From contig NZ_LMUK01000041.1 in NCBI RefSeq assembly GCF_009766005.1, positions 140,544 to 204,543 of the forward strand: 64,000 nucleotides of DNA. Reading direction: 5' to 3'. The notes beneath the pieces were generated by a model. The model did not search any database. It saw nothing but the letters and a program-made list of their open reading frames with translations, and was not told the DNA's origin. Source of the DNA: Bradyrhizobium sp. S69. GTDB lineage: Bacteria > Pseudomonadota > Alphaproteobacteria > Rhizobiales > Xanthobacteraceae. The stretch's first letter is position 1, and each line of letters starts with the position of its first letter. This document shows positions 1 through 64,000 of this stretch, piece after piece. A program made the translations under genes and the position numbers.

Positions 1-1
1 A

Positions 2-163
2 ATTAATCTGCTGTCCGAGGATCACAGCCAGGCCGGCGGCGGCGGCCGGCATAAACTGGTGCTCGAAGGATATGGATACCGATGGTACCGCGTCGGCGGG
101 CTGAATTATCTCTTGGAGCGCAGTGATATCGATAGTTTTGCAAGCCCTCGAAATCCGGGCTGA
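2..163 (+). CDS. C-terminal end of a probable trehalose-synthase / GH13-type enzyme (partial)
   Basis: An open frame enters from the left edge and ends at TGA 161-163, giving the last 53 residues of a protein. The stretch LEGYGYRWYRVGGLNYLL resembles the tail of rhizobial maltose glucosyltransferase (TreS) or alpha-amylase family enzymes, which end with an aromatic-rich beta strand. The assignment rests only on that short tail. Other alpha-glucan enzymes (GH13, GT4) lie at 35-37.7 kb, which fits the theme but is not proof. The catalytic part lies outside the window. Confidence 0.4.
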   Translation: MNLLSEDHSQAGGGGRHKLVLEGYGYRWYRVGGLNYLLERSDIDSFASPRNPG

Positions 164-227
164 GACCGTCTGGCCGGACTGCCCCCGGACGGCGATTTCG
201 CTCGATTTGCCACTGCGACCAGCTTGC

Positions 228-752
228 CTAGGTCTTTCCCATGTCCTTGTCGGCGACAGCCACGGCGCGCAGCGCGGTCGGCTTATTCGCTTTCAGATTG
301 GGGGCATCCACGACCAGGCTGTCAAACTCCATCTCGGCGGCAGCCTTGATAATGGGCTCTTTTGGCGCGCCCTCGGCAGGCGCGTACCACGGCGCTTTCT
401 CAATCGCCCCTTTTTCAAGGGCTTGCGCCATCAGTTGTCCGATTTCTTGTCCGCTCAGCGGGACGAGCGAGCCGTCCTCGTTCTTGTAGAGTTGGGGACA
501 AAAATATAACGCGTGTATCCGTGGATCATATCCGTCTACGACGAGGAAATGCTGCGCTTTGCCGAATATTTTACGCTTCGTTACAAGCCTTCTTTCCTGC
601 GTCGTGAGTGCGACCCTCAGACGCTCGCGCTCATAGCCGACGATCGTGGCCGCACAGAACAAGCCAATCCCTCGTGTTGGCGTTGTCTGAGTGGATCGGG
701 ACGAGAGTGCCTCGCGGTTTGACAAAGATACCCATGCGCCGAAGCCTACCAA
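228..752 (-). CDS. hypothetical protein
   Basis: A 174-codon frame with no recognised family. From about residue 60 the translation looks like a real soluble protein (for example DGYDPRIHALYFCPQLY, then a charged segment ending KDMGKT). The first 55 residues are Ser/Thr/Arg-rich and may be upstream non-coding sequence read through, so the ATG at 752 is uncertain. No membrane segment or signal peptide is visible. It is convergent with the partial gene at the window edge. Function unknown. Confidence 0.4.
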   Translation of the reverse strand: MVGFGAWVSLSNREALSSRSTQTTPTRGIGLFCAATIVGYERERLRVALTTQERRLVTKRKIFGKAQHFLVVDGYDPRIHALYFCPQLYKNEDGSLVPLSGQEIGQLMAQALEKGAIEKAPWYAPAEGAPKEPIIKAAAEMEFDSLVVDAPNLKANKPTALRAVAVADKDMGKT

Positions 753-1360
753 GTCTGACTATCAGGTCAACCCGATAAGACAATTGCAATAGTCAGTATG
801 TGCCATTCCGGCGCTACATCCGATTTTGGACGTAGGAACCCTTCGACGAAGCGCGGGTTTTAGTTGAAGCCGTTTGGCTTCATCCTGAGGCCCGTTTTTG
901 TCGCCCATGCTGGCGATTGCTCTGGAGTGCGCTCTGTGAACGAGTCTCAATTGCTGGAAGATTCGGTCGCCATCGCCTGGTCTTCCTGCAGAGAAGCGGC
1001 GAACTGGGCGACGGATACGTCGCGGCGCATTTCCTGACGGACAAGGTTGATGCCATGATCCGAACAGGCCGGCGCAATCGGATGTTTCTGGCAAACATGG
1101 CGATCATCAAGTACCGGGAATCGCGACGTAAGGTCGTCCCGATCCCCAAACACGCTTGAACTTCCGAAGCTCCCCGGAAAGTTACTCTTCCGTGATCGCG
1201 TGATGGGAACAAAGGCTCTTCCAGCGACGTTTCCGGCGCGGAACAATTGGAGGATACCGGATGGATCGGACTGCGCGTCGTCTGCAAAACGTGCGGGTGC
1301 CGATGTGCGAGATTCGTTTGTCCATGCACCCCCTGGCAGAATTTGGCTTAGGAAACTGTA
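753..1360. other. stretch without a recognised gene
   Basis: Short frames exist on both strands (a plus frame at 917-1159, minus frames over 880-1329), but none shows a domain, a convincing ribosome binding site or a recognisable family. I could not decide the coding strand. It may hold decayed gene remnants. Confidence 0.3.
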
Positions 1361-1522
1361 ATGGGACGCGTCCCCAGCATTGAGATCGTTCGCCGCGCGT
1401 ACAAGATTTGGGAGGAATCAGGTAAACCTGAGGGCAAAGATCAGGAATTCTACCATCGGGCCGAGCGCGAGCTCGAAGACGAACTGGCCCAGCGGGAAGC
1501 AACGCGGTCAGACAAAGCTTAA
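1361..1522 (+). CDS. DUF2934 family small protein
   Basis: A 53-residue protein starting MGRVPSIEIVRRAYKIWEES, followed by GKPEGKDQEFYHRAERELED. The pattern of an R-A-Y-x-I-W helix, a GxPEGxD turn and a second helix with W/Y-x-x-A-E-x-E-L is that of the DUF2934 family, common and function-unknown in rhizobia. It ends at TAA 1520-1522, about 130 bases before transketolase, and is co-oriented with it. Its small size and acidic C-terminus fit the family. Confidence 0.75.
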   Translation: MGRVPSIEIVRRAYKIWEESGKPEGKDQEFYHRAERELEDELAQREATRSDKA

Positions 1523-1654
1523 ATCTTTCAGGCTTTGTCGTCAGGTGCTGCAATTCCTTGCCCACCGCCGCCCTGCTCGCCGCGCCAAGCGTCTCGCGGT
1601 CGCGAGATAACTTTTGAAATCAGATCAATCCAGCGAAAACAGGAGATGACAATC

Positions 1655-3703
1655 ATGGCCGACGCCGCGCCACCTCCGGCCGTCAAGACGGCCCCCAAGC
1701 CCCGCGACCAGCATCTGCGGGACATGGCTGATTGCATTCGCTTTTTGTCGATGGATGCCGTGCAGCAGGCCAAGAGCGGCCATCCCGGCGCGCCCATGGG
1801 CATGGCCGACATCGCGACCGTCCTTTTCAGGGATTTCATGCAGTTCGACGCTGCCGATCCGCATTGGTTTGACCGCGACCGGTTCGTGCTATCGAACGGC
1901 CACGCCTCGATGCTGCTCTACAGCCTGCTCTATCTCACCGGTGTCAAGGATATGACCCTCGAGGAGTTGAAGCGGTTCCGTCAGATCGACAGCAAAACCG
2001 CCGGCCATCCTGAGTACAAGCACGCGGACGGCATTGAAACGACGACTGGCCCGCTCGGCCAAGGTATCGCCAACTCGGTGGGCTTCGCGCTCGCCGAACG
2101 CATTCTCAACGCCAGGTTCGGCGACGACCTCTGCAAGCATTGGACCTACGTCTTCGTGGGCGATGGCTGCCTGATGGAGGGCATCAGCGAGGAAGCGATT
2201 TCGATGGCGGGCCATTACAAGCTCGGTCACCTTATCGCCTTCTGGGATAACAACTCGATCACGATCGACGGCCCTACCCGTCTTGCGGTCTCCGATCTTG
2301 AGATCGAGCGCTTCCGCGCCTCCGGCTGGCACGTCCAGGAGATCGACGGCCACGACACGGATGCGATCCGCGACGCCATCACCGCCGCCCGCGCCGTGAC
2401 TGACAAGCCGTCGATGATCGCCTGCAAGACCATCATCGGTTTCGGCTTCCCGACCAAGGCCGGCACTCAGAAGGCCCATAGCGATGCTCCAGGCGAGGAC
2501 GAAATCGCCGGCGCACGCAAAACCCTTGGCTGGGATTCGCCGCCATTCGTGATCCCCGAACCGCTGCTGCGCGAGTGGCGCGAGATCGGCGCCAAGGGCC
2601 GAGCCGCTCGCATGGCCTGGGCCGACCGCGTCAAGGCGGCTCCGGCCAAACTGCGCACCGAATTCGAGCGTCGCAACGACGGCAAATTGCCCGCAGATTG
2701 GCAGACCGCGATCGCAGCGGCCCGCGCCGAGTTCATCGCAAGCGGCAAGGAAATGGCGACGCGCTCCGCCAGCGGCGCGGTGCTCGATCATCTCGCCGCG
2801 GCTATTCCGGAATTGATCGGAGGTTCGGCCGACCTCACGCCCTCGAACAACACGAAGGCCAAGGGCATGATCGAGATCAAGCCTGGCGAATACGGCGGCA
2901 CCTACATGCATTACGGCGTGCGTGAGCACGGCATGGCCGCGGCCATGAATGGCATCGCGCTGCACGGCGGCTTGATCCCCTACGGCGGCACTTTCCTGTG
3001 TTTTTCGGACTACTGCCGTCCGTCGATCCGCCTTGCGGCCATGATGCTAGTGCGGACCATCTTTGTCATGACACATGACTCGATCGGCCTCGGCGAGGAT
3101 GGCCCGACCCATCAGCCGGTCGAGCAACTCGCGGCGCTGCGGGCCATACCGCATCTTGCCGTGTATCGTCCCGGCGATCCGGTCGAGACCGCCGAGTGCT
3201 GGGAGGCTATCCTCAATACGCCGCGCCAGGCGGCTCTGCTAGCCCTCTCCCGGCAGCCGATGCCGTTGCTCCGTCGCGAACCCGGTAACGAAAACAAATC
3301 GGCCAAGGGCGGCTACGTGTTCCAGGAAGCCGACGGCGGCGAGCGCAAACTCACCATCCTGAGCACCGGTTCGGAGCTGCATCTTGCGGTGCAAGCGCGC
3401 GAGATGCTCCAGAAGCAAGGCATTCCGACCGCCGTCGTCTCCATGCCATGCCGCTTGCTATTCCAAGAGCAGGACGCCGCCTACAAGAAGGCCGTGCTCG
3501 GCAAGACCCGCGCGCGCGTCGCGGTGGAAGCCGCGGTCGAACTCGGCTGGGAGCGCTACATCGGCCTCGAAGGCCGCTTCGTCGGGATGCACTCCTTCGG
3601 CGCTTCCGGAAAGATCGCCGATGTGTACAAGAAATTCGACATCAACGCCGAAGCGGTCGTTCGCACGGCGCACGAGACGCTGGCGGAGGTCGCTGCACTC
3701 TGA
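1655..3703 (+). CDS. tkt: transketolase
   Basis: Thiamine-diphosphate enzyme of the pentose phosphate / Calvin pathway that moves two-carbon ketol units between sugar phosphates. The frame is 682 codons from ATG 1655, within the normal family length. Visible motifs are the N-terminal HPGAPMGMAD, the ThDP motif GDGCLMEGISEE followed by WDNNSITIDG, the pyrimidine-domain segment YGVREHGMAAAMNG, and the EDGPTHQPVEQ active-site loop. AGGAG at 1641-1645 gives 9-base spacing to ATG 1655, better than the overlapping ATG at 1646. The open frame extends upstream to 1535, but those residues are not transketolase-like. The next gene follows within 60 bases, so co-transcription is possible. Confidence 0.97.
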   Translation: MADAAPPPAVKTAPKPRDQHLRDMADCIRFLSMDAVQQAKSGHPGAPMGMADIATVLFRDFMQFDAADPHWFDRDRFVLSNGHASMLLYSLLYLTGVKDMTLEELKRFRQIDSKTAGHPEYKHADGIETTTGPLGQGIANSVGFALAERILNARFGDDLCKHWTYVFVGDGCLMEGISEEAISMAGHYKLGHLIAFWDNNSITIDGPTRLAVSDLEIERFRASGWHVQEIDGHDTDAIRDAITAARAVTDKPSMIACKTIIGFGFPTKAGTQKAHSDAPGEDEIAGARKTLGWDSPPFVIPEPLLREWREIGAKGRAARMAWADRVKAAPAKLRTEFERRNDGKLPADWQTAIAAARAEFIASGKEMATRSASGAVLDHLAAAIPELIGGSADLTPSNNTKAKGMIEIKPGEYGGTYMHYGVREHGMAAAMNGIALHGGLIPYGGTFLCFSDYCRPSIRLAAMMLVRTIFVMTHDSIGLGEDGPTHQPVEQLAALRAIPHLAVYRPGDPVETAECWEAILNTPRQAALLALSRQPMPLLRREPGNENKSAKGGYVFQEADGGERKLTILSTGSELHLAVQAREMLQKQGIPTAVVSMPCRLLFQEQDAAYKKAVLGKTRARVAVEAAVELGWERYIGLEGRFVGMHSFGASGKIADVYKKFDINAEAVVRTAHETLAEVAAL

Positions 3704-3755
3704 CAAGCTCTATCCCGATGTGCCGCGGTGGGCACCCAAAGGAAGCAGTTCGATC

Positions 3756-4488
3756 TTGTCGCTGCAGGAATCCACAGAGATCACCAGCGAGGACCGAGAT
3801 GCCCTGCGCAGGGCCGTCAAGTCGCTGGAGCATCCCGGCGTCGCCGCGCGCCTCACTAATATCGTCGGGAAACCCGTCGAACTGATCGGGTACGCTCTAC
3901 CATCTTTCGCCCTCCCCGCGGACGCATTCGCAGCTTCTGCATCGGGTGCTTGCGACCGCATCCGGCGCCGCGGGAGGAACGCTCGGGTTGGCGGCACTTC
4001 CAGTCGAACTGCCGGTGTCAACCGTAATCATGCTGCGGTCAATCGCAGACATTGCACGGAGCGAGGGCGAGGACCTCTCCGATCCGGAAGCTGCGCTTTC
4101 CTGCATCGAGGTGTTCGCGTTGGGCGGCCGCGCCGGATCGGCCGACGCCTCGGAGAGCGGTTATTTCGCCGTCCGAAGCATGCTCGCCAAGACCGTGACG
4201 GAGGCCGCGCGCTTTGTCGCCGAACGCGGCGTCATCAAGGAAGGCGCGCCCATCCTTCTGAAGTTCGTCACACAGGTCGCCGCACGATTCGGAGTGGTGG
4301 TCACGCAGAAGGTCGCCGCGCAGGCCTTGCCGGTGGTGGGCGCCCTCGGCGGCGCCGCCGTGAACTACGCGGTCATCGAACACTTTCAGGACGTAGCCCG
4401 GGGCCATTTCACAGTGCGCCGTCTGGAGCGCATCTACGGCAAGGAAAAGATCCGTTCCGAATACGATCTGATCGCTAGCGAACTTTAA
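3756..4488 (+). pseudogene. EcsC family protein, frameshifted
   Basis: Two frames carry the halves of one EcsC-family protein. The first half begins at a probable TTG (3756, preceded by GGAAG) and reads ITSEDRDALRRAVKSLEHPG and LTNIVGKPVELIGYALPSFA. The second half, in the +1 frame from about 3925 to TAA 4488, reads SQLLHRVLATASGAAGG, IADIARSEGEDLSDPEAAL and VVTQKVAAQALPVVGALGG. Relative to the family, roughly the segment joining the two halves is shortened as well as shifted, which suggests a deletion of non-multiple-of-three length near 3905-3930 rather than a single-base error. EcsC-like proteins are membrane-associated; their role is poorly known. Confidence 0.8.
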
Positions 4489-4637
4489 TCGTCGATCATA
4501 CTTTGCCTCAGATCTCGTTCACTCTCCTCACTGGCAGCCTCGCCGAAGCTGACGTGGAACCAAACGAAGCCGGGAACATTGGCACGGCGTGCGCAGACGG
4601 CGATCCGCCCGTCTAAGATGATCCAAGGATGCAGATC

Positions 4638-4886
4638 ATGACTGACGATGCCCCGCCGCCTCCCTTCGTTTACGACGGCCTCGACCCTGTGCTCGAGGAA
4701 AAAACGATAATCGGCGAGCTGACGGACGCCGTGAAGGGGACCGCGCGGCGCATCGGCGATACCATCGATTCTGGCCGTCGACCGGGAATGCCTCTCAGCG
4801 TATTGAGCAATATCGCCCGAGAAGCACCGCTCGGATCGCTCCTGATCGCGTTCTTGCTGGGCGTCGCGGTCGCAAGGCGCCGGTGA
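4638..4886 (+). CDS. small protein with one C-terminal membrane segment
   Basis: An 82-residue protein from ATG 4638 (AAGGA 8 bases upstream; an in-frame ATG at 4629 is less well placed). The N-terminal half is acidic and proline-rich (MTDDAPPPPFVYDGLDPVLE). The C-terminus, APLGSLLIAFLLGVAVARRR, is a single hydrophobic helix followed by Arg residues, so it is probably an inner-membrane anchor. Its stop TGA overlaps the GTG of the MFS gene (GTGA), suggesting translational coupling. No named function. Confidence 0.6.
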   Translation: MTDDAPPPPFVYDGLDPVLEEKTIIGELTDAVKGTARRIGDTIDSGRRPGMPLSVLSNIAREAPLGSLLIAFLLGVAVARRR

Positions 4887-5830
4887 CCGCAGGGACGTCC
4901 ACGCAAGTAGCGACTCAGCAAGACGGGCTACCTACTCCGCAACGATATTGGGCCGCCACCACCATCTGGCTTGCGCTCACACTCTCGGTCCTCGACGGCT
5001 CGATCGCCAACGTCGCGCTTCCGACGATCGCAGCGGACCTCCATGCGCCCGCTGCGGACTCGGTATGGGTGGTCAACGCCTATCAACTCGCCATCGTCGT
5101 CTCGCTCCTTCCGATGGCCGCCGTCGGTGAGATGATCGGCTTTCGCCGCGTGTTCCAGCATGGCATCATCGTTTTCACCCTCGGATCGCTAGGATGCACC
5201 CTTGCGCATTCGCTGCCGACGTTGGCATTCGCCCGGGCCATCCAAGGCTTTGGCGCCGCCGGCATCATGAGCCAGAACGGAGCGTTGGTTCGCTTCACCT
5301 ACCCCTCGAAGATGCTGGGGCGTGGTCTCGGCCTAAACGCACTCGTCGCCTCGGCCGGGGCGGCGCTTGGCCCCACCGTGGCGTCCGGCATCTTGGCGGT
5401 GGCTTCGTGGCAATGGCTTTTCGCCGTCAACGTTCCTATCGGAATCGGGGCGTGTCTTTTGGGCAGGAAATCCCTGCCGGATAATCCGAAGTCCGGCGAA
5501 TTCGATCTCTGGGGCACGTTGTTGAATGCATCGATGTTCGGCTTCGGATTCATCGGCATCGATCTTCTGACCCGCGGCGGCAACATCTGGATCGGGATGG
5601 CGACGTTGGCGATAGGAACGACGGCGGCTGCCGGTCTTTTCTTCCATTCGCGTTCACAGGCGGAGCCAATCGTCCCATTCGATTTATTGAGAAACCCGGT
5701 ATTCAGCCTGTCAGTCGCAACGTCGATCGCTTCATTCGCCGCCCAGATGCTAGCCTTCGTGTCCCTGCCGTTCTTTTTCGAAAGCGCGCTCCATCGCGGT
5801 CAGGTAGAAACCGGTCTAACAGTCTGCTGA
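4883..5830 (+). pseudogene. DHA2-type MFS drug efflux transporter, 3' end lost
   Basis: The first ~312 residues match an EmrB/QacA-type 14-helix major facilitator: TM1 with the motif LTLSVLDGSIANVALPTIA, the motif-A-like loop GEMIGFRRVFQHG, and TM5 with ALGPTVASGILAVASWQWLF (motif C region). The family runs to about 450-500 residues, but here the frame stops at TGA 5830, just after HRGQVETGL, where IS5-related sequence begins. The last three codons are IS-derived. It starts at GTG 4883, overlapping the upstream stop. Probably non-functional as an antiporter because the C-terminal helices are missing. Confidence 0.88.
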
Positions 5831-6300
5831 AAAACCCAGAAACGGAGAGTTTTCTTGTTCTCGCGGGTCGTTGTTGGGCGGCACCCGGTGGAGTTGGATG
5901 TAATTTTCCAGCCTGGTTGGGTGCACCCTGGCGACGGGTGGCTAAGCGGCAAGCAGTTTGGGAATGCGGATCAGGTTATAGGCGATCAGATTGAGCAGGA
6001 AGTCGGCGGCGACGCGAGCGATGCCACGATGTTTGGTCTTGCGCATGGTGCCGTGCTGCTTGCCCCAACCGAAGATGCACTCGACCATCGCCCGGCGTGA
6101 TTGCGACATGCCATAGCCTTGATGCCGGGTGGTTCGTTGGTCGATGGCGCTGTTGCGGGTCTTGCCGGTTTTGGTGACGGCCTGGTTCTGTGTCACATGC
6201 GGCGTCACGCCGATGGCGCGAAGATTGGCGACATGATCGGCGGTATCGTACGCCTTGTCCTCACCGGCCGTGATGCGGCGGCCTGCGGCTTTGCGTCTCG
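5819..6300 (-). mobile_element. IS5-family insertion sequence, 3' remnant
   Basis: One end of the element, with the terminal sequence TCTGCTGAAAAACCC near 5823-5837, lies inside the MFS gene. On the minus strand it carries the last third of an IS5-type transposase. The other end is cut at about 6300, where the frame of an iron permease resumes. The 5' half of the transposase and the second inverted repeat are absent. The genes on both sides are truncated, so a deletion adjacent to the IS probably removed the tail of the MFS gene, the head of the permease and part of the IS. Confidence 0.8.
5942..6289 (-). pseudogene. IS5-family transposase, C-terminal fragment
   Basis: About 115 residues in one frame: RRITAGEDKAYDTADHV, GVTPHVTQNQAVTKTGKTR, YGMSQSRRAMVECIFGWGKQ and GIARVAADFLLNLIAYNLIR. 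This is the end of the IS5/IS1182-type DDE transposase, including the Y-(2)-R-(3)-E-(6)-K-like segment (here SQSRRAMVECIFGWGK). The N-terminal ~150 residues with the first two catalytic Asp are missing, so the fragment is inactive. Confidence 0.85.
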
Positions 6301-6301
6301 A

Positions 6302-6690
6302 CCTCCCAGGCAGCCGGCCGCGCGCTGACATTCATGATAGCCACCGGCATCGTGATTATCTGGTCCATCACCGGCCCTTTGTTTCACTACTCCAATACGT
6401 GGCAGTTGGTGATCAATACCGGCACGACCATCGTGACGTTTCTGATGGTCTTCCTCATCCAGAATTCGCAGAACCGTGACAGCGCGGCCATCCAGGTGAA
6501 ACTGGACGAACTCATCAGGGTGAGTGCGGTCCACAACTCCTTCGTCGGCATCGAACACCTGACCGATCACGAACTCGATGAAATCCGGTCGAATTGCGAG
6601 CGGCGCGCCGAGGCGGAAAAGGTCGCGGACGAGACCGTGAAAAACACCAGGAAAAAGGCGCGGCGCGCCGCAGACCTCGTTACCGAATGA
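6302..6690 (+). pseudogene. low-affinity iron permease family protein, N-terminally truncated
   Basis: The frame reads TSQAAGRALTFMIATGIVII, then SITGPLFHYSNTWQLVINTG and VTFLMVFLIQNSQNRDSAAI, then a coiled C-terminus ending ADLVTE. This is the small two-helix permease family in which W-Q-L-V-I-N-T-G-T-T precedes the second membrane helix. The usual first ~20 residues are replaced by IS sequence. An internal ATG at 6334 would still give a 118-residue protein with most of TM1 and all of TM2, so residual expression cannot be excluded. The C-terminal Lys/Arg/Glu-rich tail is normal for the family. Confidence 0.85.
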
Positions 6691-7084
6691 ATGGCGAGAC
6701 CGATCATACGCACAACGTCCGCCGGCAGGCGGTTTTGAAGAATATCGATTCGATCGAGGGCCACCGGCCTCCACGAGGAGGCCCGCATAGCCGCGCTCCG
6801 GAGGTGCTGAAAAGATTAAGTCGGACATTCCGCAAAATTAAGCGCTTTAGAACGCCGCCCCAAGCGCGACGGCGCATCTCTCCCCTCAATGCGTCGTTTG
6901 CTGCGATGCCACCGCGGCTCGGCTCGGCGGGCCCATTCACCTGAATCCTTGAGGCAAATGGTTCCGATAACGCTGAAAAGATTCCCGCCTGACAAAACGC
7001 AATTAAAACGGAGCAAATCGGCTGCTGGCGCATTTCATTGATGGACTCAAACAACTGTGACAGATGTCAGAAAAGGAGACCGCC
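6691..7084. other. gene-free stretch
   Basis: No frame with a recognisable product or ribosome binding site. Bases 7060-7084 provide the leader and AGGAG site of the next gene. Nothing else was identified. Confidence 0.4.
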
Positions 7085-7270
7085 ATGAGCGTCAAGGGTG
7101 AAATCAAGGAAGGTGCAGGGTTCGTCAAGGAAGAGATGAACGAGCACGGCAAATCTCCCGAGAGCCAACGTAAGGCGCAGGAAGGCCGCGATCTGCGTAA
7201 CGAAGGCAGGGTCGAGGACGGCAAGGCGCCGAAGACGACCAAGCCCGGAACGGGCCATCCCGAGAAGTAA
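7085..7270 (+). CDS. small highly charged hydrophilic protein
   Basis: A 61-residue protein from ATG 7085 (AAAAGGAG 8 bases upstream). It reads MSVKGEIKEGAGFVKEEMNE and ends KTTKPGTGHPEK. It is rich in Lys, Glu and Gly with no hydrophobic core, similar in style to CsbD-like and other stress-associated disordered proteins of rhizobia. An in-frame ATG at 7064 has no ribosome site. A strong intrinsic terminator follows 9 bases after the stop, so this is a monocistronic, probably well expressed gene. Function not known. Confidence 0.75.
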   Translation: MSVKGEIKEGAGFVKEEMNEHGKSPESQRKAQEGRDLRNEGRVEDGKAPKTTKPGTGHPEK

Positions 7271-7278
7271 AATACCGA

Positions 7279-7312
7279 GTCCGCCTCCGCAAAACGGGGG
7301 CGGACTTTTTTT
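7279..7312 (+). terminator. intrinsic terminator
   Basis: Eleven-base GC-rich stem (GTCCGCCTCCG with CGGGGGCGGAC, one mismatch) around a CAAAA loop, then seven T. It terminates the small charged protein gene. Confidence 0.92.
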
Positions 7313-7320
7313 GTGCCATC

Positions 7321-7772
7321 CTATTCCCGCGCGCGACGCAGCCCCGCCTTCAGGCGCTTCTCGTCTTCTCCCCAGGCGGCATTTTCGGACTTTACCCTCT
7401 TCTCAATCGCCTCGATCTCGGCCCGAAGCGCGTCTGCGCGTCTGCGCGTCGATTATGTTGCCGCTCCGCCTCGTCCAGAGCCTTTTGCGCCTTGTCGACG
7501 GCCTTCTGCCTACGTTCGCGCTCCTTCTGTCCGGCCGTTTCCTCCCTTGCTTCCTCTCGCTCGCGCCGCTGCAGCTCCCGCTCGTAAGCCTGAGCGGCCT
7601 TGCGATCCGCCGCCTTGTCGGATCGGACGGACGATTTCTTCGCCCTGGGATTTGGTCGCCTCGAAGCGGGATTCCGCTCCGCCTCGGCCGAGGTCCTTAG
7701 GCAGTTCGGCGTTCTCGCCGAAGGGCCCATCGGATCCAACGGGGCGTTTGAGACGACGCCGGTCTTAGCCAT
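7321..7772 (-). pseudogene. TolA-like coiled-coil protein, frameshifted by an 8-bp tandem duplication
   Basis: Read from ATG 7772, the protein has a short Pro/Ser-rich head, then a long Arg/Glu/Ala helix (KAADRKAAQAYERELQRRER, KAVDKAQKALDEAERQHNRR). At 7431-7450 the unit CGTCTGCG occurs twice plus half a copy. Beyond it, the sensible continuation (ALRAEIEAIEKRVKSEN, KRLKAGLRRARE, stop 7321-7323) is in another frame, while the original frame runs into non-coding-like residues and stops at 7392. Removing one 8-bp unit restores a continuous ~150-residue coiled coil. No signal peptide or membrane segment is seen. Confidence 0.7.
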
Positions 7773-8004
7773 AGTGGCGGCGATGACGTCCGGATCGGCG
7801 GCCTTCTTGGCCGCGCCGTGGTGAAGTAGATTGCTGTCGGCGCCCTATGCTTCTAGCGCGGCCTTCATCGACGGCGCGGCGATTGCCTGCTCGAAGAAGC
7901 CAAGCGAAGTCTGGTAGGCCTTCAACTTCCTTGCCATCGGCCGTATCGCGCCTTCCATCCTGCTTCCGACCCGTCGCGCAGGCAGTTCGCCTCGCATCTA
8001 AGCC

Positions 8005-8185
8005 GTGCAGGGCGGCCGGATCTTCATCGAACTGATCAAACGCGCCGATGCTGTACGAGCACAAGGCGACGCCGGCGGAATACTCAGCCGGGCTCAAGCT
8101 GGCGATCGAGCGCGGCTGGCTGGAACTCGACCGCTCCGGCACCTTCGTGAAGTTCACCTAGGCAGGCGCGGAGCTATTCGCCTGA
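8005..8185 (+). pseudogene. decayed copy of a ~95-residue island protein family (copy 1)
   Basis: The fragments GGRIFIELI, then (shifted frame) PMLYEHKATPAEYSAGLKLA, ERGWLELDRSGTFVKFT, and AGAELFA match the better copy at 29370-29632. There is a frameshift near 8038 and a TAG at 8159-8161 where the other copy has CAG. The 5' third is missing. A third, shorter remnant lies at 31805-31861. Function of the family is unknown; the late WL-x-x-D-R-S-G-T-F-V-K-F-T segment looks like a beta hairpin. Confidence 0.65.
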
Positions 8186-8274
8186 GCGAAGGCTGCTTTC
8201 CTGGCAGGAACGATCGTGAGCTTGCTCTGTTGAATGATCCAAGGGCAGGCAAAGATTGATCAGGGAGTAAACCG

Positions 8275-8565
8275 ATGAAATCGAAATACAAAATGACATC
8301 GCTGGCCGTCGCCATGGTGCTCGGATCTGCCGGCGTCGCCGCAGCGCAAGGTGGAATGACGGACCGCAACGGCAATTCAAATGGCTCGCAGCATGTCGGT
8401 AACGGTTCGCCGGCGCGCGGAACCGTCATACAAGGAACGACCGGCATGGGCGCCGGCCCTGTTCGGTCATCGGAGACTGGCCCGAACGGCTCGCCCAACT
8501 TGCCACCTACAGCCAAGAGCGGGCCTGTAGGTGACCCGTCCAGGGACGCCGGCACTCCCAAATAA
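8275..8565 (+). CDS. small secreted Gly/Ser/Asn-rich protein
   Basis: A 96-residue protein from ATG 8275 (GGGAG upstream). An N-terminal signal peptide is evident: MKSKYKMTSLAVAMVLGSAG then VAAAQ, with a likely cut after AAAQ or VAAA. The mature part is low-complexity and polar, ending PSRDAGTPK. The gene at 34343-34646 has the same plan, including an ending of the form NGSPN-x-PP-x-...-GDPSR-x-x-x-x-PK, so the two are paralogues. Probable periplasmic or secreted peptide of unknown role. Confidence 0.72.
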   Translation: MKSKYKMTSLAVAMVLGSAGVAAAQGGMTDRNGNSNGSQHVGNGSPARGTVIQGTTGMGAGPVRSSETGPNGSPNLPPTAKSGPVGDPSRDAGTPK

Positions 8566-8580
8566 TCGCTTCGATCGGAA

Positions 8581-8619
8581 CGAAAAGGGCCCCGCCGTGC
8601 AAGTCGCGGGGCCTTTTCG
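8581..8619 (+). terminator. intrinsic terminator
   Basis: A hairpin made by CGAAAAGG(G)CCCCGC and GCGGGGCCTTTTCG, with one bulged G and a ~9-base loop, lies 15 bases after the secreted-protein stop. The T tract is short (TTTT), but the AAAA/TTTT-flanked GC stem is typical. Confidence 0.75.
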
Positions 8620-8770
8620 CGTGTGTACCTCTGCGCCGCGCTGGGCCTTGGAAACGGCTGTTTCCCATTAGATTGGAGTAGTTCCATACCCGCGCTGAAA
8701 ATAATCCGCTCGCGCTCCCGGACACTCAGCGGCAAAATTCGGCGATCAATCTTACCCCGCGAGGGCCGCC

Positions 8771-8890
8771 ATGCCGCGTTTATTACCTTCAGACCAATGT
8801 CCGAAATGCCGCGGCCCGATGGAGCGAACGCCGTCCCTGCTCGGCGCGCTTTACACCTGCGATCGGTGCGATCGCCGGCGATCCGATTGA
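8771..8890 (+). CDS. small zinc-ribbon protein (copy 1, C-terminus shifted)
   Basis: A 39-residue frame, MPRLLPSDQCPKCRGPMERT ... LLGALYTCDRCDRRRSD, with two CxxC pairs (CPKC and CDRC) spaced as a single zinc ribbon. The paralogue at 29729-29908 is 59 residues long and continues DDSIEGTARKWVESEL. Here the equivalent DPIEDIKRWLG lies in the next frame, so one base change in the stretch around 8872-8885 shortened this copy. The metal site is intact. Nucleic-acid or protein binding is possible, but that is inference. Confidence 0.55.
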   Translation: MPRLLPSDQCPKCRGPMERTPSLLGALYTCDRCDRRRSD

Positions 8891-8955
8891 GGACATCAAG
8901 CGATGGCTGGGCTGAGAGCTTGAGCCGCCGGGCGTCGGGAAAATGCCGCCGACCG

Positions 8956-9165
8956 ATGAAATGCATCCTATGCGCGGATACCGGATGGGTTTGTGAAAAC
9001 CATCGCCGACGGCCTTGGGACGGCCCGCATGGCTGCGATTGCGGAGGCGCTGGAATGCCCTGCCCGGCTTGCAACATGGCGGACGAAGGCGCAGCGCCAG
9101 GGCTGCCGGATCGCTTCAAAACCGAGGTCGATAAGGACGCTGGCGGCACTGAAAATGGCGAATGA
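8956..9165 (+). CDS. Cys-rich small protein with three CxxC/CxC pairs
   Basis: A 69-residue protein beginning MKCILCADTGWVCENHRRRP, then WDGPHGCDCGGAGMPCPACN. The cysteines (C-x-x-C, single C, C-x-C, C-x-x-C) together with His look like a compact zinc-binding fold, with a GGAGMPCPxCN core that recurs in rhizobial genomes. The C-terminal third is polar. A strongly decayed second copy is at 31362-31556. It is convergent with the Crp/Fnr gene, whose stop is 9 bases away. Function unknown. Confidence 0.7.
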   Translation: MKCILCADTGWVCENHRRRPWDGPHGCDCGGAGMPCPACNMADEGAAPGLPDRFKTEVDKDAGGTENGE

Positions 9166-9173
9166 GCCTGACA

Positions 9174-9917
9174 TTAATCGTCTTTGGGATACAACCCATC
9201 CATGACCTCGTCGAAATGCCGTTTCGATACGCTGTCGCAAAGGCAGGCTTTGGCTCGCAGGCCCTCGGCATTCTTGACAAGCAATGCTTTGCGTCGTGTT
9301 TCCAATAAGCGCGCAGCCTTGAACTTTTGGACCACGCGGCTCGCGTAGCTTCGTCCAACACCCAAAAGCATCCCAAGCTGCTCATGGGTAAGAGGCACTG
9401 GTCCGGGCTCAGTGCGCTGCGCCGCTGAGGTGATCCACTTTGCCGCACGTTGCTCGATGGAATGCGTCGCGTTGCAAGCCGTCGATTGGAGAATCTGTGC
9501 AAGCAGACAGTCAGCGTAGCGAGCGAACAGTCCTGCTAGCGTGCGGGATCTCCCTTTTGCGGCTTCGAGCCGAGCGACAGGCAACCTCGCAAAAGGTCCC
9601 GCGAAACGTACTGTTATCCGGGAAAAAGCCGGCAGAGAACCATGACTGACAATACCGCCCGCCGCACCTTCCCGGCCGATTAAGGCGGCATCGAACTCAC
9701 GGCCATCCTCTATAGCTATCACGAAGGCTGCCACACTAGCCCCGCAGGGAAAATGCACGCTCTCGACCTGATCTCCAGGATTGTAGAGAACGCGATCCGC
9801 GGACGCGTCGAACTGGTCCAGGTATGGTGATATCAGTGCGAAGTCGCGTGGACTTAGCCGTTGCAACAGCTCATTCGCGGGCAGCCCGTTTTTGCCCACG
9901 CTATCCCGCGATGCCAT
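9174..9917 (-). CDS. Crp/Fnr family transcriptional regulator
   Basis: Start chosen at ATG 9917 (MASRDSVGKNGLPANELL), 247 residues. The N-terminal cyclic-nucleotide-binding-like beta roll includes LYNPGDQVESVHFPCGASVA and EFDAALIGREGAAGGI. The C-terminal winged helix-turn-helix is PLTHEQLGMLLGVGRSYASR with VVQKFKAARLL. No Fnr cysteine cluster is seen at the N-terminus, and the cAMP-binding Arg-Ser pair of Crp is not evident, so the effector is unknown. The type resembles the many rhizobial Crp-like regulators with a redundant nucleotide pocket. Upstream in-frame residues to 10001 do not look like the family. Confidence 0.85.
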   Translation of the reverse strand: MASRDSVGKNGLPANELLQRLSPRDFALISPYLDQFDASADRVLYNPGDQVESVHFPCGASVAAFVIAIEDGREFDAALIGREGAAGGIVSHGSLPAFSRITVRFAGPFARLPVARLEAAKGRSRTLAGLFARYADCLLAQILQSTACNATHSIEQRAAKWITSAAQRTEPGPVPLTHEQLGMLLGVGRSYASRVVQKFKAARLLETRRKALLVKNAEGLRAKACLCDSVSKRHFDEVMDGLYPKDD

Positions 9918-10092
9918 TTTAGGAAGTTGCCCTTCACACTCAGCCGAGGAACGTCGGCTTATCGATGTTGTGGGGAACCGTCCGTACCAAAGTGAACACA
10001 AGCCAAGATAATTTGCCTTCTCGGGAGAAAACGATCGAGCGGAGGGTGCGGCGCGAACGCTCCTGCATCCCGGACTGACGACTATTCGATGC

Positions 10093-10142
10093 TGGCCTAG
10101 TCTAGTGGCCTAATTTTAAAATCGCAGTGGCCTAATTTGATG
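10093..10142 (+). repeat. TGGCCTA tandem motif array 1
   Basis: TGGCCTA(G/A) units begin at 10093, 10106 and 10128; the last two are 22 bases apart. The same arrangement occurs at 11478-11512 and 27003-27060, and one unit at 33396. Multiple ~20-bp repeats of this sort are found at IS21-type element ends, which is a possible origin (inference). It directly precedes a zinc-ribbon gene copy, as it does at 27 kb. Confidence 0.6.
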
Positions 10143-10212
10143 TTGTGGAACGCCAGTCCGGTCATGCCGTTTTGGAATTGGCGAGATTTTGGACTAGCGG
10201 CAAAATCATTTC

Positions 10213-10393
10213 ATGGGACAAGCACAGCGACCGACTTGCGCTGATTGCGGGGCTCACCTCACTCTCGCACTGCCGCCAGCTGGCAGCGGTCCACTCAGTG
10301 CTTGGATTGCGAAGGCCCCGCCCCCTCAAGAGTCTCCACTCGATAGGCCGGCTTGCCGGTGAGCTGGGCTGGAACGCTCCAGACGCAGAGTAA
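10213..10393 (+). pseudogene. zinc-ribbon small protein, frameshifted copy
   Basis: Starts MGQAQRPTCADCGAHLTLAL, as in the intact copy at 27132-27320. A 7-base deletion near 10296, where the intact copy reads CGCACGTTT, shifts the frame. The remainder (QCLDCEGPAPLKSLHSIGRL then AGELGWNAPDAE) is therefore out of frame and ends at TAA 10391-10393. The flanking sequence on both sides also matches the 27 kb copy, so a block of several hundred bases was duplicated. Confidence 0.75.
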
Positions 10394-10455
10394 GGTACTG
10401 GCACCTTTCCAACGCGCCGGTTATAGGATTTGTCATCCGGCAGAGGACTATCGGG

Positions 10456-10636
10456 GTGGAAGAGTATCGGAGCTTACTTCGTTGGGCACGACGGGCATTT
10501 CAACGGATTCGACCCCCTGATTTGTGCGGACGACGGGATTGCAATCGAGAAGGCAAAGCGCCTTGTCGGAGCGTGGGGCGTCGAACTTTGGAGCGGTCCT
10601 CGGTTGGTTGCCCGGTTGGAACCCACGGCTAAATAA
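10456..10636 (+). pseudogene. 59-residue island protein, frameshifted copy
   Basis: Begins GTG GAA GAG TAT, like the intact copy at 27436. After EYRS an extra base shifts the frame, and the conserved body FVGHDGHFNGFDPLICADDG, IEKAKRLVGAWGVELWSGPR continues in +1 to TAA 10634-10636. A third remnant of the family lies at 12685-12756. The family has a short beta-alpha-beta look with a conserved G-H-D-G-H-F-x-G-F and V-E-L-W-S-G-x-R-L. Confidence 0.72.
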
Positions 10637-10685
10637 GATTTGAACGGTTCATGCTTTCGCCCGTCTTCTATAGGGAGGGCGATAC

Positions 10686-11276
10686 ATGACAGCTTTACGC
10701 GAAAAGGAAATTGAACGCCGTTTGGAGCAATCCAAGCGGTTGCTCCGAGGCGCAGCCGATCCCACGACCACCGAACGAATTGGAAAGATGATCGGCGAAT
10801 TGGAGCACGAAATTCGCCGCCTCAGTTGGCGGCCTCTTTGTCATCTTCCGGCTGCCAAGCCAATTTTGCGGCTGGTTGCAGCAGATTGCGACCGTCTGAA
10901 GGAATCACGGATCAACGCCACACCGGCCTTTCGGCTGGCGGGGCGTCTTTGTGTGCGGAAGCGTGGCAAAGTGGCCTATTGCACCGCGCTTACCCCTCGG
11001 CAGGCGTTTGGGCGTCCATACCCGCGGGGGGCAACTGAGGCCGTCCTTAGGATGTGCCGGCGGCGGTCCGGCACCTACATTAAATTTCGAATCTTGGCGT
11101 CGGCTCCAGAGAATCCAGTGGTAGCATCACGCCCAAGGCGCGCCCCAGCGCGTCGAATCCTGATTGAGCAGCCCCCGCCTGCACGATCCCCGCGCGGGCG
11201 GGGTTTTCCGTTCACGGTAGCGACTCCAACCGGGAAACAATTCGTGGCTAAGAAACGGCCCGAGCATTGCGGATAG
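10686..11276 (+). CDS. small helical protein with a probably non-native C-terminal extension
   Basis: GGGAGGG precedes ATG 10686. The first ~47 residues (MTALREKEIERRLEQSKRLL, then TTERIGKMIGELEHEIRRLS) form a plausible amphipathic helix pair seen in short rhizobial proteins. At 10818-10840 the frame passes through GCCGCC-TCAGTT-GGCGGC followed by CTCTTT, a terminator-like hairpin. After this the translation becomes Arg/Pro-rich and featureless. A likely reading is that the native stop was lost by a small deletion and the frame now runs on for ~145 codons. Treat only the N-terminus as a reliable gene. Confidence 0.5.
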   Translation: MTALREKEIERRLEQSKRLLRGAADPTTTERIGKMIGELEHEIRRLSWRPLCHLPAAKPILRLVAADCDRLKESRINATPAFRLAGRLCVRKRGKVAYCTALTPRQAFGRPYPRGATEAVLRMCRRRSGTYIKFRILASAPENPVVASRPRRAPARRILIEQPPPARSPRGRGFPFTVATPTGKQFVAKKRPEHCG

Positions 11277-11283
11277 TCCGGCC

Positions 11284-11472
11284 ATGCTCGTCGTCAATCG
11301 GACCATTGAGTCGTTCACGTGCCCTAGGTGCGGCCTCCGCTACCAAGGCACGAAAGAACCATTCCCGTTTCTTTGTGCCGGTCGATTCGATTGCATCCAG
11401 TGCGGCGCTGAAATCCATGCGTGGTCTGGACCTCACGACTATACCAGATGGACATGCAGCAAGGGCGAATGA
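11284..11472 (+). CDS. zinc-ribbon small protein, family B copy 1
   Basis: 62 residues: MLVVNRTIESFTCPRCGLRY then QGTKEPFPFLCAGRFDCIQC and GAEIHAWSGPHDYTRWTCSK. Cysteines CPRC and CIQC are spaced ~20 residues apart, as in a zinc ribbon, with an extra CAG and a C-terminal TCS cysteine. The intact paralogue is at 32816-33004 and differs at scattered positions, mostly conservative, which argues both are under selection. No strong Shine-Dalgarno site is visible. Confidence 0.7.
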   Translation: MLVVNRTIESFTCPRCGLRYQGTKEPFPFLCAGRFDCIQCGAEIHAWSGPHDYTRWTCSKGE

Positions 11473-11477
11473 GCGAG

Positions 11478-11512
11478 TGGCCTATTTTGATTTGGCGAGT
11501 GGCCTAATTCGC
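11478..11512 (+). repeat. TGGCCTA tandem motif array 2
   Basis: TGGCCTATTTTGA at 11478 and TGGCCTAATTCGC at 11500, spaced 22 bases. See the arrays at 10093 and 27003. Confidence 0.6.
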
Positions 11513-11578
11513 CCAGTGTCATGGGGAACCGGTCGTCGAGCCGCGCTCCAGAATTAGGGTACAATAGGCATTGCTGCC

Positions 11579-11800
11579 TCACTCGTCCCAAGTGCGCGTT
11601 CCACACTTGCATTCGAACATTCGGATTGTCTTGCCCGTCCGGGGGTCAAGCATTCTGTGGATCAAGCGCGGCTCGGCATCGCATTTAGTACACCGCCGAT
11701 CCTCGCGAGTTTCTTTACGGAGAGGGAGAGCTTGCCACCACTGAAAAAGTTCATTCCTCACCCCTGCCAAAGGTGAGTTGATAAGTTCAAAAGTGAACAT
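11579..11800 (-). CDS. zinc-ribbon small protein, family C copy 1
   Basis: A 73-residue frame with core RRCTKCDAEPRLIHRMLDPR then TGKTIRMFECKCGTRTWDE. The CTKC and CKC pairs flank a short beta hairpin. The paralogue at 32501-32683 has CSQC and CEC at the same spacing with R-M-F-K-C-E-C-G. By comparison the true start may be the GTG at 11761 (VRNELFQWW) rather than ATG 11800. The domain resembles the short Zn ribbons found in transcription-related proteins, but no partner is indicated here. Confidence 0.65.
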   Translation of the reverse strand: MFTFELINSPLAGVRNELFQWWQALPLRKETREDRRCTKCDAEPRLIHRMLDPRTGKTIRMFECKCGTRTWDE

Positions 11801-11993
11801 TTGTTCCGGGTCCTTCGAATATTCAAACAGGCCACTGCGAAAATCAAACGAGGCAACCAGGGGGCAGCTCCGAATCCGCCCGGCACAAAAGCCCGTAAAT
11901 ATCCCGGGACATCACACCGCAGCCACTTTGTGAGGTAGTTCACATTTGGAAAAAGAAATCCGGTGGCAGCCTTCTCGCGAAGGGAATCACCAA

Positions 11994-12146
11994 ATGCCAC
12001 ACAATGACCAACGGCCAGAGTGCCCCGCGTGCGGGATGAATATGGTCGCGACCACCAAGTTAATCGCAGGAGACCAGGCTTTCGAGTGCTTGCGGTGCGG
12101 CCATGCGGCACCAACCAGGCCAGAGATGAGACGTCAGACTGCGTGA
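11994..12146 (+). CDS. zinc-ribbon small protein
   Basis: 50 residues from ATG 11994 (AAGGGAA upstream): MPHNDQRPECPACGMNMVAT then FECLRCGHAAP. Two CxxC pairs (CPAC, CLRC) are about 25 residues apart. The general plan (Pro-rich head, CPxCG, charged strand, FECLxCG, polar tail) is shared with the proteins at 27132 and 31979, though the sequence is distinct. Confidence 0.65.
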   Translation: MPHNDQRPECPACGMNMVATTKLIAGDQAFECLRCGHAAPTRPEMRRQTA

Positions 12147-12203
12147 GAACCGTTGAGAACCCCGGCCGGGGCTCAAAAAGGACGACTTTTGGTACAGGCA
12201 GAA

Positions 12204-12398
12204 TTAGGCGACTCGCTTTGGAACAGTTGGGATTGCCACTGCGACCTCTGACACAGGATTCGGCCCAGACTGGAGCATTCCCTCAGCCCCGACAAAGAGT
12301 TCGGAATGAGGGTCAACGGACATCTCATCGAACAGAGCTCGCAGCTCAGGCCGGAGCCCATCGCCGCAGAGGGCAGCAATAGAATCAAACTTACGCAT
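12204..12398 (-). CDS. hypothetical small protein
   Basis: 64 residues from ATG 12398, chosen because AGGAGG lies 7 bases upstream on the minus strand. It reads MRKFDSIAALCGDGLRPELR then ALFDEMSVDPHSELFVGAEG and ends VPKRVA. No Cys pairs, signal or membrane helix, and no family recognised. The ribosome site is among the best in this island segment, so expression is likely. Confidence 0.5.
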   Translation of the reverse strand: MRKFDSIAALCGDGLRPELRALFDEMSVDPHSELFVGAEGMLQSGPNPVSEVAVAIPTVPKRVA

Positions 12399-12824
12399 CT
12401 CAGTCCTCCTACGTGTTCGGGACACGATAGGAGACCCGGCTTCGCGAACCACCCGATTGCCGACAACCCCGCGGATTGCATACCGATGATGGCCAGTTGA
12501 TCTGATTGCAGTGGATTTTAGTATTGCAGTGCACCTCTGCGCAACGCTGCAGGGTGGCCTTGCCTATCTCATAAAGCGCGAATGATCTGCACCGCCCCGA
12601 TCAGCGCCGCGACGGACAAAACTAGGCCAGCGAAATTATCGACTGGCCAGGATTTAAGAGAGTGACCGGCGATCCGAAGCTATCGCCAAGGGCCGCCGCT
12701 TCGTTGATGGCATTCACGCCGTAGAAGTGTGGAGTGGTCCTCGTCTGGTTACCTGATTTCAGCGGGAACCCGCCGTCCGTTAGAGCGTTCTTAATCCCGG
12801 CTAACCGCCGAGGAGATGGAACCG
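12399..12824. other. gene-poor stretch with remnants
   Basis: Apart from the remnant at 12685-12756, the minus strand around 12568-12670 holds an unstarted frame ending WPVDNFAGLVLSVAALIGAV, a hydrophobic helix that may be the tail of a lost membrane peptide. No intact gene seen. Confidence 0.4.
12685..12756 (+). pseudogene. C-terminal remnant of the 59-residue island family
   Basis: AKGRRFVDGIHAVEVWSGPR then LVT and stop matches the end of the protein at 27436 (AKRLVDGHDVELWSGARLVI). Only the last ~23 codons survive. Confidence 0.6.
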
Positions 12825-13022
12825 ATGCAGCGCCGACGTTTTAAGAACGTGCTCTCGTTCCCCGATCGTCTCAACCAAGAAGCACAACGCCTTCGCGAAG
12901 AGGCAAAAAAGATGCCGCACGGCACGGAGCGCGATGCGCTTCTGAAGAAGGCCCGGCAAGCGGAAACCGCCGCACACATGGACGAATGGCTTTCATCGCC
13001 GGGATTGAGGCCGCCAGATTAG
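12825..13022 (+). CDS. small basic helical protein
   Basis: 65 residues from ATG 12825; GAGGAG ends about 10 bases upstream, which argues against the ATG at 12816 that directly abuts it. It reads MQRRRFKNVLSFPDRLNQEA then QRLREEAKKMPHGTERDALL and KKARQAETAAHMDEWLSSPG. A short basic head is followed by a long amphipathic helix, a pattern seen repeatedly in rhizobial small proteins. Function unknown. Confidence 0.7.
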   Translation: MQRRRFKNVLSFPDRLNQEAQRLREEAKKMPHGTERDALLKKARQAETAAHMDEWLSSPGLRPPD

Positions 13023-13031
13023 GTTCACACC

Positions 13032-13115
13032 ATGAGCGACTTACTTTACCGCGCATGCGTCGTGATTTTGTGGGTGTCTCCCATCGCGATCGCTGTGATT
13101 GTTCTGTTTATGTAA
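13032..13115 (+). CDS. 27-residue single-span membrane peptide
   Basis: MSDLLYRACVVILWVSPIAI then AVIVLFM and TAA. Nearly the whole peptide is one hydrophobic helix. It begins 10 bases after the previous stop, so it could be co-transcribed. Its size makes it easy to miss; reality is supported by clean start/stop and hydrophobicity only. Confidence 0.45.
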   Translation: MSDLLYRACVVILWVSPIAIAVIVLFM

Positions 13116-13170
13116 GCCGCCTACGAGTGCCAGCCATGACTCCAAGGTGCCCGGTCATCGCCTCCTCTCG

Positions 13171-13299
13171 TCAAACGTGACCGTGTAACGTGAGAGCGAT
13201 GAGCGCTGCGAAAATCACAGAAAATACGATCGACCTGATCAATCGTTCGCTGAATATGGCGACATCCCGGATACTCTGTTTCCGTCTAGCCCCGCACAC
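13171..13299 (-). CDS. possible 42-residue membrane peptide
   Basis: From GTG 13299, overlapping the 3' end of the response regulator: a basic head (RRKQSIRDVAIFSERLIRSI) then the hydrophobic helix VFSVIFAALIALTL and HGHV. The overlap with the upstream gene suggests coupling. Low certainty because only hydropathy supports it. Confidence 0.35.
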   Translation of the reverse strand: MCGARRKQSIRDVAIFSERLIRSIVFSVIFAALIALTLHGHV

Positions 13300-13708
13300 C
13301 GCTCGAACCGCCCAGGGCTTCCGTGAGCGCCATTTCGAGATCTTTCTGCTGAAAGGGCTTCTGTAGAACCGGCCGATTTCCATATTCCTGGCGAAGGCCA
13401 GTGGACCCGTACCCGGTCGCAAAGATGAAGGGCACATTCTTCCGTTGGAGCGCGTCGGCAATCGCGTACGTGTCCTTGCCATCCAGGTTCAAGTCGAGGA
13501 TCGCTACTTCTATCGACTCGTTGCCGATCAGTTCCAGCGCGCGCGGCACGCTGGTGGCCTGTCCGACAAGCTTGCAGCCGAGTTCGTCAAGCATGTCCTC
13601 GATCAGCATCGCAATCATCATCTCGTCTTCGACGACGAGGACCTCGCGGTTTGATAATTCCCGCTTGCTCAAATCTCTCACCTCCGCGCCTGCCCAGACA
13701 CTATTCAA
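13286..13708 (-). CDS. single-domain response regulator
   Basis: 140 residues, one receiver domain without an output domain: VLVVEDEMMIAMLIEDML (acidic pair), AILDLNLDG with the phosphoacceptor Asp near residue 72, FATGYGS and VLQKPFQQKDL with the conserved Lys near 117. The LDLNLDG form and the ATGYG segment are typical of receivers partnered with HWE/HisKA_2 kinases in alphaproteobacteria. Its start overlaps the 3' end of the upstream hybrid kinase gene by 8 bases, so the two are almost certainly co-translated and work in one phosphorelay. Confidence 0.9.
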   Translation of the reverse strand: MNSVWAGAEVRDLSKRELSNREVLVVEDEMMIAMLIEDMLDELGCKLVGQATSVPRALELIGNESIEVAILDLNLDGKDTYAIADALQRKNVPFIFATGYGSTGLRQEYGNRPVLQKPFQQKDLEMALTEALGGSSGVRG

Positions 13709-16700
13709 GAACGGCCGGCACGTTGCCCGTAATAGTGCCCAAAGGCGCCATTATCCTGCATACGACACCGGTCTCGCGATAATCGATCACTGCTTCACCA
13801 CCGAGTTGTCCCGCCAGGCCCCGCTCGATGAGCCGCGAACCGAATCCCTTACTGCTGGGTGCAGCGACTTTGGGGCCCCCCGTTTCGGTCCAGACGATCT
13901 GCAGATGCGGCGCATCTTGTTCGGCGACTGCCCATTGCACCGATATGCGGCCGGAGCCGTTCGACAGCGCGCCGTACTTCGCCGCGTTCGTCGCAAGCTC
14001 ATGCACCGCCATGGCGACGGCAAGCGCCGATTTGGGAAGAAGCCTGATATCGGGACCATCGACGTCGAATTCCCGCCTAGGCGACGTGAAAGGCGACAGC
14101 GCCTTTTTCACGATGTTACGCAGGTCCGCGCCTTCCCAGTTCTGCTGGGTCAACACGTCATGTGCGCCGGCCATCGAAAGCAGGCGAGACTCAAGCGCGC
14201 TTTTCACAGTCGCCGGTACCGTGTTTCCTTTCAGCGTCTGGGCGGCGACGGATTGAACCGTTGCAAGCGTGTTCTTGACCCGATGGTTGAGTTCATTGAT
14301 CAGCAGTTCGCGCTGCTGACGCGCTCGAACGTAGGCGGAAATATCCCTGAAATAGCAGACCACGCCGTAGCGACCCGCGGGGAGAGGAATGCGGTTGATC
14401 CGCCACTCGTAATATTCCCTGACCCTCCTGTCGCGTCGTTCCTCAATGTGTTCGGGCGTCACGTACGGCTCGCCGGTTTCGAGCGTGTGCCGGAATAGGC
14501 GCACGACTTCGCCGGCATAGTCCTTGGGCCAAAGGATACGAATAACCTCGTCGAAATCACGCCCAACGAGGTCGGGAATATCCCCGAACACCGGCAATGC
14601 GGTGGGATTGACGGCCTGAATCTTGAAGTCCGCGTCGACCAGATACACCCCCAGCGGAGCTTCATTAAGCAGCGTCTCGAATTGGGTCGTCCGTCGCCGC
14701 AGAGCTTCTTCGCTCGCGCGGAGCTCCCGTGCCGCGTCGCTTCTGACCCGCGCGAGCGCCAGGTTGGCGTTGACCTGTGCTACGAGTTCGCGGGCGGAGA
14801 AGGGTTTGGTCAGATAGTAATCGGCTCCGGCATCAAGGCCTTCGATGCGCGCTTCCTCGCCGGCCCGCGCCGACAGCATGATGACGGGCATATCCCGCAG
14901 GTCGGGATCCTTTCGGATCGCCTCCAGCAGACCGAAACCGTCAAGTCCAGGCATCATCGCGTCGGTGACGACGAGGTCGGGTCGGCTTCGCTTGATGGCC
15001 TCTATCGCCGCGTTTCCGTCTTTCGCGGTCTCGACGCCCCAATGGGCCCCGAGCAATCTTCCGATATAGGCGCGCATGTCCGCATTGTCGTCAGCGACCA
15101 GGATCCGGCCCTGCATCTTGTTTCCACCCACGTCGGGGGTGGCGACGTCCCGCTGCGAGATCGGGAATTTCGCCGTGGGGTCCTGTGGCAGCCAACTCAA
15201 TGCTTCTTCGACGTAGGCTTCCGCTCGACTGGTCGCGGGCATAGCTGTCGATCCGGAATCGAGGCTGTCAGCCGAAAGCTGGACCGACGCGAACGGAATG
15301 TTGACCTTGAACGACGATCCCCTGCCCACTTCGCTTTCCGCAACCAGCGAGCCGCCATGCAGCTTGACGAGTTCCTGAACCAGAGCGAGACCTATGCCGG
15401 ATCCCTCGAACGACCGGCTCTTCTGGTTTTCGACACGGTGGAAACGCTCGAAAAGCCGCGGTACTTCGTGAGGCGGTATGCCGACGCCGGTATCGCGCAC
15501 CACAAGCTCGGCGGATTTGCCGTCGTCCGCAGCATGCATCCGGACCGAGATGCTTCCCTCGAATGTAAACTTGAAGGCGTTCGAAAGAAGGTTGAAAACG
15601 ATCTTCTCCCACATGTCGCGATCGACCGGCACGCTCTGCGGCAGCGGCTCGCAGTGGATTTCCAACTTCAGTCCGGCCTTCTCGGTGGCGGAATGAAAAT
15701 TTGACGCAAGCTCGCTCGTAAAATCCGACAAGTCGGTCGGTTGAAAATTGGCGTTCACCCGGCCCGCTTCGATACGGGAAAAATCAAGCAGCGTGTTCAC
15801 CAGCTTGAGCAACCGCAGCGAATTGCGCTGGGCGACATCAAGGCGCTGGCGCTGCACCGAATCGAGGGCGGAAGCGGAGGTGTCGTTCAGCGCGTCCTCG
15901 ACCGGACCCAGCATCAGCGTCAGCGGGGTGCGGAATTCGTGGCTGACGTTGGAAAAGAACAGCGTCTTCGCCCGGTCGATCTCCGCCAAGGCGTCGGCGC
16001 GGTGGCGCTCTTCCTCGAAAGCACGCGCACCTACCAGGCTGGCAGAGATCTGGCCGGCCAAAAGTTCAAGGAAGCTGGCGTAAACTTCGTCATATTTCCG
16101 GTAGGGGTTCAGCGCGGAAATGATACAGCCGACGGGCTTTTCCTGCCCTTTGGTACCGATCGGAATAACGACGGCCTGGGTAGACGGATTGCTCCAGACG
16201 CCGCCGGGCAAAGCAGCGCCGACCCGGGCGGACAGATCGTCCACGAGCAGGCTTCCCGCCTCCGGAATCTCGTGGGGCCACGGACCGCCAGGCAGGATCA
16301 CCGCCGGCGATGCCGGATGACCGCCTTCGATGCCGGAAGCGCGCGCGAGCCGCAAGGTGCCTTGCTCGTCGTGAAGGTACAGCAGAGCGAAAGGCAGGTC
16401 CTTGTTCGCTGCGTCCAGGCCCTCCTTGATCGCATCCAGAACTTCCGATTCAGCCCGGGCCGATGCCAGGCGACCGGCGAGATGGCTCAGGGTGGAGAGC
16501 CGTCTCTCCCCTACGACGCGTTCGGTTTCTTCCGTAACGACACAAAGCATGCCGCTGATCTGGCCCTTGTCGTCGGCCAGCGGGCTGTAGGAAAACGTGT
16601 GGTAGGTTTCTTCTCGAAAACCCAGCCGCTCGAGGAACAGAAGCAAGCCTTCGTCCCAGGTAGCCTCGCCGGTGTTCAGCACGCGCTCGATGCGAGGCCC

Positions 16701-17015
16701 GATATCGGGCCAGATCTCCTGCCAGACCTTGTCCGATCTGGACCCAAGAACCCAGTCGCGCTTTATTCCGACCGTGGGGAGGTACGCATCGTTGCAGAAA
16801 AATCTCAGGTTCGGACCCCAAGCCATCCACATCGCATAGCGGGAAGTTAACACGATCCGAACGGCCGTCTTCAGGCTTTGAGGCCACGACCCAGGCGCAC
16901 CGAGGTCGGTCGCAGCCCAGTCAAAATCCCGCATCATCGACGCCATTTCGCCCGATCCTTCCAGGAAATCGGGCACGCCGCGAATCTCAACCGTTGGGTA
17001 AGGGGTTTCGAGCAT
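13701..17015 (-). CDS. hybrid sensor histidine kinase with two kinase modules
   Basis: 1104 residues from ATG 17015 (MLETPYPTVEIRG); upstream in-frame sequence to 17243 is not kinase-like. Domains read in order: PAS-like sensor (about 50-165), GAF-like (190-335), HisKA with His ~359 (FFSNVSHEFRTPLTLMLG), HATPase (N box NLLSNAFKFT, G boxes DTGVGIP and GSGIGLAL, 470-575), receiver with Asp ~685 (LVVTDAMMPGLDG), second PAS (780-895), then an HWE/HisKA_2 kinase with His ~911 (LLINELNHRVKNTLATV) and its own ATPase (HELATNAAKYGALS). No transmembrane helix is seen, so it is probably cytoplasmic. It overlaps the single-domain response regulator downstream. The signal is unknown; PAS plus GAF suggest a small molecule, light or redox input. 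Confidence 0.9.
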   Translation of the reverse strand: MLETPYPTVEIRGVPDFLEGSGEMASMMRDFDWAATDLGAPGSWPQSLKTAVRIVLTSRYAMWMAWGPNLRFFCNDAYLPTVGIKRDWVLGSRSDKVWQEIWPDIGPRIERVLNTGEATWDEGLLLFLERLGFREETYHTFSYSPLADDKGQISGMLCVVTEETERVVGERRLSTLSHLAGRLASARAESEVLDAIKEGLDAANKDLPFALLYLHDEQGTLRLARASGIEGGHPASPAVILPGGPWPHEIPEAGSLLVDDLSARVGAALPGGVWSNPSTQAVVIPIGTKGQEKPVGCIISALNPYRKYDEVYASFLELLAGQISASLVGARAFEEERHRADALAEIDRAKTLFFSNVSHEFRTPLTLMLGPVEDALNDTSASALDSVQRQRLDVAQRNSLRLLKLVNTLLDFSRIEAGRVNANFQPTDLSDFTSELASNFHSATEKAGLKLEIHCEPLPQSVPVDRDMWEKIVFNLLSNAFKFTFEGSISVRMHAADDGKSAELVVRDTGVGIPPHEVPRLFERFHRVENQKSRSFEGSGIGLALVQELVKLHGGSLVAESEVGRGSSFKVNIPFASVQLSADSLDSGSTAMPATSRAEAYVEEALSWLPQDPTAKFPISQRDVATPDVGGNKMQGRILVADDNADMRAYIGRLLGAHWGVETAKDGNAAIEAIKRSRPDLVVTDAMMPGLDGFGLLEAIRKDPDLRDMPVIMLSARAGEEARIEGLDAGADYYLTKPFSARELVAQVNANLALARVRSDAARELRASEEALRRRTTQFETLLNEAPLGVYLVDADFKIQAVNPTALPVFGDIPDLVGRDFDEVIRILWPKDYAGEVVRLFRHTLETGEPYVTPEHIEERRDRRVREYYEWRINRIPLPAGRYGVVCYFRDISAYVRARQQRELLINELNHRVKNTLATVQSVAAQTLKGNTVPATVKSALESRLLSMAGAHDVLTQQNWEGADLRNIVKKALSPFTSPRREFDVDGPDIRLLPKSALAVAMAVHELATNAAKYGALSNGSGRISVQWAVAEQDAPHLQIVWTETGGPKVAAPSSKGFGSRLIERGLAGQLGGEAVIDYRETGVVCRIMAPLGTITGNVPAVLE

Positions 17016-17638
17016 CCAAGATGTCGGTTCTAAAAATCCTAAAGAAAAACTGCCGGGTTCCAAACGCGAATTCAGTAACCCGCTGTCCCCGCGTTTGTTC
17101 CCGGTTTTTGCATATTTTGGTCGGAATCCGGCGCAATGGAAGTGGAAAAATGCAGGGGCCCCTTGAGTTATGTCGCCCCCCGGACACAAAAGTGTCCGCG
17201 CGGCTTCTAAGCCGTTGGCCTCCTCCCCTAGAAAGAATTCCACACTCGATGGAACGGCCTTGTATTCCGCGCTGGCCTTATAGCGGAGTAATCACGGCCT
17301 CTTAGCGTACCTATTTTCCAATCGAATCAATGACGGTGGTTGCGGATTCATTTCCATTTCGCAAAGAAAACGCGGGTTATGTCCCGACCAGTTTCGTCAT
17401 CCAGGACGACGAAATAAATTCGTCTTTTGAGCCAGCCGAGCAACTTGCTCCCCGTATGACAATTGCGATCGATATCAAAATGCACTCCTCCCGATCGAGG
17501 ACACCGTCGGAGAACAACCGGACCGTCTTTGGCTCTGCTGACAAAACTTGGACACTCCTGCATGTCCACCCCTGGAAGGAGCTGGTTGTTTAGGTGGACG
17601 CAGCGACGTACAGCGAATCGGATGTTGAGGCTCTTGCG
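17016..17638. other. upstream region of the kinase, no clear gene
   Basis: Holds the promoter side of the kinase gene. A minus-strand frame at 17348-17569 ending LLGWLKRRIYFVVLDDETGR has a coding look but no family or ribosome site. I leave it unassigned. Confidence 0.3.
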
Positions 17639-18100
17639 CTACCTGCTTGCCTTCCGCATCACGTCTTCCACGTAAACAGATCTAGCGTCGGTGTAAGCCT
17701 CCCGATCTGTCTGATGTTCGGCGGCAAGTCGCATTTTGAGCCGCCCGTAAGTCTCAGCTTCATCTGGATGAGCACGCAAATAGTCCCTGAACGCCAACCG
17801 TCGCCACATCTCCCCGTCTGGCTCTGCGACATGCACATGGTGGGAAAGGGAGCAATGAGAACTCCTGACACGGTCGTGCGGCAGTCCGCGCGGAAGATTC
17901 CCGATTCCGTGCCGTCGAGACCCGGAGATTGGGCCGAAAATGAGTGCCAGGGTCTGGCGGTAGTCGCGATCGCACCGGTCTCCGCCGATAGTCTCTGCAA
18001 AACGGGAATATTCGGGGTGGTGGCCGGAGACTTTCGGCAGTTGCTGCCCGAACATCGGCGCTCTGGGAGGCCAGAGACAAAACCAAATACGCACAAAGCC
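17639..18100 (-). pseudogene. GrpB/UPF0157 family protein, degenerate
   Basis: The C-terminal ~65 codons are clear: SHHVHVAEPDGEMWRRLAFR then DYLRAHPDEAETYGRLKMRL and TDREAYTDARSVYVEDVMRK, matching the GrpB nucleotidyltransferase-like ending (HHLHV, LAFRDYLRAHP, Y-T-D-A-K). Upstream of about 17850 no single frame gives the expected N-terminal half, and possible pieces fall in different frames. The family's start motif, with a conserved V-E-V-V-x-Y, is not visible. Judged a pseudogene that lost its N-terminal half. Confidence 0.6.
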
Positions 18101-18196
18101 CGGATTTCCGGCCCATTCTCGCGTCTCTTGGTCGGCCTGGCCAAATGCGGGAATGGCTGGCTGGCGACGCAGTGCTGATCGCACCTTTCTCTAGAC

Positions 18197-18220
18197 AAAT
18201 TCCCTGCTAACAGGGAATTT
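18197..18220. repeat. perfect AT-flanked palindrome near the tRNA fragment
   Basis: AAATTCCCTG and CAGGGAATTT form a perfect 10-base inverted repeat around a CTAA loop. AACAGGGAAATTC follows at once, and CAGGGA-type words recur to 18370. It lies ~200 bases left of the tRNA-Lys remnant. It could be a recombination or regulatory site of the island; function is not shown by sequence. Confidence 0.5.
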
Positions 18221-18426
18221 AACAGGGAAATTCACGGCTTTGAGGGCCGGAAGGCCGAATGCAGCCCTAAAAAGGACCGCGCGCAGTCGTTTAGCAGGAT
18301 TTTCCCTGCGCTAGTTAACTGGGAAAATCATTCGACGATCAGGGAAATTTTTCTGTCGTATCAGGGATTTTTCATCCCTACCAAAGGCGATACGCGGTTC
18401 GCGCCAGCAGCGGTCATTCGAAATTT

Positions 18427-18481
18427 GAGCACGTGACTTTTAATCATGGAGTGGTGGGTTCGAGTCCCACCGCGCTCACCA
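18427..18481 (+). repeat. tRNA-Lys 3' fragment, island attachment site (left copy)
   Basis: Sequence from the D-arm end through the anticodon arm (ACTTTTAATC; anticodon TTT), variable loop, T arm (GTGGGTTCGAGTCCCAC) and the 3' acceptor strand CGCGCTC-ACCA. The 5' acceptor half (GAGCGCG and D arm) is absent, so this is not a functional tRNA gene but the duplicated 3' end expected at an attachment site. An equivalent 55-bp copy is at 38375-38429 with two mismatches. Both are followed by related genes. Confidence 0.85.
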
Positions 18482-18656
18482 AAAACCCCACTACCGCAAT
18501 GGGTTCTTTCATCCACCGAAGTGCCAGCCGAGTTGTACGCAACTTTAGATACGGAATAGTCAGCAACGCGTTAAAACCGCCCTCCAGGCGCCAATTGCTG
18601 CCCTTCTCGCTGATCGCCCCTTGACCAGCCCCGCCAACACGCCCACCCCATGGGCC

Positions 18657-18854
18657 ATGACTATCCCCCAAACAGACATCACAATTGAGCACCGCTGCGA
18701 GGCGCTGACGATCAGTGAAATCCCACCCTACCGCTGCACCACGTCAGCTACTGGTGCCCGGCGAGGCCGGGAGGTCTGTCCCAGCCACGCCAGCGCGCTC
18801 CACGTCCGTTGGTTCGATGATGACGATGCTGGCGTGCGCCAGCTACAGAACTGA
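18657..18854 (+). CDS. island protein next to the attachment site (copy 1)
   Basis: 65 residues from ATG 18657: MTIPQTDITIEHRCEALTIS then EIPPYRCTTSATGARRGREV and CPSHASALHVRWFDDDD. It has three cysteines (RC, YRC, VC), and its paralogue at 38626-38814 sits in the same place after the other tRNA fragment. That makes it part of the conserved end of the integrated elements. No domain recognised; the acidic W-F-D-D-D-D run is conserved in both. Confidence 0.65.
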   Translation: MTIPQTDITIEHRCEALTISEIPPYRCTTSATGARRGREVCPSHASALHVRWFDDDDAGVRQLQN

Positions 18855-19054
18855 CGTACCGGCGTCTAGCTGCCGTCCACGAGGGTGAAAACTAGGAACA
18901 TTGCCGCCACCGCAGGTTCTCCGGACATTCATTTAGAGGAGGTCGGTAGATACGACAGTCGGCGTCGCAGGGGGATAGCAGACGACTCAGGCTGACAAAC
19001 TCGGTAAGCCCGAGGCCATCAGCCGTCTGGTCGAAATCGGATTGAAGGCAAAAA

Positions 19055-19243
19055 ATGACTTCACCTCTCACCGCAGCTGAGCGCAAAGTGCGCGATGAAG
19101 AACTCGAGTCCGCGAAAAGGGCCTCGGCCCGCGCCGCCATGGCCGACCAGGCAGCTCGGATCAACACTTTCAATGACAATTACAAGCGTTTGAAAGCCGA
19201 TCGGCAGGCGCGAGAGGCGTCGGAACTGAAGGCGAAGAAATGA
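19055..19243 (+). CDS. small helical protein, paralogue of the next gene's N-terminus
   Basis: 62 residues: MTSPLTAAERKVRDEELESA, KRASARAAMADQAARINTFN and DNYKRLKADRQAREASELKA. The pattern L-T-x-A-E-R-K ... A-M-x-D-x-A ... F-x-D-N-x-x-R-L-(K/R)-A-x-R-x-A-R-E-A is repeated in the first ~60 residues of the following protein. The stop overlaps the next start (ATGA at 19240), so the pair is translationally coupled. Predicted all-helical and soluble. Function unknown. Confidence 0.7.
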   Translation: MTSPLTAAERKVRDEELESAKRASARAAMADQAARINTFNDNYKRLKADRQAREASELKAKK

Positions 19244-19659
19244 ACGGTGTCCGGAAAAGCACTGATGCCGGACTCACGACCGCCGAGCGAAAAAGTCTGC
19301 GCGAGAGCGAAGCGCAAGAGGCGATGTCGGACCATGTGGACGCCGAGAAGGCCTTTCACGACAATCGAGAGCGTTTGCGCGCGGCCCGACTGGCGCGCGA
19401 AGCCGTGGCTGGCCCGATGCTTTATCCCGCTCTGGGCCTTCCAGATGAGACTCCTATCTTTAACGTCCGCTTTTCGACACGCATCACAAACGCGCTCAAC
19501 GGGGCGGGCGTCAAAACAGTCGGCGAAATCCGCGAAGCATCCGACGCAACGCTGCTAAGCTATCAAGACCTTGGAGCAAGCTCGATCGCCCGGCTTCGCG
19601 AAACTCTAGGGCCGGCGCAATCGGACGCGCTCAAGCCGAAGCGCGAAAACCCGAGATGA
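19240..19659 (+). CDS. protein with RNA polymerase alpha-CTD-like C-terminal domain
   Basis: 139 residues. Residues ~10-58 repeat the preceding small protein (LTTAERKSLRESEAQEAM, AFHDNRERLRAARLAREA). Residues ~75-130 read FNVRFSTRITNALNGAGVKT, VGEIREASDATLLSYQDLGA, SSIARLRETLG, which lines up with the helix-hairpin-helix fold of the RpoA C-terminal domain (V-R-x-x-N-x-L ... I-x-x-I-G-E-L ... L-x-x-x-N-L-G-x-x-S-L-x-E-I). By eye alignment the DNA-contact Arg (E. coli R265), Asn268, Gly296 and Ser299 equivalents are kept, while Lys298 and Glu302 are not. A DNA-binding or polymerase-interacting role is inference. Confidence 0.75.
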   Translation: MNGVRKSTDAGLTTAERKSLRESEAQEAMSDHVDAEKAFHDNRERLRAARLAREAVAGPMLYPALGLPDETPIFNVRFSTRITNALNGAGVKTVGEIREASDATLLSYQDLGASSIARLRETLGPAQSDALKPKRENPR

Positions 19660-19812
19660 ATTGACAGCGTGCCCCCCCGGGGCGACCTCGCGCACCCTAC
19701 CGTGAATTACCTCGCCATCGGCGACTGACTGGCGCAACTTGCGTAAGGGGCGACGCGGCGACCTCCGAAATTGAGCAAAGGCTCCATACTCCCCACAACA
19801 GAGGCGACCGAA

Positions 19813-20034
19813 ATGCCCAAGTATCATATCGATCTTCTCAGAGGTCCCCTTGTTGTTAAATCTTTCGATTATGAGGCAGTCAATGCTCCGGGCGCTTGCG
19901 CCGGCGCCAATGACTGGCTTGAGAAAGCATCCCCTTTAACGGAAGCTACTCGCGCCCAGATTTCGCAAGGTCGCGACATAATCGCAACCAGAGAGCCGAT
20001 CGCGGACGGGGTTTGGTCTATGGCGAATCCTTGA
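19813..20034 (+). CDS. hypothetical protein
   Basis: 73 residues from ATG 19813 (AGAGG upstream): MPKYHIDLLRGPLVVKSFDY, EAVNAPGACAGANDWLEKAS and a C-terminus ending WSMANP. Probably a small alpha/beta protein. It is unlike anything I recognise. Related in style to other rhizobial island peptides of the YHIDL type. Confidence 0.5.
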   Translation: MPKYHIDLLRGPLVVKSFDYEAVNAPGACAGANDWLEKASPLTEATRAQISQGRDIIATREPIADGVWSMANP

Positions 20035-20338
20035 TCGGCGTCGGCAAGCCATGGCGTGCCGTCAGCCATGTCACCACTCCAAAACGGCTTGAGCTTGCAT
20101 CAGCAGTGTCGGCCGCGCTGGTTGAACCTGGTTCGGTTGGCCCGATGCACCTCATCCCGGCAGAGAGATGTGTCGGGCCGCTTCCTTCGCTCAGAATAAA
20201 TCTCGCCTTCCGGAGAGCAATGTCGGCTTACCCCGCCTCCATGGCTGACCTCCTGTGAGGCTGTGGCGGCCAGTCGGGGTCGGACGCACGGAACAAAATC
20301 CATCGCCCTCCCTTGATTGAGACATCAGAGGAATGCCG
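20035..20338. other. stretch without a recognised gene
   Basis: No frame with family resemblance or a ribosome site; bases 20320-20338 form the leader of the next gene. Confidence 0.35.
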
Positions 20339-20605
20339 ATGCCAAGCAGCCAGTTAAAACGCGCCGAACGCTCGATCCAGACGATCCGTGATCAGGGCGA
20401 GCTTCCGCCGGAAACTGCCGACGCGCTGCAAGAGCTGGTCGATGTCATCCGGACGATCGAAGTGCGCGTGTCGGCGCTGGAAGGTCAACGCGTTGGCGCA
20501 CTGGACGTGAGACCCGTGCAGCCCGGTCGCAGAATCTATCCGCCACCGTGCAAGGAATGCGATGGCAAAGGACGGATACCAAAGGAGGGCAACTTACCAG
20601 CTTAG
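20339..20605 (+). CDS. coiled-coil protein with a DnaJ-type CxxCxGxG tail
   Basis: 88 residues from ATG 20339: MPSSQLKRAERSIQTIRDQG, then LPPETADALQELVDVIRTIE helix, and a C-terminal PPCKECDGKGRIPKEGN. The CxxCxGxG repeat is one half of a DnaJ-type zinc motif, so metal binding would require a dimer or partner. It is a stand-alone gene in the island with no operon partner. Function unknown. Confidence 0.6.
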   Translation: MPSSQLKRAERSIQTIRDQGELPPETADALQELVDVIRTIEVRVSALEGQRVGALDVRPVQPGRRIYPPPCKECDGKGRIPKEGNLPA

Positions 20606-21372
20606 ACCGCCGGGCCACTCGGCGCGACAGTTCGATTGCGAGACATCGGTACGGAGGACGTCGCGACCTGCCGGCAATTCATTTATTGCGAATTAGATGG
20701 ATCAAAAAACAGAGTCGAAAGCTGCTTGATTAAGCTCGCAGCTTTTTCAGTTTCAAGCCCAAGTCGCGCACACAAAAGCGATTTGATAGGGGGAAGATCG
20801 GGCAGATAATATTCCCGTGCGATGACCAACTCCGATGGCACGATACGCTTTGGAATTGCACTCAAGCCAATGCCGGCTTTCACGGCGGCTAATTTCGCAT
20901 GGTAATCAGGGCTGTTAAACACGATATTGTAATGGATACCGCGCTTGGCCAAGGTACGGATCATCCAATCATCGCCCGGCCACGTCAGAATTGGGATGGG
21001 TGCCCCCGGACTTAAAACAAACTTGTTAGCCCTTACCCAAACCAATGGATCATTGCGCTCATTGATAATCAACTCTTCGATCTTCTCATCGATGGCCTGA
21101 TTTTCAAAGATGCAAGCAACATCGATGTATCCGTCGACCAGTCCTTTCGCGATCGTCGTGGAATGGTCGGTGTGAATAACAATGCCTGACAATGATTCCG
21201 CAGTTTGATGGTTGATGAACTCCTCAGCCAAGAGAGTGCTGAGGCCCAATCGAAGTGCTTGAGGTCCAGCCATATTGCCACCAAGCCGCAACATTTGATC
21301 GTTTGACTCCAGCGTCTCCCTCCGGTGGGGACCGTCTTGTCGGGTTAAATCGATTGCGCTGTAACAGTACTT

Positions 21373-21771
21373 ATGGACGTCCATAAGTACAGTACTCAGG
21401 CTGAGCGGTTAGAGGTTGTCGAGACGGGTCGGCGGCGGCGCTGGTCCGATGACGAGAAGCTTCGGATCGTGTTGGAAAGCCTGGAGACGCCGCGTGCGAT
21501 CTCGTCGACAGCGAGGCGCCATGGGATATCGCGCTCATTGCTGATGACGTGGCGGCGCGCGTTCCGCCCCGAGCCCGTTGGCCCCGACATACAGCAGAGC
21601 GGCTTCGTGCGGGCGGTGGTTACTTCGGCTGAGACGGTCGCAGCGGAATCCAGCGCGTTGACGACGGGCCGCATGGTTATCGAGATCGGGAAGGATCGTC
21701 GCGTCATTGTCGATGCCGGCGTCGATGCGGCGGCACTGGCGCGGGTACTTGCCATTCTGGAGCGGCGATGA
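21373..21771 (+). CDS. tnpA: IS66 accessory protein TnpA
   Basis: 132 residues with an N-terminal helix-turn-helix of the IS3/IS66 OrfA type: GRRRRWSDDEKLRIVLESLE then TPRAISSTARRHGISRSLLM and TWRRAF. The C-terminal part (VIEIGKDRRVIVDAGVDAAA then LARVLAILERR) is typical of IS66 TnpA. Its stop overlaps the tnpB start (ATGA at 21768). The start lies 59 bases inside the left end of the element. Confidence 0.93.
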   Translation: MDVHKYSTQAERLEVVETGRRRRWSDDEKLRIVLESLETPRAISSTARRHGISRSLLMTWRRAFRPEPVGPDIQQSGFVRAVVTSAETVAAESSALTTGRMVIEIGKDRRVIVDAGVDAAALARVLAILERR

Positions 21772-22115
21772 TCCCGGTCGCGGCAGGTGTGCGGATCTGG
21801 ATTGCCAGCGGCCACACCGACATGAGGAAAGGGATGAATGGCCTGGCGCTGCTGGTGCAGGAGGGCCTTGGCCGCGATCCGTTCGCGGGCGACGTCTTCG
21901 TGTTCCGCGGTCGCGCCGGTTCGTTGATCAAAGCCCTGTGGCATGACGGGATCGGGCTGTCGCTCTACGCCAAACGGCTCGACCGTGGACGGTTTGTCTG
22001 GCCGGCGACGGTGGACGGCGTGGTGGCGCTGAGTGCGGCACAGATGAGTTACCTGTTGGAAGCGATCGACTGGAGAAATCCGCAACATACATGGCGACCG
22101 CAGAGCGCGGGCTAG
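21768..22115 (+). CDS. tnpB: IS66 accessory protein TnpB
   Basis: 115 residues, the classic small IS66 Orf2: MIPVAAGVRIWIASGHTDMR, KGMNGLALLVQEGLGRDPFA, GDVFVFRGRAGSLIKALWHD, GIGLSLYAKRLDRGRFVWP. Full length for the family. Coupled to tnpA by a 4-base overlap. Confidence 0.96.
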   Translation: MIPVAAGVRIWIASGHTDMRKGMNGLALLVQEGLGRDPFAGDVFVFRGRAGSLIKALWHDGIGLSLYAKRLDRGRFVWPATVDGVVALSAAQMSYLLEAIDWRNPQHTWRPQSAG

Positions 22116-22185
22116 GCTTAGAAAAGCTCTGGGGTGCGAAAAAAAAGTCACCGCAAATCGCTGATTTTGTGATTCCATCAGCTTC

Positions 22186-23826
22186 ATGAAAGCTGGTGTT
22201 GAAGCCCTGCCAGACGACGTCGAAGCGCTGAAAGCGGCCTTGATTGTCGCACGCGCGGAGGCCGCCGCGGCGCGTGCTCAACAATCCGACGACCAGGCGC
22301 TGATCGCTCATCTGAAGCTGCAGATCGAGAAGCTGAACCGTGACCGTCATGGCCCGCGCTCGGAGCGTACCGCGCGACTTTTGGACCAACTGGAATTGAC
22401 GCTGGAGGAACTGGAGACCGCGGCGACCGAGGACGAGCTTGCCGCCGAAATCGCGGCGGCCAAAGCCGCGAACGCAACCACCACCGTGGCGTCGTTCACG
22501 CGCAAGCGACCTTCCCGCCAGCCGTTCCCGGATCATCTGCCTCGCGAACGGATAATCGTGCCAGGACCTGTGGCATGCGACTGCTGTGGCGGATCGCGGC
22601 TGTCCAGGCTCGGCGAAGACGTTACCGAGACGCTGGAGGTCATCCCAAAATCCTGGAAGGTGATCCAGCACGTCCGGGAGAAGTTCTCCTGCCGGGATTG
22701 CGAGAAGATCAGCCAGGCTCCGGCGCCGTTCCACGTGATCGCGAGGGGCTGGGCCGGACCCAGCTTGCTGGCGATGGTGTTGTTCGAGAAGTTTGGCCAG
22801 CATCAGCCGCTCAACCGACAGGCTGAGCGCTACGCTAAGGAAGGCGTGCCGATCAGCCTGTCGACCCTGGCCGACCAGGTCGGCGGCTGCACGGCGGTGC
22901 TGATGCCGTTGTTCAAGCGCCTTGAGGCCTACGTGCTGAGTGCCGAGCGGTTGCATGGCGACGACACCCGGGTGCCGGTTCTAGCCAAGGGCAAGACCGA
23001 CACCGGCCGGATCTGGGTCTACGTGAGGGACGACAAGCCGTTTGGCGGGCCGGCGCCGCCGGGGGCGGTGTTTTATTACTCGCGCGACCGCGCCGGCGAG
23101 CATCCGCAGGCTCATTTGGCCAACTACAGTGGAATCTTGCAGGCTGACGCCTACGGCGGCTACGGCAAACTCTATGAACCCGGCCGCCCGCCCGGGCTTA
23201 TCCTGGAAGCGGCTTGTTGGGTCCACGCCCGGCGTCCGTTCTTCGTGATGGCGGATCTGGCCGAGAACGCGCGTCGCAAGGCGCAAGGCAAAAAGCCGGT
23301 GGCGATCTCGCCGCTGGCGCTGGAAGCGGTCCGTCGGATCGATCAGCTGTTCGAGATCGAGCGGGCGATCAACGGACAAAACTCCGCACGGCGCAGGGCC
23401 GTTCGACAGGAGCTCAGCGCACCGCTGGTCGCCAATCTGGAGGCCTGGATGCGAGAGCAGCGCGCCAAGCTGTCGCGCGGCAACGACGTCGCCAAGGCCA
23501 TGGACTACATGCTCAAGCGCTGGACCGCGTTCACGCGCTTCCTCGACGATGGCCGCATCTGTCTGTCCAACAACGCCGCCGAGCGCGGCGTACGCGGCAT
23601 CGCACTGGGGAGAAAATCCTGGTTGTTCTGCGGCTCCGACCGAGGCGGCGAGCGGGCCGCGGTGATGTACAGCATGATTGTCACGGCCAAGATGAACGAT
23701 ATTGATCCGCAGACCTGGCTTGCCGATGTGCTGGCTCGCATCGCCGAGCATCCCGTCCAAAAATTGGACGAGCTACTGCCCTGGAATTGGCGCCAGCTCG
23801 ACGTCAGAAACCGTCAGGCGGCTTGA
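22186..23826 (+). CDS. tnpC: IS66 transposase TnpC
   Basis: 546 residues, full length. The N-terminal leucine-rich coiled coil (EALKAALIVARAEAAAARAQ) and the zinc-finger segment with C-D-C-C-G-G-S-R-L and F-S-C-R-D-C precede the DDE region: LHGDDTRVPVL, LQADAYGGYGKLYE (first and second Asp), and the late Glu in CLSNNAAERGVRGIALGRKS. The final KMNDIDPQTWLADVLARIAE followed by LLPWNW is diagnostic for IS66 transposases. No internal stop or frameshift. Confidence 0.96.
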   Translation: MKAGVEALPDDVEALKAALIVARAEAAAARAQQSDDQALIAHLKLQIEKLNRDRHGPRSERTARLLDQLELTLEELETAATEDELAAEIAAAKAANATTTVASFTRKRPSRQPFPDHLPRERIIVPGPVACDCCGGSRLSRLGEDVTETLEVIPKSWKVIQHVREKFSCRDCEKISQAPAPFHVIARGWAGPSLLAMVLFEKFGQHQPLNRQAERYAKEGVPISLSTLADQVGGCTAVLMPLFKRLEAYVLSAERLHGDDTRVPVLAKGKTDTGRIWVYVRDDKPFGGPAPPGAVFYYSRDRAGEHPQAHLANYSGILQADAYGGYGKLYEPGRPPGLILEAACWVHARRPFFVMADLAENARRKAQGKKPVAISPLALEAVRRIDQLFEIERAINGQNSARRRAVRQELSAPLVANLEAWMREQRAKLSRGNDVAKAMDYMLKRWTAFTRFLDDGRICLSNNAAERGVRGIALGRKSWLFCGSDRGGERAAVMYSMIVTAKMNDIDPQTWLADVLARIAEHPVQKLDELLPWNWRQLDVRNRQAA

Positions 23827-24214
23827 CCATTACATCCTGCGAGCAATCCCGCCGCGGTCCTCACCGGATGCTAACACTCCAGCACACGCCGGGCATGATG
23901 CAGTGCGAGTTTGCCGAGTTCCGTGACCCGTGTTCCGTTGGCGCCCTTGGAAAACAGCGAGCCTCCAATAATCGTCTCTATGCGTTTTACCTGCGAGCTT
24001 ACGGCTGGCTGGCTTAAACCCAGGCTATCGCCGGCTCTGGACAAGCTCCCCGTCTCGGAAATTGCGACGATTGTGCGCATGATTTCGATGGGAATATTGA
24101 TATTTTGATGCCGCTTATGCAATCAATTACCCCCCTTTGAAATATTGTACGCCCTCGAATTCTGCCTTTAGTTGTATGGCCGTTCAAGTTATACTTTTGG
24201 AGTCCTTCTCGTCT

Positions 24215-24424
24215 CTATCCACGTTCTAAGACGGGGAAGGCGTCCGCGTTCTGCTCGACAAGCCACCAATCGAGGCAGCAACCTACATCGAATGTTAGAT
24301 GATGTTCGCGGTCCATCGCGCTTTCGATCACCGCGTCGACCTGTTCGCCGGTCAATTTGCCTCTGGGGCTTGCCACCAAGGCGTCGACCAACGCTAAAAC
24401 GACATTGAGGTTTCCGCGGATCAA
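24215..24424 (-). CDS. hypothetical protein, TTG start
   Basis: 69 residues: (TTG)IRGNLNVVLALVDALVASPR, GKLTGEQVDAVIESAMDREH, HLTFDVGCCLDWWLVEQNAD, AFPVLERG. The start TTG (24422-24424) overlaps the stop of the short frame upstream (TTGA), suggesting coupling. The translation is coherent (E-Q-V-D-x-V-I helix, C-C-L-D-W-W segment) but of no known family. Confidence 0.45.
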   Translation of the reverse strand: MIRGNLNVVLALVDALVASPRGKLTGEQVDAVIESAMDREHHLTFDVGCCLDWWLVEQNADAFPVLERG

Positions 24425-24549
24425 TGTTCCGCCTCGGCATAGGCCAGTATCGCATCAACCGACCGGGGTGACGCGCACGCGATGGCCGCGACCGCCCGGG
24501 CTTCAATCTCATTGTGCTCGGCGCGCAGCGGCGGAAGGTCGGCGTCCAC
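24421..24549 (-). CDS. possible 42-residue protein upstream of the TTG-start gene
   Basis: From GTG 24549: VDADLPPLRAEHNEIEARAV, AAIACASPRSVDAILAYAEA, EH. It ends at TGA overlapping the next start. It is a plausible helical peptide; supported only by the overlap and residue composition. Confidence 0.35.
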   Translation of the reverse strand: MDADLPPLRAEHNEIEARAVAAIACASPRSVDAILAYAEAEH

Positions 24550-24706
24550 CTAGTCTTACAAACAAATCAAGGCGCTCCTAGCCCATTTGGCCTGTATGAG
24601 CTTGGCTAATACCTAGAGGAAACGAAACACGCGTTGATGCGGATGGAAGCGGCGTGGCGCACGCTGGCCAACCAGGGGAGATAGGCGGCCGTTCAGTCAG
24701 CCGAAC

Positions 24707-24961
24707 TTAGAACTCCGCAGCGAGCAAACGAAATCTAATATTTTCCGCCCTGCCCCGAACCTTCACGGCGCCGCGAGCGCGAAACCGTTCGGCCTTAATC
24801 GCCAGGCATCGCCGTAACTCATCGTTACTCGTTTTGACGTGATTTCGAATTTCACGGCGTTCGAATGTCGTAACGTCGGGATCTGCGACGCGCCGCCAGG
24901 CCACGGTCTGCCAATCCATCAATTCGCGGATTTTGATGCTCAAATTGTCAGGCTCGGCCAT
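24707..24961 (-). CDS. hypothetical helical protein
   Basis: 84 residues from ATG 24961: MAEPDNLSIKIRELMDWQTV, AWRRVADPDVTTFERREIRN, HVKTSNDELRRCLAIKAERF and a basic C-terminus. Rich in Arg/Glu with predicted helices, no signal peptide. The frame upstream to 25081 is unlikely to be coding. No family assigned. Confidence 0.5.
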   Translation of the reverse strand: MAEPDNLSIKIRELMDWQTVAWRRVADPDVTTFERREIRNHVKTSNDELRRCLAIKAERFRARGAVKVRGRAENIRFRLLAAEF

Positions 24962-25103
24962 GCTGTCCCCGCCATCGATATCCAATGACGTTGACGGTAC
25001 CGCTGATTCTGAAAGATTCCTTAACGAGGCGCGTTCCGCGATCCTGACCCGCCATTTAGACGAGCGGAGACCTGCCGCCATTCAACTTGGATCATCCGGC
25101 ACG

Positions 25104-25394
25104 TTGCTAACATCGCGCGCTCGTAACTTCGCTTTACCGGTGACGGTAATGGCGTTTGCCAGCACAGCGGCTGTTGCCCAATCGAGCACGATCGGTCGTA
25201 CTCAAGCGCTCCCCGGCGGGTAACGACAGCTCTGCAACTTCTGGCGTAAGCACAGGGACAAACGCCGGCAGTGCCCGCCGCCGGGGGCCAACAGCGCGGC
25301 GAATCCATCCGGGAATAGCTACATGAATACTTCACCCTCCGGTTCGACGCTGATGCCGGGCGATGGTGCGCCCGCCGGAGCAGGTCGCCGTTAG
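25104..25394 (+). pseudogene. small secreted low-complexity protein, doubly frameshifted
   Basis: A signal-peptide-like start (RARNFALPVTVMAFASTAAV-AQ) follows a possible TTG at 25104. After SSTIGRTQALPGG the frame stops at 25221-25223. The neighbouring frames continue NDSSATSGVSTGTNAGSA and then NPSGNSYMNTSPSGSTLMPG-DGAPAGAGRR, stop 25392-25394. Together they make a Ser/Thr/Gly-rich secreted peptide of the kind seen at 8275 and 34343. At least two frameshifts, so inactive. Confidence 0.5.
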
Positions 25395-25808
25395 GACCTG
25401 TGCCCAGAGTAGCGGCCAACCCGGGGTATTCTACCGGCTAGTCGATACGTGCGGCCGGTCACAGTATGCTATGGGCGGCTTCCATAGATTGCAATGCTGA
25501 CGTTCCGGTCGCCTTCCGTCTCCTTGATATCGATGTCGATGCGGAAAAACTTCGTTTGAAAGCATCGCGCGATCCGGACTCCAGCCAAGCATATTTGGGT
25601 GGCCGGAGCGTCCCACCATACATCCACGCTCTGATTCAGGGCCGAGGCCGGCACGTCGAGGGCGGCCTAGGCCGCATAGCGTACGAGATAATGCGACCGC
25701 GCCGACGCGTCCTTCCTTGCGCGACAGAACGCAAACCCAAGGCTTGTATGAAACCGCCAAAATGAGTTTAGTTGCGTCCCTAAACATAAAAGAGCAAGGG
25801 AGGCGCGC
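25395..25808. other. stretch without a recognised gene
   Basis: No convincing frame. The GGAGG site at 25799-25803 belongs to the crotonase gene that follows. Confidence 0.4.
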
Positions 25809-26600
25809 TTGGCAAGCTATCAGGATATCGGCGTCGAAAAGACAGCGAACTATGTCGGAACCATCGAAATTCAGCGCCCGCCGCACAACTTTTTCGACAT
25901 GGAACTGATCGAACATATTGCCACGGCCATGGAAGCGTTCGACAAGGACGATGGCGTACGCGCCGTAGTGCTTTGCGCTCAAGGCAAGTCGTTCTGCGCA
26001 GGCGCGAATTCCGGCGATCCCAATCGTCAGGGTGAAGCGGCCTATAGCATCGATGGCAAGCCGATCAGTCACCTCTGCCAGCAAGCCGTGCGCCTAATGC
26101 GCATTCAGAAGCCATTCGTCGCAGCGGTTCACGGTGCTACAATAGGAGGCGGGCTGGGCGTTGCTTGCGTGGCGGATTTTCGTGTCACCTGCCCGGAGGT
26201 GCGCTTCGCCGCGAACTTCACACGGCTTGGCTTCCATCCGGGCTTTGGTCTGACAGTCATTCTGCCGGAGTTGGTCGGCAAGAACCAAGCGGAACTGATG
26301 TTCTATACGGGCCGCCGCGTCGGCGGCGAGGAAGCAACCCGCATCGGTCTCGCCAACGTTTGTGTACCGCAGGATCAAGTCCGTGCGGAAGCGGTCAAGC
26401 TCGCGACCGAGATCGCAGAATGCGCGCGACTTGCCATCATCTCTACACGCAAAACCATGCGGGCTGATTTCGCGGACCGCTTCAAGGCTGCGACGGATCG
26501 CGAGCAGAAAGAGCAAACGTGGCTGCGCGACATCGAGGACTTCAAAGAGGGCGTTAAGGCTTCGTCCGAGCGCCGCGTCGCAAACTGGAAAGGTCGCTGA
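25809..26600 (+). CDS. crotonase-superfamily protein (enoyl-CoA hydratase/isomerase-like)
   Basis: 263 residues starting at TTG 25809, placed 5 bases after GGAGG, giving MASYQDIGVEKTANYVGTIE. Crotonase core motifs: KSFCAGANSGD (oxyanion hole/CoA), VAAVHGATIGGGLGVACVAD, and LGFHPGFGLTVILPELVGKN. The two glutamates of classical hydratases (GG-x-C-E and M/QPE) are replaced by Gly (GGGLGVA) and Phe (AANFTRLG). It is therefore probably not a simple hydratase; an isomerase, dehalogenase, hydrolase or thioesterase-like role is possible. No acyl-CoA partner gene is nearby in the island. Confidence 0.85.
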   Translation: MASYQDIGVEKTANYVGTIEIQRPPHNFFDMELIEHIATAMEAFDKDDGVRAVVLCAQGKSFCAGANSGDPNRQGEAAYSIDGKPISHLCQQAVRLMRIQKPFVAAVHGATIGGGLGVACVADFRVTCPEVRFAANFTRLGFHPGFGLTVILPELVGKNQAELMFYTGRRVGGEEATRIGLANVCVPQDQVRAEAVKLATEIAECARLAIISTRKTMRADFADRFKAATDREQKEQTWLRDIEDFKEGVKASSERRVANWKGR

Positions 26601-27002
26601 CATGGTTGGAAAACCTCAGCGCGCATCACAGCAGCGATGGGATTGAAGTACTCGGTCGGCTCGCCAGCCGCAATGCCGTCATCGGCGGCGACGAATGGTA
26701 GCGCTACGTAATAGATTACTTCGGCCATGATACTCACCCGCGTGTAAGGTCTTGAACCTTGCCCGCACGTAAGCGTGCGAAACTGCCTGCATCAATTCGC
26801 GGACTTCTGATTCCAGCCATGATCAGCGCCGTCACGCGTCGCCGCCGCAAGCCGCGATGGCCTGATCGGTCGCCGTCTCAAGGCGGTCCATATCTGTAGT
26901 TTCGGCTGTGGAATAGCTGGCATACCGGGTGCGGCTCGTGGCTCGGGCATAGCGTTCTTTTTTCGTTCTAGTTGTCAATATTTCTTATCGGGAATTGCGT
27001 GC
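26601..27002. other. stretch without a recognised gene
   Basis: No supported coding frame follows the crotonase gene before the TGGCCTA array at 27003. Confidence 0.4.
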
Positions 27003-27060
27003 TGACCTAGTTCGACCCCTAATTGACCTAGTTTGAAAACAGTAGTGGCCTAATTTGAAT
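27003..27060 (+). repeat. TGGCCTA/TGACCTA tandem motif array 3
   Basis: Units begin at 27003 (TGACCTAGTTCGA), 27024 (TGACCTAGTTTGA) and 27046 (TGGCCTAATTTGA), spaced 21 and 22 bases. The array is followed by the same zinc-ribbon gene as array 1. Confidence 0.6.
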
Positions 27061-27131
27061 TTTTGGAACACCAGCCAAGCCATGCCGTTTTTGGAATTGA
27101 CGAGATTTCGGACAGGCGGCAAAATCATTCC

Positions 27132-27320
27132 ATGGGACAGGCGCAGCGACCGACTTGCCCCGATTGCGGGGCTCATCTCACTCTCGCGCTGCCGCCTGGC
27201 GGCGGCGGTCCACGCACGTTTCAGTGCTTGGATTGCGAAGGCCCTGACCCCTTCAAGAGTCCACACACGATAGGCTGGCTTGCCGGTGAGTTGGGTAGGA
27301 TCACCCGAGACACCGAGTAA
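27132..27320 (+). CDS. zinc-ribbon small protein, family A (intact copy)
   Basis: 62 residues from ATG 27132: MGQAQRPTCPDCGAHLTLAL, PPGGGGPRTFQCLDCEGPDP, FKSPHTIGWLAGELGRITRD. CPDC and CLDC form a single zinc ribbon; the tail D-P-x-K-S-x-x-x-x-G-W-L-x-G-E-L-G is shared with the protein at 31979. The copy at 10213 is frameshifted. The conserved W-L-x-G-E-L tail beyond the metal site suggests a fixed partner or fold, but the role is unknown. Confidence 0.72.
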   Translation: MGQAQRPTCPDCGAHLTLALPPGGGGPRTFQCLDCEGPDPFKSPHTIGWLAGELGRITRDTE

Positions 27321-27435
27321 GATACTGGCACCCATCCACCCCGCTATCGAGAATTTTTGGTCTTGAGTCCGGTACCGGACTGAACTATTTCGACGCCCCG
27401 GTTTATAGAGTTCCGCATCCGGCAGGGACTTCGGG

Positions 27436-27615
27436 GTGATCGAGTACAGGGCTTACATCGTCGGGCACGATGGGCATTTTAACGGATTCGAGCCGTTGGC
27501 GTGCGTTGACGATTCCGAGGCAATCGAAAGGGCCAAGCGCCTTGTCGACGGGCATGATGTTGAGCTTTGGAGCGGCGCGCGGCTTGTGATCGTGCTCAAA
27601 CATAAGTTCGAGTAG
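27436..27615 (+). CDS. 59-residue island protein (intact copy)
   Basis: From GTG 27436: (V)IEYRAYIVGHDGHFNGFEPL, ACVDDSEAIERAKRLVDGHD, VELWSGARLVIVLKHKFE. A compact beta-alpha-beta pattern with conserved Y-I-V-G-H-D-G-H-F and E-L-W-S-G-x-R. Decayed copies are at 10456 and 12685. This family is common as short hypothetical proteins in rhizobia. Catalytic residues are not evident. Confidence 0.7.
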   Translation: MIEYRAYIVGHDGHFNGFEPLACVDDSEAIERAKRLVDGHDVELWSGARLVIVLKHKFE

Positions 27616-27691
27616 AGGCGGGATTAAATAGGCAAAGGTGTCCTGTTTTGCTCAGACAAGGCTCGCCGCGTCATGGTCTAGTCCGACCATG

Positions 27692-28048
27692 ATGTTCACC
27701 GCAGCAGAATGCCGAGCAAAGGCCGCCGAGAAGCTTGGACACGCCGAGCGCGATATTGGGCGGCGCAAGGAAAAGCTTGAAAACGCCGCTCAGGCGTGGC
27801 TGCTTCTTGCGAGTAGGATAAAAGATGACCCGGCAGATAAGGCCGCCTCAGTCGGCAATCTGCCCGGCATAGATACGGAACCGTCCCGGCGTGGTCATCC
27901 GCAGCCGGCCCGCAATTCCGCCGTAGCCCAATGCGATCAATCGGGCGCTGTGTGCGGCTGGGATCGGAGGCGCTGGGCCATGTACGGGCGTGTTACCGAC
28001 CGCTATCAGAGAAGCAAATTCTTCATCGGTCAGCATTGTCGATTTTGA
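27692..28048 (+). CDS. small helical protein with doubtful C-terminal part
   Basis: The first ~48 residues ([48 protein letters not shown]) form a credible short helical protein with the M-F-T-x-A-E-C-R-x-K-A start seen in rhizobial peptides. From about 27848 the frame lies antisense to a better-supported minus-strand gene and loses coding character. The native 3' end has probably been lost. ATG 27689 immediately upstream is an alternative start. Confidence 0.5.
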
Positions 28049-28051
28049 CAT
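27848..28051 (-). CDS. hypothetical small protein
   Basis: 67 residues from ATG 28051: [67 protein letters not shown]. The ending A-R-L-I-A-L-G-Y ... [10 protein letters not shown]-x-R-I resembles a winged-helix-like beta hairpin that predicts phenotype only loosely. A family of such peptides is familiar from rhizobial genomes, function unknown. The frame upstream to 28150 is unlikely to be translated. Confidence 0.6.
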
Positions 28052-28150
28052 CATGACTCGAGTATGGACTGCTTCGGCAATCCCGGCATGTTCAATTTTG
28101 CTCACACTGGCAAATAAAGGCCACCTCAGTTGGCGGCCTCTTTCATTCAA

Positions 28151-28576
28151 TCATCTATCATCATCCGGATGCACCCACTTGTAAGGTGCGATCTCGCGCT
28201 GTTGCGTGAGCTTGATCATATGGACGCGTGGCGAATAGCGCGGTGTCCGGCATGACCTGCATTTCAGCGCCGCCTCAAGTTTCCAGATCGGCGTATCGCG
28301 CGGCCTGCGGACGTGTTCAAGCGGGATGCTGGCCTCGGTTTCACAGCGATGGCATTTGACTTGGAGCCAGCCCTAGCCGCCATTGAGGCATTGCGCGATC
28401 GTTGGCGATGGTTGCGCCGGTCCGCCATGGGCCTCCATCTGGATCGACCATAGCTCGGCCGCTGCTCGGTCGGCTTCACGGATGGCCTTTTGCGCGGCTT
28501 CACGGGCACCATCGGCGCGTATCTTCGCCCCGATGATCCGGCCGCCGTAGATGACTTCTCGCGATTTCGAACTCAT
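28151..28576 (-). pseudogene. Cys-containing island protein with an internal TAG
   Basis: A single frame of ~141 codons from ATG 28576 (MSSKSREVIYGGRIIGAKIR) to TGA 28151-28153, broken only by TAG at 28373-28375 between AQCLNGG and GWLQVKCHRCETEAS. The second half has CHRC and CRSC (ALKCRSCRTPRYSPRVHMIK) and ends EIAPYKWVHPDDDR. Apart from that codon everything is open, so a single base change (TAT/TAC to TAG is likely, as Tyr or Trp would fit) inactivated it. A short remnant of the same gene lies at 39063-39152. Confidence 0.75.
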
Positions 28577-28679
28577 GGCCGCCATTACAGCGACCTTGGC
28601 GCGGCTGTGCAATGCCACTAGGATTTGAGGCCCGGAACGAGCTTGAGGCCATACAGGTCGGTCAAAGGAACACCGAGAC

Positions 28680-28870
28680 GTGCAATACACCTTTGAGGAA
28701 GATGGCCTTGGCCGCTGGCAATGGGCCGTGGTTTTGGGCAGTCCACCAACAATCAAATCCGGCATACCGTGACAAAGGGCGCCGCGATCCTCAAGGTCTG
28801 GACCGCGATCGATCGGGCGCTCGATTCGTACAAGCTCAGACTAGTGCAATCCGAACGGCCCAAGACCTGA
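28680..28870 (+). pseudogene. small protein, frameshifted
   Basis: VQYTFEEDGLGRWQWAVVLG then SPPTIKSG in one frame and TVTKGAAILKVWTAIDRALD then SYKLRLVQSERPKT and TGA in the next. Joined, they give a ~65-residue peptide with a D-G-x-G-R-W start and an A-I-D-R-A-L-D helix. The shift lies near 28760. No known function. Confidence 0.55.
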
Positions 28871-28895
28871 TTTTAGAGAAAGAAACTCGCAAAGC

Positions 28896-29370
28896 ATGTC
28901 CGATACCCAAATTGATTTCAGTGCTCCCGCAATCCTCAGAAAATGGCCGTCAGTCAACAAAGAACGCGTTAGCGCCTCGCTCGGGGCGCGTCCGTTCAAC
29001 GGCTTTGCGGAATATGCACCAGAGACCAATCCGGAGACTAAGAAAAAAGACATCGTCTGGTTTGCCCTGAACGACGATCGGCCGCTGACGGCCTTCGCCG
29101 GCATCTGGACCGAGTTCAAGGGTGACCGGGGGGTCCAAGCCGGTCCCCGGCCCTCACCTGGTCTACGGTTTCCTGACCACATCGCCGAATGAAGTGGTCG
29201 CGCCGATCCACGAAAAGGCCATGCCGGTTATCCTCACCACCGACGAGGAACGGGACATTTGGATGCGCTCGCCGTGGGACGAGGCCAAGGCTTTACAGCG
29301 ACCGTTGCCGGATGATGCGGTGAAAATTGTAGCGCGGGGCGTCGATAAAGAAGATGAAGTCGCCACATGA
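28896..29370 (+). pseudogene. SOS response-associated peptidase (SRAP/HMCES-like), degenerate
   Basis: From about 28980 the frame reads [49 protein letters not shown], then shifts after a six-G run (29128-29133) to [60 protein letters not shown]. These are the SRAP domain's second half, including the conserved H-x-(R/K)-M-P-V-I-L motif. The N-terminal part with the catalytic Cys2 (MCGR) is absent; other sequence precedes 28980. SRAP enzymes cap abasic sites in single-stranded DNA, and this copy cannot. Confidence 0.8.
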
Positions 29371-29632
29371 TGAAATTCGCCGCAGCCCGTCCCTACTCGG
29401 ATCCGGAAGTCACGGCCCGCAAGCTGATCGAGATCGCCAACTCGGTCGCAGCCGTGCAGGACGGCCGAATCTACATCGAACTGATCAACGGGCCGATGCT
29501 GTTCGAGCACAAGGCGACGCCGGCGGAGTACAGGCCGGCCTCGACCTTGCGATCACGCGCGGCTGGCTCACCATCGACCGGTCAGGCACCTTCGTGAAAT
29601 TTACCCAGGCTGGCGCCGACCTCTTCGCTTGA
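29370..29632 (+). pseudogene. island protein family, copy 2, one frameshift
   Basis: MKFAAARPYSDPEVTARKLI, EIANSVAAVQDGRIYIELIN, GPMLFEHKATPAEY in the first frame; then, after a shift near 29531, GLDLAITRGWLTIDRSGTFV and KFTQAGADLFA to TGA. It overlaps the SRAP stop (ATGATG). It is the most complete of three copies (others at 8005 and 31805). Unknown function; ~95 residues if restored. Confidence 0.72.
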
Positions 29633-29728
29633 CGTGGATTTGTCCCGTCAAACCAATAAAAATTAGCTGGCAGATCGGAAATTTTAGCGACAAAATTCGC
29701 CGATCAGATGTGATCAGCGAGGCGCGCC

Positions 29729-29908
29729 ATGCCGCGTTTATTGTCTTCAGATCAATGCCCGAAATGCCGCGGTCCGATGAACCGAACGCCATCCTTGCTC
29801 GGCGCGCTCCACATCTGCGATCGGTGCGACGTCGACGATTCGATCGAAGGCACCGCCAGGAAATGGGTCGAGAGCGAACTCCGGCCGCCTACAGGAAACC
29901 GGGGTTGA
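29729..29908 (+). CDS. small zinc-ribbon protein (intact copy 2)
   Basis: 59 residues: MPRLLSSDQCPKCRGPMNRT, PSLLGALHICDRCDVDDSIE, GTARKWVESELRPPTGNRG. CPKC and CDRC form the metal site. The W-V-E-S-E-L-R-P-P tail is missing from copy 1 at 8771, which is shifted. Sequence upstream of both copies is also similar. Likely a zinc-binding adaptor peptide; no partner known. Confidence 0.7.
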   Translation: MPRLLSSDQCPKCRGPMNRTPSLLGALHICDRCDVDDSIEGTARKWVESELRPPTGNRG

Positions 29909-29962
29909 TCAAACGCGGATTTGGCGTTTATCTGGTGCATGCCTCAAGCTGACCGTTTCCCC

Positions 29963-30136
29963 ATGTTGGAAGTAAGCGTTGAAGCTGTTGGACCCACCTC
30001 GTGGGAGTGGAGCGTCAGGGATAGCGTTGACTTGGTAATGAGCGGCTTCGAGGCCTCGCGCAGCGATGCTCAAACGGAGGGCGATACAGCTTTGTTCTCA
30101 CTGTTGGCCTCGGGATGGTACCGCGCGCCAACCTAG
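29963..30136 (+). CDS. 57-residue conserved-type island protein
   Basis: From ATG 29963: MLEVSVEAVGPTSWEWSVRD, SVDLVMSGFEASRSDAQTEG, DTALFSLLASGWYRAPT. The W-E-W-x-V beta strand, G-F-E turn and L-F-x-L-L-A-S-G-W ending recur in rhizobial short proteins. In-frame sequence to 29921 is an unlikely extension. Soluble, function unknown. Confidence 0.65.
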   Translation: MLEVSVEAVGPTSWEWSVRDSVDLVMSGFEASRSDAQTEGDTALFSLLASGWYRAPT

Positions 30137-30156
30137 CCCGGCGGCCGCGCACCAAC

Positions 30157-30438
30157 CTAGCCGATGCCAAGCCTCTCAATGGCCGCCTCTATGACAACGA
30201 TCTCTTCATCGATCTGGCCGATCGGGCGGCTTAAATCGTAAGGTCCTGACCTTCCCTTGAGGTCGATTGCCAGCCTGCGCCGATGTGCTCGGAGATCTTC
30301 GAGGGCCCGTCGATCGCCGAGCTTCACATAAGCGTCGACAATTCCTTCGATGGCTTTCGTCAATTGATGCTCGCTATGTAAATTCGCCGGACCGATGGGG
30401 CCAAAGCACAAGAAACCGCCGCTGGGTTGAGTCAGCAA
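30157..30438 (-). CDS. small helical protein
   Basis: The convincing part is the last ~70 residues: HQLTKAIEGIVDAYVKLGDR, RALEDLRAHRRRLAIDLKGR, DLSRPIGQIDEEIVVIEAAI, ERLGIG. Two helices with a conserved-looking basic R-x-H-R-R-R-L-A-I-D-L-K-G centre. The first ~20 codons (from ATG 30438) run through a terminator-like hairpin sequence and may not be native, so the true start may lie further in. Confidence 0.55.
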   Translation of the reverse strand: MLTQPSGGFLCFGPIGPANLHSEHQLTKAIEGIVDAYVKLGDRRALEDLRAHRRRLAIDLKGRSGPYDLSRPIGQIDEEIVVIEAAIERLGIG

Positions 30439-30543
30439 CAGCTTTCCTACGAGTTTCGACCACCATGAGCAATAGATGGTCTGACCGATCGCGGTTAATG
30501 CGGGGTTACCCGCCCGCGCCGGTGCGAACCGGCGGCCAATTAG

Positions 30544-30753
30544 TTAGCAGCCGCTACAAATACCTTTAATCTTGCGATCGAGAGCGACATCCGCTGGATC
30601 GCGGTTCTTCGCGGGAGGACTGGTCGTTTCAGTCTTGGACACCGCCGTCGGCCTAGCTCCTTTTGGCGCGCGATGATGCGAGCGAGCACCGACGGCTGTA
30701 GTTACGCAGAGTGCTACCACCGCGACCGTCAAAAGCGTCTGGCCCGGTCTCAC
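30544..30753 (-). CDS. small secreted basic protein
   Basis: 69 residues from GTG 30753, overlapping the cold-shock gene's stop (GTGA). A signal peptide is visible: [20 protein letters not shown] followed by VGA; the mature part is basic and Pro/Ser/Thr-rich, ending [11 protein letters not shown] with two cysteines. The overlap with cspA suggests co-translation, so the peptide may accompany the cold/stress response; that link is inference. Confidence 0.55.
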
Positions 30754-30953
30754 GAAATGCGCAGATTTTCCGCGCTCTCCTTGCCCTTATTGGGAACTAC
30801 CTCATAGCTCACCTTGGCGCCCTCGTTGAGGCTGCTCAGGCCTGCCTTTTCGACGGCCGAGATGTGCACGAAAACATCCTTGCCGCCATTGTCGGGTTGG
30901 ATGAATCCGTAACCCTTAGTCGCGTTAAACCACTTCACTGTACCTGTCGCCAC
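30750..30953 (-). CDS. cspA: cold-shock protein (CspA family)
   Basis: 67 residues from GTG 30953 (AGGGAG about 10 bases upstream): [67 protein letters not shown]. Both RNA-binding motifs are present, RNP1 (K-G-Y-G-F-I) and RNP2 (V-F-V-H-I). Single-stranded RNA/DNA chaperone of normal length. It sits inside the island and is followed by an overlapping secreted-peptide gene. Alphaproteobacterial genomes carry several such genes; which one this is cannot be told. Confidence 0.95.
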
Positions 30954-31361
30954 GTCTCGCACTCCCTTTGAACAACGAAGATGATCACCGGCGGTCGCGT
31001 GGCACACCGCAAGCAAAAGCCACCGAGTTGCCCTGGCGGCTTAATCGGATGGCTCCCGTGCGAACCGACCGCACCGCACAAGGAAAAAGCCACCGCTGGG
31101 TTGAGTCAGCAGCTGCTCTTGCGATAGTTCCAGGCAACCTTTGGAGGGGTTGGAGCGGATGGTGTATCGGCAGGGTTAATGCGCAGTTACCCGCGGTGAT
31201 TAGCCGGCGGCCCTGCCCGGAACCTGCATCTCGTTACATGTCCGCGGCGTTCCGCGATCTACAGCTACGCGACGTGCCGTCCGTGCTACAGGACTTCGTC
31301 GATCGACATGACGCGATCGACCGCGCGCAGCTCGCGCTGCCGCTGCGTATGGTGAGACCGT
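30954..31361. other. repeat-bearing stretch, no gene
   Basis: Bases 31087-31125 (CACCGCTGGGTTGAGTCAGC then AGCTGC) repeat sequence at 30411-30445 and look like a decayed GC hairpin. Similar words (GGTTAATGCG, GTTACCCG, CCGGCGGCC) follow both, so ~130 bases were duplicated. No coding frame is supported. Confidence 0.45.
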
Positions 31362-31556
31362 GAAGTGCATCCCTCTGTACGGACGTCGGCTGGGTCTGTG
31401 AGAACCACTCCCTGAGACCTTGGGACGGCCTTCGCGGCTGTGATTGCGGCGGTGCCGGAACTGCCCCGACCGGCCTGCGACATGGCCGACGAAGGCGCAG
31501 CACCGCGGCTACCGGATGCCTTTAAAACTGAGTCGACAAGGACAGCCGGCGGCATT
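31362..31556 (+). pseudogene. Cys-rich small protein, decayed copy 2
   Basis: Piecewise match to the protein at 8956: VKCI at the start, then, in other frames, DVGWV-CENHSLRPWDGL and CDCGGAG. Stops and frame changes occur several times before 31556. The DNA still resembles copy 1 (TGTGAGAACCACTCCCTGAG against TGTGAAAACCATCGCC). Confidence 0.6.
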
Positions 31557-31702
31557 AGCGGTCCGCTGCGCCGCCAGCACTCGCCAGCGCTGGGGCCGTT
31601 CTTTTGGGGGCCGCAGCTCGCCGCTGCGGGTATGGCTTTTTTGCAACGCTCCCCATATCCTGAACAGCTCGCCCTCACGGGCAAGCATCCTCCCTTGACT
31701 TC

Positions 31703-31729
31703 GACCGCCCTTCGGGGCGGTCTTCTTTT
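31703..31729 (+). terminator. intrinsic terminator
   Basis: Perfect 8-bp stem GACCGCCC / GGGCGGTC with a TTCG tetraloop, followed by TTCTTTT. No intact gene ends just upstream, so it is a relic of a lost gene or ends an unrecognised transcript. Confidence 0.88.
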
Positions 31730-31804
31730 GGTCGCTCTTGATCCAGTCGCGAGCTATCGCGAATGCTCCCTCACATTCTGCGACCCTCGCTGACGTTGCA
31801 TTAT

Positions 31805-31861
31805 ATTGAGATCGCTAATTCGGTCGAAGACGTAGTGGCAAGCCGTATCGAGATGCCGGCG
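31805..31861 (+). pseudogene. remnant of the ~95-residue island family (copy 3)
   Basis: IEIANSVEDVVASRIEMPA corresponds to LIEIANSVAAVQDGRIYIE in the copy at 29370. Nothing further of the gene is found on either side. Confidence 0.5.
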
Positions 31862-31978
31862 CGTCCTACCAATTGACCAAACCGCGCCATCGCGACGCTA
31901 GCCGCTTGGCGGCGCCGTCATTCGCAGGCCTTGGACACGTTCGGCCGGCGCGGATATCGTGCGTGACCGGCGTGAGAC
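31862..31978 (-). other. out-of-frame tail of the following zinc-ribbon gene
   Basis: On the minus strand the expected ending KAVGWLLGELGLTPVTHDIR continues beyond the stop of the gene at 31979 in another frame, showing a one-base shift near 32000. Confidence 0.5.
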
Positions 31979-32212
31979 CTAGTTCGCCCAATAACCAACC
32001 GACTGCTTTATAGATTTGAGAGGATCGCAGGGGATCACCTTGCTTTCGGTATCTCCGCACTTCAGGCACTCAAACGTTCGGTGCTCGAAGCCCTCGGGAC
32101 CGGCAGAGACCTCCGCGGTGATCATCCGCGTATTGCATTTGAGGCAGCGCGGCCGGCCTACCGCTAAAAGCTCTGGATCTGGCATTTGTGCTGTTCCCAT
32201 GGTCGCACCCAT
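31979..32212 (-). CDS. zinc-ribbon small protein related to family A, C-terminus shifted
   Basis: 77 residues: RPRCLKCNTRMITAEVSAGP, GFEHRTFECLKCGDTESKVI, PCDPLKSIKQSVGYWAN. CLKC and CLKC form the metal site, followed by the D-P-L-K-S element also seen at 27132. The expected G-W-L-x-G-E-L tail is in the next frame, so the last ~12 residues are altered. Starts at ATG 32212 or ATG 32185 are both possible. The metal site is intact, so it may still fold. Confidence 0.6.
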   Translation of the reverse strand: MGATMGTAQMPDPELLAVGRPRCLKCNTRMITAEVSAGPEGFEHRTFECLKCGDTESKVIPCDPLKSIKQSVGYWAN

Positions 32213-32500
32213 TCGGATCGTTCTCGACGGTCCAAATTAGGCCGATTTCGGGAAATTGTCAGTCCGATACCCGACATATCGGGATATCAAATTATTGAAC
32301 CATCTGATCGTTCTCCGTCGGCTGTCTAAAACGTGCAAACGCGACGATCGGGCTTCTTTGGTCGCGGCGGAAACGTTGGGCAGTTCGCCATGGCGGTTGT
32401 TTGACCAGATATCCTTCCATGCCGCTTTGCAATTTGGCATTGAGGAACAACTGTTCACTTTGATACTTATCGGAGTAGTTCAGGCGGGGCGCGGCTATCC
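32213..32500. other. stretch without a recognised gene
   Basis: Frames occur on both strands (plus 32256-32504, minus 32237-32458), but neither shows a family or a good ribosome site. Confidence 0.3.
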
Positions 32501-32683
32501 GTGAATGACGAGTTTAAGAACGAATTCTTTTCTAGCTTCGACCCCAATCCGATCCGGACATGCAGCCAATGCGACAAGAAACCCGCCATGGTTCGGTCGA
32601 TGCTCAATCCCACAAATGGACGCAAGGTCCGCATGTTCAAGTGCGAGTGCGGCGAGCAAACATCGTCCGAGGATAGGGCGTAG
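32501..32683 (+). CDS. zinc-ribbon small protein, family C copy 2
   Basis: 60 residues from GTG 32501: MNDEFKNEFFSSFDPNPIRT, CSQCDKKPAMVRSMLNPTNG, RKVRMFKCECGEQTSSEDRA. CSQC and CEC flank a beta hairpin. Paralogue of the minus-strand gene at 11579 (shared R-x-M-L-(D/N)-P-x-(T)-G-(K/R)-x-(I/V)-R-M-F-(E/K)-C-x-C-G). Soluble and acidic. Confidence 0.65.
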   Translation: MNDEFKNEFFSSFDPNPIRTCSQCDKKPAMVRSMLNPTNGRKVRMFKCECGEQTSSEDRA

Positions 32684-32815
32684 TCCGTCTCAGTTGGTGG
32701 GTCGTTCACGCGACGCTGGCGCTGAGTCGAGAACCGTCCTGTGCGGCGCGGAATTTCCATAGCGGGGAGCTACTTGGGGCTATGAAATTGGTCGAGCATT
32801 GGGAATAATCGGTGC

Positions 32816-33004
32816 ATGCTCGCCGTCAGCCAAACCGTTGAGTCGTTCGAGTGCCCGAGGTGCGGCCTCCGCTACCAGGGTACAAAAGAACCGTTCCCGC
32901 TCGCTTGTGCCGGCCGTTTCGATTGCATCCAGTGCAGCGCCGAAATCCACGCATGGTCCGGACCCTACGACTATACCAGATGGATATGCAGTAACGACCT
33001 CTAA
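32816..33004 (+). CDS. zinc-ribbon small protein, family B copy 2
   Basis: 62 residues: MLAVSQTVESFECPRCGLRY, QGTKEPFPLACAGRFDCIQC, SAEIHAWSGPYDYTRWICSN. All cysteines of copy 1 (11284) are kept, and the full length is retained. The neighbouring order family C - family B here, with the reverse orientation of family C at 11.5 kb, shows that the two island segments were rearranged. Confidence 0.7.
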   Translation: MLAVSQTVESFECPRCGLRYQGTKEPFPLACAGRFDCIQCSAEIHAWSGPYDYTRWICSNDL

Positions 33005-33034
33005 CCTAGCAGCCTGTTTTTGACCGGGCGAGAT

Positions 33035-33190
33035 TCAGAAAAACCCGGGGCTCAGGTCAACGCCGTAGCTCATCATCAAAAACGATACGAGCAGACCGGC
33101 GCAAGCGAGCAGCGCCAATTGCTTGAGAACGTCGCTCTCCGCATCAGAGGCTGGAATCCGGCGCGCCAGGAACCTTGCGATTGCAGCCAT
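33035..33190 (-). CDS. 51-residue single-span membrane protein
   Basis: From ATG 33190 to TGA 33035-33037: MAAIARFLARRIPASDAESD, VLKQLALLACAGLLVSFLMM, SYGVDLSPGFF. A basic head, one hydrophobic helix and a short periplasmic-like tail with S-Y-G-V-D-L-S-P-G-F-F. The clean frame and coherent topology support a real gene, and I recall similar rhizobial peptides with this ending. Function unknown. Confidence 0.65.
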   Translation of the reverse strand: MAAIARFLARRIPASDAESDVLKQLALLACAGLLVSFLMMSYGVDLSPGFF

Positions 33191-33239
33191 ATGTGATCCC
33201 CATCCGGTTTGCGCTCAAGGATAGGTCTCAGCTGAAAGT

Positions 33240-33391
33240 CTAAAGGTTCAATCGAGTTGTGTGTCTACGGGCCATTCACCTTGCCATCTACGTTTGCCTT
33301 GATAGTCTTCTCTCACGGCGCTCCTTGGTTCTCCCAAGTCCCTTGGGTGCTGCTAACCCCGTCCGTGGATCTCCTCGGACGGGGTTTTTCA
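33240..33391 (+). ncRNA. candidate small RNA ending at a strong terminator
   Basis: A gene-free interval closed by an excellent intrinsic terminator (33357-33389). The part before it contains pyrimidine-rich, likely single-stranded words (CTCCTTGGTTCTCCCAAG and TCCCTTGG) that resemble anti-Shine-Dalgarno seed loops of rhizobial trans-acting small RNAs. The frame read across it is not protein-like. The 5' end is a guess, and no clear -35/-10 pair was identified. Confidence 0.4.
33357..33389 (+). terminator. intrinsic terminator
   Basis: Perfect 9-bp stem CCCCGTCCG / CGGACGGGG with a 10-base loop and a TTTTT tail. No protein gene ends upstream on this strand. Confidence 0.92.
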
Positions 33392-33395
33392 TTAG

Positions 33396-33409
33396 TGGCC
33401 TATTTTGAT
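33396..33409 (+). repeat. single TGGCCTA motif
   Basis: TGGCCTATTTTGAT, identical in its first 13 bases to the first unit of the array at 11478. Confidence 0.5.
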
Positions 33410-33490
33410 CCCGGTGATTTTACCGAGAGCAAGCAGCCCAGCGTGGGAAGCACCGGGGCGGTTTAGTCGGGGCGCGCACCGAATTATTTA

Positions 33491-33778
33491 TTAGTTCGGC
33501 TTTCCGTCCTTCCGCATGGTATCGGCGCTCGACGAGCCATCCTTGGACATGTCCTTCTTCATCCCGCCGCTGGCCATGCCGTCCTTCTTCATACCGTCAT
33601 CGCTCATGCCCGTGGTGGTCTCAGTGTTCATTGAACCTTTGTTCATCGAACTACCGGTCGTACCATTGGTCATGCCGGGCTTAGTCATGTTGTCCTGCTG
33701 GGCGGCTGGCCCAGTGCCCTGCGCAAACGCAGAACCGCACATGAGAGTTAGGGCAGTGGCGATAAGAATCTTTTTCAT
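33491..33778 (-). CDS. secreted Met/Lys-rich protein with repeats
   Basis: 95 residues from ATG 33778 (GGAGA upstream): signal peptide MKKILIATALTLMCGSAFAQ, then a low-complexity mature chain rich in Met, Lys, Asp, Gly and Ser with repeated M-K-K-D / M-x-K-G units (DDGMKKDGMASGGMKKDMSK). Periplasmic location is likely. Dense Met with Asp can bind copper or silver in other proteins, but no metal-resistance partner is nearby, so that is only a suggestion. A lone gene. Confidence 0.75.
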   Translation of the reverse strand: MKKILIATALTLMCGSAFAQGTGPAAQQDNMTKPGMTNGTTGSSMNKGSMNTETTTGMSDDGMKKDGMASGGMKKDMSKDGSSSADTMRKDGKPN

Positions 33779-33994
33779 AGCTATCTCCATTGAGTTGCAC
33801 GACGACACGACAAGGCATCGTAACAGCGAACGTTCCTACAGAATGTAAGGCATATTTCGATCGAGAATTGAAACGTAATCGTTGTGTGCTCGTAAGTGGC
33901 ACAACGATCCGAGTGCGTGTGCTTGGTTGACCGCGACCTCTGGCGTTTTATTCGGTCCGCCGGAACCAATTGATCCTGTTGCAATTACCCTGTC

Positions 33995-34087
33995 ATGAAA
34001 ACGACACCAATCATTTCAGAAATGAGAGCCGCCATCCTAATCGGTGCGGCTCTGTTTACGATTGGTGCAATGCTCTTCGGGCACTGA
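33995..34087 (+). CDS. 30-residue single-span membrane peptide
   Basis: MKTTPIISEMRAAILIGAAL then FTIGAMLFGH. One hydrophobic helix after a short polar head. It ends 1 base before the start of the Myb/SANT-like gene, so the two are probably on one transcript. Confidence 0.5.
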   Translation: MKTTPIISEMRAAILIGAALFTIGAMLFGH

Positions 34088-34088
34088 G

Positions 34089-34307
34089 ATGCGTCCTCTA
34101 GTTCAGCGATGGACACCCGAAGAAGATGAACGTCTGAAGGCACTCGTCGCGCAGGGTGCATCGACATTCCGAGCTGCAGCGGCTTTAAAGCGACGGCAAT
34201 CCGTAGTTCGTGAACGCGCCAACAAGCTCGGTTGCCCTTTTCCGAAACTGCGTGAGGCGCGAAAGAAGTGGGCCACTACGCCAGACAAGAACGGGTGGCG
34301 AAACTGA
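34089..34307 (+). CDS. small Myb/SANT-like DNA-binding protein
   Basis: 72 residues from ATG 34089: MRPLVQRWTPEEDERLKALV, AQGASTFRAAAALKRRQSVV, RERANKLGCPFPKLREARKK. The W-T-P-E-E-D-E-R-L-x-x-L-V-A-x-G-A-S ... A-A-x-L-x-R-x-x-x-x-V-R-x-R-A-x-K-L-G pattern is a helix-turn-helix of the SANT/GcrA-like type frequent in rhizobia as stand-alone short proteins. Likely a nucleic-acid-binding protein with unknown targets. It immediately follows the membrane peptide gene. Confidence 0.75.
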   Translation: MRPLVQRWTPEEDERLKALVAQGASTFRAAAALKRRQSVVRERANKLGCPFPKLREARKKWATTPDKNGWRN

Positions 34308-34342
34308 AGGGACAGGTTTTGCCGATCCCTTCAGATCTTCTA

Positions 34343-34646
34343 TTACTTTGGGGCGTCATTATTTCTTGACGGGTCTCCGCCAAGCCCTTCCCTCGATATC
34401 GGAGGCGTGTTCGGAGATCCGTTGGGATTGTCCTGCTCCAAACGCTTAGTGCTCATTCCACGTGGTGCCCGGCATTGTTTGACGCATCGCGGGATTGCGC
34501 GTTGTGTTGCCCATACTTGGCCGCACGTCTCTTTCGGGAAGGGTTGGCGCGGCGCCGCCGGCACCCGGGCCCTGTGCTGAAGAGACACCGGTTGAACCGA
34601 GGAGCGTCACAGCAATTGCCGCAAAAACCATCTGCTTGTTTTGCAT
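34343..34646 (-). pseudogene. small secreted protein, frameshifted copy
   Basis: From ATG 34646: signal peptide MQNKQMVFAAIAVTLLGSTG then VSSAQ, mature GPGAGGAAPTLPERDVRPSM, ending at 34446 (TTWNEH). The next frame carries the ending expected from the paralogue at 8275: RLEQDNPNGSPNTPPISREG, LGGDPSRNNDAPK, stop 34343-34345. One frameshift near 34450 separates them. The shortened product would still be exported. Confidence 0.6.
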
Positions 34647-35065
34647 CGGAAACCTCCCTTTTTGATAGCCAGCCCGAACAACGACTGCGGAAATTTCCTG
34701 TTCCTCAACTCAATGGTGTGTCGAGAAAGCTAAGGCGCGGTTAGACCGTGTGGCCGGAATCCACGTGCTTCGGCTGCTTCTTTTCGCGCTGCGGCGTCAT
34801 TTTTGCGGGATCGTCTTTTCCAAGCACGCGCCGGGGCCCGAATTGCTCACGTTGAACATCGCAGGAATAACGCCCGCAACGACCATCGCTGGTGACTGTT
34901 CCATGGCCGCGATTGAATGCGGGCTCAACCGAATGTCCCCTGTGCGCCATAAGCGGGCGTTAACGACCAGTCTACGAGCAACCTGATGTTAACAAGTGGC
35001 TCAGCTCGGCTACTTGGCGTACACAAAGCGGGCTTTCCCCCTCGGCTCCGTAACATCACCGGCTC
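34647..35065. other. stretch without a confident gene
   Basis: The minus-strand frame 34741-34950 ends GKDDPAKMTPQREKKQPKHV-DSGHTV, which has a coding look, but its first half does not. It may be the remnant of another secreted peptide. Nothing else identified. Confidence 0.3.
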
Positions 35066-36073
35066 TCAGCCAAGGATGGATCGGTACAGGGCTAAATATC
35101 GATCGGCCATGAGGTCCATCGTGAACCTCGCGGATACCGCGGCACGGCAAGCCGCCCGATCAATTTCCTCGATGCGTCCAATCGCATCGACCGCTTGATC
35201 GAGACTGTCGACCAGAAATCCGGTCACGCCATCCTCTATCAGCTCGGGCATCGATCCCCGATTGCGGGCAATGACGGGCGTTCCGCAAGCCAATGCTTCC
35301 ACCACCGACAGACCGAACGGCTCGTCGAAATTGATGAGATGAAGCAGCGCGCGTGCGGAGCCCAGGGTCTTTGCGCGCATCGTCCCGCCGACCGGGCCAA
35401 GATAGACCGCCGACCCGTCGTTGAGTACGGGCACCACTTGCTCGTCATAATAATTCCGATCCTGGACGATACCGGCGATCGTCAATTTCCGTCCCGTGCG
35501 GCGTGCCGCCGCGATCGCTTCGGCTGCACCCTTGTCCGGATGAATGCGGCCGAAGAACAGCAAACCCTCGCCGACATGCGGATCAAAGGGAAAATCTTGC
35601 AGCGGAATGCCATGGTGGATCGTTGCGGCGTAACGCAAGTCCGGATGGCGATCGGCGTCGCTGATGGCGACGTAGTGGACGCGCGCTTCGTATTCCTTGT
35701 ATGCGGGCAGAATGCGTGCGGACGAAAAACCGTGGATTGTCGTCACAACAGGGGTTTTGACCAGCCGCGAGAACGCGAGCGGTACGAAATCGGCTTGATT
35801 ATGAATGAGATCGAACTGGTCGGCCTGTTCGAAGACATGGGCGATGTGAAGCATCTCCCATACCTTGGCGTCGATCGCGGGGTCTTCGGAATACGGAGCC
35901 GGACAGACGGCATCCAGCCTCGCTGTCGTCACGCTGTCTTTGGTCGCGAACAGGGTGACATCGACGCCGCGCGTCACCAGCGCTTCGGTCAAGAGGCTCG
36001 TCACCAGTTCCCAGGGGCCGTAATTGCGCGGCGGTGTGCGCCAGGAGATTGGCGCCAGCATAGCGATGCGCAA
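35066..36073 (-). CDS. glycosyltransferase family 4 protein
   Basis: 335 residues if started at TTG 36073 (GAGGGGA upstream; reads LRIAMLAPISWRTPPRNYGP); longer in-frame sequence to 36256 overlaps the upstream gene in another frame and is not native. GT-B fold: N-terminal Rossmann half with WELVTSLLTEALVTRGVDVT, TTIHGFSS; C-terminal half with FFGRIHPDKGAAEAIAAARR, LGPVGGTMRAKTLGSARALL and the donor-site motif EPFGLSVVEALACGTPVIAR (E-x7-E). It probably uses a nucleotide sugar. It lies 22 bases downstream of the GH13 gene on the same strand, so a joint role in alpha-glucoside or glycolipid metabolism is likely. Confidence 0.9.
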   Translation of the reverse strand: MRIAMLAPISWRTPPRNYGPWELVTSLLTEALVTRGVDVTLFATKDSVTTARLDAVCPAPYSEDPAIDAKVWEMLHIAHVFEQADQFDLIHNQADFVPLAFSRLVKTPVVTTIHGFSSARILPAYKEYEARVHYVAISDADRHPDLRYAATIHHGIPLQDFPFDPHVGEGLLFFGRIHPDKGAAEAIAAARRTGRKLTIAGIVQDRNYYDEQVVPVLNDGSAVYLGPVGGTMRAKTLGSARALLHLINFDEPFGLSVVEALACGTPVIARNRGSMPELIEDGVTGFLVDSLDQAVDAIGRIEEIDRAACRAAVSARFTMDLMADRYLALYRSILG

Positions 36074-36095
36074 GATAGCGTCCCCTCTCTGTTTG

Positions 36096-37697
36096 CTATC
36101 GAGCCTCGAGCACGACAGCTTCGTTCGACCGTAACAGGAAGGCGACGGTTTCCACAGGCGCAGCGTCCTCGGTCGTGGACAGCAGCAACCGGCTGCCATG
36201 CGCCCAGTCCGGCAACTCGAGCCGGTGCTGTCGCTTCCCGAAGTTGAGCGCCACAATCAGCCGCTCTGAGCCGTGCCGGCGTGCGTAAATCAGTATCTCG
36301 TCTTCCGCTTTCAACAGGAGGAAGTCACCGATCGACAGTGCCGGCCAATCTCGCCTAAGCGCCAGCAAACGGCGATAGAGCATCAGGATCGATCGAGGTT
36401 CTTCCGTCATACGCATCACATTGCGCGTCCGCCAGTCGTCATTAAGCGGCAGCCATGGCTTGGCCCGAGTGAAGCCAGCATTATCGCTGTCATCCCACGG
36501 CATCGGCGTTCGCACGGGGTCGCGGCCCAGCGCCAGGCCGGGCTGACGCAACTCGTGCGGATCTTGCACCTGCGACGGTTCGATCGCGACATCGCTCAGG
36601 CCCAGTTCGTCGCCGTAATAGAGCGTGGGCGTGCCGCGGAGCGTCAGCAACAACACCGCCGCAACGCGGGCCTGGGCCTGTCCGCGCTTGGCCGCAACGC
36701 GCGGCCGGTCATGGTTGCCGAGCACCCAGTTGGGCCCACCGCCCGGCGGCAGCGCGGCCTCATAGCCGGTGATGACCGCTGCCAGCGAACGCGCCCGCCA
36801 CGGTGTATCGATGAGCTGGAAATTGAACGGCAGATGCATCTCGGGGCGTTCGCCGCCGTAATAGTGCATCAGCCGGTCGACCGGCAGATAAATTTCGCCG
36901 ATCAGAACCCGCTCACCGTGACCCCTGGCGCCATAGCTATCGGCGATTTCGCGCATCTCGGCGGCGATCAGATGCACCTCGGGCTGGTCGGTCGAATGGA
37001 GTTGAAGCAGGCGGTGCATGTCGCCCATCCCGGGCCGATAGTTCGGGTTCGGTGGATTGTCCGGAAAATCCGCAGCCTTCAGCAGATGCCACAGCACGTC
37101 GATGCGGAAGCCATCCACGCCGCGGTCGAACCAGAAACGTAACACGTCGTACATTGCCGTTTGCACGCCCGGATGACGCCAGTTGAGGTCCGGCTGCTGC
37201 TTCAAGAATGCGTGATAATAATATTGTCCGGTGACTTCATCCCATTCCCATGCTGAACCGCCGAAATCGCTGATCCAGTTATTGGGCGGTCCGCCGTCAG
37301 CCGCAGGGTCGTGCCAGATGTACCAGTCTCTCTTCTGATTTTCTCGCGAGGCGCAGCTCTCAACGAACCATGGATGCTGGTCGGAACTGTGGTTGGGCAC
37401 GAAGTCGAGCAGAACCTTTAGACCCCGCCGATGGGCTTGCCCAAGCAGGTCGTCGAAGTCAGCCAGCGTACCGAAACGGGGATCGACGTCGCAATAGTCG
37501 GATATGTCATAGCCGAAGTCGACCATCGGCGACGAGTAAATCGGACAGATCCAGATGGCGCCGACACCAAGGCCGGCAAGATAATCGAGCCGCCGCTCTA
37601 TTCCTTTGAGGTCGCCAATGCCGTCGTCGCCAGTGTCCTGAAATGAGCGCGGATAGATTTGATAGATCGCGCTCGTCTGCCACCAAAGCGAAGTCAT
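36096..37697 (-). CDS. GH13 alpha-glucosidase (oligo-1,6-/alpha-1,4-glucosidase type)
   Basis: 533 residues: WWQTSAIYQIYPRSFQDTGD at the start, region I LLDFVPNHSS, region II GFRIDVLWHL with the nucleophile Asp, region III LIGEIYLP with the acid/base Glu, region IV WVLGNHDRPR with the transition-state Asp, and the QPDLNWRHP segment typical of oligo-1,6-glucosidase-like members of subfamilies 17/23/30. Cytoplasmic: no signal peptide. Full length. Hydrolyses or transfers alpha-linked glucose from short oligosaccharides. Operonic with the GT4 gene; both lie within the tRNA-bounded segment. Confidence 0.95.
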   Translation of the reverse strand: MTSLWWQTSAIYQIYPRSFQDTGDDGIGDLKGIERRLDYLAGLGVGAIWICPIYSSPMVDFGYDISDYCDVDPRFGTLADFDDLLGQAHRRGLKVLLDFVPNHSSDQHPWFVESCASRENQKRDWYIWHDPAADGGPPNNWISDFGGSAWEWDEVTGQYYYHAFLKQQPDLNWRHPGVQTAMYDVLRFWFDRGVDGFRIDVLWHLLKAADFPDNPPNPNYRPGMGDMHRLLQLHSTDQPEVHLIAAEMREIADSYGARGHGERVLIGEIYLPVDRLMHYYGGERPEMHLPFNFQLIDTPWRARSLAAVITGYEAALPPGGGPNWVLGNHDRPRVAAKRGQAQARVAAVLLLTLRGTPTLYYGDELGLSDVAIEPSQVQDPHELRQPGLALGRDPVRTPMPWDDSDNAGFTRAKPWLPLNDDWRTRNVMRMTEEPRSILMLYRRLLALRRDWPALSIGDFLLLKAEDEILIYARRHGSERLIVALNFGKRQHRLELPDWAHGSRLLLSTTEDAAPVETVAFLLRSNEAVVLEAR

Positions 37698-37824
37698 GCA
37701 ACATCCGATTCAGCCATAAAGATCTCAATCTCTGCCGGTTGCGATCGAAAGTCGATGACCTTCTATACTCCTCTCGTATTTAGGATCTAACAGTACCTAT
37801 GAGCTGGCTACTCGGTCCAGAGGT

Positions 37825-38142
37825 TCAAGAAAAACACTTGCCGTAGGGGCGTTGCCGACGTTGTCCTACCGCTGGCACCTTGGCAATTATTTCCGAATAA
37901 ACGAAAACCAGTTTGGGTCGTTCACAAGACCATCGTTTCGATGGCGTGCTGCCAGGCATCGTTATCGGCAACGCTTTCTGTTCTAGGTCATCGACCAGCG
38001 CCGTTAAGGCCGAAGAAGCATCGACCATTTGGTTACTTTCGGCGCCGAACGACTTCAGTGTTTGAAGAAAATCCCGGAGCTTTTGAGCCACGTCCTCTGG
38101 CGGTAACTCAGCCGCCGCGACTTCTCCGATTAAATTGCTCAT
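37825..38142 (-). CDS. hypothetical protein
   Basis: 105 residues from ATG 38142: MSNLIGEVAAAELPPEDVAQ, KLRDFLQTLKSFGAESNQMV, DASSALTALVDDLEQKALPI. The first ~58 residues are a well-behaved helical segment; the remainder (SKRWSCERPKLVFVYSEIIA) is less coherent and may follow a frameshift. No known family. Confidence 0.45.
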   Translation of the reverse strand: MSNLIGEVAAAELPPEDVAQKLRDFLQTLKSFGAESNQMVDASSALTALVDDLEQKALPITMPGSTPSKRWSCERPKLVFVYSEIIAKVPAVGQRRQRPYGKCFS

Positions 38143-38273
38143 TGGACCCCACGGTCCTCTAGGATGATGAAATAGGTCGCGCCTTGGCTATTCAAATCCC
38201 GCGCGCTTTATTATTCTACGGCCACATCATCCGAGCGTCCGCCACCTACCGCTCGCCAGGAACGGACATTCCC

Positions 38274-38384
38274 ATGAACGACCGCTTCGCGCCAACAGCG
38301 GCCGTTGCCGACGAACAATCTAACCTTAAGGCGGTCTATTTTGTAACAGCCACCGGACGGCGAATCCGGGATCCGAGCACGTGA
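38274..38384 (+). CDS. possible short peptide running into the attachment site
   Basis: MNDRFAPTAAVADEQSNLKA then VYFVTATGRRIRDPST, with the last codons inside the tRNA fragment. The word CGCTTCGCGCCAACAGCGGC also appears (as CGGTTCGCGCCAGCAGCGGT) before the left fragment at 18393-18413, so the DNA on this side of both attachment copies is related. As a gene it is doubtful. Confidence 0.3.
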   Translation: MNDRFAPTAAVADEQSNLKAVYFVTATGRRIRDPST

Positions 38385-38429
38385 CTTTTAATCATGGGGT
38401 CGTGGGTTCGAGTCCCACCGCGCTCACCA
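38375..38429 (+). repeat. tRNA-Lys 3' fragment, island attachment site (right copy)
   Basis: Anticodon arm with TTT anticodon, T arm GTGGGTTCGAGTCCCAC and the CGCGCTCACCA 3' end, differing from the copy at 18427-18481 at two positions (ATGGGGTC against ATGGAGTG). The 5' half of a tRNA is again absent. The two copies are 19,948 bases apart in direct orientation, the arrangement left by integrase-mediated insertion of one or more elements. Confidence 0.85.
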
Positions 38430-38625
38430 AAAAACTCACAACCGCGCCGGTTTTTTTAATCAATCAACGTTTGAATTGGTACTCGCTCAACCTGAGGTGG
38501 GAATTAGTCTGCGATCTGAAAAAACAGGTGCTGACTAGCCAGCAAGGTGGAAGTGGCTGTGCGCCGGCCACCAGAATCAGCGCCTGCCCTTGACGGCCGG
38601 CCCACATCAGCCAAACCCGGCGTTC

Positions 38626-38814
38626 ATGGCCATTCTAGAAACCGTCACCACCGTTGAACGCCGCTGCGAGGGGCTGACGATCAGCGACATCCCGCCCTAT
38701 CGCTGCACCACCAGCGCAACCGCCGACCGGCGAGGCCGGGCGGTGTGTGCGAGCCATGCCCGCGCCCTGCGCATCCGCTGGTTTGATGATGACGATTTGC
38801 TCCAATGGTTTTAG
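38626..38814 (+). CDS. island protein next to the attachment site (copy 2)
   Basis: 62 residues from ATG 38626: MAILETVTTVERRCEGLTIS, DIPPYRCTTSATADRRGRAV, CASHARALRIRWFDDDDLLQ. Closely similar to the protein at 18657, which follows the other tRNA fragment at almost the same distance. All three cysteines are kept. Part of the conserved end of the element. Confidence 0.65.
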   Translation: MAILETVTTVERRCEGLTISDIPPYRCTTSATADRRGRAVCASHARALRIRWFDDDDLLQWF

Positions 38815-39062
38815 CGACGCCCCGACGCGGCCGAGCCGGCGCAGAATGGGAACGGGCAGGCGCGCCGGGGCCGACCGGCACGCTTGTGGCGGAAAACGCC
38901 CCTCCCAAGTACCGCGCGAGCTGTGAATAGCGGTATTCCATCCGCCGCAGCCTCGCTTACCCGACACAATGGGTTTGGCTCGTTGCCGTGCCTCGGGAAA
39001 TAATGTTTCCATTGCCTTCTCGTTGTCAATATGTCTTGCCGCGATTGACCGGCATTTTAGCG
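38815..39062. other. gene-free stretch
   Basis: No supported frame between the attachment-site gene and the remnant at 39063. Confidence 0.4.
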
Positions 39063-39152
39063 CCTGGCCTCGGTTTCACGCGATGGCATCTGACGTGTAG
39101 CCAGCCATAGCCGCCGTTGAGGCATTGCGCGCTCGTTGGCAACGGTGCGCCG
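39063..39152 (-). pseudogene. remnant of the island protein at 28151
   Basis: On the minus strand ~90 bases closely match the centre of the 28151-28576 gene (the part around AQCLNGGYGWL). Here the codon that is TAG at 28373 appears as TAT (Tyr), which supports the idea that the 28 kb copy was inactivated by a point change. Confidence 0.6.
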
Positions 39153-39160
39153 AGAAGCTG

Positions 39161-39310
39161 TTAGCGCTTCGATTTCTTCTTTGCCTTCTTGGCTTTTTTC
39201 GCCTTCTTCGGCATCATTTTCTTGACGGCCTTCTTCGCTTTTTTAGCCAGAGATTTTGCGGCCTTAACGACGCGTTTCTTAACTGACGTCTTCTTTGATT
39301 TCTTAGCCAT
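39161..39310 (-). CDS. 49-residue histone-H1-like Lys-rich protein
   Basis: From ATG 39310: MAKKSKKTSVKKRVVKAAKS, LAKKAKKAVKKMMPKKAKKA, KKAKKKSKR. Almost entirely Lys, Ala, Val and Ser with KKA/KKS repeats, as in bacterial H1-like proteins (AlgP/Hc1 C-terminal type). Probably binds DNA or polyphosphate non-specifically. It follows the larger H1-like gene after 10 bases on the same strand, so the two are likely an operon. Confidence 0.75.
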   Translation of the reverse strand: MAKKSKKTSVKKRVVKAAKSLAKKAKKAVKKMMPKKAKKAKKAKKKSKR

Positions 39311-39320
39311 GTCGATTCCT

Positions 39321-39812
39321 TCAGTGTTTGGATTTCTTGGATTTCTTAGACTTCTTCTTTTTTACCGTCTTTTTGGCAGACGATTTCTTCGCCGCTTTTT
39401 TCGCCTTTTTGGCCGTTTTCTTCACGGCTTTCTTGGCGGCTTTCTTTGCAGTTTTCTTCGGGGCCTTGGCAGCTTTCGCAACCGCTTTAGCGGCTCGCTT
39501 AACGGGCTTCGGGGTGCGACTAACGACCGCCTTCTTCGCGCGCTTGGCAACCGCTTTTACAGCGGTCTTGGCGAGTTCGCCCGCCGCGTCTGCGACCACG
39601 TCGGTCATCTGATCGACTAGCGGTTTATCTTTTTCGTCGTCCATGATCGGTTCTTCCTTCGCAGGTTGAGGAACTGTGGCGAGCGGCGTCAAGAGAGGGT
39701 CCGGATAGTCGAGCGGGACGCCAGTTATGAGCTTCGCCGCATCAATCGCGATGCTTGCCAACGTCGTCACTAGATTGGGGTTCTTTCCCTCATCCTTCTC
39801 GTCAGGTTCCAT
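39321..39812 (-). CDS. histone-H1-like protein with acidic N-terminal part
   Basis: 163 residues. The first ~75 (MEPDEKDEGKNPNLVTTLAS ... IMDDEKDKPLVDQMTDVVAD) are acidic to neutral and look folded or amphipathic; the last ~80 are KKA/KKS repeats (KAAKAPKKTAKKAAKKAVKK, SAKKTVKKKKSKKSKKSKH). The basic tail resembles eukaryotic H1 and bacterial AlgP-type proteins that compact DNA. The acidic head may be a regulatory or membrane-proximal part. An internal ATG starting MDDEKDKPLVDQ is an alternative start. Paired with the 49-residue basic protein. Confidence 0.8.
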   Translation of the reverse strand: MEPDEKDEGKNPNLVTTLASIAIDAAKLITGVPLDYPDPLLTPLATVPQPAKEEPIMDDEKDKPLVDQMTDVVADAAGELAKTAVKAVAKRAKKAVVSRTPKPVKRAAKAVAKAAKAPKKTAKKAAKKAVKKTAKKAKKAAKKSSAKKTVKKKKSKKSKKSKH

Positions 39813-40116
39813 TAATCGGCATACTCCGCGATTGAGCGTAAACGATTCGCATTCGGACCCTGATGTGCGAAACGCGCTTATGTTGCCGTACAGTGCGCTT
39901 ATACACGAATAGAGGATCGTTAGAACGCTGGCCCGCGCGAACGGAGTTGCAAAGCATAACTCGCCCCCTGTTCGGTCGCAGTATCATAATATTGCTAATC
40001 TGCACGAACGAGAGGGCGGATTACGCTAACGCTAATCCGCCCTACGGCTTGTCATCAGACGCGCACTCGCGCGACCCGGTGGCGGATGATGACGGCTCGT
40101 TCTGTTCGTTCCGAAC
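39813..40116. other. intergenic region with a palindromic element
   Basis: Contains the near-perfect inverted repeat GGGCGGATTACG-CTAA-CGCTAATCCGCCC at about 40015-40043, placed between convergent-side ends; it is a dispersed repeat or terminator for the enoyl-CoA hydratase gene. No gene. Confidence 0.55.
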
Positions 40117-40887
40117 TCACCGCTTCCGGTTGACAAAACCCTGCATCAGCCGCTGCGGCTCGCCGCCGATGAACGACTGCCCGAACACGCCGATACTGAG
40201 ATCGACGGATTCCTTCAGCGGCAGTTCCTCCCATTGCCGCAGCAGGGCCTTTTGCGCGCGCAAGGCGCCGGGGCCGCATTCCAGCAGCATCGCGATGGTG
40301 CGCTCGACCGCGGCATCGAGGCCGCCCTGCGGCGCCATCACGTCGATCAGGCCCCAGGCCAGCGCGGTTGGGGCATCGATGTTTTCGGCCGTCATCAACA
40401 GCCAGCGCGCGCGGCCCCAACCGATCAGCCGCGGCAACAGCGCGGCATGAATCACCGAGGGGATGCCGACCCTCACTTCCGGCATGCCGAATTTGGCGTC
40501 GTGGGCGGCGACCCGGAAATCGCAGGCGGCTGCGACCTCAAGACCGCCGCCGAGACACCAGCCCGGCATCCGCGCGATCACCGGGCCCGGAAACGCGCGC
40601 ACGGCTTCGCAGAGGTCGCGCAGACCGGTGATGAATTTCTCCGCCGATTTCTGGTCGAGGGCCGCCATTTCCTTGATGTCGGCGCCGCCGATCATGCTCT
40701 TTTCGCTTTGGCCCGCCAGCACCAGCACGCGAATGTCCTCGTCCTTTGCCAGCGTTTCCAGCCCTTCGCGGACGGCGTTGATGACCGGCGTCGAGAGGAT
40801 GTTGAGCGAGCCGGCATTGCTGATCGTCAGGCGGACGACGCCGCGCGGGTCGCGATCGACGCCGCAATGAGGGTTGAGCATTTCCAT
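40117..40887 (-). CDS. enoyl-CoA hydratase/isomerase family protein
   Basis: 256 residues from ATG 40887 (MEMLNPHCGVDRDPRGVVRL). Crotonase fold with the oxyanion-hole segment EKSMIGGADIKEM and both catalytic glutamates: GWCLGGGLEVAAACDF and FGMPEVRVGIPSV. So it can act as a hydratase, unlike the island protein at 25809. Divergent from the PaaI-type thioesterase across a 145-base AT-rich gap that probably carries both promoters. Likely in fatty acid or amino-acid acyl-CoA breakdown. Confidence 0.9.
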   Translation of the reverse strand: MEMLNPHCGVDRDPRGVVRLTISNAGSLNILSTPVINAVREGLETLAKDEDIRVLVLAGQSEKSMIGGADIKEMAALDQKSAEKFITGLRDLCEAVRAFPGPVIARMPGWCLGGGLEVAAACDFRVAAHDAKFGMPEVRVGIPSVIHAALLPRLIGWGRARWLLMTAENIDAPTALAWGLIDVMAPQGGLDAAVERTIAMLLECGPGALRAQKALLRQWEELPLKESVDLSIGVFGQSFIGGEPQRLMQGFVNRKR

Positions 40888-41032
40888 GGCAGATTCCAGG
40901 CACAATGAGTTGGATCGCGCCACTTCCCGGACAAAGCGTCGCCTTGTCAAGGGTCGCCAACACCGTCACGTCCGTTGCGGACCGGCGATCGCTTCATTAA
41001 TATGATGGACATAATTTAATGGAGTAGCGCTC

Positions 41033-41572
41033 ATGAGCACCGCGGATATTGTGAACCTGTTCTCGGCCGCCGAGCGCCGGGAGCGCGTGGTCGACTGGCA
41101 GGCGCCCGGAGCGGTCGCCAAGGCCGCGGCCGCGATGTCCGGACTGGAGGCGATGTGCGCGATCCGCGACGGTATCCTGCCGCCCCCGCCGATGGCGCGA
41201 TTGATTGGCTTTCGGCTTCGTATCGCCGAGCCCGGCCGGATCGTGATGGAACTCGATCCGCATGAAAGCCTGGAGAACACCATCGGGCTGCTGCACGGGG
41301 CGACCGCCGCGGCGCTGCTCGACACCGCCATGGGCTGCGCGATCTCGACCATGCTGCCGGCCGGGCAGGGCTCGGTCACCCTCGACCTCAAGCTGACCTA
41401 TTTGCGGCCGCTCTCGGTGCGATCGGGCACGATCTCGGCGGAAGGAAAACTCGTCAAGCTCGGCCGCCAGAGCAGTTATGCCGAAGGCTTCGTGCGCGAC
41501 GGGGCAGGCCATCTTGCGGTGCACGCCACCGCGACGTTCTCGATGATCGGCGAGCCGGCAAAAGCGAAATAA
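41033..41572 (+). CDS. PaaI-type hotdog thioesterase
   Basis: 179 residues: a ~45-residue N-terminal extension, then the hotdog core PPPMARLIGFRLRIAEPGRI, HESLENTIGLLHGATAAALL (H-G-A-x-x-A-x-L-L active-site helix), DTAMGCAISTMLPAGQGSVT, LDLKLTYLRPL. Hydrolyses acyl-CoA thioesters, probably aromatic or medium-chain. It is transcribed toward the TetR gene 62 bases downstream, so it may be autoregulated with it through the operator between them, though that site lies after this gene. Confidence 0.88.
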   Translation: MSTADIVNLFSAAERRERVVDWQAPGAVAKAAAAMSGLEAMCAIRDGILPPPPMARLIGFRLRIAEPGRIVMELDPHESLENTIGLLHGATAAALLDTAMGCAISTMLPAGQGSVTLDLKLTYLRPLSVRSGTISAEGKLVKLGRQSSYAEGFVRDGAGHLAVHATATFSMIGEPAKAK

Positions 41573-41586
41573 ATCGGGCTTTTCTC

Positions 41587-41610
41587 GGTCATATCTGCTA
41601 TTATATGACC
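41587..41610. promoter_or_regulatory. TetR operator candidate
   Basis: Perfect 8-bp inverted repeat GGTCATAT-CTGCTATT-ATATGACC, 24 bp in all, centred 36 bases before the TetR start codon. Symmetry and place are those of a TetR autoregulatory operator. Confidence 0.85.
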
Positions 41611-41634
41611 CTGAACATCTTATAGGACTACGCG

Positions 41635-42255
41635 ATGCGCTATTCCAGGGAACACAAGCTCGAAACCCACGAGCGGATCGTCAAGCGGGCCTCGGTGCGG
41701 CTGCGCGAGAAGGGCGCCCATGGCATCGGCGTCGCCGATCTGATGAAGGACGCCGGCCTCACCCATGGCGGGTTCTATGCCCATTTCGATTCGCGGGAAG
41801 CGCTGGTGATCGAGGCTTTTGCCCATGCCATGGATCGCTCCACCGAACGCTGGCGCAAGCTCGGCGAGTCCACGCCGCCGGAACAGCGCCTGACGACCAT
41901 CGTGGATTCCTATCTGTCGCCGGTACATCGCGACAACCCTGGTCAGGGCTGCGCGGTCCCGACGCTGGGGGCGGAAATCGCCCGCGAGAGCCCCAAGACC
42001 CGCCGGGCGTTCGCCGCCAAGCTGGAGCAGATGATCGACGTGTTCGCGGACCAGATTCCCGATGTCTCGCGCAAGGCCGCACGCCAGCAGGCGACGGCTG
42101 CGCTCGCGACCATGATGGGGACGATGGTGATGGCCCGCGTCGCCGGCACCGGCGAGTTCTCCGAAGAGATTCTCGCCGCCGGACGCGAGGCCGTGCTCGG
42201 CCGCGCCGCGGCGCCAAAGCCGACGGCCAGGAAATCCGCCCGCAAGCCAAATTAG
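41635..42255 (+). CDS. TetR/AcrR family transcriptional regulator
   Basis: 206 residues from ATG 41635: N-terminal helix-turn-helix RIVKRASVRLREKGAHGIGV, ADLMKDAGLTHGGFYAHFDS, REALVIEAFAHAM. The ligand domain is helical with GCAVPTLGAEIARESPKTRR and ends in a basic Pro/Lys tail (PKPTARKSARKPN). The G-F-Y-A-H-F form and the G-C-x-x-x-x-L-x-x-E-x-x-R segment resemble the TetR group with a C-terminal domain that senses electrophiles or acyl groups. Presumed autorepressor via the palindrome upstream. Confidence 0.93.
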   Translation: MRYSREHKLETHERIVKRASVRLREKGAHGIGVADLMKDAGLTHGGFYAHFDSREALVIEAFAHAMDRSTERWRKLGESTPPEQRLTTIVDSYLSPVHRDNPGQGCAVPTLGAEIARESPKTRRAFAAKLEQMIDVFADQIPDVSRKAARQQATAALATMMGTMVMARVAGTGEFSEEILAAGREAVLGRAAAPKPTARKSARKPN

Positions 42256-42266
42256 ACCAAGCCACA

Positions 42267-43193
42267 TTAAACGCTGCCTGAGGGCCCGCCGAACAGCGGA
42301 CGTTCGGCTTCCACCGTTTCATAGATGTAATCGGCGACCGCGCGAATCCGGGCCAGATCCTTGCTGTCGGCATGCATCAACAGCCAGAATGTACGCGAGA
42401 TCGAGATTTCCGCCGGCAATACCGGGCACAGTTCAGGATGCGCCGTCGCCATGAAGTGTGGCAATACCGCGATACCAAAACCCGCGATGGTGGCGTTGAG
42501 CTGCGCAATCAGATTGGCGCTGCGGAATTTGGCGGAAACCTTCGGCGAGACCTGCGGCAGATAATCCAGTTCGGGCGTGAACAGCAGGTCTTCGATGTAA
42601 CCGACAAAACGATGCCCGGCGAGGTCGCTGCGGGTCGCGATCCCATGGGTGCGGGCGAGATAGCTACGGGTGGCGTAAAGTCCGAGGCGATAATCCAGCA
42701 GCTTGCGCCCGACGATTCGTCCTTCCTTCGGCATCGACAGGCTGATCGCGATATCGGCCTCGCGCTTCGACAGGCTGAACAGACGGGCCGTCGCGACCAG
42801 TTCGAGATCGAGATCCGGGTAGCGTTCGACAAATTTCACCAGCCGCGAGGCGAGGAAATGGCTCCCGAAGCCGTCGGGCGCGCCGATCCTGACCGTCCCG
42901 GTCAGATGGGCGCGCGAGCCGCCGACGGCTTCCTGGTTGGCGACGATGGTGGATTCCATCGCCTCGGCGCTGTCGGCGACGCGCTGGCCCGCTTCGGTCA
43001 AGAGGTATCCGGTCTTGCGGCGATCAAACAGTTTTGCGGAAAGGTGCCGTTCCAGCCGGTCGACACGGCGGATCACTGTGGCATGATCGACGGCCAGCTG
43101 CTTTGCCGCGGCGGAGACCGATCCGCCGCGCACAATCGCTAGCACGAAACGAAAATCGTCCCAATCGATCGTTCCTCGACCTTGATCCTGCAT
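42267..43193 (-). CDS. LysR-family transcriptional regulator of the valine catabolic operon
   Basis: 308 residues from ATG 43193 (MQDQGRGTIDWDDFRFVLAI); the ATG at 43214 would place the likely operator over the start, so the later one is preferred. Helix-turn-helix: VRGGSVSAAAKQLAVDHATV, IRRVDRLERHLSAKLFDRRK. The effector domain includes GTVRIGAPDGFGSHFLASRL. Divergent from mmsA across ~100 bases containing a dyad (43209-43224), a layout that strongly suggests control of mmsA and the following genes. The inducer may be a branched-chain acyl-CoA or semialdehyde. Confidence 0.92.
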   Translation of the reverse strand: MQDQGRGTIDWDDFRFVLAIVRGGSVSAAAKQLAVDHATVIRRVDRLERHLSAKLFDRRKTGYLLTEAGQRVADSAEAMESTIVANQEAVGGSRAHLTGTVRIGAPDGFGSHFLASRLVKFVERYPDLDLELVATARLFSLSKREADIAISLSMPKEGRIVGRKLLDYRLGLYATRSYLARTHGIATRSDLAGHRFVGYIEDLLFTPELDYLPQVSPKVSAKFRSANLIAQLNATIAGFGIAVLPHFMATAHPELCPVLPAEISISRTFWLLMHADSKDLARIRAVADYIYETVEAERPLFGGPSGSV

Positions 43194-43208
43194 TTTCGCA
43201 CATCTATC

Positions 43209-43224
43209 GTGCAATATATCGCAC
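43209..43224. promoter_or_regulatory. LysR-type binding dyad between lysR and mmsA
   Basis: GTGCAATATATCGCAC, a near-perfect palindrome (GTGC-N8-GCAC with an ATATAT centre), in the divergent gap; it is the probable regulator box. Confidence 0.7.
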
Positions 43225-43291
43225 TTGTTTCCTATAAAATGCAGGTCAAAAGGATTTGTAAAGCGATCTAGTTCGGACCAGGGAGGAATTC

Positions 43292-44788
43292 ATGCGCTCA
43301 ATTGGACATTTCATCGGCGGCCGCGAGGTCGCGGGCACGTCGGGACGCACCGCGGATGTCTTCGAGCCGATGACCGGCGACGTCCAGGCCAAGGTGGCGC
43401 TGGCCTCCAAGGCCGAACTCCGGGCCGCGGTCGAGAACGCCAAGGCGGCACAGGAAGCGTGGGCGAACACCAACCCGCAGCGCCGCGGCCGCATCATGAT
43501 GAAGTTCCTCGAACTGGCCCAGCGCGACTACGACAAGCTCGCCGACGTGCTGGCGCGCGAGCACGGCAAGACTGTTCCCGACGCCAAGGGCGATATCCAG
43601 CGCGGCCTCGAAGTGGTCGAATTCGCCTGCGGCATTCCGCATCTGATGAAGGGTGAATATACCGAAGGCGCGGGGCCGGGCATCGACATCTATTCGCTGC
43701 GGCAACCGCTCGGCGTGGTCGCGGGCATCACGCCGTTCAATTTCCCGGCGATGATTCCGATGTGGAAATTTGCCCCGGCGATCGCCTGCGGCAATGCGTT
43801 CATCTTGAAGCCGTCGGAGCGCGATCCCGGCGTGCCGATGATGCTGGCGCAACTGATGATCGAGGCCGGCCTGCCGGCCGGCATTCTCAATGTCGTCAAC
43901 GGCGACAAGGAAGCGGTCGATGCCATCCTCGACGATCCCGATATCAAGGCCATCGGCTTTGTCGGCTCGTCGCCGATCGCGCAATATATCTACGAGCGGG
44001 CCGCCGCGACCGGCAAGCGCTGCCAGTGTTTTGGCGGCGCCAAGAACCACGCCATCATCATGCCGGATGCCGACATGGATCAGGCGGTCGATGCCCTGAT
44101 CGGCGCCGGCTACGGCTCCGCCGGCGAGCGCTGCATGGCGGTCTCGGTCGCGGTGCCCGTCGGCAAGACCACAGCCGACCGGCTGATGGAGAAGCTTATT
44201 CCGCGGGTCGAGAGCCTGAAGATCGGCACCTCGATCGATCCGTCGGCCGATTTCGGCCCGCTGGTCACCGCGGAGGCGGTCGCCAAGGTCAGGAACTACA
44301 TCGATATCGGCGTCAAGGAAGGCGCGACCCTGGCGGTCGATGGCCGCGGCTTCAAGATGCAGGGCTATGAGAAGGGCTTCTATCTCGGCGGCTGCCTGTT
44401 CGACAACGTCACCAAGGACATGCGCATCTACAAGGAAGAGATCTTCGGCCCCGTGCTCTCGGTGGTCCGCGCCAAGGACTATGCCGAGGCGCTGGCGCTG
44501 CCGTCGGATCATGACTACGGCAACGGCGTTGCGATCTTCACCCGCGACGGCGACGCCGCGCGCGATTTCGCCGCCAAGGTCAATGTCGGCATGGTCGGCA
44601 TCAACGTGCCGATCCCGGTGCCGATCGCCTATTACACTTTCGGTGGCTGGAAGAAGTCCGGCTTCGGCGATCTCAATCAGCATGGTCCGGATTCGATCCG
44701 CTTCTACACCAAGACCAAGACCGTGACCTCGCGCTGGCCTTCCGGTGTCAAGGAAGGCGCGGAGTTCTCGATCCCGACGATGAACTGA
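43292..44788 (+). CDS. mmsA: CoA-acylating methylmalonate-semialdehyde dehydrogenase
   Basis: 498 residues from ATG 43292 (AGGGAGGAATTC leader). Oxidises methylmalonate or malonate semialdehyde to propionyl- or acetyl-CoA in valine and inositol catabolism, with NAD. Aldehyde-dehydrogenase fold: GVVAGITPFNFPAMIPMWKF, KPSERDPGVPMMLAQL, FVGSSPIAQYIYERAA, catalytic Cys in GSAGERCMAVSVAV, and EEIFGPVLSVVRA. GERCMA with the N-F-P-A-M-I-P-M-W segment is specific for the MmsA subfamily. First gene of the LysR-controlled set. Confidence 0.97.
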   Translation: MRSIGHFIGGREVAGTSGRTADVFEPMTGDVQAKVALASKAELRAAVENAKAAQEAWANTNPQRRGRIMMKFLELAQRDYDKLADVLAREHGKTVPDAKGDIQRGLEVVEFACGIPHLMKGEYTEGAGPGIDIYSLRQPLGVVAGITPFNFPAMIPMWKFAPAIACGNAFILKPSERDPGVPMMLAQLMIEAGLPAGILNVVNGDKEAVDAILDDPDIKAIGFVGSSPIAQYIYERAAATGKRCQCFGGAKNHAIIMPDADMDQAVDALIGAGYGSAGERCMAVSVAVPVGKTTADRLMEKLIPRVESLKIGTSIDPSADFGPLVTAEAVAKVRNYIDIGVKEGATLAVDGRGFKMQGYEKGFYLGGCLFDNVTKDMRIYKEEIFGPVLSVVRAKDYAEALALPSDHDYGNGVAIFTRDGDAARDFAAKVNVGMVGINVPIPVPIAYYTFGGWKKSGFGDLNQHGPDSIRFYTKTKTVTSRWPSGVKEGAEFSIPTMN

Positions 44789-44802
44789 CGCGAAACCAGA
44801 GC

Positions 44803-44882
44803 GTCATTGCGAGCGTAGCGAAGCAATCCAGAGCCGCAAGTAAGAGCTGGATTGCTTCGTCGCTATCGCTCCTCGCAATGAC
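44803..44882. repeat. dispersed palindromic repeat, family 1
   Basis: Inverted repeat with ends GTCATTGCGAG / CTCGCAATGAC and an inner AGCAATCCA / TGGATTGCT pair. Further copies at 52940-53018 and 54143-54221. Lies between mmsA and the acyl-CoA dehydrogenase gene. Confidence 0.85.
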
Positions 44883-44910
44883 GACAGGATGTGATGAGCA
44901 CGGATAACGG

Positions 44911-46053
44911 ATGCAATTCGCTCTCAGCGAGGATCAGCTTGCGGTTCGCGACATGGCGCGGGACTTTGCCGCGGAAAAAATCGCGCCGCATGCGGTCCGC
45001 TGGGACGAGGAGAAGTATTTTCCGGTCGAGGTGATGCGGGAGGCCGCTTCCCTTGGGATCGGGGGCGTCTACATCCGCGAGGACGTCGGCGGCTCGGCGC
45101 TGACCCGGTTCGACGCGGCGCTGATCTTCGAGGCGCTGGCGCAGGGGTGCCCGACGGTGTCGGCTTTCATCTCGATCCACAACATGGCGTCGTGGATGAT
45201 CGATGCGTATGGCAACGAACCGCAGCGGCAGCAATGGCTGCCGAGACTGTGCACGATGGAGCTGCTCGCAAGCTACTGCCTGACCGAGCCTGGTTCGGGC
45301 TCGGACGCGGCGGCGCTGCGCACCCGCGCCGTGCGCGACGGCGACCATTATGTGCTCAACGGCCAAAAACAATTCATCTCCGGGGCCGGCCGCGGCGATC
45401 TCTATGTCGTGATGGTACGGACCGGCGGCGATGGACCCGGCGGCATCTCGACCCTGGTGGTCGAGGGCGACACGCCGGGGCTTTCCTTCGGCGCCAACGA
45501 ACGCAAGATGGGCTGGAACGCGCAGCCGACCCGCGCGGTGATGTTCGAGAATGCCCGCGTGCCCGTCGCCAACCGGCTCGGCGATGAAGGTATCGGCTTC
45601 AAGATCGCGATGGCCGGGCTCGATGGCGGGCGCATCAATATCGCGGCCTGTTCGCTCGGCGGCGCGCAATGCGCGCTCGACAAGTCGCTCGCCTACATGA
45701 AGGAGCGCAAGGCGTTCGGAAAACGGCTCGACGAATTCCAGGCGCTGCAATTTCGGCTCGCGGACATGGCGACCGAGCTGGAAGCGGCGCGGACCTTTGT
45801 CTGGCGCGCGGCCGCAGCCCTCGACCGTAGGGATGCCGACGCCACCATGCTGTGCGCGATGGCCAAGCGTTTCGGGACCGACGTCGGCTTCGAAGTTGCC
45901 AACCAGGCGCTGCAACTGCACGGCGGTTACGGCTATCTCAGCGAATACGGCATCGAGAAGATCGTGCGCGACCTGCGCGTGCACCAGATCCTCGAAGGCA
46001 CCAATGAAATCATGCGGCTGATCGTGTCGCGCAAGCTGATCGAGGGCGCGTGA
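44911..46053 (+). CDS. acyl-CoA dehydrogenase, probable isobutyryl-CoA dehydrogenase
   Basis: 380 residues. FAD flavoenzyme converting isobutyryl-CoA to methacrylyl-CoA in valine breakdown. Motifs: [40 protein letters not shown] (substrate/FAD region), [60 protein letters not shown] and [16 protein letters not shown] with the catalytic Glu. F-G-K-x-L-x-E-F-Q and the Q-P-T-R region agree with the short/branched-chain group. The placement between mmsA and the hydrolase gene makes the isobutyryl role likely. Its stop overlaps the next start. Confidence 0.93.
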
Positions 46054-47147
46054 TGACGGCCAGCACTGCTGCGGTCGCCGATGTGGAAGGCGATCTGATC
46101 GTCCGGCGCGAGGGCTCGGCCGGCATCATCCGGCTCAATCGTCCGAAAGCGATCAATGCCCTGACCCTTGAAATGTCCGAAGGCATCGATGCGGCGCTGG
46201 ACCAATTCGAAGCCGATCCGGCTGTCGCGGTCGTGGTGCTGGAAGGCGCCGGCGAACGCGGGCTATGCGCGGGCGGAGACATCCGCGGGCTGTATGAGAG
46301 TTCGCGGGCCGGCGGCGATCTCGGCAAGCGGTTCTGGCGCCAGGAATACCTCATGAATGCGCGGATCGCGAAGTTTCCAAAGCCGTATGTCGCGTTCATG
46401 GACGGTCTGGTGATGGGCGGCGGGGTCGGTTTGTCCGGGCATGCACGGCACCGCGTCGTCACCGAGAAGACAAAGCTCGCAATGCCCGAGGTCGGTCTTG
46501 GCTTTTTCCCCGATGTCGGTGGCACCTGGCTGCTGTCGCGTTCGCCCGGCGAGATCGGCACTTATTTCGGATTGACCGGCCAGACCATGAATGGCCCCGA
46601 TGCGATCCATGCCGGTTTTGCCGATGCCGTGGTGCCCTCGGCCAAATTGGCCGCGCTGCGCGAGGTCCTCACCAAGGTTCGTCCCGGCACGGTGTCCAGC
46701 GAGATCGCGCTTTTGATCGACGGGTTTGCGCTTCGAGAGGCCGCGGGCCCCGTGGCTGCGATGCAATCGAACATCGACGCCTGGTTTGGCTATGATCGGA
46801 TGGAAGATATCGTCGCCGCCTTGCAGCGCGACGGTTCGGAGCTCGCGGGTTCGACGCTGAAGACATTGAACGAGAAATCGCCGCGCGGCATGGTGGTGAC
46901 GCTGAAGCTGTTGCGGCTGGCGCGAACATCGTCTTCGCTGCAACAATGCCTGACGCGGGAATATCGCGCGGCGCTGCAAGTCTTTGCCAGCGACGATTTT
47001 CGCGAGGGGGTACGCGCCGCCGTCATCGACAAGGACCGCAATCCGCGCTGGTCGCCGGCGCGCATCGAAGACGTGACACCTGAAATGCTGGCGCCGTATT
47101 TCGCTGACATCGGCGCCGACGAATTATTATTCGATCAACTAAAATAA
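46053..47147 (+). CDS. 3-hydroxyisobutyryl-CoA hydrolase
   Basis: 364 residues from ATG 46053 (TGATG overlap with the dehydrogenase; a GTG at 46050 is the alternative). A crotonase-superfamily thioesterase specific for 3-hydroxyisobutyryl-CoA in valine catabolism. Motifs: NRPKAINALTLEMSEGIDAA, RGLCAGGDIRGLYES, DGLVMGGGVGLSGHARHRVV, TKLAMPEVGLGFFPDVGGTW with the catalytic Glu and Asp (M-P-E ... F-F-P-D), and SPRGMVVTLKLLRLA. Length and the G-F-F-P-D-V-G-G-T motif distinguish it from enoyl-CoA hydratase. It frees 3-hydroxyisobutyrate for MmsB. Confidence 0.95.
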   Translation: MTASTAAVADVEGDLIVRREGSAGIIRLNRPKAINALTLEMSEGIDAALDQFEADPAVAVVVLEGAGERGLCAGGDIRGLYESSRAGGDLGKRFWRQEYLMNARIAKFPKPYVAFMDGLVMGGGVGLSGHARHRVVTEKTKLAMPEVGLGFFPDVGGTWLLSRSPGEIGTYFGLTGQTMNGPDAIHAGFADAVVPSAKLAALREVLTKVRPGTVSSEIALLIDGFALREAAGPVAAMQSNIDAWFGYDRMEDIVAALQRDGSELAGSTLKTLNEKSPRGMVVTLKLLRLARTSSSLQQCLTREYRAALQVFASDDFREGVRAAVIDKDRNPRWSPARIEDVTPEMLAPYFADIGADELLFDQLK

Positions 47148-47190
47148 AGCGCGCAAAACACAAGGGCGCTTCACGCGGAGGAAATTCGAA

Positions 47191-48078
47191 ATGGCACATA
47201 TCGCATTCATCGGGCTCGGCAATATGGGCGGACCGATGGCCGTCAATCTGGTCAAGGCCGGCCACAAGGTCACAGCCTTCGATCTGGCGGCGGCTTCGCG
47301 CGAGCAGGCCAGGAGCGACGGCGCTTCGATTGCCGAAACCGCGGTCGGCTCGGTCAAAGGCGCCGATGTCGTCATTACGATGCTGCCCGCGGGCAAGCAT
47401 GTGCTGTCGGTGTGGAACGAGGTGATTTCGTCGATGGGCAAGGGCGCCCTGATCATCGACTGTTCGACCATCGACGTCGAAAGCGCCAAGCAGGCGCATG
47501 CGCTGGCGGCCAAACACGGCATCGCCTCGGTCGATGCGCCGGTGTCCGGCGGCACCGGCGGCGCCAAGGGCGCGACCTTGACCTTCATGTGCGGCGGCGA
47601 GGACAAGGCGTTCGCGGCGGCAAAGCCCGTGCTGGATAAGATGGGCAAGAAGATCGTGCATTGCGGCGGCGGCGGCGCGGGGCAGGCGGCCAAAATCTGC
47701 AACAACATGATTCTCGGCATCTCCATGATCGCGGTCAGCGAGGCGTTTGCGCTGGCCGAAAAACTCGGATTGTCGCATCAGGCGCTGTTCGACGTTGCTT
47801 CGACCTCGTCGGGGCAATGCTGGTCGCTGACGACCTATTGCCCGGTGCCGGGTCCGGTGCCGACGTCACCCGCCAATAACGACTACAAGCCCGGCTTCGC
47901 CTCGGCGCTGATGGTGAAGGACCTCACCTTGGCGCAGGACGCCGCCAAGGCCGCCGGTGCCGCGACCCCGCTCGGCAAGCACGCGCAGGAGATTTACAAG
48001 GCGTTCGATGCGGCTGGGCATGGCGGAGTGGACTTTTCGGGAATCGTGCAGCACGTGCGCGAGTTGGCGGGAAAGTGA
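47191..48078 (+). CDS. mmsB: 3-hydroxyisobutyrate dehydrogenase
   Basis: 295 residues. NAD-dependent oxidation of 3-hydroxyisobutyrate to methylmalonate semialdehyde, which MmsA then uses. Rossmann start AHIAFIGLGNMGGPMAVNLV, substrate-binding DAPVSGGTGGAKGATLTFMC, catalytic Lys in GAGQAAKICNNMILGISMIA, and a C-terminal FASALMVKDLTLAQDAAKAA. The S-S-G-Q-C-W-S-L segment is typical of the HIBADH branch. AGGA precedes ATG 47191; the gap to the hydrolase is ~45 bases. Confidence 0.97.
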   Translation: MAHIAFIGLGNMGGPMAVNLVKAGHKVTAFDLAAASREQARSDGASIAETAVGSVKGADVVITMLPAGKHVLSVWNEVISSMGKGALIIDCSTIDVESAKQAHALAAKHGIASVDAPVSGGTGGAKGATLTFMCGGEDKAFAAAKPVLDKMGKKIVHCGGGGAGQAAKICNNMILGISMIAVSEAFALAEKLGLSHQALFDVASTSSGQCWSLTTYCPVPGPVPTSPANNDYKPGFASALMVKDLTLAQDAAKAAGAATPLGKHAQEIYKAFDAAGHGGVDFSGIVQHVRELAGK

Positions 48079-48109
48079 GCGGAGACGTCATCCTTGAAAC
48101 AGTTGCGCC

Positions 48110-48212
48110 GTCATCCTGAGGAGCTGCGCTCTTCGCGCAGCGTCTCGAAGGATGGCCACAGGTACTAAACTCCATCCTTCGAGGCTCGCAAGAGCTCGCA
48201 CCTCAGGATGAC
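48110..48212. repeat. dispersed palindromic repeat, family 2
   Basis: Ends GTCATCCTGAG / CTCAGGATGAC with inner CGAAGGATGG / CCATCCTTCG. A transcript over it forms a long hairpin; likely a REP-type element and possible attenuator between mmsB and the acyl-CoA synthetase gene. Confidence 0.85.
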
Positions 48213-48238
48213 GGCGGTGAAATAGTCGGGAGCTAGCC

Positions 48239-49972
48239 ATGACCACATTCCAGGACGCGCGGGCTTTCCTCTTGAAACACCGCTCCGACTACGACACCGC
48301 GGTGAAAGGGTTCCTCTGGCCCGACCCGGTGCCGTTCAACTGGGCGCTGGACTGGTTCGACGCCGAGCTGGCGCGCAACGCCGACAGCAGGGATCGGGCC
48401 GCGCTGTGGATCGTCGATGCCGCCAGCAGCCGCGAGACCAAATTGTCATTCGCGGTGTTGTCGCGCCGTTCCAATCAGGTGGCAAACTTCCTGCGTGCGC
48501 AGGGCCTCAAGCGTGGCGATCATCTCTTGCTGTTGCTGGGCAATGTCGTGCCGCTGTGGGAGACCATGCTGGCGGCGATGAAGCTCGGCGTGGTGGTGAT
48601 CCCCGCAACCACGCTGCTGACGCCGGATGAGCTGCACGACAGGCTCGATCGCGGCCGCGCCAAGGTCGTGGTCGCGTCACAGGATCAGGTCGCGAAGTTT
48701 GCAGCGCTCGGCGGCGACAAGCTGATCCGCATCGTGGTCGGCGCGGCGTCAAGCCATGAAGGCTGGTTGCCGTTCGAGCAGGCCGCGAGCTTCCCGGAAG
48801 ACTTCAAGCCGGATGGCACGACGAATGCCGAAGATCCGATGCTGCTGTATTTTACGTCCGGCACCACCGCAAAACCAAAGCTGGTGCGGCACAGCCAGCG
48901 CAGCTACCCGGTCGGCGGTCTCTCCACGATGTACTGGCTGGGCCTGCAACCCGGCGACGTCCACCTGAACATTTCCTCACCGGGATGGGCCAAGCATGCC
49001 TGGAGCTGCCTCTTCGCGCCCTGGAATGCCGGCGCCACGGTGTTCGTGGTCAACCAGCCGCGTTTCGACGCCAAGGGGTTGCTGGCGACCATCGGCCGCT
49101 GCCGCGTCACCACGCTGTGCGCGCCGCCGACGGTGTGGCGGCTGTTCATCCAGGAGAAGCTCGCGGACTTCAAGGTCAGCTTGCGCGAGGTCTGCGGCGC
49201 CGGCGAGCCGCTCAACCCGGAAGTGATCGACCAGGTGAAGGCGGCCTGGGGCCTGACCATCCGCGACGGCTACGGCCAGACCGAGACCACGGCGTTGGCC
49301 GGCAATTCGCCGGGGCAGCCGGTGAAGATCGGATCGATGGGCCGGCCGTTGCCCGGTTATCGCGTACAGATCACCGACAGCGACGGCCACGTCACGAGAG
49401 AAGGCGAGGTCAGTCTGCTACTCGGGGCTGATCGGCCTGCCGGTCTGATGCAGGGCTATCAGGGCGACGACGGCAAATTGAGCGGCGCCGATGGCGATAT
49501 CTACCGCAGCGGCGACGTGGTGTTTGTCGACGACGAGGGTTACCTCACATTCGTCGGCCGCTCCGACGACGTGTTCAAGTCGTCGGACTATCGCATCAGC
49601 CCGTTCGAGCTCGAAAGCATCCTGCTCGAGCACGACGCGGTCGCGGAGGCCGCTGTCGTGCCCAGCCCCGATCCGATCCGGCTCGCGATCCCGAAGGCCT
49701 ATGTGCTGCTGGTATCGGGCAACGAACGATCGGCGCAAACCGCGCTGTCGATCTTCAAGCATCTGCACGCGCGGCTCGCGCCATTCAAGCGGATCCGCAA
49801 GATCGAGCTGGTGACCGAATTGCCGAAGACGATCTCCGGCAAGATCCGCCGCGTGCAGCTGCGCCGGCTTGAACATGAAAATGATCGCGGTGACGCCTTG
49901 CGCGGCGAGGAATTTCGTGAAGAGGATTTTCCGGAGCTGCAAAAGCTGCGCACCACCGGATCGGAGAGTTGA
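48239..49972 (+). CDS. AMP-binding acyl-CoA synthetase
   Basis: 577 residues. Activates a carboxylic acid to its CoA ester with ATP. Motifs: P-loop-like MLLYFTSGTTAKPKLVRHSQ, HLNISSPGWAKHAWSCLFAP, DGYGQTETTALAGNSPGQPV, GYLTFVGRSDDVFKSSDYRI hinge, and the catalytic Lys near the end in LPKTISGKIRRVQLR. W-A-K-H-A-W-S plus the Y-G-Q-T-E-T motif fit the acetyl/medium-chain acyl (AcsM-like) group; the exact substrate cannot be told. Three bases separate it from the MaoC gene, so the two form an operon. Confidence 0.93.
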   Translation: MTTFQDARAFLLKHRSDYDTAVKGFLWPDPVPFNWALDWFDAELARNADSRDRAALWIVDAASSRETKLSFAVLSRRSNQVANFLRAQGLKRGDHLLLLLGNVVPLWETMLAAMKLGVVVIPATTLLTPDELHDRLDRGRAKVVVASQDQVAKFAALGGDKLIRIVVGAASSHEGWLPFEQAASFPEDFKPDGTTNAEDPMLLYFTSGTTAKPKLVRHSQRSYPVGGLSTMYWLGLQPGDVHLNISSPGWAKHAWSCLFAPWNAGATVFVVNQPRFDAKGLLATIGRCRVTTLCAPPTVWRLFIQEKLADFKVSLREVCGAGEPLNPEVIDQVKAAWGLTIRDGYGQTETTALAGNSPGQPVKIGSMGRPLPGYRVQITDSDGHVTREGEVSLLLGADRPAGLMQGYQGDDGKLSGADGDIYRSGDVVFVDDEGYLTFVGRSDDVFKSSDYRISPFELESILLEHDAVAEAAVVPSPDPIRLAIPKAYVLLVSGNERSAQTALSIFKHLHARLAPFKRIRKIELVTELPKTISGKIRRVQLRRLEHENDRGDALRGEEFREEDFPELQKLRTTGSES

Positions 49973-49975
49973 CGA

Positions 49976-50455
49976 ATGAATGAAGTCTGGAAGAAGCCGC
50001 CGGTTTCGCTGGAGGCCTATCAGGAGATGGTGGGCCGGGAGATCGGCGTATCGTCATGGCATATCGTCGATCAGACGCGGATCGACAGCTATGCCGACGT
50101 GATCGAGGATCATCAGTTCATCCATGTCGATCCGGAGCGCGCGAAAAAGGAGACCGCGTTCGGCACCACCATCGCGCACGGCTTCCTGACGATGTCGCTG
50201 CTGAGCATCATGTCGTATGAGGTGATGCCGGTGATCTCGGGCACGACGATGGGCGTCAATTACGGCTTTGATAAACTGCGCTTCATCTCGCCGGTGCGCT
50301 CGGGATCGCGGGTCCGCGGCCGCTTTACCCTGGCGGAAGCGACCCTGCGCAAGCCCAAGGAATTGCAATCGCGCACCCATGTCACCGTCGAGATCGAAGG
50401 CGAGGAAAAGCCCGCGCTGGTGGCCGACTGGATCGGGTTGATGTATCTTGCCTGA
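49976..50455 (+). CDS. MaoC-family (R)-specific enoyl-CoA hydratase
   Basis: 159 residues, single hotdog domain. WHIVDQTRIDSYADVIEDHQ, FIHVDPERAKKETAFGTTIA, HGFLTMSLLSIMSYEVMPVI. Hydratase-2 motif with the catalytic Asp (D-x-x-x-x-H: EDHQFIH) and His (IAHGF). Hydrates trans-2-enoyl-CoA to the (R)-3-hydroxyacyl-CoA. The following SDR gene could oxidise that product, as in multifunctional enzyme 2. Confidence 0.92.
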   Translation: MNEVWKKPPVSLEAYQEMVGREIGVSSWHIVDQTRIDSYADVIEDHQFIHVDPERAKKETAFGTTIAHGFLTMSLLSIMSYEVMPVISGTTMGVNYGFDKLRFISPVRSGSRVRGRFTLAEATLRKPKELQSRTHVTVEIEGEEKPALVADWIGLMYLA

Positions 50456-50472
50456 CCGTTGCTCCAGCCTTC

Positions 50473-50554
50473 GTTGCCGGGCTTGACCCGGCAATCCATC
50501 GCTGCTCAAAAACGCTTTGATTTTGATGGATGGCCGGGTCAAGCCCGGCCATGA
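50473..50554. repeat. dispersed palindromic repeat, family 3
   Basis: TGCCGGGCTTGACCCGGCA and the opposing GGCCGGGTCAAGCCCGGCC flank GATGGA/TCCATC arms. Related copies at 51565-51650 and 57680-57761. Confidence 0.8.
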
Positions 50555-50583
50555 CGAAAGAACCGGTTCAGGAATCCTATCGC

Positions 50584-51501
50584 ATGACAATCAGATTTGA
50601 CGGACGCGTCGCCATCGTCACCGGCGCGGGCAATGGTCTTGGACGTGCACACGCCCTCGGGCTCGCGAGCCGTGGCGCCAAGGTCGTGGTCAACGATTTC
50701 GGCGGTGCCCGGGACGGTACCGGCGGCTCGCTGACCCCGGCGGACGCCGTGGTCGAGGAAATCCGCAAGGCCGGCGGCACGGCGATGGCCGACGGCGCGG
50801 ACGTTTCGAATTTCGAGCAGGTCAAGGCGATGGTGGATCGCGCGACCAAGGAATGGGGCAGCGTCGATCTGCTGTGCGCCAACGCCGGCATCTTGCGTGA
50901 TAAATCCTTCGGCAAGATGGAAGTCGCCGACTTCGCAAAGGTGCTCGACGTGCATCTGGTCGGCACGTTCTATTGCTGCAAGGCGGTGTGGGACGGCATG
51001 CGCGAGCGCAATTATGGCCGCATCGTCGTCACCACCTCGTCGTCGGGCCTCTACGGCAATTTCGGCCAGGCCAATTACGGCGCGGCGAAGACCGGCATGG
51101 TCGGCCTGATGAACGTGCTGGCCGAGGAGGGCCGCAAGAGCAACATTCGCGTCAACACCATTTCGCCGACCGCGGCGACCCGGATGACGGAGGAACTGTT
51201 GCCGCCGCAGGCGCTGGCACTGATGCGGCCGGAGGCGATTACGCCCGCGGTCGAATTTTTGCTGAGCGAGGACGCGCCGACCCGCACCATCATGGGCGCG
51301 GGCGCGGGGTCGTTCGCGGTGATCAAGATCCTGGAGAGCGAGGGCGTCAATCTGCCGGCCTCCGATTGGACCCCCGACGCGATCGCGGCGCATTTTGCCG
51401 AAATCAGCGATATGTCGAAGGCGAGGGCGCTGCAGGGCGCGTTCGAACAGACCCAGAAATATGTCGGGCAGGCCGCCGCGAGGGCTGGGGTGAAGCTGTA
51501 G
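50584..51501 (+). CDS. SDR family oxidoreductase, probable 3-hydroxyacyl-CoA dehydrogenase
   Basis: 305 residues from ATG 50584 (MTIRFDGRVAIVTGAGNGLG); the open frame upstream is repeat sequence. Short-chain dehydrogenase: cofactor motif TGAGNGLGRAHALGLASRGA, LLCANAGILRDKSF, catalytic Ser/Tyr/Lys in TTSSSGLYGNFGQANYGAAK, and IRVNTISPTAATRM. N-D-F-G-G-A-R-D-G-T-G-G-S is the signature of the peroxisomal multifunctional-enzyme-2 (HSD17B4) dehydrogenase half. That makes an (R)-3-hydroxyacyl-CoA dehydrogenase role with the MaoC hydratase likely. Confidence 0.94.
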   Translation: MTIRFDGRVAIVTGAGNGLGRAHALGLASRGAKVVVNDFGGARDGTGGSLTPADAVVEEIRKAGGTAMADGADVSNFEQVKAMVDRATKEWGSVDLLCANAGILRDKSFGKMEVADFAKVLDVHLVGTFYCCKAVWDGMRERNYGRIVVTTSSSGLYGNFGQANYGAAKTGMVGLMNVLAEEGRKSNIRVNTISPTAATRMTEELLPPQALALMRPEAITPAVEFLLSEDAPTRTIMGAGAGSFAVIKILESEGVNLPASDWTPDAIAAHFAEISDMSKARALQGAFEQTQKYVGQAAARAGVKL

Positions 51502-51511
51502 AGCGATCGGC

Positions 51512-51553
51512 CGTCATTCGGGGTCCACGCGAAGACGCGTGTCCCGGAATGAC
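51512..51553. repeat. short palindromic repeat
   Basis: GTCATTCGGGGTCCACGCGA and its opposing arm ending TCCCGGAATGAC. May act as a terminator for the SDR gene. Confidence 0.7.
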
Positions 51554-51564
51554 AAACGTCGCTC

Positions 51565-51650
51565 GTCATGGCCGGGCTTGACCCGGCCATCCACGTCTTT
51601 GAGGATCAAAAAAGTAAGTGGTGGATGCCCGGGACAAGCCCGGGCATGAC
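51565..51650. repeat. dispersed palindromic repeat, family 3 copy 2
   Basis: GTCATGGCCGGGCTTGACCC ... GGGACAAGCCCGGGCATGAC, with an inner GGATGCC/GGCCATCC pair. Sits between two co-directional genes. Confidence 0.8.
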
Positions 51651-51682
51651 GACCTTTTACCAATCCGGCCTACACTGGCTCC

Positions 51683-52927
51683 ATGTCATCTGCTCTTCCA
51701 AATCAAATCGCCATCGTCGGCGCCGGTCCCGCCGGCTTGATGGCGGCTGAAGTGCTGGCGCAAGGCGGTGCCGCCGTCACCGTCTACGACGCCATGCCTT
51801 CGGTGGGCCGCAAATTCTTGATGGCGGGGCGCGGGGGCCTCAATCTTACGCACAGCGAGGCGTTGCCGCAGTTTTTGACAAATTATGGCGAGGCGATGCC
51901 GCGCCTCAAGGCTGCGATCGAGGCGTTGCCGCCAAGCGCACTGCGAGAGTGGAGCGAAGCGTTGGGGCAGCCGACCTTCGTTGGTTCCAGCGGCCGGGTG
52001 TTTCCGAAGACGTTCAAGGCCTCGCCTTTGCTGCGCGCGTGGCTGCGCCGACTTGATGCCAGCGGCGTGCAATTCGCGCTGCGCCATCGTTGGACCGGCT
52101 GGAAAGATGATGGGCATCTTTCGTTCGAAACGCCGGAAGGGCGACGCACCGTGGAGACGCACGCCACGGTGCTCGCGCTCGGTGGCGCCAGTTGGCCTCG
52201 GCTCGGCTCTGACGGATCGTGGGTGGAAGCGCTGGCTGCGAAAGGTGTAGCCGTCTCACCGCTGCGGCCGGCCAATTGCGGGTTCACGGTGGCCTGGTCC
52301 GATATCTTCCGTGACCGCTTTCAAGGGCAGCCCTTGAAAGGCATTGCGCTGTCGTTCGGCGGGCACGTCGTGCGCGGCGAGGCGATGGTCACGGCGGCGG
52401 GGATCGAAGGCGGCGCGGTTTACGCGCTTTCGGCGCCGCTGCGAGAGGCTGTCGTCGATCAGGGGCAGGCGACGCTGCATGTTGCGCTACGGCCCGATCT
52501 CAAACCAAGCGACCTTGCCGCGCGACTGGCGGCGCCCCGGGCAAAACAGTCGTTTTCAAACTGGCTGCGCAAGGCGGCGCATTTGTCGCCGGTCGCCATC
52601 GGCCTGTTGCAAGAGGCAGCGTTCGCCTCCGGCGTATCGCTCTCATCGCTCCCCATGGCTGAGCTTGCGGAATGGATCAATGCGGTGCCGGTTCAGCTCA
52701 ACGGCGTGGCATCCATTGCGCGCGCGATCTCCACCGCGGGCGGCATCGACTTCGACGAACTCGATGACGACTTTATGCTTCGCCGCTTGCCCGGCGTGTT
52801 CGCCGCGGGCGAAATGCTCGATTGGGAAGCCCCGACCGGCGGCTATCTGCTGCAGGCGTCGTTTGCGACGGGAGCGGCGGCGGGCAGGGGCGTGTTGAAG
52901 TGGCTGCAATCCAAACCGTCAAAGTAG
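51683..52927 (+). CDS. NAD(P)/FAD-dependent oxidoreductase (HI0933/BaiN-like, TIGR03862 type)
   Basis: 414 residues. FAD-binding start QIAIVGAGPAGLMAAEVLAQ then GGAAVTVYDAMPSVGRKFLM, AGRGGLNLTHSEAL (typical of the HI0933 family), and the C-terminal FAD motif GVFAAGEMLDWEAPTGGYLL. L-A-L-G-G-A-S-W-P-R-L-G-S-D-G-S-W is conserved in the group. Physiological substrate unknown; cytoplasmic. Flanked by dispersed repeats on both sides, so probably a single-gene transcript. Confidence 0.93.
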   Translation: MSSALPNQIAIVGAGPAGLMAAEVLAQGGAAVTVYDAMPSVGRKFLMAGRGGLNLTHSEALPQFLTNYGEAMPRLKAAIEALPPSALREWSEALGQPTFVGSSGRVFPKTFKASPLLRAWLRRLDASGVQFALRHRWTGWKDDGHLSFETPEGRRTVETHATVLALGGASWPRLGSDGSWVEALAAKGVAVSPLRPANCGFTVAWSDIFRDRFQGQPLKGIALSFGGHVVRGEAMVTAAGIEGGAVYALSAPLREAVVDQGQATLHVALRPDLKPSDLAARLAAPRAKQSFSNWLRKAAHLSPVAIGLLQEAAFASGVSLSSLPMAELAEWINAVPVQLNGVASIARAISTAGGIDFDELDDDFMLRRLPGVFAAGEMLDWEAPTGGYLLQASFATGAAAGRGVLKWLQSKPSK

Positions 52928-52939
52928 GCCGTTCAGTTC

Positions 52940-53018
52940 GTCATTGCGAGCGCAGCGAAGCAATCCAGGGCTGCAAAGGAAGACTGGATTGCTTCGTTGC
53001 TACGCTCCTCGCAATGAC
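52940..53018. repeat. dispersed palindromic repeat, family 1 copy 2
   Basis: GTCATTGCGAG ... CTCGCAATGAC with inner GCAATCCA / TGGATTGC arms. Lies between convergent genes; may serve as a bidirectional terminator. Confidence 0.85.
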
Positions 53019-53033
53019 GGAGTAGGGACGCAG

Positions 53034-54116
53034 TCAGCGCAGCTTCCCCCGTGCCGCTACCGGCAGCACGCCGACGATCTCCTCGCCGCGCACCATCACC
53101 ACCTCGTCCATCATGTTGACGACGACGCAGACGTGATTGGGCACGATCCGTACGACGTCGCCGACATTGGGGCGGGTGTTGCTGCGGGCGAGATCGAGGA
53201 AGCCGTGCTCCTCGGCAAAGCGCGCGATCTTCGCTTCGGGGTGTTCGAGGATCAGGCCGTGGCCCTCAAGGCCGCCGCCGGTATCCGACGTCAGCGTCTT
53301 GGAGCCGGCATCGAGGATGCCGCGATCCGGACCGGCGCGGCTCACCACAGTCGCGTAGATGTTCAGTGCGCAGTCGTCCCAGGCCGCAACCCCGGCCGCG
53401 ACCTGCATGCGGTCGTTGTAGATGTAGGTGCCGGGCCGGTGCTCGGTGGCGCCCTTGAGTTTTCCGAGATTCTTCAGGTTCGGCGAGCCGCCGGTGGAGA
53501 CAATCGTCGCATCCAGGCCGTGTTCACGGATGCCCGCCAACGCCTCGTCGAAGAATTTCTGCGCCTCGGCCCAGCCGGTCTCGGTCGGGTAGAGCATGAA
53601 GCCGGCGAACTGCAATCCCTTCGAGGCCGCGATCTCGCGCGCCAGTGCGATCGCCTCGGCGGGCGTCTCGACCCCGGCGCGCTTGCGCCCGGTGTCGCAT
53701 TCGACCACCACCGACAACGGACGGCCGGAGATTGCCGCCGCCTGCGGCAGGCCGCCGACCACCACCGAATTATCGACCGCAACCGTCATATTGGCCTTGG
53801 CCTGCAAAGCACCGAGCCGTGCCATCTTCTCGTCGCCGATCAGATTGTAGCTGATCAGGATGTCGTCGATGCCGGCGTCTGCCATTACCTCAGCCTCGCC
53901 GAGTTTCTGGCAGGTAATGCCCTTTGCGCCGGCGGCGATCTGCATCCTGGCCAACATCGGGCTCTTGTGGGTCTTGATGTGGGGGCGGTTGGCGACGCCG
54001 GCAGCATCGCAGGCGGCCTGGATCCGCGCGATGTTGCGCTCCACGCGATCCATGTCGATCACGGCGGCGGGTGTGCCGTATTCGCGGGCGATCTTGGCGG
54101 CAAGGGAGGTGGTCAT
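53034..54116 (-). CDS. D-threonine aldolase / D-serine dehydratase-like PLP enzyme (DSD1 family)
   Basis: 360 residues from ATG 54116 (MTTSLAAKIAREYGTPAAVI; GGAG nine bases upstream; ATGs at 54122 and 54131 are alternatives). Fold-type III PLP enzyme: PLP Lys in RPHIKTHKSPMLARMQ, VAVDNSVVVGGLPQA, STGGSPNLKNLG, and the C-terminal metal site with His in RIVPNHVCVVVNMMD. Family members split D-threonine to glycine and acetaldehyde or dehydrate D-serine; the exact substrate is not determinable here. Confidence 0.92.
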   Translation of the reverse strand: MTTSLAAKIAREYGTPAAVIDMDRVERNIARIQAACDAAGVANRPHIKTHKSPMLARMQIAAGAKGITCQKLGEAEVMADAGIDDILISYNLIGDEKMARLGALQAKANMTVAVDNSVVVGGLPQAAAISGRPLSVVVECDTGRKRAGVETPAEAIALAREIAASKGLQFAGFMLYPTETGWAEAQKFFDEALAGIREHGLDATIVSTGGSPNLKNLGKLKGATEHRPGTYIYNDRMQVAAGVAAWDDCALNIYATVVSRAGPDRGILDAGSKTLTSDTGGGLEGHGLILEHPEAKIARFAEEHGFLDLARSNTRPNVGDVVRIVPNHVCVVVNMMDEVVMVRGEEIVGVLPVAARGKLR

Positions 54117-54142
54117 CGTCATAGACTCCAATCAGTACCTTC

Positions 54143-54221
54143 GTCATCGCGAGCGAAGCGAAGCAATCCAGAGTCGCAAAGAAAGACTGGATTGCTTCGT
54201 CGCTGCGCTCCTCGCAATGAC
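54143..54221. repeat. dispersed palindromic repeat, family 1 copy 3
   Basis: GTCATCGCGAG ... CTCGCAATGAC with AGCAATCCA / TGGATTGCT arms, between two minus-strand genes. Confidence 0.85.
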
Positions 54222-54241
54222 GGCAGAAAATCTTCCGCCGC

Positions 54242-56062
54242 CTAAGCTTGTTCTATCTCTTCGCGTAACACTTCAAGCTCGAGCCATTTATCCTCGGCTT
54301 CCTGCAATTCCTTTTGCGCCGTGGACAGCGCGGCAGAGGCGGAATCGAACTTCTTGCGATCCTTCTTGTACAGATTGGGATCGTCGAGGAACCGCTGCTG
54401 CTTGGCTATTTCAGCCTGTAGTTTCGCCATGGTCTTCGGCAGCGTTTCCAGCGCGTGCTTATCGTTGAAATTCAGCTTGCGCTTTGAGGCGCCGGAGGAC
54501 GCCCCGGCCTTGGCGCCCTTGCCGGATTCCTTGCGGTCGTCAGCCGCAACCTTCGCCGCCTCGCGCTTCAGATCGGCGCCGCGCTGTTTCAACATGTCAC
54601 TATAGCCGCCGGCATATTCGATCCAGCGGCCGTCACCTTCCGGCGCGATCACCGAGGTCACCACGCGGTCGAGGAAGTCGCGGTCATGGCTGATCAGGAT
54701 CACGGTGCCCTCGTAGTCGCCGAGCATCTCTTCGAGCACGTCGAGGGTTTCGAGGTCGAGGTCGTTGGTCGGCTCGTCCAGCACCAGCAGGTTCGAGGGC
54801 TTTGCCAGCGCCCGCGCCAGCATCAGCCGGCCGCGCTCGCCGCCGGAGAGGACTTCCAGCGGCGTGCGCATCTGTTCCTGCGCGAACAAAAAGTCTTTCA
54901 TGTAGCTGACCACGTGTCTTGGTTTGCCGCCGACCATGACGTTGTCGCTGCCGCCCCCGGTCAGAGCGTCCGCCAAGGTCGATTTCGGATCGAGGCTTTC
55001 GCGGTGCTGGTCGAGCGTCGCCATCTCGATATTGGCGCCGAACCGGATGCTGCCGCGATCCGGCGGTTTGCCGCCGGTCAGCATTTCGATCAGCGTGGTC
55101 TTGCCGGCGCCGTTCGGCCCGACGATGCCGATGCGGTCGCCACGCTGCACCCGGATCGAGAAATCCTCGACGATGCTGCGATCGCCATAGGTCCGGCCGA
55201 TCCCCTTGGCCTCGATGATCAGCTTGCCTGATTTGTCCGCTTCGGAGGCGGCCAGATTGGCATTGCCGGCCGCACCCCGATAATCCTGCCGCTGCTCCCG
55301 CAGCGCATAGAGATTGCCGAGCCGCTTGACGTTACGCTTGCGGCGCCCGGACACGCCGTAGCGCAGCCAGTGCTCTTCATTGACGATCTTGCGGTCGAGC
55401 TTGTGCTGGTCGCGCTCTTCTTCAGCCAGCACCTCGTCGCGCCAGGCTTCGAAGGCGCTGAAGCCTTTGTCGATCTGTTTGATCTGGCCGCGATCGAGCC
55501 AGGCGGTGGAGCGCGACAGATTGGACAGGAAGCGGCGGTCATGGCTGATGATCACGAGCGCGCTGCGGCGGCTGCCGAGCTCGCTTTCAAGCCATTCGAT
55601 GGTGGTGAGATCGAGATGGTTGGTGGGCTCGTCGAGCAGCAGAATGTCGGGCGAGGGCGCCAGCACCCGCGCCAGCGCCGCGCGGCGGGCTTCGCCGCCG
55701 GAGATATGCGCGGGGTCTTCGTCGCCATGCAAGCCGAGTTGTTCCAGCACGTAGCGGGCCTGATAGTGGTCGTCGCCCGGCGCGAGGCCGTCTTCGACAT
55801 AGGCCAGCGTGGTCGCAAAGCCGGTAAAATCCGGCTCCTGCGGCAGATAACGTACGGTCGCACCGGGCTGCACGAAGCGGCTGCCGCTGTCGGGCTCGAC
55901 CAGGCCGGCCGCGATCTTGAGCAGCGTCGATTTGCCCGAGCCATTGCGGCCGATCAGGCAAACGCGTTCGGCGGTCGATACCGACAGCTCGACGCCCGAC
56001 AATAGCGGCGTGCCGCCGAAGGTCAGCTTGATGTCTTTTAGTTGAATCAGTGGGGGCGCCAT
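54242..56062 (-). CDS. uup: ABC-F ATPase, Uup-like
   Basis: 606 residues with two ABC domains on one chain and no membrane part. First: Walker A GRNGSGKSTLLKIAAGL, signature HISGGEARRAALARVL, Walker B DILLLDEPTNHLDLTTIEWL. Second: GPNGAGKTTLIEMLTGGKPP, EVLSGGERGRLMLARALAKP, LLVLDEPTNDLDLETLDVLE. A linker between them and a C-terminal coiled coil (LETLPKTMAKLQAEIAKQQR ... KELQEAEDKWLELEVLREEI) are Uup features. Ribosome-associated ATPase; also linked to DNA transactions in other bacteria. The DUF188 gene lies just upstream. Confidence 0.95.
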   Translation of the reverse strand: MAPPLIQLKDIKLTFGGTPLLSGVELSVSTAERVCLIGRNGSGKSTLLKIAAGLVEPDSGSRFVQPGATVRYLPQEPDFTGFATTLAYVEDGLAPGDDHYQARYVLEQLGLHGDEDPAHISGGEARRAALARVLAPSPDILLLDEPTNHLDLTTIEWLESELGSRRSALVIISHDRRFLSNLSRSTAWLDRGQIKQIDKGFSAFEAWRDEVLAEEERDQHKLDRKIVNEEHWLRYGVSGRRKRNVKRLGNLYALREQRQDYRGAAGNANLAASEADKSGKLIIEAKGIGRTYGDRSIVEDFSIRVQRGDRIGIVGPNGAGKTTLIEMLTGGKPPDRGSIRFGANIEMATLDQHRESLDPKSTLADALTGGGSDNVMVGGKPRHVVSYMKDFLFAQEQMRTPLEVLSGGERGRLMLARALAKPSNLLVLDEPTNDLDLETLDVLEEMLGDYEGTVILISHDRDFLDRVVTSVIAPEGDGRWIEYAGGYSDMLKQRGADLKREAAKVAADDRKESGKGAKAGASSGASKRKLNFNDKHALETLPKTMAKLQAEIAKQQRFLDDPNLYKKDRKKFDSASAALSTAQKELQEAEDKWLELEVLREEIEQA

Positions 56063-56071
56063 AGGCTCACT

Positions 56072-56569
56072 TCAATCTTGTTTGATCGCAGGCTGGGTGG
56101 CCTGCTGGCGCTGGATGCGGCGAATGGTTTGATCGAGCGCCGACAGGAATGTCGAGCGGTCGCGCGGAGCATATGATTTGGGGCCGCCGGTGACCTCACC
56201 AGACGAACGCAGATCGGTCATCAGATTACGAACCGCCAAGGTCATGCCGATCGAGGCTTCCGTGAACGGCTTGCCGTTCGGGGCGATCACTTCGGCGCCG
56301 GCTTTGACGCAACGGCTCGCCAGCGGGATATCCGAGGTAATCACGATATCGCCCTTGCCGGCACGTTCCGCAATCCAGTCGTCGGCGGCGTCCATCCCGG
56401 AACCGGCAGCGATGCGCTCAATCATCGGATCCTGCGGCACCCGAATGAATTGGCCTGCGACCACGCTGACCGGCAGCGCGTGCCGGGCCGCGACGCGATA
56501 GATCTCGTCTTTTACAGGGCAGGCATCGGCGTCGACATAGATGCGGGTGGCGGTCAATTCGGGCGTCAT
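56072..56569 (-). CDS. yaiI: YaiI/YqxD family protein (DUF188)
   Basis: 165 residues from ATG 56569 ([20 protein letters not shown]); longer frames upstream are not family-like. The D-A-D-A-C-P-V-K-x-E-I start, [40 protein letters not shown] and [20 protein letters not shown] are the family hallmarks. Fold is related to PIN-like nucleases, with Asp residues that could bind metal, but activity is unproven. Nine bases separate it from the ABC-F gene, so co-transcription is likely. Confidence 0.95.
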
Positions 56570-56706
56570 CGGTTGGGGTTTGCTGGGGCTGTATGCCCTG
56601 TGCCGGGTGGTACTCCATTGCATGCAAAAATGCGAGGGAAACACCCGGCCAAACCGGCTTGCCACGGCACTTTGTCGGCGTAGGATTATGCCCAGAAAAG
56701 CAGCCC

Positions 56707-56806
56707 AGAGCCTGATCGGTTCTGATTTAATCAGAACCGGGCTCTGAATTTTTGTTTTGACGCGTTTTCTTCACGCGAACCGGGTGCCACTTCGCTCGAA
56801 AACGCT
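56707..56806. repeat. dispersed repeat, family 4
   Basis: AGAGCC...GGCTCT hairpin with GGTTCTGATT / AATCAGAACC inside, then GACGCGTTTTCTTCACGCGA and TTCGCTCGAAAACGCT. A second copy is at 61509-61618. Confidence 0.8.
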
Positions 56807-56824
56807 ATAAATCAGGGAACAGGC

Positions 56825-57625
56825 ATGACAGATCCGCTCGAAACCTACCGCGTATCGGCCTACAACACCTCAAAAATGTCGGAAAACAAGATTCACGACG
56901 ACACCGTGGCGCGGAAATTCGGCTTCAGCGGCGGACTGGTCCCGGGCGTCGATGTGCTGGCCTACATGGTCCATGTGCCGGTGGCGAAATGGGGCCGGGC
57001 GTTTCTGGAGCGCGGCCTGATCGAGGCCCGCTTCGTCAAGCCGGTCTATGACGGCGAGTTCGCCGACGTTACTGGCCGCGAAAGTGATGGTGTGTTGTCG
57101 ATCGCGGTGGACAGCCGCGGCGATCGCTGCGCCACCGGCACGGCATCGCTGCCGGCTTCGGTGCCGTCGTTCTCGATCTCGGATTACCGCGATGTCGCTG
57201 CGGTGGCCGAGCGGCGGCCGGTCAATTCGGCCTCGTACGAACTCGGCAAATGGCTCGGCAGTGCGCCGCGCGTCTGGGCCGGCGATGCCGCGACAGAATA
57301 TCTGACGGATGTCCGCGAGGCCGATCCGATCTATGCCCGCGAAGGCCTCGGTCATCCCGGCATGTTGCAGAAAGTCATGAACAAGGTGCTGGTCGACAAT
57401 GCCATCCTCGGCCCCTGGATTCACGTCGGCAGCCGGATGCAGCTGTTGTCGGCGGGCAAAGCCGGCGACGAGATCACCGCGCGTGCGAAAGTCACCGGCA
57501 ATTACGAAAAGAAGGGTCACTTTTTCGTCGAGCTCGACGCGCTCGTGATCGCCAACGGCAAGACGGCGCTGGCGCATTGCCACCACATCGCGATCTATCA
57601 GCCGCGCGAGCAGGCGGCGGCGTAA
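56825..57625 (+). CDS. double-hotdog protein (MaoC/thioesterase-like)
   Basis: 266 residues: MTDPLETYRVSAYNTSKMSE, HDDTVARKFGFSGGLVPGVD, VLAYMVHVPVAKWGRAFLER at the start and GHPGMLQKVMNKVLVDNAIL, HVGSRMQLLSAGKAGDEITA, FFVELDALVIANGKTALAHC later. Two hotdog repeats are suggested by the repeated long hydrophobic helix preceded by (G/H)-P-G and followed by beta strands. F-S-G-G-L-V-P-G-V matches the N-terminal MaoC-like helix without the canonical D-x4-H pair, so activity is open. Single gene between repeats. Confidence 0.7.
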   Translation: MTDPLETYRVSAYNTSKMSENKIHDDTVARKFGFSGGLVPGVDVLAYMVHVPVAKWGRAFLERGLIEARFVKPVYDGEFADVTGRESDGVLSIAVDSRGDRCATGTASLPASVPSFSISDYRDVAAVAERRPVNSASYELGKWLGSAPRVWAGDAATEYLTDVREADPIYAREGLGHPGMLQKVMNKVLVDNAILGPWIHVGSRMQLLSAGKAGDEITARAKVTGNYEKKGHFFVELDALVIANGKTALAHCHHIAIYQPREQAAA

Positions 57626-57679
57626 ACGCGCCGTCATTGCCGGGCTTTGGATTCGACCAGTGTCTTGAATTTCAAGTTC

Positions 57680-57761
57680 GTCATGCCCGGCCTTGTGCCG
57701 GGCATCCACGACTTTCTTTAGCGTTAAAGACGTGGATGGCCGGGACAAGCCCGGCCATGAC
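57680..57761. repeat. dispersed palindromic repeat, family 3 copy 3
   Basis: GTCATGCCCGGCCTTGTGCC ... GGGACAAGCCCGGCCATGAC. Between convergent genes. Confidence 0.8.
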
Positions 57762-57792
57762 GGAAAAAAACAACGGCGTTATTCCTCGCCGC

Positions 57793-60168
57793 CTACGCCG
57801 CTTTCGTCTTCTTCGCATCCTGAATGGCACGCCAGACCCGCTCCGGGGTCAGCGGCATGTCGATGTGCGAAATGCCGTATTCGGAGAGCGCGTCGACCAC
57901 CGCGTTGACGAGGCAGACCAGACTGCCGGCGCAGCCGGCTTCGCCGCAGCCCTTGGTGCCCAGCGGATTGGATTTTGCCGGCGACGGATGATCGCTGACT
58001 TCCATCAGCGGAATGTCGCCGGCGCGCGGCATCGCGTAGTCCATGAACGAGCCGGTGATCGGCTGGCCGCTTTCGTCGTAGCTGACTTCCTCCATCAGCG
58101 CCTGGCCGATGCCCTGCGCGACGCCGCCATGCAGCTGGCCCGCGACGATCATCGGATTGACGACGACGCCGAAATCATTGACCGCGCTATAGCGCACGAT
58201 CTGCACGATGCCGGTTTCGGGATCGAGTTCGACTTCCGCGACATGACAGCCGTTCGGGAAGGTCGAGGGCGTATCCTTGCTGTTGTGATCGACGTCGAGC
58301 GAGGAGGGTAGGCCTTCGGGCATCTTGCCCTCGCGGGTGCGGCGCGCCAGCTCCATGATATCGATGCTGCGGTCGGTGCCGGCGATGGTGAAGCGGCCGT
58401 TGGCGAATTCGATGTCGCCCTCGGAGGCCTCCATCAGATGGGCCGCGGCCTGCTTGCCCTTGGCGATCACCAGCGCGGAGGATTCGACGATGGCCTGACC
58501 GGTCGCGGTGATCGAGCGCGAGCCGCCGGTGCCGTTGCCGAAGCGGACAAGGTCGCTGTCGCCCTGTTCGAGGGTGACCTTCTCGAAGGGCACGCCGAGT
58601 TGCGCGCAAAGCACCTGCGCGAACGGCGTCGCATGACCCTGGCCGTAATCCAGCGTGCCGGTGGTCAGCTTCACCGAGCCGTCCGGCTCGAATGTGATCT
58701 TGCCGAGTTCGCCGCTCGGAGGCGCGGTGACCTCGAGATAGGAGCCGACCGCGATGCCGCGCAACTTGCCGTTCTTGCGGCTTTCCTTCTTCCGCTTGGC
58801 AAAATTGGCGTGATCGGAAATCTCCAGCGCCTTGTCGAAGACGCCCTGGAAGTCGCCGCTGTCATAGGTGACGCCGGAGGCGGCTGCGAACGGCAACTGC
58901 GCGGGCTTGATGAAATTGCGTTTGCGCAAGGTGAGCCGGTTGATGCCCATCTCCTCGGCGGCGCGGTCGATCAGCCGCTCCATGTAATAATTCGCCTCGG
59001 GCCGCCCGGCGCCGCGATAGGCGCCCATCAGCGTGGTGTTGGTCAGCACGGTCTTGATGTCGACGCCGAGCAGCGGCGTGCGGTAAACGCTGGCGAGATT
59101 CTTGCCGGTGTTGAGCGAGAGGGGGCCCGGCGAAACGCCGCTGATATAGGCGCCGAGATTGCCGTAACCGTTGAGACGCACCGCGAGGAACTTGCCGTCG
59201 CTGTCCAGCGCCAGCTCGGCATGGATGATCTGGGCGCGGCCCTGGCTGTCCGACAGAAAGCTGGTCGAGCGCTCGTCGGTCCATTTGACCGGCCGCCCCA
59301 GCGCCTTCGCCGCATGCAGGATGCAGGTATATTCGGGATAGCTGATGTTCTTCATCCCGAACGAGCCGCCGACATTCGCGGTCAGGATGCGAACCTTCTC
59401 CGCGGGGACGTTCAGGAGCTTGGCCAAGGTCGCCCGGTTGCCCGAAACGCCCTGGGTCGGCACCTGGATGGTGTAGCGCTCGCTGGTTTTGTCGTAGGCG
59501 CCGATCGCGACCCGCGGCTCCATCGACACCACGGCGACGCGGGTGTTGACGATATCGAGCTTGGTCACGTGGGCGGCGCCGGCAAACGCCGCATCGATCT
59601 TGGCGGTGTCGCCAAAATGATAATCCAGCGCCACGTTATTCGGGATGTGGTCGTAAAGCTGCGGCGCGCCGGGTTTTGCGGCCTCCTCGGCATTGGTCAC
59701 CGCGGGCAGGGAATCGATCTCGAGCGCGACCGCCTCGGCCGCGTCGCGTGCCTGCGCCAGCGTTTCCGCCACCACGAACGCCACGGGATCGCCGACATAG
59801 CGCACCTTGTCGGTCGCGAGCGCCATGCGGTTGGTCTGCAGCAGTGGCGACCCGTCTCGGCTCTTCAGCGGCAGGCCGCAGGTGAATGGGCCGTAATTCG
59901 CCGAAGCAAGATCGGCCCCGGTCCAGACGCCGAGCACCCCCGGCAAGGCCTTGGCAGCCGAGGTGTCGATGCCCTTGAGGATGCCGTGGGCGTGGCTGGA
60001 GCGCACGATCCAGGCGTAGACCTGCCCGGGCAGGGCGAAATCATCGGTGTATTTACCCTTGCCGCGCACCAGGGTGTCGTCTTCCTTGCGCCGGACCGGC
60101 TGTCCGACGCCGTATTTTTGCAGTGCGATAGCGTTTTCCAGCGAGGACGGAGCGGTGTGATCTTGCAT
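57793..60168 (-). CDS. CoxL/xanthine-dehydrogenase-type molybdopterin-binding subunit
   Basis: 791 residues from ATG 60168 (MQDHTAPSSLENAIALQKYG), followed by GQPVRRKEDDTLVRGKGKYT. The open frame upstream to 61680 is antisense to ppx and not native. Large subunit of the molybdenum hydroxylase family: GSFGMKNISYPEYTCILHAA, TTLMGAYRGAGRPEANYYME, GSRSITATGQAIVESSALVI and KGCGEAGCAGSLVCLVNAVV with the catalytic Glu. AYRGAGR is the form II signature, not the AYXCSFR of true CO dehydrogenase. The FAD and FeS subunit genes are not adjacent, so its partners must be elsewhere. Confidence 0.93.
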   Translation of the reverse strand: MQDHTAPSSLENAIALQKYGVGQPVRRKEDDTLVRGKGKYTDDFALPGQVYAWIVRSSHAHGILKGIDTSAAKALPGVLGVWTGADLASANYGPFTCGLPLKSRDGSPLLQTNRMALATDKVRYVGDPVAFVVAETLAQARDAAEAVALEIDSLPAVTNAEEAAKPGAPQLYDHIPNNVALDYHFGDTAKIDAAFAGAAHVTKLDIVNTRVAVVSMEPRVAIGAYDKTSERYTIQVPTQGVSGNRATLAKLLNVPAEKVRILTANVGGSFGMKNISYPEYTCILHAAKALGRPVKWTDERSTSFLSDSQGRAQIIHAELALDSDGKFLAVRLNGYGNLGAYISGVSPGPLSLNTGKNLASVYRTPLLGVDIKTVLTNTTLMGAYRGAGRPEANYYMERLIDRAAEEMGINRLTLRKRNFIKPAQLPFAAASGVTYDSGDFQGVFDKALEISDHANFAKRKKESRKNGKLRGIAVGSYLEVTAPPSGELGKITFEPDGSVKLTTGTLDYGQGHATPFAQVLCAQLGVPFEKVTLEQGDSDLVRFGNGTGGSRSITATGQAIVESSALVIAKGKQAAAHLMEASEGDIEFANGRFTIAGTDRSIDIMELARRTREGKMPEGLPSSLDVDHNSKDTPSTFPNGCHVAEVELDPETGIVQIVRYSAVNDFGVVVNPMIVAGQLHGGVAQGIGQALMEEVSYDESGQPITGSFMDYAMPRAGDIPLMEVSDHPSPAKSNPLGTKGCGEAGCAGSLVCLVNAVVDALSEYGISHIDMPLTPERVWRAIQDAKKTKAA

Positions 60169-60360
60169 GTAAGGGACCTGAAATGCCGGCATTTGCACGA
60201 TTTCGCGGCGGTGACCCCGAGATAAACCAGCGAAACCCCAACGACAACGCCTGATTGGGCATAGTCCTATGTGCCTGCTGTTGCGCGCCGGGCCGGCGCT
60301 GCTAAAGTTTCTGTGAACGGAACTCCCAGCCGGCCACGATGGCCGTGGAAAGACAGTTTG

Positions 60361-61488
60361 ATGAACGACGATACGCGGCTTCGCGATGGCCTTGAGCCAT
60401 GCGAAAGCCCGCAACAATCGGTCGCGGCGGTGAGCCCAAGCTTGTCGGGGCAAGGCCTGTCGGGACAAGGCTTGTCGGGGCAAAGCTCGCCCGCAATCAG
60501 CCATTCGGCGGGCGCCGGGACCGGCGTCTATGCCGCGCTCGACCTCGGTACCAACAATTGCCGGCTGCTGATCGCGTGTCCCACCGGCGATGGCTTTCGC
60601 GTGGTCGATTCGTTCTCGCGGATCATCCGTTTGGGCGAGGGCATCTCGACGACCGGCTGCATCAGCGACGCCGCGATCGAGCGCGCGATCGCGGCGCTGA
60701 GCATTTGCCGCGACAAGATTGCGTTGAGGAAGGCCCGGCGGCTGCGGCTGATCGCAACCGAGGCCTGCCGCGCGGCCGCCAACGCCGCCGGTTTCCGCGA
60801 CCGCGTCGCGGCCGAAACCGGCATCCGGCTGGAGGTGATCGACCGCGAGACCGAAGCGGCCCTCGCGGTGCTCGGCTGCTCGCCGCTGCTCGACCCGGAC
60901 GGGCGAGGCGCCATCCTGTTCGACATCGGCGGCGGCTCGACCGAACTGGTCCGGATCGAGCGCGATCCGACTGAGCCAAACGCGGCGCCCCGGATCAAGG
61001 CATGGATGTCGATCCCGCTCGGCGTCGTCACCCTGGCCGAGCGTTTCGGCGGCAGGGACGTCACGACGCAGTCCTATGCGTTGACGGTGCAGGAAGTGGC
61101 AAAACACATCGCCGGCTTCGCCGCCGAGCATGGTGGCGATCTCGAGGGGATGCATTTGCTGGGCACCTCCGGCACGGTGACGACGCTGGCCGGCGTGCAT
61201 CTCAATCTGCAGCGATACGATCGCCGGCGGATTGACGGCGTCTGGATGAGCAACGCCGACATATCGGCGACCATCGCGCGCCTGCTCGCGATGAGCTATC
61301 AGGAACGCGCCGACAATCATTGCGTCAGCATCGAACGCGCCGATCTGGTGCTGGCGGGCTGCGCCATCCTCGACGCAATCCGTGATGCATTTCCACTGCC
61401 GCGGCTGCGGGTCGCCGATCGCGGCCTGCGCGAGGGAATGCTGGTCGAGATGATGCGCGAGGACGGCGTGCTCGGCATATGCCGGTAG
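60361..61488 (+). CDS. ppx: Ppx/GppA family phosphatase
   Basis: 375 residues from ATG 60361 (MNDDTRLRDGLEPCESPQQS); upstream in-frame codons are not family-like. Exopolyphosphatase/guanosine pentaphosphatase of the actin-like ATPase fold: YAALDLGTNNCRLLIACPTG (phosphate 1), AILFDIGGGSTELVRIERDP (phosphate 2), LLGTSGTVTTLAGVHLNLQR. A 45-base stretch near 60450-60495 repeats a 15-base unit three times, coding LSGQG-LSGQG-LSGQS before the catalytic domain. The rlmE gene follows, a pairing common in alphaproteobacteria. Confidence 0.95.
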   Translation: MNDDTRLRDGLEPCESPQQSVAAVSPSLSGQGLSGQGLSGQSSPAISHSAGAGTGVYAALDLGTNNCRLLIACPTGDGFRVVDSFSRIIRLGEGISTTGCISDAAIERAIAALSICRDKIALRKARRLRLIATEACRAAANAAGFRDRVAAETGIRLEVIDRETEAALAVLGCSPLLDPDGRGAILFDIGGGSTELVRIERDPTEPNAAPRIKAWMSIPLGVVTLAERFGGRDVTTQSYALTVQEVAKHIAGFAAEHGGDLEGMHLLGTSGTVTTLAGVHLNLQRYDRRRIDGVWMSNADISATIARLLAMSYQERADNHCVSIERADLVLAGCAILDAIRDAFPLPRLRVADRGLREGMLVEMMREDGVLGICR

Positions 61489-61508
61489 GCGCATCATCCC
61501 GCGATGTG

Positions 61509-61618
61509 CTAGAGCCTTTTCCGTTCCGATGGAATCGGAACGGGGCTCTAGTCTTTTGTTTGGACGCGTTTTCTTCACGCGAACCGGTACCCACTTCGCT
61601 CGAAAACGCTCTAGAGCG
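61509..61618. repeat. dispersed repeat, family 4 copy 2
   Basis: CTAGAGCC...GGCTCTAG hairpin with CCGTTCCGAT / ATCGGAACGG, then GGACGCGTTTTCTTCACGCG and ACTTCGCTCGAAAACGCTCT. Same element as at 56707. Confidence 0.82.
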
Positions 61619-61650
61619 CGGGCAACTGACACAAGGCAAGCAAGACAGAT

Positions 61651-62340
61651 ATGGCGAAGGACACCACCGGCCGGCTGCACGTCACGGTCAAGAGCGGTGG
61701 CAAGCGCAAGCTGTCATCGAAATTGTGGCTGGAACGCCAGCTCAACGATCCCTACGTAGCGCAGGCCAAGCGGGACGGCTTCCGCTCGCGCGCGGCCTAC
61801 AAGCTGCTCGAGATCGACGACAAGCATCATTTCCTCAAGCAGGGCATCACGGTGGTCGATCTTGGCGCGGCGCCCGGCGGCTGGAGCCAGGTCGCGGCCA
61901 AGCGTACCGGTGCGGCCGACGGCAAGGGCAAGGTCATCGCGATCGATCTTCTGGAGATGCCGGAGATCGGGGGCGTCAGTTTCGCACAGCTCGATTTTCT
62001 TAAAGACGATGCGCCGGAAAAACTGCTGGCAATGCTCGGCGGGCGCGCCGATGTGGTGCTGTCCGACATGGCCGCCAACACCACCGGCCATCGCAAGACC
62101 GATCAGTTGCGTATCCTCGGTCTCGTGGAGGGGGCAGCGGCGTTCGCCGCCGACGTGCTCAATCCCGGCGGTACCTTCGTCGCTAAGGTGTTTCAGAGCG
62201 GCGCCGATGCCGATCTGCTGGCGCAGCTCAAGCGCGACTTTGCGACGGTCAAGCACGTCAAGCCGGCCTCGAGCCGGCAGGATTCCTCCGAGCGCTACGT
62301 GCTTGCGATCGGGTTTCGCGGTGGGTCAAAGGAATCGTAG
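61651..62340 (+). CDS. rlmE: 23S rRNA (uridine-2'-O-)-methyltransferase RlmE
   Basis: 229 residues. Methylates U2552 of 23S rRNA late in 50S assembly. Motifs: [20 protein letters not shown] (catalytic Lys), SAM motif [40 protein letters not shown] (catalytic Asp), [20 protein letters not shown] (Lys), [20 protein letters not shown] (Glu). All members of the K-D-K-E tetrad are seen. An N-terminal basic extension ([20 protein letters not shown]) precedes the fold. Full family length. Confidence 0.97.
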
Positions 62341-62341
62341 A

Positions 62342-62444
62342 GTCGTAGGGTGGGCAAAGGCGCGCTCGCGCCGTGACCACCAACTATTTTTATCTTTTGC
62401 AACCATTGCTATGGTGGGCACGCTGCGCTTTGCCCACCCTACGG
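62342..62444. repeat. palindromic repeat around GTAGGGTGGGCAAAG
   Basis: GTAGGGTGGGCAAAGGCGCG at the left and CGCTTTGCCCACCCTACG at the right form a long inverted repeat with a ~60-base loop that contains another GGTGGGCACGCTGCG word. Confidence 0.8.
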
Positions 62445-62593
62445 CGCCGCCGTTTTGCTTGGCAGAATTTCAGGATTGTCTTGCAGCTTTTGTGCAAACG
62501 CCGATCGGCACACGCAAGCGACATAAAGTCTTTGATAGCTGACGTTTCGCGGAGGCCGGCTGATCGGTCTCCGTCGCAACTCGGTTGTTTCGC

Positions 62594-63904
62594 ATGCTCA
62601 AACGTCTGGCCACGATCGCACTCTGGTGCGTGGCGCCGGTCCTGATCTTCGTCAGCGCCAAACTCTACGATCCTTATCTCGTGATGATCCGCGGCTGGGG
62701 ACATGTGGCTTTGATGATCAGCGAGCTTGCCGGGATCGGCGCGTTGCTCGTTTGCGGATATTGGCGTCGCGGAGGCGTCGCCGGCAAAGTCCTGGTCCTG
62801 CTGTGGTGCCTGGCGCCGCTGGCGATGCTGTCCGCGGTGACGGTTTTTCATGGGCGCAAGCACGCCGTGCTTCACGCGGAAGGCCGGCGGGCGCAGGAAC
62901 TGGGACGACATTTTATCGTCGGCTATTCGTCGTTCGACGAGATTGCGTCGCTTGCCGCCAAGGGATTGATCGGCGGGATCTACGTCACCCGGCACAACAT
63001 CGAGGGGCGCACGGCCGACGCCTTGAGATCGGAAATCTCGCAGCTTCAAGCGATACGAAGTGCGAGGGGCCTTCCACCCCTGATCGTCGCCGCGGATCAG
63101 GAAGGCGGCATCGTTTCCCACATGTCTCCACCGCTGACGGGACTGCCCGCGCTCGCCACGCTGGCGGCATTGCCGCCGGCCGAGCGGCTGGCGAAGGCCG
63201 AAGAGTTTGGTCGAACCCAAGGTCGTGAGCTGGCGGCGCTTGGGGTCACGCTGAATTTCTCGCCCGTCGTCGATCTGCTGCGGACCGGGGCGCCGAATCC
63301 ACTCGACTTCAACAGCCTGATCAGCCGCCGCGCGATCTCGGGCGATCCGGAAGTCGTGGCGTCTATCGCGGCGGCCTATGCGCGAGGCCTCGAGGCCAAT
63401 GGCGTCGAGGCAACGGTGAAACATTTTCCTGGCCTGGGGCGCGTGCAGGCGGATACCCATCATTTTCGCGCCGATCTCGCGACGCCGGTTGCCGAGCTGG
63501 AGGCCACGGACTGGATGCCGTTCCGTCAGGTTCTGGCGCGGTCGAGCGCCTATCTGATGGTCGGACATGTCGCGGTTACCGCGATCGATCCAAACAAGGC
63601 GGCATCGCACTCCAGGCGCGTCATCAACGATCTGATCCGGAATAAATGGGGGTATCAGGGCATCATCATCACCGACGACCTGGTGATGGGTCCGATCTAC
63701 GAGCACGGCGTATGTGCCGCCGTCGTCGAAGCCCTCAATGCAGGCGTGGATTTGCTGCTGGTCGCCTATGACGGTCTTCAGTTCTACCGCATGTACGATT
63801 GCGCGCTCGGCGCTTCGACGGGAGGGCGGTTGGATGAAACGATGCTGAACAACAGCCTCGCGCGGTTGAGCTCGAAAATTCCCGCGGCAGGCCGGGGTGA
63901 GTGA
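62594..63904 (+). CDS. membrane-anchored GH3 (beta-N-acetylhexosaminidase-like) protein
   Basis: 436 residues from ATG 62594 (a TTG at 62585 is also in frame). The N-terminus holds two to three hydrophobic segments (LATIALWCVAPVLIFVSAKL, LMISELAGIGALLVCGY, VLVLLWCLAPLAMLSAV), so it is anchored in the membrane. The catalytic domain then has IVAADQEGGIVSHMSP, LGVTLNFSPVVDLL, EATVKHFPGLGRVQADTHHF (K-H-F-P-G and the D-x-H region) and GIIITDDLVMGPI with the Asp nucleophile. NagZ-like enzymes recycle cell-wall muropeptides; the transmembrane head is unusual for NagZ, so a periplasmic or cell-wall-facing role is more likely. Confidence 0.85.
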   Translation: MLKRLATIALWCVAPVLIFVSAKLYDPYLVMIRGWGHVALMISELAGIGALLVCGYWRRGGVAGKVLVLLWCLAPLAMLSAVTVFHGRKHAVLHAEGRRAQELGRHFIVGYSSFDEIASLAAKGLIGGIYVTRHNIEGRTADALRSEISQLQAIRSARGLPPLIVAADQEGGIVSHMSPPLTGLPALATLAALPPAERLAKAEEFGRTQGRELAALGVTLNFSPVVDLLRTGAPNPLDFNSLISRRAISGDPEVVASIAAAYARGLEANGVEATVKHFPGLGRVQADTHHFRADLATPVAELEATDWMPFRQVLARSSAYLMVGHVAVTAIDPNKAASHSRRVINDLIRNKWGYQGIIITDDLVMGPIYEHGVCAAVVEALNAGVDLLLVAYDGLQFYRMYDCALGASTGGRLDETMLNNSLARLSSKIPAAGRGE

Positions 63905-63909
63905 AGGCG

Positions 63910-63927
63910 CCGCGTGGCGCCACGCGG
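63910..63927. terminator. hairpin between convergent genes
   Basis: Perfect palindrome CCGCGTGGC-GCCACGCGG immediately after the GH3 stop. No T run, so termination would need Rho or act only weakly. Confidence 0.5.
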
Positions 63928-63930
63928 AAA

Positions 63931-64000
63931 CTATCCGAGCCGCTGATCGCGCGCGTTGGCGGTCTCGGTGGCGGCGGTCTCTTCCGGTTCGGCGTCGCGC
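63931..64000 (-). CDS. C-terminal end of a gene entering from the right edge
   Basis: On the minus strand, a frame ending in TAG (63931-63933) codes RDAEPEETAATETANARDQR then LG, a polar Ala/Thr/Glu tail. The body of the protein is outside the window and cannot be identified. Confidence 0.4.
   Translation of the reverse strand, partial: RDAEPEETAATETANARDQRLG

Follow-up and report, generated by a model that had tools for sequence, protein, structure and literature searches.

What are two short, lysine-rich reading frames doing in tandem at the edge of a genomic island in Bradyrhizobium sp. S69? We analyzed a window of 64,000 nucleotides of this genome (the whole stretch of DNA considered here), in which an initial annotation, made from the letters themselves, had described a large and a small histone-H1-like protein, the larger with an acidic N-terminus, lying immediately beside an island attachment site and perhaps silencing or packaging the AT-richer island DNA. 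The two frames are present exactly as described. Both lie on the minus strand: a large ORF of 163 codons counted from its first ATG (39321..39812) is followed after a gap of 10 nt by a small one of 49 codons (39161..39310).

The composition of both products agrees with the H1-like description. In the large protein, residues 1-56 carry a net charge of -6, residues 57-75 a net charge of -5 and residues 109-163 a net charge of +28; this tail has no acidic residue and consists of 28 Lys and 14 Ala among 55 residues, which places the protein in the bacterial H1-like compositional class, defined by a Lys/Ala-rich tail with strong positive charge. The small protein, which contains the motif AVKKMMPKK, has a net charge of +26, and 24 of its 49 residues are Lys. 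Such frames are rare in this genome. Counting ATG-started ORFs of at least 40 aa that hold a 40-residue stretch with at least 16 Lys, we found three in 565,021 bases of own-genome DNA, namely the pair and one family paralogue; in this DNA, contig ends interrupt the second copy of the pair.

The junction between the two genes is compact. The stop codon of the large gene overlaps an AAGGA Shine-Dalgarno sequence of the small gene (39311..39323, minus strand; TGAAGGAATCGACATG), and the same kind of overlap occurs in four of six readable pairs: the window and the loci L064, L055 and L065, where TGAAGGAG resembles the window sequence. In the remaining two, the genes are 2 nt apart (L052) or 80 nt apart (L063, in which the tail of the large protein is altered). 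The best reading of this arrangement is that the large and small H1-like genes form a translationally coupled accessory pair.

The coupling of a large and a small gene turned out to be recurrent across Bradyrhizobium genomes. A profile search with the small protein located nine places in 6 of 265 genus genomes, and seven of these lie directly behind a large gene: the window, a second copy in the same genome (copy B), one place each in G179, G181 and G012, and two in G186. Copy B is a putative pair reconstructed across a contig break, with its large part at the start of contig C45 and its small part at the end of contig C59. The two places that have no large gene upstream are a remnant on contig C50 of the same genome, which has no ATG, and one in G198. 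We call the large gene the long type; it turned up in 17 of 265 genus genomes, seven of them through weak or partial matches only. Of 22 long-type places, we read 15, including the window (L053, L054 and L056-L060 were left out as weak, partial or short-type-like); a small partner is present in 6 of the 15 and absent from 9. The long-type family, as defined in this analysis for Bradyrhizobium, shares the core MDx...KP...Q-TD...AAG-LA...VK followed by a Lys tail, and the window protein fits it, with core identities of 64-71% to five further members and an E-value of 4.4e-28 against a long-type profile that itself includes the window protein. Order-wide, family matches occur in 12 of 397 genomes and 2 of 141 genera, and a scan of genome contigs added one relative, in B. 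retamae; the records L020 and G119:C165 were treated as one. We found no relatives of the large protein in plasmids and phages, and none in viral contigs.

Where translation of the large gene begins bears directly on the acidic head. In all 14 other long-type genes, which come from 9 genomes and were read residue by residue (L044-L048, L050-L052, L055, L061-L065), a Met (MDT/MDD) stands at the position of Met57 of the window protein. It is the first in-frame ATG in 9 of the 14; in the other five (L045, L046, L051, L052, L063), an upstream in-frame ATG adds an extension of unrelated sequence. In the window, a Shine-Dalgarno-like AAGGA lies 10 nt upstream of the Met57 codon. Because a Met is conserved at this place in 14 of 14 genes and is here preceded by its own ribosome-binding site, the main product of the large gene is likely the 107-aa protein that starts at Met57 (39321..39644, minus strand), with an acidic N-terminus, a helix and a KKA/KKS tail, strongly basic overall at net +32. 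The 56 codons of the longer head (39645..39812, minus strand) are of uncertain translation and may be absent from the main product. When residues 1-56 were searched by tblastn among 175 loci, matches came from own-genome loci only, and in a comparison of the full large protein with 41 genomes, no other genome aligned to residues 1-19. The two own copies of the head differ at 3 positions in 144 nt, two of them nonsynonymous, and divergence between the copies jumps immediately upstream of the first ATG. Residues 57-75 of the conserved form are acidic, as is the head before them, which was found in this genome only.

Both genes are under purifying selection and are maintained as proteins. By a Nei-Gojobori script, dN/dS in six close comparisons of the large gene is 0.00-0.14 over the first 60 codons and 0.10-0.38 over the whole gene, from which we take the tail to be under looser constraint. 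The value for L047 against L062 is about 0.06; in three further large-gene comparisons, dS was saturated or nearly so. For the small gene, three close comparisons (L064, L055, L065) gave 0.19-0.23, and the window gene against L055 gave a dN of 0.076 with a near-saturated dS of 2.4.

A shorter relative of the large protein exists in the core genome. This short type (MDDxKP..., 92-100 aa in those read) has the same plan as the window protein and 41-55% identity to it over the N-terminal core, and it was detected at E up to 0.01 in 73 of 117 sampled genus genomes, a count into which a few weak long-type matches also enter. Unlike the accessory pair, it has a GC3 of 0.77-0.87 (called genes) and a syntenic locus marked by photolyase and peroxiredoxin genes. 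Among seven short-type loci of 11-12 kb, that of S69 included, a 1-Cys peroxiredoxin gene is present in all seven and a whole or partial photolyase gene in five, directly beside the H1 gene; where all are present, the order is H1, photolyase, peroxiredoxin. The core-type gene of S69 itself (contig C21, L076:5327-7040) adjoins the photolyase gene, with the peroxiredoxin gene near, and its locus is conserved in other Bradyrhizobium. The GC content of the surroundings is 0.592-0.638 at the seven short-type loci versus 0.551-0.609 at each of the 14 distinct loci with a long-type gene in other genomes (15 rows, one record being represented twice). Most simply, these genes belong to one H1-like family that is confined to the lineage and exists in a core and an accessory form, the latter having gained a coupled mini-H1 in some genomes.

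We then place the window pair relative to the core chromosome. Immediately to its right lies a core enoyl-CoA hydratase gene (ECH; 40117..40911, minus strand), with matches at E up to 1e-60 in 262 of the 265 genomes of the genus. We fetched 17 relatives, picked from the best ECH matches and from genomes with a long-type gene. In all 17, synteny with the window extends over ECH and a TetR gene close by, and ECH is followed by a block that matches contig C59 of S69; the MFS gene of this block lies 1.4-5.5 kb from ECH in 17 of 17, and its thiolase gene 0.1-4.2 kb from ECH in 13 of 17. A Lys-rich ORF was found at the core site in none of these relatives. In S69 the two core blocks are parted: the window pair (copy A) lies at a distance of 0.3 kb from ECH, and on C59 the thiolase and copy B are separated by 3.5 kb. 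Measured against the ancestral order, both copies point the same way. Since all 17 relatives join ECH to the other core block without a Lys-rich ORF, we place the pair, on synteny, within inserted foreign DNA and close to both core edges. The tie between pair and island drawn by the initial annotation therefore stands, the pair being missing from the same site in every relative that we compared.

The attachment site fared differently. An att-like 56-bp repeat corresponding to the 3' half of tRNA-Lys(TTT) lies on the plus strand at 38375..38430. This fragment is internal to the foreign DNA, and ARAGORN found no tRNA at the core site in any of the 17 relatives. The core edge is instead to the right of the pair: homology to copy B ends at 39921 and DNA synteny with the relatives starts at 40069-40135, leaving a foreign/core junction at 39922..40068. 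Synteny with the 17 relatives thus begins at about 40.07 kb, beyond the pair, which does not lie in core DNA beside the att site of a tRNA-borne island. A second copy of the tRNA half, likewise within foreign DNA, occurs on the same strand at 18427..18482, and the two direct repeats bracket about 20 kb; a further fragment lies on contig C60 and the intact gene on contig C15. The repeats at 18427 and 38375, together with the C60 fragment and the intact C15 gene, suggest that several insertions may have used the same att core.

Other repeats surround the pair. The remnant of a repeated sequence (39064..39152, plus strand) ends just before the small gene. Further copies lie on contig C59 and, in both cases without the pair, at 28329-28419 and on contig C60. 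The repeated sequence as a whole (window 28117-28993 and 39064-39152, the end of L028, and L032) is truncated at the pair, and our guess is that it represents a small Zn-ribbon-like gene. An 18-bp stretch of the large gene recurs on contig C45 where the right-hand homologous flank begins, and a low-GC stretch of this contig gave weak scattered matches only. In genome G015, the counterpart of the left block of contig C48 (107-112 kb) lies at 6.84 Mb, that of ECH at 1.87 Mb and that of the C45 core at 0.21 Mb. Assuming a circular chromosome in G015, the core blocks flanking the foreign DNA on C48 would thus be separated there by about 2.9 Mb, which is due either to a rearrangement located at the pair or to a misassembly within its repeated part.

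The surroundings of the long-type genes are rich in stress-type promoter motifs. We searched for GGAAC-N16/17-CGTT, which we take to be the EcfG-type (general stress) promoter consensus. The first 40 kb of the window hold six strict motifs, one at 34680..34704 on the minus strand and others beginning at 1206, 10147, 12765 and 27065 (+) and at 34902 (-); none was found at 40-64 kb. In 14 long-type loci, with the own copies kept apart, there are 24 strict motifs in 166,575 bp (11 of 14 loci), 22 of them at N16 spacing, versus 0 in 227,517 bp of 17 core loci, an enrichment that was noticed afterwards and is exploratory. Reversed and permuted control motifs numbered 4-6 in the long-type loci and 3-4 in the core loci. 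The enrichment is not general to low-GC DNA, and several stretches of S69 itself count against it, with few motifs or none: 3 in 100 kb of low-GC C45 (15-115 kb), 1 in C59 60-78 kb, and none in C48 122-140 kb or in C45 1-15 kb beside copy B. Own core DNA has 4 in 300 kb.

Neighboring genes were compared between 17 long-type loci, three of which are own-genome stretches (window 26-40 kb, the end of C59, and C45 1-15 kb), and 32 controls; nine gene clusters occurred in at least three long-type loci once Lys-rich ORFs were dropped. DUF892 genes are present in 5 of 17 long-type loci versus 1 of 32 controls; for genes of an ATP-dependent DNA ligase, the counts are 4 of 17 versus 0 of 32. Both were picked post hoc from exploratory comparisons uncorrected for multiple testing, with Pfam run on representatives. 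Some loci in the motif and neighbor tests come from related genomes or from one genome. Eight further loci of the S69 island had DUF892 once and the ligase not at all. In L082, two EcfG-type motifs precede DUF892-like genes, one of which was checked by Pfam. By its six motifs, the island in the window resembles accessory DNA of the general stress response.

EcfG control of the pair itself is a separate matter, and we rejected it as unsupported: no strict motif, as we take the consensus to be, lies within 400 nt of either own copy. A motif does start 54 nt before the long-type gene in L081 and 163 nt before it in L077, so that 2 of 14 long-type genes have one within 400 nt versus 1.1 expected from local density; the figure for short-type rows is 0 of 28.

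Family models and structure prediction say little about the proteins, and the pair is unnamed in the libraries that we searched. No Pfam or NCBIfam family scored above its cut-off, and nothing in PHROGs fell below an E-value of 0.6. The Pfam models for the linker-histone globular domain and for chlamydial Hc had no match at E up to 1 to the pair or to five relatives, and no sequence relative of the large protein was found in the PDB at E up to 0.01. Two matches were rejected as low-complexity: SseC (Pfam E 0.0011 and 0.0025, below its cut-off) and the adenylate kinase PRK13808 (E 1.5e-05; 24.6 bits against a cut-off of 426). A search of the open-access literature found no paper on this H1-like family. 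AlphaFold2 modeled the 107-aa form, with low confidence, as two long helices and an unstructured end (mean pLDDT 64, pTM 0.29), and the small protein as two helices interrupted at the MMP motif (mean pLDDT 81.6); we give these structures little weight because Lys/Ala helices can be over-predicted. The helix of the small protein has a hydrophobic moment of 0.604 (p 0.0004, 5,000 shuffles), and the moment is high in all four small proteins examined (the window protein and 3 of 3 relatives) as well as in the one short type tested. In the large protein it is not significant in three of three segments (p 0.07, 0.18 and 0.60), and the tail gave p 0.02.

What, then, might the pair do? It probably binds DNA or another polyanion under stress, as far as sequence can indicate. 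Its composition and setting point further, to a DNA-binding, stress-linked compactor or protector of the nucleoid that is accessory and coupled, a reading to which we give an even chance. Both proteins would bind DNA non-specifically through their Lys clusters; the large one would use its N-terminal helix to bridge or oligomerize, and the small one, whose 49 aa form a basic amphipathic helix with a KK tail, would act as a stoichiometric mini-H1. In stressed or stationary-phase cells, the two would compact the nucleoid or protect it, and the accessory form would travel on stress-type islands. DNA binding, compaction, stress timing and complex formation are all parts that we infer. To our knowledge, bacterial H1-like proteins have mostly been described as single core genes. 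A selected, coupled pair on stress-type accessory DNA would let one ask whether nucleoid-packaging proteins transfer with rhizobial stress-survival islands. Among known proteins, chlamydial Hc2 is described, in excerpts of its source, as a DNA-binding protein with a variable number of Lys-rich repeats (PMC2848022). The window pair resembles Hc1/Hc2 as Lys-rich H1-like protein, but it matches no Pfam model for them, belongs to a different lineage and consists of tandem genes on accessory DNA.

The main rival, which we consider unlikely, is that the pair organizes storage granules in the manner of AlgP and PhaF, the Lys-rich tail tethering polyphosphate or PHB granules to the nucleoid while the N-terminal helix contacts the granule. 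According to excerpts of the source, AlgP and PhaF share KPAA-type H1-like tails and have granule roles, the Lys/Ala-rich disordered tail is said to bind DNA, and AlgP has, like the large protein, a helical N-terminal part followed by such a tail (PMC9239181). The matching plan of helix and Lys/Ala tail speaks for this rival. However, the tail here is KKA/KKS rather than KPAA, with 1 Pro in the last 55 residues, and the N-terminal part is much shorter than the 124 aa of AlgP. No phasin or AlgP model appeared among the Pfam and NCBIfam matches, nor any PHB or polyphosphate protein among the few neighbors put to Pfam, and the AlgP/PhaF model, as the same excerpts describe it, has no counterpart of the coupled 49-aa partner (PMC9239181).

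Xenogeneic silencing, in which the pair would coat and repress the AT-richer island DNA, was the proposal of the initial annotation, and it now strikes us as improbable. The low-GC accessory setting of the long-type genes (14 of 14 distinct loci) and the position of the own copies near both core junctions of the foreign DNA would suit it. Against this, we found no sign of AT-selective binding or of local action, and the short paralogue, a neighbor of core genes, was found in many of the sampled genomes (the 73 of 117 above, weak long-type matches included). MucR, moreover, is already reported in excerpts of its source as a xenogeneic silencer in alpha-proteobacteria (PMC8857273); it would be a functional analogue of the pair if the pair silenced foreign DNA, but it is a zinc-finger protein, and no zinc-finger model matches the pair. 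We dropped island silencing as the leading idea because no AT or local bias was found and because the core paralogue exists.

An extension of the nucleoid-compactor reading would make the pair a horizontally moving two-component chromatin module: the two proteins would form a stoichiometric complex in which the acidic N-terminus controls the small helix, the module would be installed with stress islands and reshape the nucleoid under stress, and its duplicated copies would act as recombination sites that rearrange the chromosome. We consider this full version improbable.

It is very unlikely that the two genes lack a function and are passengers decaying within the repeat-rich DNA of the island. 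Repeats and truncated genes form a mosaic at this locus, and the C50 remnant without ATG and the altered tail of the L063 large gene look like decay, but both genes have low dN/dS across genomes and their tandem order recurs. Hardly more than a slight chance attaches to the small protein being a cationic amphipathic membrane-active peptide with the large protein as antidote or carrier, for which the high hydrophobic moment of the small helix in the window and in 3 of 3 relatives, the acidic N-terminus of the large protein and the coupled translation could be cited, but which sits poorly with a large protein that is strongly basic from Met57 on and with the 9 of 15 long-type places that have no small partner.

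Two minor observations concern neighboring frames. In L045 and L047, a different Lys-rich ORF of 59 aa (MAKKSKRNDSNVPMTGRQITNAMAKK...) lies 57 nt downstream of the long-type gene. Within the island of the window, an alpha-amylase-family enzyme (Pfam PF00128) is encoded at 36096-37697, and a similar-looking ORF stands behind an EcfG-type motif in L080.
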